A stretch of DNA of 32,294 bases from a bacterium (GCA_030606865.1 JAUWFQ010000009.1:1-32294); one strand, 5' to 3'. Counted from the stretch's first letter, positions 1-32,294 are shown. Program-made: numbers and translations. Notes: generated by a model from the letters alone, not told the origin.

Positions 1-1390
1 GCAATTCTTTAAATTTGTCAAATTCTTTAGCTAATACACCTGCTAAAATTCCGCCAACTGACGCAACTACTTGCAATTGCGATGTCCCTTCGTAAATATT
101 AGTAATTCTTGCATCGCGATAGTAACGTTCCATATCGTAATCTTTCATGTACCCGTTGCCCGCCATTACCTGCAAGCCATCATACGCTGTTTTATTCGCC
201 ATTTCGGCGTTGAAATATTTGGAGAACGGTGTTAAAACACCTGCTAAGCGCTCAAGATATTTGGTTTCTTTTCGATCAGCATTTGGATTTTTAGATGATG
301 CTTTAAGTTTATCAACCACTTTTCCGGTTTCATAAAGCAATAATCTTCCGGCTTCAATGTTTAAGCGCATATCGGAAAGCATTTTATAAACAGCTGGGAT
401 TTCAATGATCGGTTTACCGAATTGGATACGTGTTTCGGCATATTCTTTAGCTAAATTATAAGCCGCCTCAGCGATGCCTAACCCCTGCGCCGCTACGGCA
501 ATCCGGGCGCCATTCATTAATGACATAATGTATTTTATCAAACCAAATTTGCGTTTTCCAATGAGATAAGCAGGAGTGTTATTGAAGGTCATTTCACAAG
601 TTGGTGAACCGTGAATGCCAAGCTTATTTTCGATACGATCAATATTTATAGTTTTATCTTTGGAACAGACAAACATCGAAAGCCCGCGACCGTCTTTAGT
701 GCCCTCTTCGGAACGCGCTAAAACTAAAAGGGTTGTCCCGTTTCCGTTTGTAATAAATCTTTTGGTTCCGTTTAGATGCCAAACACCACTATCATCACCA
801 TCTGCCGGTGGCGTTGCTTTAGTTTTAACCGACTGCAAATCTGAACCGAAATCCGGCTCGGTTAATACCATTGCCCCAGTTGCTTCTCCTGTCGCTAATG
901 GTGGAATATATTTTTCTTTTTGCTCATCATTGCCGAATTCCTCAATGGTTTCTGCAATATCTTGTAAACCAACCAATGTCATTAATGATGCATCAGCACG
1001 GGACACCATTTCGATTATTGCAATTTTAACTGTTTGTGGCATATTGAGTCCGCCGTATTCATAGGGCAGTGAAATCCCCATCAAATTCATTTCTTTGAAA
1101 TCATTTAGATTGTCCAATACTAAGGGATTCATTATTACATCGCCGTTTTCGCAAATGTGTCCTTCTTCATCAATTTGCCGAGAGCGTTCAAAAATCGGTC
1201 CCGCGCAAATATCCCCAACAACTTCAAGAATGTCTAAATAATTTTCTGCTGCTTCGTCTCTGTTGGCGGGTGCGAAATCGTGTTCTTTAGCGTTGGAGTA
1301 ATCACCTTCCACAATATCGGCTAACGCCTTTAAATCCAAGCGTTCTAGGTTTAGTTTGATATCGGGGTTATCAGTATAAAAATTTGGCAT
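1..1390 (-). CDS. acyl-CoA dehydrogenase (3' end beyond the window start)
   Basis: Reverse-strand reading from ATG at 1390 is open to the window edge: MPNFYTDNPDIKLNLERLDLKALADIVEGD...GAMVLTEPDFGSDLQSVKTKA...LNGTKRFITNG...YMKDYDMERYYRDARITNIYEGTSQLQ. These are acyl-CoA dehydrogenase family motifs. It is absent from the ORF track because it has no stop in the window. Confidence 0.93.
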   Translation of the reverse strand, partial: MPNFYTDNPDIKLNLERLDLKALADIVEGDYSNAKEHDFAPANRDEAAENYLDILEVVGDICAGPIFERSRQIDEEGHICENGDVIMNPLVLDNLNDFKEMNLMGISLPYEYGGLNMPQTVKIAIIEMVSRADASLMTLVGLQDIAETIEEFGNDEQKEKYIPPLATGEATGAMVLTEPDFGSDLQSVKTKATPPADGDDSGVWHLNGTKRFITNGNGTTLLVLARSEEGTKDGRGLSMFVCSKDKTINIDRIENKLGIHGSPTCEMTFNNTPAYLIGKRKFGLIKYIMSLMNGARIAVAAQGLGIAEAAYNLAKEYAETRIQFGKPIIEIPAVYKMLSDMRLNIEAGRLLLYETGKVVDKLKASSKNPNADRKETKYLERLAGVLTPFSKYFNAEMANKTAYDGLQVMAGNGYMKDYDMERYYRDARITNIYEGTSQLQVVASVGGILAGVLAKEFDKFKEL

Positions 1391-1600
1391 GGTTAATCCT
1401 TTAAATTTATTAAAAATTGTTTTGTTAAAGTTTCTGTGTTTTGCTTATTGAATACTTCTATTTGTTAAAAATGTGGTTGATAAATCGGATAAAAATATAA
1501 TTTTCTGAGCAGTTTTGCTATAAATAAATTTTATCTAAATAAATTGAATATTCCTAATACGATAAGTAAATTATCGAAAGTAATTAATGGAGTAAAAATC

Positions 1601-1993
1601 ATGAAACAAAATACAATAGTAGTTTTAATGTTTGCTTTAATAATTACTGCGTGTAATATATTCAACAATGATGAAGGTATAGTGCTTTCAACCTCCGCTG
1701 AAAACCTAATAATCGAAAATAATTTTGAAGTTAAAATCTATTATGATGTTATTGATTATGCAGATGTCCCTCTTCATGATTGGGCACAGTTTAAGGATGA
1801 TAAGATTTCTATAAAGGCAGGGGATTCAAAAAAGATAAAATTTGGAGATATCTTTACTACTAAAGAAAGGCCATTAAAGAATGACGATAAAGTTGAAGTT
1901 AGCTGGTGGAATGACGAATTTATAGATGAAAAGCACTCTTGGGGATATGATGGAATGGGAGAATCTAACGGTGTTGAAAGGATAATTCTTTAA
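1601..1993 (+). CDS. small putative lipoprotein of unknown function
   Basis: ORF 1544..1993; the internal ATG at 1601 gives MKQNTIVVLMFALIITACNIFNNDEG, a signal peptide with lipobox ITAC. No family recognised for the rest. Confidence 0.6.
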   Translation: MKQNTIVVLMFALIITACNIFNNDEGIVLSTSAENLIIENNFEVKIYYDVIDYADVPLHDWAQFKDDKISIKAGDSKKIKFGDIFTTKERPLKNDDKVEVSWWNDEFIDEKHSWGYDGMGESNGVERIIL

Positions 1994-3255
1994 ACTAAAA
2001 TCCTTTCTGGCTCTTTTTTGGTCAGACTAGGATCTTTAACGTAAAATATCATAATTGCTAAACCGACGCAAAGCATTCCGGCGATTATCCAAAATAATTG
2101 CGCAGTGCCGAATGTTTCAGAAATATATGCGGCAGCGAATATTGTAATTAGAATAAATGGTGCTAAAAATGTATCAATTAAAGCTATATATAATTTACTA
2201 TCGTTTCTGCCAGCAAAGCTGTAAACCATATTCATTGATGCCGGCATAAAAGCGCCCAGACCAAAACCAAGGAATATAAATACGGTGTAAACGCCGAACA
2301 TAGTCGTTGTGAATAATGCTGTAAGTACGGCAAAAAGGTGCATAGTAAAAGAAAACACGATTGCCATTTTGTGTCCAAAGCGATCACCAATCTTACCGGA
2401 CAAATAGCTTGATAATCCATAGGCAACTACATTTAATATCGTAAAAATACCGGCAGTGCTAATATCAAAGCTGAATTTTTCCTGCATGAAAACGGCATAT
2501 AAGCTGATAGCAGGGAAAATTACAGTCAGGAAAGCTCGTGCAATCAAATAGCGCCGAAAGCTAATATGTGTTTTGATAATTGTTTTTGTTTCAGACAAAA
2601 ATTCGGCAACCGATTTATGCGGACGTTTTTCCTCCGGTGATTTAATACGCAAACCGAGGTACAGAATGGTTGCGATCATTATCATTAATAAATATATAAA
2701 AAATCCGTAGCCGAAGTTTTGTGGAAACGGAATGGAACTGCTAAATAGTATTTTTACTAAAACCCCACCTAAAAATCCGCCAATACTATTGAAAGCAAAT
2801 GATACTCCCAAAAATGCACCACGCGAATCATCATTAACGGCATGCCGTAAAAAATCTGCCCAAATTGGAATGAGAAATCCGATTGATATGCCATACAGGA
2901 TGAAACATATATAATAGTAAATCCAAGCAGTTGGTCCGGTAGGGACAAAAAAGGCAAAGACGAAACCCATCATAAAAACCGGAGGCCAAATCAACAGATG
3001 AACACCAATAGCAACACTTTTAATATTACGTATATTGCGTCCCATTAGTGCAGAAAAAAGCTGTGGTAAAGCCATCAAAATGGCAAAAAGTCCTGCTACT
3101 GAAACCACGACTCCTGCCGGTGCACCCAATTGCTTTAAAAACAGCGGCACAATGGCGTAGGTCGTGTGAAATGCCATCCCAAAACCCCAGCAAAATTCGT
3201 GAGCGCTGTTCAAGGTTAAGTTATGTTTTAAATCATGTTTTGACAGTCTTTCCAT
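1990..3255 (-). CDS. MFS transporter
   Basis: 421 aa, about 12 hydrophobic segments, MFS-like loop SGKIGDRFGHKMAI. Confidence 0.85.
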   Translation of the reverse strand: MERLSKHDLKHNLTLNSAHEFCWGFGMAFHTTYAIVPLFLKQLGAPAGVVVSVAGLFAILMALPQLFSALMGRNIRNIKSVAIGVHLLIWPPVFMMGFVFAFFVPTGPTAWIYYYICFILYGISIGFLIPIWADFLRHAVNDDSRGAFLGVSFAFNSIGGFLGGVLVKILFSSSIPFPQNFGYGFFIYLLMIMIATILYLGLRIKSPEEKRPHKSVAEFLSETKTIIKTHISFRRYLIARAFLTVIFPAISLYAVFMQEKFSFDISTAGIFTILNVVAYGLSSYLSGKIGDRFGHKMAIVFSFTMHLFAVLTALFTTTMFGVYTVFIFLGFGLGAFMPASMNMVYSFAGRNDSKLYIALIDTFLAPFILITIFAAAYISETFGTAQLFWIIAGMLCVGLAIMIFYVKDPSLTKKEPERILV

Positions 3256-4150
3256 TTTGCTTTTTTTGTTCTCGAGTAAGTAGAATTATGGAGATTATCA
3301 GCACGCCGCCACCAATGTATTGCACCGGTGATAATATCCGCCCGCGCACGATCCAATCTATCGCAACAGCGGAAAGCGGCCAAAAAAGTTCATAGATTGT
3401 CGAATGCGATGCCTTAACATGTTTTAAACCGTAATAATAAATGAATAAAGCAACTGAGCCGGTAGTAAATACAATTAATAGTATAATTTTCCATTGCAAA
3501 GCGGTTATCACACTAATTTCAGAATAACCACGAACGGCTATTAAAACAACCATCGCAATAATCGCCGTAACCGATAATCGCAAAGCAGTCACCACAGGAA
3601 AGGAAAGAGTTTTTAAGGCATGTTTCCCCAAAACAGTTGAGCTACCCCAACAAAATGCCGCCAAAAAAGCCAATAATGCGGCAATTGTTGCTTTATCATT
3701 TCCTGCGGGAATAGGATTTAGTCCAAAAGTGACAAAATATCCACCTACAAGGGCTATTGTTGCTAATAGTAAAAATCTTTTTGTGATACGCTCTTTTAAA
3801 ACAACTGCCGCAAGCGATATCGCAAACAGTGGTTGAAATTTTTGCAATAACACCACAACCGATAAGTCGATATAATTGATGTAACTAAGCGCTTTTGTAT
3901 AAAAGAACAATCCTAGTAAACCGCCAAAGACACTTATCCAAAAAATTGACGACCAAGCCCTTTGCCCCATCGTAAATATTTCTTTTTTACCTTTCAGCAA
4001 GAAGGGCAAGAAAACGAGTGCACCTATTACATGTTCTATAGCAACAATTAAAAAAGATGAAACATTATAGAGTTCTTGCCGCAGGAAACCGTCCAAACTC
4101 CATAATAAAGCTGCAAATATGATAGCAAAGATTGGTAAGTACTTTTTCAC
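3233..4150 (-). CDS. EamA/DMT-family transporter
   Basis: 305 aa with about 10 TM segments in two halves; FAALLWSLDGFLRQ and LAAFCWGSSTVLGKHAL are typical EamA repeats. Overlaps the annotated MFS start by 23 nt. Confidence 0.85.
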   Translation of the reverse strand: MKKYLPIFAIIFAALLWSLDGFLRQELYNVSSFLIVAIEHVIGALVFLPFLLKGKKEIFTMGQRAWSSIFWISVFGGLLGLFFYTKALSYINYIDLSVVVLLQKFQPLFAISLAAVVLKERITKRFLLLATIALVGGYFVTFGLNPIPAGNDKATIAALLAFLAAFCWGSSTVLGKHALKTLSFPVVTALRLSVTAIIAMVVLIAVRGYSEISVITALQWKIILLIVFTTGSVALFIYYYGLKHVKASHSTIYELFWPLSAVAIDWIVRGRILSPVQYIGGGVLIISIILLTREQKKQNGKTVKT

Positions 4151-4237
4151 GCGCAGAAGTTACGGAATAGAAACAACGACTAACTACGCAAAAGCTTCGT
4201 TAGTTTAAAATTGAACGAACTTGATTAGCCACAGAGT

Positions 4238-4274
4238 AAATCGCTAATAGCCCTTGAAGGGCTGTCAGCGATTT
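4238..4274. repeat. inverted repeat 1: AAATCGCT-aat-AGCCCTT-g-AAGGGCT-gtc-AGCGATTT
   Basis: Read directly: 8-bp outer arms (4238-4245/4267-4274) and 7-bp inner arms (4249-4255/4257-4263) with a 1-nt loop. Confidence 0.9.
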
Positions 4275-4294
4275 ATCGGGAGAATAATCTATGT

Positions 4295-4329
4295 TGTCAT
4301 ACTCGTCCCGAAAGTTCGGGAGGTATCCA
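4295..4329. repeat. palindromic element 2: TGTCAT-...-TCCCGAA-ag-TTCGGGA-...-ATCCA
   Basis: Core arms 4306-4312/4315-4321 are perfect; flanks TGTCAT and ATCCA match element 3 in reverse orientation. Confidence 0.85.
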
Positions 4330-4384
4330 TTTATAGTACGCTTTATTAATTTAATTAATTTAGAGGTAAATCGTTTTGTATTCG

Positions 4385-4412
4385 TGGATTCCGCACTAAA
4401 TGCGGAATGACA
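4385..4412. repeat. palindromic element 3: TGG-ATTCCGCA-ctaaa-TGCGGAAT-GACA
   Basis: 8-bp perfect arms 4388-4395/4401-4408. The reverse complement starts TGTCAT and ends ATCCA like element 2. Confidence 0.88.
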
Positions 4413-4419
4413 ACTTTAG

Positions 4420-4445
4420 TAGAGACGCAACATGTTACGTCTCTA
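4420..4445. repeat. palindrome 4: TAGAGACGCAACATGTTACGTCTCTA
   Basis: 26-nt palindrome with a single mismatched pair (C4428 vs A4437). Confidence 0.9.
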
Positions 4446-4483
4446 AATAAAGCGGGGTGAACTAATCTATTATAATAAATTCA

Positions 4484-4506
4484 TGGATTCCTGCGAAAGC
4501 TTGAAT
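4484..4506. repeat. decayed palindromic element 5 (TGGATTCCTGCGAAAGCTTGAAT)
   Basis: Shares the TGGATTCC end with element 3; the second arm is partly eroded (GCTTGAAT instead of GCAGGAAT). Confidence 0.55.
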
Positions 4507-4527
4507 TTGTAAATATTACAATTTTAT

Positions 4528-5085
4528 TTAAGCGTAGCCGCTCACTCCAGCAGGATCATTAGTATCAATACCGAGGGTACGAGCAGCTTGTCCCCACATA
4601 TACTTATCCGGTACGTCAAAAATGAAATCAGGTGTAGTGTTTTGCAACAGCCAATCGCCGCGCTCAATTTCTTTTTCTAATTGTTTACTGCCCCAACCGG
4701 AATGTCCTAAAAAAAGTTTAAAACTTGTGGGCCCTTTTTTCTTTGAAATGTCGCTTAAAATATCGCGGTGACTTGTCATTGCAATTTTATCGGAGATATT
4801 TACTGACCCTGTAACAGTATGATCTGTGCTATGTAAAACGATTCCACGTTCTATCATGATTGGACCTCCGAAATGGACAGTAGGAACGATTTTAAGGATA
4901 TTTTCGTTATCCTCATAAATTTCTGTGAAAAGTTTTTTGAGGTCCGGTTCTAAAAACGGTCGGTTGATAACAAGTCCCATTGCACCGTCCTTAGTATGCT
5001 CACAAATATAAACCACAGATTTGCCAAAGTATGGGTCAACCATGCGTGGCACGGCAATTAATATATGATTCTGCAGTGAATTCAT
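4528..5085 (-). CDS. yqgE: YqgE/AlgH family protein
   Basis: NHILIAVPRMVDPYFGKSVVYICEHTKDGAMGLVINRP, HFGGPI, LFLGHSGWGSKQLEKEIERGDWL are diagnostic of the family. Confidence 0.95.
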   Translation of the reverse strand: MNSLQNHILIAVPRMVDPYFGKSVVYICEHTKDGAMGLVINRPFLEPDLKKLFTEIYEDNENILKIVPTVHFGGPIMIERGIVLHSTDHTVTGSVNISDKIAMTSHRDILSDISKKKGPTSFKLFLGHSGWGSKQLEKEIERGDWLLQNTTPDFIFDVPDKYMWGQAARTLGIDTNDPAGVSGYA

Positions 5086-5268
5086 ATTGGAAATTACATC
5101 AATTTGGGATGTTCAGCATAATATTCTTGAATTTCGATATAAAATATTTACGATATTATCTAATAAAAGTTCTGTATAAAAATTGAGAAACAGTTTTTGA
5201 AAGAATTTAGATAAAAGGTAACTTTCAGTTTGCTTTTTGAGTGGAATAACAAGATACAATAATAATTC

Positions 5269-8094
5269 ATGAAAACCATTTCTGATAAAATCATCATTCG
5301 CGGTGCACGACAGCATAACCTAAAAAACATTGATTTAGATATTCCGCGCAATAAATTAGTTGTAATTACCGGCTTGTCTGGCTCAGGCAAATCATCATTA
5401 GCCTTTGATACAATTTATGCGGAAGGACAAAGGCGCTACGTGGAATCCCTTTCTTCCTATGCTCGCCAGTTTTTAGGTTTAATGGAAAAGCCGGACATGG
5501 ATTATATCGAGGGTTTATCACCCGCGATTTCAATAGAACAGAAGGCAGCCGCCCGCAATCCGCGCTCCACAGTTGGAACAGTTACGGAAATTCATGATTA
5601 TCTTCGCTTGCTTTATGCACACATTGGTAAGCCACATTGTTGGATTTGCGGACGACCGATTCAGCGCCAAACTGTACAGCAAATTGTAGATACAGTTAAA
5701 AAGTTTAAAAATGATACACGGATTTATATTTTGGCACCAGTTGTCCGTGGCAGAAAAGGAGAACACAAAGGAGTCTTTGAGGAAATTAAAAAAGAAGGTT
5801 TTCTACGTGTTCGCGTTAATGGTAAGTTGAAAAACCTTGACGAAAAAATATCTTTAACAAAGAATAAGAAACACACAATTGAAGTCGTAGTGGATCGCTT
5901 AGTTCTCGAAGGTGATTATCATGAGCGGCTTACTGAATCAATTGAATTGGCGTTGAAGATTGGCTTGGGATTGATTTTAGTACATGAATTACCCGATAAT
6001 GATCATCTATTTAGCGAACATTTTGCCTGTCCCCATTGTGAAGTATCGATGGAAGAATTAACCCCAAGAATGTTCTCGTTTAATTCTCCATATGGAGCAT
6101 GCCCAACCTGTGATGGTCTTGGTTCAAAAATGGAAATTGATCCGGAATTAGTGGTGCCGGATAAAAATAAATCGTTAATTCAAGGAGCAATAGCACCACT
6201 TGGGGAACAACCACGTGGAAATTGGTATGGAAGTATCTTAAAAAGCTTGGCGAAACACTATAAATTAAGTTTCACAACACCGTGGTATAAAATTGATCCT
6301 ATCGTGCGTGAAATTTTGCTTTACGGCACCGGCAGTAATCAATTTGAAATGACTTACACTTCTGAAAGATGGACTGGTACATATCGCGGCGGATGGGAAG
6401 GAACACTCAACAACCTTATGCGGCGCTATAAGCAAACACAATCATCTCACATCCGTGCTTGGATTGAACAATATATGCGTATGCAGCCCTGTCCTGAATG
6501 TAACGGAGCGCGATTAAAAAAAGAAAGCGTCGCAGTTACAGTTGGTGGAAAAAATCTGGGCGAAATATCGCATATGAGTATTCATTCAATTTTAACATAT
6601 ATTCAGGATTTAGATTTAAATAAAACTGAAAAAAAAATTGCTGAACAAATATTATTAGAAATCTCCGAAAGACTCGGATTTCTTGTTAATGTTGGTTTGG
6701 ATTATCTTACCCTTGAAAGATCAGCAACAACGCTCTCTGGCGGTGAAAGTCAACGTATACGTCTTGCAACGCAAATTGGATCACAATTGGTAGGTGTACT
6801 ATATGTGTTGGACGAGCCTTCCATAGGATTGCATCCGCGTGACAACATAAGGTTACTAAGTACATTAAAAGCATTAAGAGATTTAGGTAATTCAATTTTA
6901 ATTGTTGAACACGATCAAGAAACAATGGAGGCTTCTGATCATATTATTGATATTGGACCGGGAGCCGGCGAACATGGCGGTGAAATTATATTTTCAGGGA
7001 ATCCTCAAGATTTGTTAAAATGTAAGGAGTCAATCACAGCACAATTTTTAACTGGTAAGAAAGAAATATCTTTACCGAAAACACGCAGACAGGGAATCAA
7101 TAAAAGTTTGAGGATTATAGGTGCTGGAGGTAATAATCTGAAAAATATTGATGTTGATTTTCCGCTTGGCAAATTTATTGTTGTAACCGGGGTGTCGGGA
7201 AGTGGAAAGAGCACACTTGTTAATGAAACTTTATATCAGATTTTAGCGCGCGATTTACATAAAGCAAGGAAATATCCATTGCGGTATAAATCAATTGAGG
7301 GTTTGGAATTATTAGATAAAGTGGTTGATATAGATCAAAAACCAATCGGACGTACACCGCGCTCAAATCCGGCAACATATACAGGTGTTTTTACTTTTAT
7401 CCGTGATTTGTTTTCGCAGCTCCCCGAATCTAAATTAAGAGGATATAAAGTGGGAAGATTTTCCTTTAACGTGAAAGGTGGTCGCTGTGAAGCGTGTCAA
7501 GGTGACGGAATAATCAAAATTGAAATGAATTTTCTACCGGATGTTTACGTTACTTGCGAAGTTTGTAAAGGGAAACGGTATAATCGCGAAACGCTTGAAG
7601 TAAAATATAAAGGGAAAAATGTAGCTGAAGTGCTTGCGATGTCGGTTGAGGATGCGTTGCAATTCTTTAGGAACATCCCTTCCGTATTTAGAAAATTGAC
7701 TACTTTGAATGAGGTCGGATTGGGCTATATTCGTCTTGGGCAGCAAGCGACTACATTATCAGGCGGCGAAGCGCAAAGAGTTAAGTTAGCAACAGAATTA
7801 TCAAAAGTTGGTAGTGATAGAACGATTTATATTTTAGATGAACCTACAACAGGATTACATTTTGCCGATGTAAAAATGTTATTAGCAGTGCTTCAGACCC
7901 TGGTTGATCGGGGCAATACGGTGATTGTGATTGAGCATAATTTAGATGTGATCAAGTGTGCCGATTGGGTCATTGATCTTGGTCCTGAGGGCGGTGATGC
8001 CGGCGGTGAAGTAATATTTACAGGAGTTCCTGAAGATTTGGTAGAGCATTCTAAGTCGTACACGGGGAAATTTTTAAAGGGGAAAATAGGATAA
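5269..8094 (+). CDS. uvrA: excinuclease ABC subunit A
   Basis: 941 aa; [36 protein letters not shown], duplicated ABC ATPase with LSGGE signatures, zinc-binding CxxC pairs. Confidence 0.99.
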
Positions 8095-8100
8095 ACTCAA

Positions 8101-10140
8101 TTGAGCAAAACAATTTCAAATCGGTTTATTTGGTTATGGGAAAAAGGATTACTTTATATTATGTTAACAGGTATTGTGTATGCTGTTTATTCTCTTAGTA
8201 CGAATGTAGGGGTTTTGGATTGGCGAAAAGAAGTAACATACTTTAATTACATCAAAATTTCATTAGTAGATTATAACATGTTTCCATATTTCTGGTGGGA
8301 GAAGTTGACTAACATTGACTGGTATCCACCGATAAGGGCAACAGCAGCATTTATTGCAATACCGGAAACACCCGTATTTTCTCCAATTATACCATTAATA
8401 ATGATTATGAGCGTTATCGGATTTATTAAACTATACATGTTTTTAATGTTTATTGTAGGCGTAGTAGGTGTTGTAAAATTGAAAAAACAATTAAATTGGA
8501 ATGATATTCAATTCCGAACCTACTGTGCAATGTATCTGTTTTCACCCATAATTATGCAGCATCTAGCAGTTGGCTATTCACCATGGATAAATCTATTTTT
8601 ATTTCCGTGGTTTGTTTTCTTTTTAGCTGAGAAAAATAAATTAAGAAGCTCCATAGGTATTGCCGGAACAATGGCATTTGTATTGCTTCAAGGCGGCGTT
8701 TATACATTTATTTGGTTTATGATGATTTTCATACTTTATAGTTTTTGGTGTTTAATTATTGATAGAAAGTGGCAGATCATCCTACAAATGGCAATTGTAC
8801 CGTTGTTGGTTCTGTTATTAGCATTAGTCAGGATTTATTCTACAGCCAATGCTTATGTTGATTTTACACGTGTATGGTTTGAAACAAACGGGTATAATCC
8901 CTTTAATTTTTTATTCTATGCTCTAATTCCGACAGTTACTATTCAGCCAATAGATTTACTGTTTTGGACTGACTTGTTTAGGATAGGAATACCACAGCAT
9001 GATGGCGGGATCTTCTGGGGATTAATTGTAATAATGGTTTTAGTTATGGTTTTCCGATTTAAAGAAATATTTAAGAAAGGCACCAAAAGTCAAAACACAA
9101 TTAATTATCTGGCGATGTTTTTTACTGCCGCAACAATATTTATCTTTTCATTTTTCTCAGTTTGGGCTGCCATTATGAAAACGATACAGTCCTTAATTTA
9201 TATACCGTTTTTTGAAAGCATTAAAAATTATGGTTTTCGATGGGCGATTCCTGCCTATTTGGGTTTTACTTTAGTGTTGGCAAATAATACAGAAAAGATA
9301 TGGCTTGTTCTAAGCGATTGGCTAAAAACAAAGATATGGATAAATATAAAAACGGTAGCAATAATTCTCTTTAAAGTTGCAGTCTTAGGACTGGGAGTTG
9401 TTTGGCTTGTACTATTATTTTTAAAAAACCAAATATTAGACCAGTTTAAGAATGTAATTAGTATAGCTTTTAATGGGGAGGCATTTGCATTTATTAGAAA
9501 TCGTATGGAAGGAATGGATCAAAATAATCTTGAATTTTATTTTTTAAAAGCGGAAAATTTATATTCTGTTATTCAACAGTGGATTCTAATTATATTAATT
9601 TTTTTATTTATGATTGTTGTCTTCGCATTAATTTTTAAAATCAATAGAAATAAAACCGCAATAATTATAGAAAAGTATCCTTTCCTTAAATTCGAAATGT
9701 TATTGGCGATTCCACTGCTGTTTTCAATGTCAATGTGGACAAAATTAGCGATATCAGTACCATATACAGATTTTCCAGTACAGACAGTAGAAAGCCCAAC
9801 TGTTATTGTAGAAAGAGATAGTTTATATAGCTCTCCTAAAATATCGGTAACACCGAAAGAAATGATAATTAAACCGGATGCAGAGATAAAACCATACGGA
9901 TACAAATTCCCAAAGATTTTAGCTCGTGATTCTAAATATTTATTGGTAAAAACAAAAAATGCAGTGTTATTTAACATGCAGAACGAATTAATGATAAAGC
10001 CATTGGACAATGAAGAAATAATCGTAACATTTAAAACAAAGACTATTAACAGGACATTGCTGATAACACTAATTTCATGGCTAGGTAGTATTGTTTTCTT
10101 TATCGTGAGTAATTTTCGATCAAAAAAATTACGGGGATAG
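8101..10140 (+). CDS. multi-TM membrane protein, putative GT-C / YfhO-like glycosyltransferase
   Basis: 679 aa, TTG start 6 nt after the uvrA stop; many TM segments. First large loop GVLDWRKEVTYFNYIKISLVDYNMFPYFWWEKL...ETPVFSPIIP resembles the GT-C/YfhO-like pattern (DW....Y....R.SL..yg.fP.W...LSP). Confidence 0.6.
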   Translation: MSKTISNRFIWLWEKGLLYIMLTGIVYAVYSLSTNVGVLDWRKEVTYFNYIKISLVDYNMFPYFWWEKLTNIDWYPPIRATAAFIAIPETPVFSPIIPLIMIMSVIGFIKLYMFLMFIVGVVGVVKLKKQLNWNDIQFRTYCAMYLFSPIIMQHLAVGYSPWINLFLFPWFVFFLAEKNKLRSSIGIAGTMAFVLLQGGVYTFIWFMMIFILYSFWCLIIDRKWQIILQMAIVPLLVLLLALVRIYSTANAYVDFTRVWFETNGYNPFNFLFYALIPTVTIQPIDLLFWTDLFRIGIPQHDGGIFWGLIVIMVLVMVFRFKEIFKKGTKSQNTINYLAMFFTAATIFIFSFFSVWAAIMKTIQSLIYIPFFESIKNYGFRWAIPAYLGFTLVLANNTEKIWLVLSDWLKTKIWINIKTVAIILFKVAVLGLGVVWLVLLFLKNQILDQFKNVISIAFNGEAFAFIRNRMEGMDQNNLEFYFLKAENLYSVIQQWILIILIFLFMIVVFALIFKINRNKTAIIIEKYPFLKFEMLLAIPLLFSMSMWTKLAISVPYTDFPVQTVESPTVIVERDSLYSSPKISVTPKEMIIKPDAEIKPYGYKFPKILARDSKYLLVKTKNAVLFNMQNELMIKPLDNEEIIVTFKTKTINRTLLITLISWLGSIVFFIVSNFRSKKLRG

Positions 10141-10187
10141 TTAAATAATAAGATTTATTTTTTGTACTTGTCCTTAAATTTAAATAT

Positions 10188-11669
10188 ATGTCTATTAATA
10201 AATCTAAAGAAATTGCCCTCTTTGTCGATTTAGACGGTACATTGATTGCCACAGATACTTTCTTTGAATCCATTGTTTTGTTGCTAAAATCATATCCGCT
10301 AAAAACATTTTCGTTAATATTATGGATGTTTAAAGGGAAGGCATATCTTAAAGATAAAATTGCTCAACATAAGACACCTAAAGCAAGCCTGTTACCATAT
10401 CGAGAAGAGGTATTAGCTTTTATCAAGAAAGAAAAAGGAAAAGGTCGTAAGGTCTATTTATTAACAGCGGCAAATCAAAAGATTGCCAATAAAGTTGCTA
10501 ATCATCTTGGTTGTTTTGCCGGTGCTTTTGGCTCAAATGATAAGATAAATCTATCAGGAGAACAAAAATTAAAAAGAGTGTATCAAATAGTTGGAAAGGC
10601 ACAATTTGACTACATTGGAGACTCTAAAGTCGACATACCGATTTGGAAAAAATCCAATGAAATAATAATGGTAAATCCGAATACTGTTGTAATAAATAAA
10701 TTTAAAAAATGTAAAAATGTACAATTGATTAAACCAAGCAAATATAAAACAAATCTTAAAATAATGATAAAGGGTATGCGGGTTCATCAATGGGCGAAAA
10801 ACTCATTACTCTTTTTACCGATTATAATGGCACATCAGTTTACAGATGTAAATTTGTTAATTACAGTTTTATGGGCATTCATTTCATTCAGTTTATGTGC
10901 TTCAGCAGTTTATATATTAAACGATTTAATAGACATAGAAACTGACAGGGAACATCCAACCAAGAAAAAGAGACCATTAGCTTCAGGCTTAATGTCCGTT
11001 AAAATGGCTGCAATGTTAATATTTTTACTTTTACTAACAAGTGTTTTTATATCAATAAAGATGCTTTCCGCGGCATTTTTAATAATTTTAATAATTTATA
11101 TGATTTCAACAACTGCATACTCAATTATTCTTAAACAAATAATGTTGATTGACGTGATAATCTTGGGTGGATTATATACTTTGCGGATTGTAGCAGGATC
11201 AGTTGCCTCAAGAGTGGATGTCTCTTCGTGGTTATTGGTCTTTTCAATGTTTTTCTTTTTAAGTCTTGCCTTTATGAAAAGATATGCTGATTTAATTCTA
11301 ATGAAACAGAATAACTATGAAGAAATTGCAGGAAGAGGTTACCATATTGACGATTTAGATCTTGTGCAAAAGTCTGGTATTACTAGTGGATTCATAGCGA
11401 TGTTAGTCTTGGCGTTGTATATTAACAGTGATCATGTAATTGAGTTGTATAAATCCCCCATACTTATTTGGTTTATGATACCAGTACTATTTTATTGGCT
11501 AATGAGAATGTGGATGGTTACTAATCGAGGGGAAATGACAAATGATCCAATTAATTACGCAATACGCGATAGGACAACATATGTTGCGATGACAATCATA
11601 GGTATAATAATGTTATTGGCTGCAACTATAGACAACTCCATTTTAAATAATCTTAATATAATTCAATGA
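10188..11669 (+). CDS. HAD phosphatase-UbiA prenyltransferase fusion, putative polyprenyl-phosphate phosphoribosyltransferase (DPPR synthase-like)
   Basis: N-terminus: HAD motifs FVDLDGTLIATD, LLTAANQ, GDSKVDIPIW. C-terminus: UbiA with MRVHQWAKNSLLFLPI, NDLIDIETDREHPTKKKRPLASG and GGLYTLRIVAGSVA, typical of the Rv3806c-like subfamily. Confidence 0.88.
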   Translation: MSINKSKEIALFVDLDGTLIATDTFFESIVLLLKSYPLKTFSLILWMFKGKAYLKDKIAQHKTPKASLLPYREEVLAFIKKEKGKGRKVYLLTAANQKIANKVANHLGCFAGAFGSNDKINLSGEQKLKRVYQIVGKAQFDYIGDSKVDIPIWKKSNEIIMVNPNTVVINKFKKCKNVQLIKPSKYKTNLKIMIKGMRVHQWAKNSLLFLPIIMAHQFTDVNLLITVLWAFISFSLCASAVYILNDLIDIETDREHPTKKKRPLASGLMSVKMAAMLIFLLLLTSVFISIKMLSAAFLIILIIYMISTTAYSIILKQIMLIDVIILGGLYTLRIVAGSVASRVDVSSWLLVFSMFFFLSLAFMKRYADLILMKQNNYEEIAGRGYHIDDLDLVQKSGITSGFIAMLVLALYINSDHVIELYKSPILIWFMIPVLFYWLMRMWMVTNRGEMTNDPINYAIRDRTTYVAMTIIGIIMLLAATIDNSILNNLNIIQ

Positions 11670-12991
11670 AACAACACTATAAATCGTGGGGGCTTTATCC
11701 TCCGGCAAAGCACAAAAATGTAATAAAACTACACTGGATTAGTGATATACCTGATTTAAGCAGAATAGAAACTTTGGTATTGCCATATGGTTTGGGACGA
11801 AGCTATGGTGATAATTGTTTGAATAATGATAACACCCTATTGGATACATCAGGGATTTCAAGATTCATCGAATTTGACAAGAAATCTGGTATAATAAAAT
11901 GTGAAGCAGGTGTATCATTTGCAAAGATATTAAAGGTAATTGTGCCAAATGGATGGTTTTTTCCGGTTACTCCCGGCACAAAATTTGTTACAGTCGGTGG
12001 TGCAATAGCAAACGACGTTCATGGTAAAAACCACCATACGGCAGGCACTTTTGGTAAACATATAATAAGCTTTGAATTGTTGAAGTCCAGCGGGAAAAAA
12101 TATATATGTTCGGCAACAAAGAATACGGAATTATATAAAGCAACAATCGGTGGGATGGGCTTGACGGGATTGATCCTGTGGGCGCAATTTAAATTGAAAC
12201 CTATTAACAATGCTTACATTGATGCTGAAACAATTAAATTTAAAAATTTGGATGAATTCTTTGAGCTTTCTGAGAAATCTTCTAAAGAATATGAATATAT
12301 TGTATCTTGGATAGATTGTACAAGTAGGGGTAAGAATTTTGGAAGGGGATTGTTTTTTCGTGGTAATCATTCTAGTCTCGACAAATCAGAATTACCACAA
12401 CCTAAACCACCGAAAAGGTTACCATTTCCATTTACTGCCCCTGCTTTTTTGCTGAATCGATTTACTTTGAAAATCGCAAATGCTGTAATATATCGTTCAC
12501 AACTTAAGAAACATACCAAAGGGATAAAACACTATGATCCGTTCTTCTATCCTTTAGATTCAATATTGAATTGGAATCGGATGTACGGTAAAAGAGGATT
12601 CTTCCAATATCAATGCGTTGTTCCATATACCGATGGTGGTACTGCTATCAGACAAATTTTGGAGTGTATATCAAAATCGGGAAAAGGTTCATTCTTAGCT
12701 GTGTTAAAAACAATGGGTAGCGTTAGTTCTCCAGGAATCTTATCTTTTCCGAGAGAGGGAGTTACTTTAGCTTTAGATTTTGCCAATCACGGAGAAAAAA
12801 CCCGTAAGCTATTTGCAGACTTAGATGAAATTGTAAAATCAGTGGGTGGTGCCTTATATCCCTGTAAAGATGCGTGCATGTCCCCGGAAATGTTTCGTTT
12901 TAGTTACGCTGAATGGAAAAATTTTAATAAATATATAGATCCAAAATTTTCCTCCAGCTTATGGCGTAGGGTAAATAAAGAAAAGGAGTAG
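11666..12991 (+). CDS. dprE1: FAD-dependent polyprenylphosphoryl-ribose 2'-oxidase (DprE1-like)
   Basis: LPYGLGRSYGDNCLN, PVTPGTKFVTVGGAIANDVHGKNHHTAGTFG, GFFQYQCVVP and CKDAC align with DprE1 motifs; ATGA overlap with the UbiA gene. Confidence 0.9.
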   Translation: MKQHYKSWGLYPPAKHKNVIKLHWISDIPDLSRIETLVLPYGLGRSYGDNCLNNDNTLLDTSGISRFIEFDKKSGIIKCEAGVSFAKILKVIVPNGWFFPVTPGTKFVTVGGAIANDVHGKNHHTAGTFGKHIISFELLKSSGKKYICSATKNTELYKATIGGMGLTGLILWAQFKLKPINNAYIDAETIKFKNLDEFFELSEKSSKEYEYIVSWIDCTSRGKNFGRGLFFRGNHSSLDKSELPQPKPPKRLPFPFTAPAFLLNRFTLKIANAVIYRSQLKKHTKGIKHYDPFFYPLDSILNWNRMYGKRGFFQYQCVVPYTDGGTAIRQILECISKSGKGSFLAVLKTMGSVSSPGILSFPREGVTLALDFANHGEKTRKLFADLDEIVKSVGGALYPCKDACMSPEMFRFSYAEWKNFNKYIDPKFSSSLWRRVNKEKE

Positions 12992-12994
12992 ATA

Positions 12995-13735
12995 ATGAAA
13001 AATATTTTAGTAATAGGGGCAACTTCAGCAATTGCTCAAACATTTATAGAACGCATGGCTGTTGGTGATAATAAACTGTTTTTAGTCGCTCGTGATAAAG
13101 ATAAGCTAAGCACAATAAAAAATGATCTCAGAATAAAGAAAAATATAAATATTACCACTTTTATTTTAGATGTGAACGATCATAATAACTATGACAGCAT
13201 GTTTAATACAGCCAAATCATATTTGGGTAGAATTGATATATTATTAATGGCTCATGGCACTTTACCTGACCAAAAAGAGTGTGAAGAAAAAGTTGAAACA
13301 GCTGTTTTTGAATTTGGAATAAATGCTTTAAGTATTATTGTTTTATGTTTAAAAGCAGCTAAAATATTTGAAGATCAAAAATTTGGACTATTAGCAGTGA
13401 TAACATCAGTTGCCGGTGACCGCGGACGTCAAAGTAATTATATTTATGGCTCAGCGAAAGGTGCAGTTAACATATTTTTACAGGGACTACGTAACCGACT
13501 TACAAAATACGGTGTTAGCGTATTGACAGTGAAGCCCGGTTTTGTTGATACCCCAATGACAGCACATCTTCCGAAAAATCTGCTTTTCTCAAAACCAGAA
13601 GTAATTGCTAAGGGTATTGTAAAAGCAATAAACAAGAACAAATCAAAAGAAATATATTTACCAGGATATTGGAGGATAATAATGTTTATAATTAAATCTA
13701 TTCCGGGAAAAATCTTTAATAAATTATCTTTATAA
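12995..13735 (+). CDS. dprE2: SDR reductase, DprE2-like (keto-arabinose reductase)
   Basis: GATSAIAQTF Rossmann motif, ITSVAGDRGRQSNYIYGSAKGAV (YxxxK), KPGFVDTPMTAHL, C-terminal IPGKIFNKLSL resembling DprE2 ends; Shine-Dalgarno AAAGGAG upstream; 3 nt after dprE1. Confidence 0.85.
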   Translation: MKNILVIGATSAIAQTFIERMAVGDNKLFLVARDKDKLSTIKNDLRIKKNINITTFILDVNDHNNYDSMFNTAKSYLGRIDILLMAHGTLPDQKECEEKVETAVFEFGINALSIIVLCLKAAKIFEDQKFGLLAVITSVAGDRGRQSNYIYGSAKGAVNIFLQGLRNRLTKYGVSVLTVKPGFVDTPMTAHLPKNLLFSKPEVIAKGIVKAINKNKSKEIYLPGYWRIIMFIIKSIPGKIFNKLSL

Positions 13736-13750
13736 TATCAATTTCATATC

Positions 13751-13814
13751 CTACTTGGTGTTAAACCTGAGTTTTTTTTAAACTCAAAATTTGGAAAACC
13801 TTGAAACCAGGTAG
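13751..13814. terminator. nested stem-loops between dprE2 and ruvB, probable terminator/structured 3' end
   Basis: TGAGTTT(13768-13774)/AAACTCA(13780-13786) hairpin inside CTACTTGGT(13751-13759)/ACCAGGTAG(13806-13814), one mismatch or wobble, followed by TATTTT. Confidence 0.5.
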
Positions 13815-13856
13815 TATTTTCACGCCCTCAATATATACGTTTTTTATTTATTTCGC

Positions 13857-14885
13857 ATGATTAACGAATTACATATGACAGACCCTGTACTGAATGATGA
13901 TGATTTAACAGTAGAAAAAACACTACGACCGTCACATTTTGATGATTTTATTGGCCAAAGAGAATTGGTTGAAAGCTTAATGGTTTATATCGAAGCTGCC
14001 AACAAGAGAGAAGGCGCACTTGATCATGTGTTACTATTTGGGCCACCCGGGCTTGGGAAAACTACTTTAGCCAATATTGTTGCCAAAGAATTAAGTGCAA
14101 ATATTCGTCCCTCATCCGGTCCTGTTTTGGATCGCGCTGGCGATTTGGCTGGGATGTTAACAAACTTAGAACATCGCGATGTGTTTTTTATCGATGAAAT
14201 ACATCGGTTGAATAGTGTTGTCGAAGAATATTTGTATTCAGCTATGGAAGATTTCCGCATCGATATTATGATAGATAAAGGTCCGGGTGCTCGTAGTGTA
14301 CAATTAAATTTGGAACAATTCACTCTTGTTGGAGCAACTACAAGATTAGGGAATTTAACTTCACCATTACGTGATCGCTTTGGCGTTGTATTAAGAGTTG
14401 ATTACTATAGCGATGAGGATTTGTTTCACATCGTGCAACGCTCAGCTGGAATTTTAGAGATTGAGATTGATGATGATGGTACATGGGAAATAGCCCGCCG
14501 CTCAAGAGGAACACCGCGAATTGCGAACCGGATTTTACGCCGCACGAGAGATTATGCGGAGGTCAAAGCCAATGGCAACATAAATGAAAAGATAGCTAAA
14601 AAATCACTTACAACACTTGGAATTGATGAAACGGGATTGGATGAAATGGACCGGCGAATATTGGCCACGTTAATAGACAAATTTGATGGAGGACCAGTAG
14701 GAATAAGTTCATTAGCGGTCGCAATCGGCGAAGATTCTACAACTATCGAAGATGTATATGAACCATTTTTAATAAAAGAAGGATTTATTCAACGTACTTC
14801 CAGAGGGCGAATAGCACAGGAGAGAGCGTTTAAACTATTGGGGAAAAATCAAAAACAATTACAACGAGGGTTTTTTAATGATTGA
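13857..14885 (+). CDS. ruvB: Holliday junction branch migration helicase RuvB
   Basis: [67 protein letters not shown]. Confidence 0.99.
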
Positions 14886-15930
14886 AAAAAAGAAAAAATA
14901 TAAATTAGCGGATTTTAATTATTCACTACCAAGTAAGTATATCGCAGAATATCCATCGCAGCGTCGCGATCAATCTAAATTATTAGTTTTGCATCGTGAT
15001 ACGGGTGAAATAGAGCATAAGAAATTCTTTGAAGTAACGGATTACATGCGGAAAAATGATTTATTGCTGATAAATAATACAAGAGTATTTCCGGCGCGTT
15101 TATTTGCAACAAAAGACAAAACAGAAGCAAAGGTAGAGGTGTTCTTACTACGTGAATTAAATGAAAATTTATGGGAAGTTATGGTTCGCCCTGCTCGTAA
15201 GGTACGTATTGGAAATAAATTGGAATTAGCGCCAAATGTGTTTTGTGATGTGATTGATAATACAGTTTCAGGTGGACGTGTTGTAAGATTTGAATATGAA
15301 GGAGATGATATATATTCTGTAATTGATCGAATCGGTATTTCACCGTTACCTCCATATATTAGGCGCGAACCTGAGAAAAAAGATAAAATTCGTTATCAGA
15401 CCGTGTATGCTGACAAAAGAGGAGCTGTGGCAGCTCCTACCGCAGGACTACATTTTACTCAAGGATTACTAGATAAAATTGAGCGCAAGGGTGTAAAAAA
15501 AGAAACAATCACTTTGCACATAGGATTAGGAACATTCCGCCAGGTACAAGTCGAAGATTTAAATCGCCATCAAATGGATTCAGAATACTTTGAAGTTTCA
15601 TTTGAGGCGGCGATGGCAATAAATACCGCTCGCAAAAAACGCAGAAAGGTAATAGCGGTTGGGACATCAACGGTGCGTGCTATTGAAACGGTGGCTGTAT
15701 CTGGATTTCAAGTCAGTCCAAAACGCGGTTGGACAGATAAATTTATTTATCCTCCAAACAAATTTCAGATGGTTGATGCCATGATCACCAATTTTCATCA
15801 ACCACAAAGTACATTATTAATGATGGTAAGTGCTTTTGCAGGTCTCGATTTAATATTAAAAGCCTATAAAGAAGCTAAGAAAAAGGACTATCGATTTTTG
15901 AGTTATGGTGACGCAATGTTAATTCTTTAG
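14878..15930 (+). CDS. queA: S-adenosylmethionine:tRNA ribosyltransferase-isomerase
   Basis: [62 protein letters not shown]; overlaps ruvB by 8 nt. Confidence 0.99.
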
Positions 15931-15932
15931 CA

Positions 15933-16628
15933 ATGTATAAAGAATATCAAATAGGTGCAGTTATTGTCGCTGCCGGTTCCGGTCTGAGATTTGGCGAAAG
16001 GAAGCAGTTCAAGAAACTAGGAACAAAACCATTATATTTATATTCTTTGCAACGTTTTATAGATTGTGATTTAATTGATGAAATAGTTTTAGTGGTCCCG
16101 AATGATTTATTAAAAACGATTTTTAATGAAGTAGCTAAGTTAAATCCCCGAATAAAAGTCGTTGCTGGTGGGAAATTACGGCAAGATTCTGTATTGGCAG
16201 GAGTGAATACACTGTCTAATCAATGTGAAATAGTCTGCATCCATGACGCTGCAAGACCTTTCGTTTCTGCTGGTCTGATTCATAAAACCATTAGTTCATG
16301 TGAGCGCAATGATGGAGCTGTTGCTGCAATACCTTCGAATGATACGGTAAAAGAGATTAACACTAACGATAATAGCGTTATAAGAACAATTTCACGCGGA
16401 AAAATATGGTTAGCTCAAACACCGCAAGCTTTTCATCGTCAACCACTAATTACAGCTATGGAAAAAGCTCTAGCAGAAAATATTCAGGGGACAGATGAAG
16501 CGGTTCTGCTGGAGCGGTTAGAATACCGGATTGTGATAGTAGAAGGTAATACTAATAACATGAAAATCACCGACTTGAATGATTGGGAATTAGCAGAAAT
16601 ATTAGTGGAAAAGCAAGGTTATGTTTAA
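15933..16628 (+). CDS. ispD: 2-C-methyl-D-erythritol 4-phosphate cytidylyltransferase
   Basis: VIVAAGSGLRFGERKQFKKLG, HDAARPFVS, WLAQTPQAFHR, GTDEAVLLERL, KITDLNDWELAE. Confidence 0.97.
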   Translation: MYKEYQIGAVIVAAGSGLRFGERKQFKKLGTKPLYLYSLQRFIDCDLIDEIVLVVPNDLLKTIFNEVAKLNPRIKVVAGGKLRQDSVLAGVNTLSNQCEIVCIHDAARPFVSAGLIHKTISSCERNDGAVAAIPSNDTVKEINTNDNSVIRTISRGKIWLAQTPQAFHRQPLITAMEKALAENIQGTDEAVLLERLEYRIVIVEGNTNNMKITDLNDWELAEILVEKQGYV

Positions 16629-16689
16629 TATTATTATAAGTATGCAAAATAACTATTCATATAATTATGGGAAATAATTTAAAAAAACA

Positions 16690-18138
16690 TTGAAAATATT
16701 TTCTAATCATCCATTTTTTAAATCAAAGGGAATCCTATTTTTAATTCCTGTAGTACTAGCTTTTAGTATATATTATATAACGCTGCTCCATGAGATTTTA
16801 TCAGGAGATTCAGCGGAATTTGCTTTACAAGCGTACAATGTGGGTGTTACCCATTCGCCTGGATATCCCGTTTATATTCTTCTTGGTAAACTTTTCATTT
16901 TACTTTTTTCTGATCCCGGATTTTCAACAAATTTATTGAGTGCAGTTTGTACAAGTTTATCTATTGGAATAATGAGTTTATTGATATTTGATTTTACTAA
17001 GAACCGAACTGTAAGTATTATAATACCGTTATTTTTTGCGTTTTCACCAATCATATGGCCGTTGGCAATATCAACAGAAGTCTATAATGTAAATATGTTA
17101 TTTCTTTCATTATCCATTTATGTACAGTTGCTTTGGTATAGGAAACCATCAAATTTGATGTTATTAATAGCTGCATTTTTGTTTGGTATGTCCTTGGGAA
17201 CATATTTAGCAAATTTATTATTATTACCTGCATTTTTATTCATAATATTTATTAGAAAGGAAAACAGAAAACAGAATATTGCTATTTTCATTTCTGTAAC
17301 AATCATTCTGGGGATTCTAATCCTGGCTTTTTCAATATTGCGGTCCAATGTAGCTCCTCCTTTAGCAAAACTGAATCTGCCCAATACTGTTATAGGTTCT
17401 ATAAAATATTTTACCGGTTATGAAGATGGGACTATACGAATACATAGTGTAAAGTTTTATTTGTTAAGAATTTTAGAGCATTTGGAAATATTCATCAATA
17501 ATTTTAATGGGATAGGTGTACTATTTGGCCTAATAGGGGTTTATAAACAGTTTCGTATAAATCGCAATATAGCAATATTTTTTATACTAATTGTGATTAT
17601 TGATCTTGGATATTTCACATCTTATGAAGCTAGTGGATATTATTTAATGGTTACTCCTTCGTATTTCATTTTCTATATTTGGACTGCATATGGATTTTCA
17701 CTTTTTTATAATAATTCAAGTAAGCTGAAGCCGGCATTAATAACTGTTTTAATACTAATTAGTGTTATTCAGGTGCTTGATCAAATGCCAGAAAAATTGG
17801 CCCGTGCAAAAAGTCATTATGTGACTAATTTTGCTATAGAAACGTTAAAAAAAATGCCTTCAAATGCAATAATATTTTGTGGATGGGGTAAATACACTAC
17901 TTTTTTATATTTTCAAAGAACACAAAATTTGCGGCGAGATATCACCGTTATGCTGCCTGTAACACAAAATTACTATAGGGATGGTAAGAAATTTGGAAAT
18001 TATTTTACAATTATAAATGCCAATATTAACACACGACCAATATTTGTTGATGTTATTGAACCAAAATTATGGCAACAATATGAAATAAGTGTGTTTGATA
18101 GTAATTGGTATAAAATTAAGGTGAAAAAATCCAATTAG
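16690..18138 (+). CDS. DUF2723 (TMEM260-like) GT-C-type membrane protein
   Basis: LHEILSGDSAEFALQAYNVGVTHSPGYPVYILLGKLF is the signature N-terminal loop of DUF2723; multi-TM, TTG start. Confidence 0.82.
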   Translation: MKIFSNHPFFKSKGILFLIPVVLAFSIYYITLLHEILSGDSAEFALQAYNVGVTHSPGYPVYILLGKLFILLFSDPGFSTNLLSAVCTSLSIGIMSLLIFDFTKNRTVSIIIPLFFAFSPIIWPLAISTEVYNVNMLFLSLSIYVQLLWYRKPSNLMLLIAAFLFGMSLGTYLANLLLLPAFLFIIFIRKENRKQNIAIFISVTIILGILILAFSILRSNVAPPLAKLNLPNTVIGSIKYFTGYEDGTIRIHSVKFYLLRILEHLEIFINNFNGIGVLFGLIGVYKQFRINRNIAIFFILIVIIDLGYFTSYEASGYYLMVTPSYFIFYIWTAYGFSLFYNNSSKLKPALITVLILISVIQVLDQMPEKLARAKSHYVTNFAIETLKKMPSNAIIFCGWGKYTTFLYFQRTQNLRRDITVMLPVTQNYYRDGKKFGNYFTIINANINTRPIFVDVIEPKLWQQYEISVFDSNWYKIKVKKSN

Positions 18139-18186
18139 TAAGTACATTTACTTCTATAATTTATGGTTTTGTAAGGATTTATTAAC

Positions 18187-18660
18187 ATGATTAGAACCGG
18201 AATCGGCTGTGATGCGCATCAATTAGCTGAAAACAGAAAATTAGTTATTGCCGGTGTGGAAATTCCGTTTGAAAAAGGTTCTGTCGGCCATTCTGATGGA
18301 GATGCCCTTTCGCACGCGATCATTGATGCTGTATTTGGTGCAGCTTGTTTGGGCGACCTTGGCGATTATTTCCCCAGTGATGATAATAAATGGAAAGGTG
18401 CAAATAGTTTAGATCTCCTTTCGGAATCTATTAATAGGGTTTTATCTGAGGGGTATACAATTAATAACATTGATAGTGTTGTTATTATTCAAAAACCCAA
18501 ATTAAAGAAATACATTTTGCCAATACGAGAAAATTTAGCTAAAACAATCGGAATTCCGATAGATAGGATATCAGTAAAAGCAACAACCGTTGATCATTTA
18601 GGTGCAATTGGTGCTGGTGATGGCTGGGCTTCACAAGCAATTGCAACACTCTCCAAATAA
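18187..18660 (+). CDS. ispF: 2-C-methyl-D-erythritol 2,4-cyclodiphosphate synthase
   Basis: RTGIGCDAHQLAENRKLVIAGVEIPFEKGSVGHSDGDALSHAIIDAVFGAACLGDLGDYFP. Confidence 0.99.
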   Translation: MIRTGIGCDAHQLAENRKLVIAGVEIPFEKGSVGHSDGDALSHAIIDAVFGAACLGDLGDYFPSDDNKWKGANSLDLLSESINRVLSEGYTINNIDSVVIIQKPKLKKYILPIRENLAKTIGIPIDRISVKATTVDHLGAIGAGDGWASQAIATLSK

Positions 18661-18669
18661 AAAAAAAAT

Positions 18670-19515
18670 ATGAATTCAATTGATCTTAAAGCTCATGCCA
18701 AAGTAAATATTGGTTTACAAGTTAAAGATCAGCGAGAAGACGGACTTCACAATATACATACTATATTCCAAGAACTTGAGTTACACGATGCAATAGTACT
18801 TGAGAAGCAGCCAAATGATTGGAATATCAAAATAAATGACTTAAAAATTTCATCTGATGGGAGGAATACTTGTATTCAAGCTTACTTAGCTATCAAACAA
18901 CAATTTCCACAAATTGATGGAATCTCTATAACTTTGGATAAAAATATTCCTTCCGGTGCCGGCTTGGGTGGAGGCTCAAGCGACGCAGCAGCTGTGTTAC
19001 AGGGATTGAGAGAAGTATTTGATTTACCGCTTAACAATATAGAGCTGTCGGAGATAGCGGTAAAAATTGGAGCAGATGTCCCATTTTTTATATCAGGAGG
19101 CACTCAAATCGGCGATGGCATTGGTAATGTTCTTACGCCAATTAATAACCCAGTTAATGGATTTTATTTATTAGTAATTCCCGATATTTTTATTAGTACA
19201 GCATGGGCATATAAAGCATTGAAAAAACACTTGAAGGAAGATACTGATAGACCTAACTTTGCGGACTTTTTAGAGGGAAATAATCTCTCAAAAGCGATAT
19301 TTGATAATGATTTTGAACGGATTGTGATTCCAACATATCCAAAAATTGGTGAAATTAAAAAAGGTCTATTTGAGGCCGGTGCGAGTTATGCCAGTTTGTC
19401 GGGAAGCGGCTCGACTGTGTTTGGAATATATGACGATGAAGCAAGCGCAAAACAGGCTGAGTCTCATTTCCAAAAACAGTATCATACCTTCCTAACCAGA
19501 CCAACCAATATTTAG
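18670..19515 (+). CDS. ispE: 4-diphosphocytidyl-2-C-methyl-D-erythritol kinase
   Basis: AHAKVNIGLQVKDQREDGLHNIHTIFQ, PSGAGLGGGSSDAAAVL, GADVPFFISGG, ASLSGSGSTVFGI. Confidence 0.98.
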   Translation: MNSIDLKAHAKVNIGLQVKDQREDGLHNIHTIFQELELHDAIVLEKQPNDWNIKINDLKISSDGRNTCIQAYLAIKQQFPQIDGISITLDKNIPSGAGLGGGSSDAAAVLQGLREVFDLPLNNIELSEIAVKIGADVPFFISGGTQIGDGIGNVLTPINNPVNGFYLLVIPDIFISTAWAYKALKKHLKEDTDRPNFADFLEGNNLSKAIFDNDFERIVIPTYPKIGEIKKGLFEAGASYASLSGSGSTVFGIYDDEASAKQAESHFQKQYHTFLTRPTNI

Positions 19516-19541
19516 TGTTGTAATTTACATCCCAAAAACTT

Positions 19542-19612
19542 TGGGGAGTCGTCCAATGGCAGGACACCAGGTTTTGGTCCTGGCGATCGGGGTTCGAATC
19601 CCTGCTCCCCAG
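19542..19612 (+). tRNA. tRNA-Gln (anticodon TTG)
   Basis: Cloverleaf by eye: acceptor TGGGGAG/CTCCCCA, anticodon arm CCAGG-TTTTGGT-CCTGG (TTG), T arm CGGGG-TTCGAAT-CCCTG, discriminator G; full 3' CCA not encoded. Confidence 0.95.
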
Positions 19613-19613
19613 C

Positions 19614-20567
19614 ATGATTATGAAAAACAGTAAATTAAAAATATTTGCCGGTCGTAGTAATCCCGAACTGGCTAAAAAAATAGCTGAAAATATTGGGAAG
19701 CCATTAGGTGAAATGTCTATAAAGACATTTGCCGATGGTGAAATATGGGTAAAATTTGAGGAAAATATTCGCGGTCGTGATGTTTATCTCATTCAGTCGA
19801 CAAATAGTCCTGCTGAAAATATCATTGAGCTAACGCTAATGATTGATGCGGCAGTTAGGGCATCAGCAGAACGCGTAACAGTTGTTATCCCGTATTTTGG
19901 TTACAGTAGGCAGGATAGAAAAGACAAACCACGTGTTCCTATTTCAGCCCGTGTCATGGTTGACATATTCTCTGTGATGGGAGTAAGTAGGATTATCTCA
20001 ATGGATTTACACTCAACTCAGATTCAAGGTTTTGCCAAGGTTCCATTTGATGCATTGTATAGCAGATTGGTTCTATTGGAGGAGATTAATGTGATTGGTT
20101 TAGATCCTGAAAAAACGGTGGTATTGTCTCCGGATGTAGGATCAGCTGCAATGAGTCAGGCTTATGCAAAGCGACTTGGCATGAATTTCGCACTAATTGA
20201 GAAACGGCGTATCGGTCATAATCGCTCAAAAGCAGTGCATTTAATTGGTGAACTTAAAAACCAACATGTCTTGATTATAGATGACATCATAGATACAGCC
20301 GGTACGGCTATAAATGCCGCTAATAAAGCGATGGAAAATGGTGCGCTTTCTGTAAGTATGGTAGGAACACATGCATTACTATCAGGCGATGCTGTTGAGA
20401 GATTGAAAAAATCGCCGATTTGCAGATTTATATTTACTGATACAGTTATAATTCCAAAAGAAAAATTATTACCAAATACTACTATAATATCGGTAGGAAA
20501 AATTTTCGCTGAGGCGATAAGTAGGATTCATAGTGGTAAATCCGTTAGTGAATTATTTAAATTTTAA
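19614..20567 (+). CDS. prs: ribose-phosphate pyrophosphokinase (PRPP synthetase); start may be ATG at 19620
   Basis: KLKIFAGRSNPELAKKIAENIG, FADGEIWVKFEENIRGRDVYLIQS, YSRQDRKDKPRVPISA, VLIIDDIIDTAGT. Confidence 0.98.
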   Translation: MIMKNSKLKIFAGRSNPELAKKIAENIGKPLGEMSIKTFADGEIWVKFEENIRGRDVYLIQSTNSPAENIIELTLMIDAAVRASAERVTVVIPYFGYSRQDRKDKPRVPISARVMVDIFSVMGVSRIISMDLHSTQIQGFAKVPFDALYSRLVLLEEINVIGLDPEKTVVLSPDVGSAAMSQAYAKRLGMNFALIEKRRIGHNRSKAVHLIGELKNQHVLIIDDIIDTAGTAINAANKAMENGALSVSMVGTHALLSGDAVERLKKSPICRFIFTDTVIIPKEKLLPNTTIISVGKIFAEAISRIHSGKSVSELFKF

Positions 20568-20585
20568 TGTAAAGGAGTTATTTAA

Positions 20586-21269
20586 ATGGCACAATACGAA
20601 AAACTGGAAGTCATGAAACGTGAACAACCCGGTTCACAAGCAGCAAGAGCATTACGCAAGGAAGGTATAATTCCTGTCAATTTTTATTATACCGGTGAAG
20701 ACAATATAAATTTAGCAATAGATAAAAAAGTATTTAGAAAGGTGATCCATTCTGGACATCATATTTTTGAAGTTGAATTAAACGATAAGACGCAATATGT
20801 GATGATTAAAGAAGTGCAATATCATCCGGTAAGTGATGAAATAATTCACATTGATTTAATGCGTGTTCGCAGAGATGAAAAAATAACTATTTCTGTTCCA
20901 ATTGTTTTGGAAGGAACAGCTCGAGGGGTTAAAGAAGGTGGTATATTGACACAAAATCTAAATACAATAGAAATCAGTTGTTTACCTTCTGATGTCCCGG
21001 AGCATATTGTGGTTGATGTGACAGATTTTGAGATGAATCATGTCATGAATGTTGGTGAGCTTAAAGTCGACGAGAAGATCGAGATCATGATAGCCGAAGA
21101 TATGGATGTATTAGCTATCATTCCTCCGAGAGAAGAATCGCTTGAACCTGAGATACCAACTGAAGAAGAAATGGCTGAGGCAGAAGCAGTTGAAGAAGAG
21201 GTTGCTGAAGGAGAACCTGCTAAGGAAGCTGTTGAAGAAGAAACTACAGAAGCCGAAGGAAAAGAGTAA
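20586..21269 (+). CDS. rplY: 50S ribosomal protein bL25/general stress protein Ctc, with acidic C-terminal tail
   Basis: GSQAARALRKEGIIPVNFY, HIDLMRVRRDEKITISVPIVLEGTARGVKEGGILTQ; C-terminal EEEMAEAEAVEEEVAEGEPAKEAVEEETTEAEGKE; SD AAAGGAG. Confidence 0.96.
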   Translation: MAQYEKLEVMKREQPGSQAARALRKEGIIPVNFYYTGEDNINLAIDKKVFRKVIHSGHHIFEVELNDKTQYVMIKEVQYHPVSDEIIHIDLMRVRRDEKITISVPIVLEGTARGVKEGGILTQNLNTIEISCLPSDVPEHIVVDVTDFEMNHVMNVGELKVDEKIEIMIAEDMDVLAIIPPREESLEPEIPTEEEMAEAEAVEEEVAEGEPAKEAVEEETTEAEGKE

Positions 21270-21280
21270 GCTAACGGTTA

Positions 21281-21868
21281 GTGATGGTTGTGTTTGTAGG
21301 TCTCGGAAATATTGGTAATGAATATTCATCAACTAAGCATAATGCTGGTTTCTGGGTGGTTAATGAACTTGCGAAACGTATGAATATTTCATTTAAACCC
21401 GGCAAAGGTGATTATGTATATGCTGAAGATCGTAACAAAGATATTATTCTGATAAAGCCCACAACAGGAATGAATCGTAGTGGGCTTGCAGTTCGGCAGG
21501 CGTTAGATAAGTGGAATATTGAATTGGAAAACTTATATCTAATTGTTGATGATGTTGATTTAAACTTGGGAACATTGCGTATACGTCCGAGGGGCGGTGA
21601 TGGATGCCATCGTGGAATGGAATCAGTTATTTATCAGTTAAATGAAAATCAATTTCCGCGTATTCGCTTTGGCATAAAAGCTGGTGATCATAAAAGACCT
21701 GCTGAAAAATATGTGTTAAAATCCTTTAGAAAACAAGATCAGCAATATGCCGAAGAAATGGTGCAACAAGCAGCAGATGCAGCGATGAGCATCCTTAACA
21801 ATGGAATTAACGCAACAATGAATAAATTCAATCGAATTGAAAAAACCGAAGAGGTAATTAATGGATAA
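21281..21868 (+). CDS. pth: peptidyl-tRNA hydrolase
   Basis: [66 protein letters not shown]. Confidence 0.98.
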
Positions 21869-24050
21869 TGTGAATGTGATTTATTTGGTAATTCTTTCAG
21901 GTATTATAGCTTTGCTATATAGCTTTTGGAAGACAAGGTGGATTAATAAACAGGACGAAGGCACTGATACTATGAAAATGATCGGGCGAAGTATCGCCGA
22001 GGGAGCGATGTCTTTTTTAAAAGCAGAGTACAAGATATTATCAATATTCGTGTTGGCGGTGGCTCTTTTGTTGGGTTTTGTAAATTATGGAAAAGCGGAC
22101 TCCAGCGTTTTGATATCCTTATCTTTTGTTGTTGGTGCATTAGCCTCGGGACTGGCAGGTTTCATCGGGATGAAAGTTGCGACCAAAGCTAATAATCGTA
22201 CGACCCATGCAGCAAGAACCAGTTTAACAAAAGGTTTAGAAGTGGCATTTGTTGGCGGTTCTGTAATGGGATTAAGCGTTGTGGGCTTAGGAGTAATTGG
22301 CCTTGGAAGTTTGTTTCTTTTTTACCAATCACATTTTGATAATATTATTACTGTTTTAAATGTTATTTCAGGATTCTCTTTAGGTGCATCTTCTATAGCT
22401 TTGTTTGCACGTGTAAGTGGCGGAATTTATACTAAAGCTGCGGATGTCGGCGCTGATTTGGTTGGTAAAGTTGAGGCAGGAATACCGGAGGATCATCCCT
22501 TAAATCCTGCAACAATTGCAGATAATGTTGGTGACAATGTTGGTGATGTAGCAGGTATGGGCGCTGATTTATTTGAATCTTATGTTGGGTCAATTATTGG
22601 TTCTATGATTTTGGGTGCAAGTATATTAGTAACCGGTAAATTTGATTTAAACTTTATTTTGCTTCCGTTATTATTGGCTGGTGCTGGTGTAATTGTTTCA
22701 ATAATTGGTACATTTTTAGTTTCCGTTAAGGAGGGTGGCAATCCTCAAAAGGGATTAAATCGCGGGCATTTTGGTTCATCTGCCATTATGGTAGTTGTAA
22801 TGTATTTTATAATCAATGCTATCTTGCCTAACAATTTTGTTCTAGGCAGTGTCGGGTATACAAGTTTAGGTGTTTTCTTTGCAACCTTGGTTGGTTTAGC
22901 CGCGGGTATTGGAATTGGTACAGTAACTGAATTCTATACAGGAATAGACACTAAACCGGTAAGATCAATTAGCAAACAATCTTTAACCGGTGCAGCAACA
23001 AATATTATTGCAGGGTTGGGTGTTGGAATGCAATCAACAGCAATTCCTACTTTGATTATCGCAATTGCTATAATGACGTCTTACTATTTTGCTGGATTGT
23101 ATGGAATTGCAATGGCTGCTTTAGGAATGTTAGCTAACACTGGAATCCAATTAGCAATAGATGCGTATGGTCCAATTTCTGACAATGCCGGAGGCATCGC
23201 TGAAATGGCGGAATTACCTAAAGAAGTACGTAGTCGTACCGATAAATTAGATGCAGTTGGTAACACCACCGCAGCTATTGGTAAAGGATTTGCAATTGGT
23301 TCCGCTGCCTTGACAGCACTTGCTCTTTTCGCCGCATTTCGCACATCAGTATTTGTTACTCGTATTGCGGCAGGAATTGAAGAAGGTGCAGCTGTGGTGA
23401 ATATTGATGTAACAAATGCCAGCGTAATGGCAGGACTTTTTGTTGGAGCGATGTTACCTTTCCTTTTTTCATCGCTTGCGATGGGTGCCGTTGGGCGAGC
23501 TGCAATGGCTATGATTGAAGAAGTGCGCAGACAATTCAAAGAAATTCCGGAGTTAGCTGCAGCATTAAAAATCATGAAAAAATATGATTCGGATATGGAC
23601 AAAGCAAATGCAGAAGAAAAAAAGGTTTTCCAAAATGCATTGACAAAAGCTGACCATAGTAAATGTGTGGAAATTTCCACCACAGCGGCTATACGAGAAA
23701 TGGTATTACCGGGATTACTGGCAATATTAACCCCGGTAGCTGTAGGATTCATTTTCGGAGCAGAAATATTAGGTGGTTTATTAGCCGGAGTAACTGTTTC
23801 CGGTGTGTTAATGGCAATATTTCAATCCAATGCCGGTGGCGCTTTGGATAATGCTAAAAAATTGTTTGAAGAAGGTGTTGAAATTAACGGACAAAAATAT
23901 TTTAAAGGTTCGGAAGCACATAAAGCTGCTGTAGTTGGAGATACTGTTGGAGATCCTTTTAAAGATACATCCGGACCATCGTTAAATATATTAATAAAAT
24001 TAATGTCAGTGGTGTCATTAGTAATTGCGCCATTGATTGCTATGGTATAG
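21861..24050 (+). CDS. hppA: membrane-bound ion-translocating pyrophosphatase, K+-dependent type by motif
   Basis: [103 protein letters not shown]. Confidence 0.98.
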
Positions 24051-24073
24051 CGACTTTAGACGAAGGAGAATAA

Positions 24074-24577
24074 ATGAGATATTACGAATTATTGTATATT
24101 GTTAATCCAAATTTAGAAAACGATAGAGTAAAAAACATTATTGACGAGATTGGCAAGGAGGTTAACAAATATAAAGTTTCAATCATCAATCATAACCTGT
24201 GGGGAAAAAAACGATTAGCCTATCCGATCAATAAAAATAAATATGGAATATATTTATTACTGCAATTCAGTGCGGAACAGTTTGATTTTTTAAAGGACTT
24301 TGAGCGGTTTCTAATACTTAATAAATCAGTAATTCGACATCAACTCGTAAGATTGGATGAAGAGCCGGCTAAGGTGGAAAATGTTGAACCCGTTATTGCC
24401 GATAAAGATTCATTGAAAGATGAAGGTTCCGAAATACCGAATGACGATACCAAAGTCGACCTTAAGGATGCTGAGGATACAGTGGAGACAAAGGATAAAG
24501 AGAGTACAGTGGACGCGGAGAATGTTGATGTAGAAGAATCTGAAGCCAAACAAGAAATCAAAGAGGAAAACGAATAA
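24074..24577 (+). CDS. rpsF: 30S ribosomal protein bS6 with long acidic C-terminal extension
   Basis: [26 protein letters not shown]...[23 protein letters not shown]; followed by rpsR and rplI; SD GAAGGAG. Confidence 0.96.
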
Positions 24578-24807
24578 TGACATTTACAACTAAGAAAAAG
24601 TATTGCTACTTTAAAGAAAACGGTATCACGTTTATTGATTATAAAGATGTAAGGTTGCTTAGAAGATTTATAACAGAACAGGGGAAAATTATTCCTCGAA
24701 GGGTAACGGGTTCCAGCGCCAAAATGCATCGCCAGTTAGTGCGGGCGATTAAACAATCCCGTAATATTGCCTTAATGCCATTTACAAGCAGTAGTGCTGA
24801 CGGCTAA
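24577..24807 (+). CDS. rpsR: 30S ribosomal protein bS18
   Basis: [56 protein letters not shown] junction with rpsF. Confidence 0.98.
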
Positions 24808-24843
24808 ATTGGCTTATAAACCGTTAAAATATAGGATTTCAAA

Positions 24844-25287
24844 ATGGATGTAATATTATTAAAAGATGTTGAAGGATTAGGCTTGGCAGGTGATATTGTA
24901 AATGTCAAACCTGGTTATGCTAGGAATTATTTGGCACCATTGGGATTGGCCTTAAGAGCTTCAAAACGTAACTTAGCAGTAGCGGAGGAGAAGAAAAATG
25001 TCGCAAGGGCGCGAAAAGAACGCGTAAATATAGCAAATCAAGAGTTGGCAGAGTCCCTCGTAAAAATAGAATTAACAATCGAGATGCAAGTAGGTGAGGA
25101 AGAAAAACTATTTGGCTCGGTTACAACACAGGATATACATAAGGCTTTATTGGAAAAAGAATTAGATATTGATCGACATATGATTTTACTTGATGAGCCA
25201 ATAAAAGCATTGGGTGTGTATAACATACTAATTAGAGTATCAGATGAGTTACAGCCCGGGATAAAATTATACGTAATTAAAGCTTAA
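24844..25287 (+). CDS. rplI: 50S ribosomal protein bL9
   Basis: MDVILLKDVEGLGLAGDIVNVKPGYARNYLAPLGLALRAS, LFGSVTTQDIHKAL. Confidence 0.98.
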   Translation: MDVILLKDVEGLGLAGDIVNVKPGYARNYLAPLGLALRASKRNLAVAEEKKNVARARKERVNIANQELAESLVKIELTIEMQVGEEEKLFGSVTTQDIHKALLEKELDIDRHMILLDEPIKALGVYNILIRVSDELQPGIKLYVIKA

Positions 25288-25303
25288 AATTTTACCCACT
25301 CCC

Positions 25304-25350
25304 ATAATAATCCCACTGAAAAGGTGAAACCTTTTCAGTGGGATTATTAT
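25304..25350. terminator. strong hairpin downstream of rplI, probable transcription terminator
   Basis: ATAATAATCCCACTGAAAAGG-tgaaa-CCTTTTCAGTGGGATTATTAT: 21-bp perfect stem, 5-nt loop. No long U-tract follows. Confidence 0.75.
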
Positions 25351-25472
25351 TCATTATCAATTAAATAGTGCTAAAAAATATAATTACTAAAATGATTTTT
25401 AGCTAACTATTGATCAGATTATTTAATAATTGTATTGCTACAAGCGCTATCAATAATCTATTTTTAAGTATC

Positions 25473-27692
25473 ATGTTTGTAGATGTTGCCTTTCCTATAT
25501 CACAATATCAGGTTTTTACTTATAGAATTCCTAAACAATTTGCCGAAGTTGTAAGTGTTGGAGTGCGTGTTCGCGCACCGATAGGCAAACGTATTCTCTC
25601 GGGTATCATAGTTAAGATAACAAAAGACACATCTTTTACCGGCAAAATAAGAAAGATATCGGAGGTGATTGATGGTACCCCATTACTTGATGAATCTCTA
25701 TGGCAATTGATGCAATGGATCAGCAATTATTACATAACACCGCTTGGTAAAGCAGCGACGGTAATCCCTGCCAATTTATCCATCAAATATAAACCACAAG
25801 AACGATGGATGGTGCAAGCAAAACAAATGGGAAAAATTGAAGAAGATTTAGAAAAGAGCGCTCCCGCACAGGCAAACGTTCTGAATAAATTAATGGAGCA
25901 TAAAGAACCAATCCCAATTACTGACTTCAATAAATTAGTTGCAAGCCCATTAACAGTTTGTAAAGGTTTAGAGAAAAAGGGATTAGTGAAATTGTTTAAA
26001 GAGGCATCTACTCCTATTACGAGCAATTTTGAATTTGATCCCATTCATAAAGAAATATATTTTTCAGATACTCAAGTCGCAGCTATCAACAAAATTCAAA
26101 AATATATAAAAGAGAAAAAATATAGTGGCATGTTATTGCATGGAGTTACTGGTAGTGGAAAAACAGAAGTATATATTAAAATTGCACAGGACATATTAGA
26201 ACAAGGCAAATCAATTATTATATTATTACCGGAAATTGCTTTAACGCCACAAATAGCGGGACGTTTCCGAGCAGTTTTTGGTGATAAGGTAGGCTTATGG
26301 CATTCAAAATTGACCGGAGCAGCACGAGCTTTTACGTGGACAAATATTTGTAGCGGAAAATATAGAGTTGTCGTAGGCGCTCGTAGCGCGATATTTGCTC
26401 CATTAAAAAATTTAGGTTTGGTTGTTGTGGACGAAGAACAGGAGACGTCATATAAACAAGAAGCACCCGATCCACGCTATCATGCGCGAGATGTTGCTTT
26501 AATGCGTGGCAAACTCCAAAATGCAGCAGTGATTTTAGTTAGCGCAACACCAAGTCTTGAGAGCTATTATAATCGAATAATGGGGAAACTTGATTATTGT
26601 TATTTACCGGAGAGATTTAATGATGCCGCCTACCCGATTGTAATGGTAGTTGATATGATTAAAGAACAGGAAGAGACAGGCAAAATTGGGCAAATATTGT
26701 CAAGTTCCTTGCAGCAAAAAATTGAACAGAGATTAAAGAATAAGGAACAAATAATATTATTGCAAAATCGTCGCGGGTACGCCCCGATTTATCGCTGCCG
26801 AGATTGTGGAGAAATGATTATTTGTCCAACTTGCAGTATACCACTCACCTATCATCGTGTAGGAGAAAATTTACAGTGTCATTTTTGCGGATACTTACAA
26901 ACAAAAATCCCGCAGCAGTGCAGTCATTGTAATAGCAGTAATCTAGCGCTATCTGGAACCGGAACGCAAAAGGTGGAAGATATTATTAGTGATACATTTC
27001 CGAATGCAAAAATCGCACGTTTGGACATGGATACAACGAGATTGGGCAAAGCTCTAACTAATACTTTAACCAAATTTAAAGATGGTAAAATTGACATATT
27101 ATTAGGCACACAGATGATTGCCAAAGGACTTGATTTTGATAATGTTACATTAGTTGGTATCATTAACGCTGATACGGGTTTATTTCTACCGGATTTTCGT
27201 TCTGGGGAAAGATCATTTCAATTGATATATCAAGCATCCGGACGTTCGGGGAGAAGAAAGAAACAAGGCGAAGTTGTTATTCAAACATATAATGCAGACA
27301 ATCCTGTTATCCGATATGCCGCAAGATTGGATTTAAAGAAATATTACAATATTATGATTGGAGAAAGAAAAGAACTGAATTATCCGCCTTTTAACTGGCT
27401 TGCCAAAGCTGAATTTACAGGAGTTAAAAAAAGTATTGTTGACAAAACTGCTAATGCGATAAGAAATAGTTTTCAAAAGAAATTTAAAGGTATGGAAATT
27501 CTAGGTCCGGCTTGGTGTTATCGAGAACGCTTAAGAGGCAAATATAGAATGCAGATAGTGTTTAAGTCATCAAAGGAAACAGATCCAAACGGTAGAAAAT
27601 TACATCAATATTTAAAGAATAATTTGTTAAATAAAAAGATTGGAAGCGCTGTAAAAATTAATATAGATATTGATCCGGTATCTTTGCTATGA
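25473..27692 (+). CDS. priA: primosomal protein N' (replication restart helicase)
   Basis: ORF 25410..27692; ATG at 25473 gives MFVDVAFPISQYQVFTYRIP. LLHGVTGSGKTEVYIKIAQ, VVDEEQETSYKQE, SATPSLESYY, CRDCGEMIICPTCSIPLTYH zinc motifs, GTQMIAKGLDFDNVTLVG. Confidence 0.97.
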   Translation: MFVDVAFPISQYQVFTYRIPKQFAEVVSVGVRVRAPIGKRILSGIIVKITKDTSFTGKIRKISEVIDGTPLLDESLWQLMQWISNYYITPLGKAATVIPANLSIKYKPQERWMVQAKQMGKIEEDLEKSAPAQANVLNKLMEHKEPIPITDFNKLVASPLTVCKGLEKKGLVKLFKEASTPITSNFEFDPIHKEIYFSDTQVAAINKIQKYIKEKKYSGMLLHGVTGSGKTEVYIKIAQDILEQGKSIIILLPEIALTPQIAGRFRAVFGDKVGLWHSKLTGAARAFTWTNICSGKYRVVVGARSAIFAPLKNLGLVVVDEEQETSYKQEAPDPRYHARDVALMRGKLQNAAVILVSATPSLESYYNRIMGKLDYCYLPERFNDAAYPIVMVVDMIKEQEETGKIGQILSSSLQQKIEQRLKNKEQIILLQNRRGYAPIYRCRDCGEMIICPTCSIPLTYHRVGENLQCHFCGYLQTKIPQQCSHCNSSNLALSGTGTQKVEDIISDTFPNAKIARLDMDTTRLGKALTNTLTKFKDGKIDILLGTQMIAKGLDFDNVTLVGIINADTGLFLPDFRSGERSFQLIYQASGRSGRRKKQGEVVIQTYNADNPVIRYAARLDLKKYYNIMIGERKELNYPPFNWLAKAEFTGVKKSIVDKTANAIRNSFQKKFKGMEILGPAWCYRERLRGKYRMQIVFKSSKETDPNGRKLHQYLKNNLLNKKIGSAVKINIDIDPVSLL

Positions 27693-28588
27693 TAAAAAAA
27701 ACTTTATTTCTATTAATAATATTTAGTTTCGGTTTTTCACAAACAACGCTCTATGGATTAGATGGTTGGTATCATATTAGCGCTGTTGCAACAGCCGGTG
27801 GGGCGGGAGCTGTGCCGAGTCCGGATAGTGATAGAATTAATCCGGCTGGTCTATCCATGCTGCCTAAACAAATTCAATTAAATATAATCAAATATCCGGC
27901 AGGGATAAGCGCCCAAAGCGCGATGTTTGTTAAGGCACTGAACAACTCTAATGTTGGGATAGGATTAAAACATTTAAGCTACGGCGAATTTATTTCAACA
28001 AATGAAGACGGAATCGAGAATGGAACTTACACTGCGGGTGACACATGGTTAAGCGCTGCTTGGGCACGAAATAATCAAAATATAAATTGGGGAGTTACCG
28101 GTGGAATATTTCTTAGCAATTTAGAATCGTATAACGCTGCAGCGATAGTTTTTTCAACCGGTGTTTTATATAATTATGCAAAAAATGATATACGGATTGG
28201 AATCAGTTTATCAAATTTTGGTGTATTCGTTACACGTTACACCGAGCAGAAAGAAAAACTGCCTACCAAGATTATTCTAAGCGCAAGTAAAGGTCTTGCT
28301 CATCTGCCTTTAGATTTGAATATTGATATTGGATTTAGTTCAATTAATAAAAATACTTATTGGCGATTTGGCGGTATTTTTGCGCTACCTTATAATTTGC
28401 AATTAACCTTTGGTGTGAATTCTAATAATATAACACAAAGAATAGAAAATAATTTAGCCAAGAGTTTCCTAGGTAGTAGTGGGTTGGGAATTACATATAT
28501 ACATAAGCAATATTCAATTGAAATTGGTGGTTATTCTTATGGAACCGGTAGCTGGATTTACGGTACGGGTTTTAATATTAAATTATAA
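27689..28588 (+). CDS. PorV/PorQ-like outer-membrane beta-barrel protein (T9SS-associated family)
   Basis: Signal peptide MIKKTLFLLIIFSFGFSQ; GGAGAVPSPDSDRINPAGLS and GIGLKHLSYGEFISTNEDGIENGTYTAGDTWLS resemble PorQ (GLKYINYG.F..TDE.G...G.F.A); aromatic beta-barrel-type C-terminus. Confidence 0.65.
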   Translation: MIKKTLFLLIIFSFGFSQTTLYGLDGWYHISAVATAGGAGAVPSPDSDRINPAGLSMLPKQIQLNIIKYPAGISAQSAMFVKALNNSNVGIGLKHLSYGEFISTNEDGIENGTYTAGDTWLSAAWARNNQNINWGVTGGIFLSNLESYNAAAIVFSTGVLYNYAKNDIRIGISLSNFGVFVTRYTEQKEKLPTKIILSASKGLAHLPLDLNIDIGFSSINKNTYWRFGGIFALPYNLQLTFGVNSNNITQRIENNLAKSFLGSSGLGITYIHKQYSIEIGGYSYGTGSWIYGTGFNIKL

Positions 28589-28680
28589 ATATATCAAGCA
28601 TTAATATTTTTAAGTATTATTCAAATATATATTAAATAATTCTTGTATTAATTAATATATTCTTAATATATTTATCTATT

Positions 28681-29142
28681 ATGTTAGATAAAGTTAATAT
28701 TGAAATACTAAATTTACTTCAACAAAATGCGCGTATGAGTGCTAGTGAAATTGCTTCTGAGGTTAGACTATCCGTACCTGCAGCTGCTGAAAGAATAAAA
28801 AAGTTAGTTGAATCTAAACTAATTACAGGATTTTATACTAAACTTAATGCCAAAGAATTAGGCTTTGATCTGTGTGCTTTTATCGCTGTTGTTAGCGCAT
28901 CTTCAGATCATTACCAGGATATAATTAATAAAGCGAAAAAAAATAGATTCGTTTTGGAATGCCACTCGGTAACTGGAGAAGGCAGTCATCTATTAAAGAT
29001 ACAAGTAAAAAATTCTACCGAACTCGAAAAACTGTTAAGCAAAATTCAATCTTGGCCCGGAGTAATTAGAACGCATACAATGTTAGTATTATCAACTTTT
29101 AAAGAAACAACAGATATTGATTTAGAGGAACTGACTCATTAA
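28681..29142 (+). CDS. Lrp/AsnC family transcriptional regulator
   Basis: MLDKVNIEILNLLQQNARMSASEIASEVRLSVPAAAERIKKLVESKLITGFYTKLN plus RAM domain. Confidence 0.95.
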   Translation: MLDKVNIEILNLLQQNARMSASEIASEVRLSVPAAAERIKKLVESKLITGFYTKLNAKELGFDLCAFIAVVSASSDHYQDIINKAKKNRFVLECHSVTGEGSHLLKIQVKNSTELEKLLSKIQSWPGVIRTHTMLVLSTFKETTDIDLEELTH

Positions 29143-29151
29143 GGAACTATA

Positions 29152-30165
29152 ATGAATAAAATTAAAGCAGAATATATTTGGATGGATGGACATAAGCCCA
29201 CCGAAAAATTACGCTCAAAGACAAAAATACTAAACGGAAAAGTAAATGACATTGGTGATTTACCAATATGGGGCTTTGATGGATCAAGCACTATGCAGGC
29301 AACCGGACATAGTAGTGATTGTATGCTCAAACCTGTTAAACTTATCCCGGACCCAATTCGTGGCGGTGATAATGTAATTGTTTTATGTGAGGTGTTTAAT
29401 GCCGATGGTACTGTACATGCAACTAATACTCGTGCAAAACTTAGGGAGGCAGCCGAAAAATATAAAGAGCATGAACCGTGGTTTGGCATAGAGCAGGAGT
29501 ATACTTTATTTCAAGGCATTAAGCCGCTCGGTTGGCCCGATAATGGCTTCCCGGCGCCGCAAGGTGGTTATTATTGCGGCGTAGGTGCCGATGAAGTATT
29601 TGGCAGACCAATCGTTGAAGCACATATGGATGCTTGTATTCGAGCTGATTTAGAAATTTCTGGCATCAATGCTGAAGTAATGCCGGCGCAATGGGAATTT
29701 CAAATTGGTCCGCTTGATGCTTTAGAGGCTGCAGATCAAACGTGGTTGGCGCGCTGGTTATTATATCGCATTGGCGAAGATTTTAAAGTGAGCGCCACCC
29801 TGCATCCAAAACCGGTTTCCGGTGATTGGAACGGTGCCGGTGCACATACCAATTTTAGTACAAAAGCAATGCGTGAAGATGGCGGTATGAAAGTTATTGA
29901 AGAAGCTTGTGAAAAATTGAGTAAAAAGCATGCCGAACATATCGCTGTTTACGGCGCACATAATGAAGAACGGATGACCGGTTTACATGAAACCTGCAAG
30001 ATTGACGAATTTAGATATGGAGTTAGTGATAGAGGTGCTTCAGTAAGAATTCCTCTGATGACAGTCAAGGACGGCAAGGGATACTTAGAAGACCGCCGGC
30101 CTTCAGCTAATATGGACCCGTATTTAGTATGCGCTAAAATGATTGAAACGGTTTGTGGGGATTAA
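29152..30165 (+). CDS. glutamine synthetase, type II (GSII, eukaryotic-type)
   Basis: AEYIWMDGHKPTEKLRSKTKIL, LPIWGFDGSSTMQATGHSSDCMLKPV, FPAPQGGYYCGVG, INAEVMPAQWEFQIGP, DWNGAGAHTNFSTKAMR, DRGASVRIP, LEDRRPSANMDPYLV; 337 aa, length typical of GSII. Confidence 0.94.
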   Translation: MNKIKAEYIWMDGHKPTEKLRSKTKILNGKVNDIGDLPIWGFDGSSTMQATGHSSDCMLKPVKLIPDPIRGGDNVIVLCEVFNADGTVHATNTRAKLREAAEKYKEHEPWFGIEQEYTLFQGIKPLGWPDNGFPAPQGGYYCGVGADEVFGRPIVEAHMDACIRADLEISGINAEVMPAQWEFQIGPLDALEAADQTWLARWLLYRIGEDFKVSATLHPKPVSGDWNGAGAHTNFSTKAMREDGGMKVIEEACEKLSKKHAEHIAVYGAHNEERMTGLHETCKIDEFRYGVSDRGASVRIPLMTVKDGKGYLEDRRPSANMDPYLVCAKMIETVCGD

Positions 30166-30282
30166 ATATCTTGATAAATTGTATAAAGCGATAAAGGAGC
30201 TCGGAATATCTTTTCACAAACTTGAGGTCGTATAATTGGTATTATTGATATGTGAAATAAGTTCACAAATTAGTGCTGGCAT

Positions 30283-32294
30283 TTAGAATTCTATTTTATA
30301 GCTAATATTCGGCACAATAATACCGTCATATTTTTGTTTTATTGATTTCGTTTTGCTATCGTAATAGTTTGTCACAAATTGCTTAGTATTAGTGGCATTC
30401 AGTACTTGAACAGACCAAACCGATGAGTAATTGGCTTTGTTTTTTCTGTATGAAAAGGTAAATGAAAAAATCGGCATATCATTAAATTTATCCTCATACG
30501 CTAAATGACCGGGTGTTTCTGCCAAAACAACATCTTGAATGGCTAATGATACTACTTCATTAATGGGTTCTATCCGATTCCCTCCCATATAGTTCAATCT
30601 AAAGTTTGTTCCCAGTATTTTGTTCTTTCGCTTTCCGAGTACCCACTCTTTTCCTATTAAGGCGTTGAATACATAATTTTTATTAAATCGTGTGTTCCGT
30701 TCTACATCGTCAACGCCGGTGTATTTTGAATCAAAAACTGAAGTAGTGAACAGATAGTAAAAACCGTTTTTCAAATAGTGTTCAAGTGTTAAATCTATAC
30801 CCACGTTCCTTCCTGTGCCTTCGCTTACCAATTCCTCATTGAAAAATATGTTGTTTTCAATATTTATTGACGAGACATAACTGTCAGGTGAAACCGGCAC
30901 ATTGTCTAAATATTGGTAGTAAGGTTCAATGCTTAATCGCAAATTGTGTGTTACTTTTAAATTGTATGAAAACACAAAATGCGATGATTTCATAAACTTT
31001 AAATCTTTATTTGGATAGGTGCCGTTAATATCCGCAAAATATACTGGTAACATCTCTAAACGGCTATGTAAACCATAAGCTAATGCGACACTTTGCTTTG
31101 AGTCTATCTTATATTTTAGACCTGTGCGAGGCTCTATGGAATATTGATTATTCAACATAAAATGCTGATAGTGAAGTCCTAAATTGAATGTCAATCGAGG
31201 TGTTGGATTGATTTTAGATTGAGTAAAAACTTGCAGCAGATATGATTGTCCACTACCGTTTGCCATTTGCATAAGTGGAACTCCCAGAGCGGGTGCTTGT
31301 TTTACATTAACAATATAACTAAGATAACTAAAATATCCCCCCGAACGGTTGGTGTGTTTTTCCCCAAAGCGATGATTGATAATAGACTGAATGGTAAATC
31401 GCAAGAAACTATTATTAAGATTCGACTGCGGATGTGGTTTAAGATTATAATCTAATCGTTCTTCCTCAAATTTCAACCCCGATCCTGATGAAGATATCGC
31501 TGAATTAAGGAATGTCTTTTTATCCAATATGATTTTATGCGATAATCCGGAGGCAAACATATAAGGCAATGCGTTAGAATTATCTCTATCAAAATCTGTC
31601 TTCCACTCAGCACTATCCAAGGCTGTTGTAGTGTTTCGGTCAATACCTCCAACACCCCAAAACGAGACTAAACCTGATTTTTTGGTTGGGAAATTTATTT
31701 TGAATGTCAAATCTTGATATTTTATTACACCTGCCCCACTTGGCAGCAGTGGAGCTATTAATCCAAGAGTGGAGTATCGATAATTCATAATATATGAAGC
31801 GTTTTTACCTTTTTTTAACGGACCTTCGGCGGCAAAATCAATACCCATTATTCCTGCTTGAAAGATGTATCCACGGTCTGATGTATTACCGTTCTGTAAT
31901 TTTATATCAAACACTCCAGAGTAAGCATTACCATATTCGGCTGGGAAAGCTCCTGTATAAAAATCACTATTGCCCATAACATTATTGCTGATGGTTGTCA
32001 ATAATCCTCCACCTGCTACGGTCATATTGGCAAAATGGTTGGGGTTGGGAACCTCTACTCCTTCTATTCGCCAAAGCAATCCTCCAGGAGAATTTCCTCT
32101 CACAGAAATACCATTTGCGCTAACAGAGGGAGTCGCCACTCCGGCAAATGATGACACCAAACGTGCAGGGTCGTCCATTCCGCCTGCATAGCGTTGAGTT
32201 TCCTCTACTGAAAATTGTCTCGCACTAAGCGAAGTCATCGAGTTTAATGGAACATCCTTGCTCACTGTTACGACCACTCCATCTAATTCGATAC
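30283..32294 (-). CDS. TonB-dependent receptor (5' end beyond window end)
   Basis: Plug-like ARLVSSFAGVATPSVSANGISVRGNSPGGLLWRIEGVEVPNPNHF...EYGNAYSGVFDIKLQNG followed by beta-barrel. Frame is open upstream of M32277 to the window edge (IELDG-VVVTVSK), so the annotated Met is not the true start. Confidence 0.88.
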   Translation of the reverse strand, partial: IELDGVVVTVSKDVPLNSMTSLSARQFSVEETQRYAGGMDDPARLVSSFAGVATPSVSANGISVRGNSPGGLLWRIEGVEVPNPNHFANMTVAGGGLLTTISNNVMGNSDFYTGAFPAEYGNAYSGVFDIKLQNGNTSDRGYIFQAGIMGIDFAAEGPLKKGKNASYIMNYRYSTLGLIAPLLPSGAGVIKYQDLTFKINFPTKKSGLVSFWGVGGIDRNTTTALDSAEWKTDFDRDNSNALPYMFASGLSHKIILDKKTFLNSAISSSGSGLKFEEERLDYNLKPHPQSNLNNSFLRFTIQSIINHRFGEKHTNRSGGYFSYLSYIVNVKQAPALGVPLMQMANGSGQSYLLQVFTQSKINPTPRLTFNLGLHYQHFMLNNQYSIEPRTGLKYKIDSKQSVALAYGLHSRLEMLPVYFADINGTYPNKDLKFMKSSHFVFSYNLKVTHNLRLSIEPYYQYLDNVPVSPDSYVSSINIENNIFFNEELVSEGTGRNVGIDLTLEHYLKNGFYYLFTTSVFDSKYTGVDDVERNTRFNKNYVFNALIGKEWVLGKRKNKILGTNFRLNYMGGNRIEPINEVVSLAIQDVVLAETPGHLAYEDKFNDMPIFSFTFSYRKNKANYSSVWSVQVLNATNTKQFVTNYYDSKTKSIKQKYDGIIVPNISYKIEF

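Follow-up and report, generated by a model that had tools for sequence, protein, structure and literature searches.

A gene cassette between uvrA and ruvB predicted to add arabinofuranose outside the membrane, and its variation among species of one bacterial genus

The gap between uvrA and ruvB in a draft bacterial genome (2.03 Mb in 185 contigs, 91.6% complete) holds genes that raise the question of which sugar they may place on the cell surface. The window, meaning the whole stretch of 32,294 nucleotides that was analysed, is contig 185 of this genome, and its uvrA-ruvB gap is filled by four co-oriented genes on the + strand (Table 1). An initial annotation had described four open reading frames downstream of uvrA as a putative operon for polyprenyl-phosphate D-arabinofuranose; ORF analysis bore out their coordinates and confirmed the ATGA overlap at 11666-11669 as well as the gap of 3 nt that precedes 12995. 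A scan for promoters and terminators gave nothing clearly above shuffled sequences, and the hairpin before ruvB has a z of -1.96. Judged from the sequences, the cassette very probably encodes an extracytoplasmic pentofuranose-addition system in its arabinofuranose form, in which the GT-C-like protein would serve as the transferase onto a surface glycan or protein.

Table 1. Features of the uvrA-ruvB region, in window positions
Feature	Position	Strand	Remarks
uvrA	5269-8094		left flank of cassette
GT-C-like polytopic protein (putative transferase)	8101-10140	+	679 aa, TTG start
HAD-UbiA fusion	10188-11669	+	493 aa
DprE1, predicted polyprenyl-P-ribose 2'-oxidase	11666-12991	+	441 aa
DprE2-type SDR, predicted 2-keto reductase	12995-13735	+	246 aa
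Cassette-ruvB junction	13736-13856	+	blastn blocks, alignment
ruvB	13857-14885		right flank of cassette

A decaying or silent insertion without present function is a scarcely credible reading of the cassette. Its contents do vary among sister species and the assembly is a fragmented draft, but none of the four frames is broken, their junctions are tight and their active sites conserved, and two independent sister genomes have collinear flanks.

In the proposed route, the UbiA domain would join PRPP to polyprenyl phosphate to give polyprenyl-P-ribose-5-phosphate, from which the fused HAD half would remove the 5-phosphate to leave polyprenyl-P-ribose. Oxidation at C2 by DprE1 and reduction at C2 by the SDR would yield polyprenyl-P-D-arabinofuranose, which a putative flippase may carry across the membrane; the polytopic protein, taken to be a GT-C enzyme, would then transfer the pentose outside the membrane to a surface glycan or protein. 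The predicted UbiA, HAD and DprE1/SDR steps follow from family membership and conserved residues; the flipping step, the transfer step and the acceptor are all putative.

The HAD-UbiA fusion scores 603 bits against NF006088 (cut-off 351, E 3e-181). Its N-terminal HAD phosphatase spans residues ~1-184, with DLDGT at 14, and is the predicted 5'-phosphatase of the pathway, a point that the initial annotation had missed. The polyprenyl-phosphate phosphoribosyltransferase half (residues ~185-493) matches the solved mycobacterial decaprenyl-phosphate phosphoribosyltransferase (DPPR synthase) 8j8j with E 1e-30. No aligned homologue departs from the Asp-rich motif N245, D246, D249, D253 or from R365, and the corresponding residues have been tested in the Citrobacter enzyme (PMC11127046). 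In a tree of 54 UbiA domains, the proteins of the window and of two sister genomes form one clade (99/95), nearest to that of a Kapabacteria cassette (94/97), inside a phosphoribosyltransferase group to which a Tsukamurella enzyme also belongs; other UbiA proteins from this phylum fall outside the group. The UbiA assignment thus survives the phylogeny test, and family model, structure match, motif and tree together place in the cassette both the UbiA-type phosphoribosyltransferase and the phosphatase of Araf-type three-component systems.

DprE1 matches PDB entries of DprE1 at E 1e-72, the next non-DprE1 match standing at 2e-5. Against the actinobacterial equivalog NF053785 it reaches E 1e-111 and 374 bits, below the curated cut-off of 500, and another cassette DprE1 also falls under that cut-off with 360 bits. 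The equivalents of Mycobacterium tuberculosis (Mtb) Y60, H132, K134, Q334, Q336, Y415 and K418 are kept, and all of these except Y415 are the active-site residues by which the protein belongs to the broad DprE1-type oxidase family. In a tree of 40 FAD oxidases it falls among DprE1 proteins of cassettes and of actinobacteria (fork 83/93), nearest to the Kapabacteria cassette (84/79), so the earlier assignment holds on phylogeny as well. Mtb N385 is replaced by Thr and C387 by Ala; among the non-actinobacterial DprE1 proteins of the set, position 387 is mostly Ala, with few Thr or Ser. Since replacement of Cys387 by Ser or Ala is a reported benzothiazinone-resistant genotype (PMC4608729), DprE1 enzymes that bear Ala at this position should, by inference from the residue, escape covalent trapping by benzothiazinones.

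The SDR scores 282 bits against NF005489 (cut-off 267), a model that the dprE1-adjacent reductases of the KSB1, Acidithiobacillus and Ruegeria cassettes and of genome G126 of the phylum also match. Its second-best model is NF053786 DprE2 (E 1e-47, 163 bits, below the curated cut-off of 250). GATSAIA lies at 8, and the active-site S and Y151/K155 are present. Family models and cassette position support the DprE2-type function given to it earlier.

The shortfall of both oxidoreductases against the actinobacterial equivalog cut-offs, together with the exchanges at 385 and 387 and the aminotransferase that adjoins other DprE1-like genes of the phylum, could mean that they yield an epimer, a 2-keto or a 2-amino derivative of the lipid-linked pentose and not D-arabinofuranose. 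Such a product is decidedly improbable: every other active-site residue tested is kept, the window operon has no aminotransferase, and published Araf-containing glycans accompany DprE1/E2 homologues (PMC11127046).

The transfer of the arabinofuranose is predicted to fall to the GT-C-like protein, the least certain part of the pathway. Its TTG start is supported by the same TTG in the sister genome G003, and the N-terminus (M/L)SKT(I/V)SN is near-identical between the two proteins. Hydropathy indicates many hydrophobic segments, with a soluble stretch at ~555-645 before the last membrane segment. The motif N-V-G-x-L-D40-W-x-K-E44, which follows the first predicted helix, is invariant in the three orthologues, and among the 245 genomes of the phylum only three, all from this genus, encode the protein. 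At the usual thresholds, no match was obtained in Pfam, NCBIfam or PDB. The match to GT-C_AftD is weak (19 bits vs a cut-off of 26), both orthologues are likewise sub-threshold, and the same model also scores below cut-off in two control genomes. In the earlier annotation the label 'GT-C-like' is the weakest point, supported by these sub-threshold signals. AlphaFold2 on the single sequence gave an unusable model (pLDDT 43, pTM 0.23). Two candidate relationships were rejected: a likeness of the three proteins to LptC, with PDB profile search matches at chance level only, and kinship with 70 polytopic proteins encoded close to HAD-UbiA genes elsewhere (profile comparison, highest probability 13%, over 66 residues).

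The lipid-linked sugar may be made as proposed and yet be transferred by a protein encoded elsewhere, in which case the GT-C-like protein would act as a different glycan enzyme, as a flippase or as a polymerase. An example of such a transferase would be the TMEM260-like protein at 16690-18138, a PMT-type GT-C (PF11028, PF13231) encoded 3 kb downstream and in the window only. The absence of a thresholded family match, the lack of found kinship to the polytopic proteins beside other HAD-UbiA genes and the unlinked position of the GT-C-like gene in the sister genome G001 speak for this alternative. It is nonetheless rather unlikely, as the GT-C-like and UbiA genes adjoin in two species and co-vary in three, and the protein combines the weak AftD similarity with an Asp/Glu motif that follows the first helix, an arrangement shared with GT-C enzymes. 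Retained as the putative transferase, the GT-C-like protein is a concrete candidate member of a transferase family that would be new. The TMEM260-like/PMT_2 gene itself lies between ispD and ispF, which are adjacent in G001 and G003, and is thus a second variable insertion nearby.

No flippase gene is present in the cassette, and a GtrA search of the window genome was negative. An EamA transporter gene at 3236-4150 lies near the cassette and is also kept in G001. A member of the O-antigen ligase/polymerase family (PF04932) occurs in all three genomes, which is compatible with a surface polysaccharide as a possible acceptor and not diagnostic of one.

The system is one already described, and what is new here is its comparison within a genus. 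The biochemistry of the 'three-component pentofuranose' pathway has been established for Citrobacter (Kelly et al., 2024; PMC11127046), and its Araf versions carry DprE1/E2 homologues (PMC11127046), both of which are found in the window cassette. In Citrobacter youngae O1/O2, ORF15 is a HAD-UbiA, ORF14 a flippase and ORF12 a GT136, and O2 adds the epimerase ORF13 (PMC11127046). The window shares with these clusters the HAD phosphatase fused N-terminally to the UbiA phosphoribosyltransferase, a polytopic protein within the cluster, and extra epimerase genes that set the pentose and differ between close relatives. It differs in having DprE1/DprE2 in place of a single SDR epimerase, in a cassette without a flippase gene, in a candidate GT-C-like protein where Citrobacter has the GT136 transferase, and in a position between housekeeping genes instead of within an O-antigen cluster.

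Likewise, the mycobacterial decaprenyl-P-arabinose pathway (Rv3806c, Rv3807c, DprE1, DprE2, Emb/Aft) shares the UbiA, DprE1 and DprE2 chemistry, and the weak AftD-like signal of the GT-C-like protein recalls its Emb/Aft transferases. However, the phosphatase is a PAP2 there and a fused HAD here, no Emb genes lie beside the window cassette, and the Cys387 position differs as described above. In Pseudomonas paraeruginosa PA7/Pa5196, the D-Araf modification of pilin involves PSPA7_6245-6251 and TfpW (PMC12369383). As proposed for the window, a UbiA-dependent D-Araf donor is combined there with a GT-C transferase, in a Gram-negative bacterium, whereas the window has the HAD-UbiA fusion and no pilin or tfp gene adjoining the cassette. 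In cassettes of many bacteria, among them KSB1, Kapabacteria, Ruegeria and Acidithiobacillus, HAD-UbiA, dprE1 and dprE2 stand in the identical order; the polytopic proteins encoded nearby show no kinship to the GT-C-like protein at the sensitivity of the comparison, and the Ruegeria locus has a GtrA gene that is absent from the window genome.

The wider spread of the cassette was surveyed at the best-scoring 80 named loci from an alignment scan, a subset of all loci, after a single-protein scan of the named genomes gave no match. The surveyed loci span Pseudomonadota, Myxococcota, Acidobacteriota, Planctomycetota, Chlorobiota and others. At least 3 kb of DNA follow HAD-UbiA at 70 of these 80, and among those 70 best-scoring loci dprE1 and dprE2 lie downstream at 48, dprE1 without a recognised dprE2 at nine, and neither gene at 13. 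The reading given in the initial annotation was largely right, but the non-mycobacterial arabinosylation system that it suggested is not an unusual one, being widespread and already described (PMC11127046). The 13 loci where dprE1 is absent nearby fall within L086-L169, and the gene is also absent nearby at Jannaschia, NGR234 and Vibrio alfacsensis plasmid loci; HAD-UbiA loci without dprE1 probably use ribofuranose or another epimer.

Within the phylum of the window, strong DprE1 matches are rare, and among 245 genomes they comprise the window, G180 (49%), G126 (41%) and G146 (32%). The G126 locus (L079, 8127-11027) lies within a large glycan cluster and has, in this order, genes for a HAD-less UbiA, DprE1 and a DprE2-type SDR; this set groups with a Flammeovirgaceae plasmid cassette. 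Genes for DprE1-like oxidases also have a class III aminotransferase-like gene as a near neighbour in G180 (L078, 9034-13699), G146 (L080) and G130 (L081). In G180 a 589-aa protein is encoded between the two, and the Pfam check of the aminotransferase was made for this genome only. These loci may represent a pathway of oxidation and transamination distinct from arabinose synthesis.

The comparison within the genus shows what varies at the locus itself. The uvrA-ruvB slot is intact in both G001 and G003. The order in G003 is uvrA, GT-C-like, UbiA without HAD, ruvB, and in G001 it is uvrA, HAD-UbiA, ruvB; the GT-C-like gene of G001 adjoins an FkbM methyltransferase gene on a different contig. 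DprE1 was not found in the drafts of G001, G002 and G003 (92%, 70% and 82% complete), and the best-scoring SDRs in these drafts share only 24-28% identity with the window DprE2. By blastn, the match of the flanking DNA to G003, at 83%, runs into the initial portion of the GT-C-like gene and resumes from 13774, so that it brackets the interval given in the initial annotation; DNA common to both sister species starts at ~13774-13782 (blastn, alignment), which marks the right edge of the variable slot. The adjacency of the GT-C-like and UbiA genes in the window and G003 supports the reading of the cassette as a pentofuranose-addition system. Against it stands the UbiA of G003, which is without a HAD domain and without a candidate 5-phosphatase, as no other HAD relative, standalone ones included, was found in that draft, which is 82% complete.

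The flanking and cassette proteins pair the species differently. Among flanking proteins the window and G003 are the closest pair (uvrA 93%, ruvB 94%, prs 90%), whereas among the shared cassette proteins it is G001 and G003 (GT-C-like 55% vs 39-43%, UbiA 65% vs 55-56%). The GT-C-like pattern tracks UbiA and not the flanks, even in G001, where the two genes are unlinked. This discordance, seen in three species, suggests exchange of the cassette. Since the sister cassettes lack dprE1 and dprE2, arabinose would not be reachable by this route there, and with related UbiA and GT-C-like genes the sisters probably supply ribofuranose, the donor being probably polyprenyl-P-ribose. A tentative extension, somewhat more apt to be wrong than right, is that the uvrA-ruvB gap is an exchange site at which the presence or absence of dprE1/dprE2 switches the displayed sugar between arabinofuranose and ribofuranose, each state being accompanied by a matching allele from a GT-C transferase family that is new and confined to the genus.

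Related species may therefore display different sugars. With DprE1 in only one of the four searched genomes of the genus, a recently described pathway, shared with a tuberculosis drug target, is extended to this genus, and similar flanks with and without dprE1/dprE2 offer a natural comparison in which the sugar displayed by the sister species can be predicted. On the G001 contig that carries the GT-C-like gene, a reverse transcriptase gene (Pfam) is found a few kb upstream of it, with apparent cas1 and cas2 genes following (L082, 477-2880).
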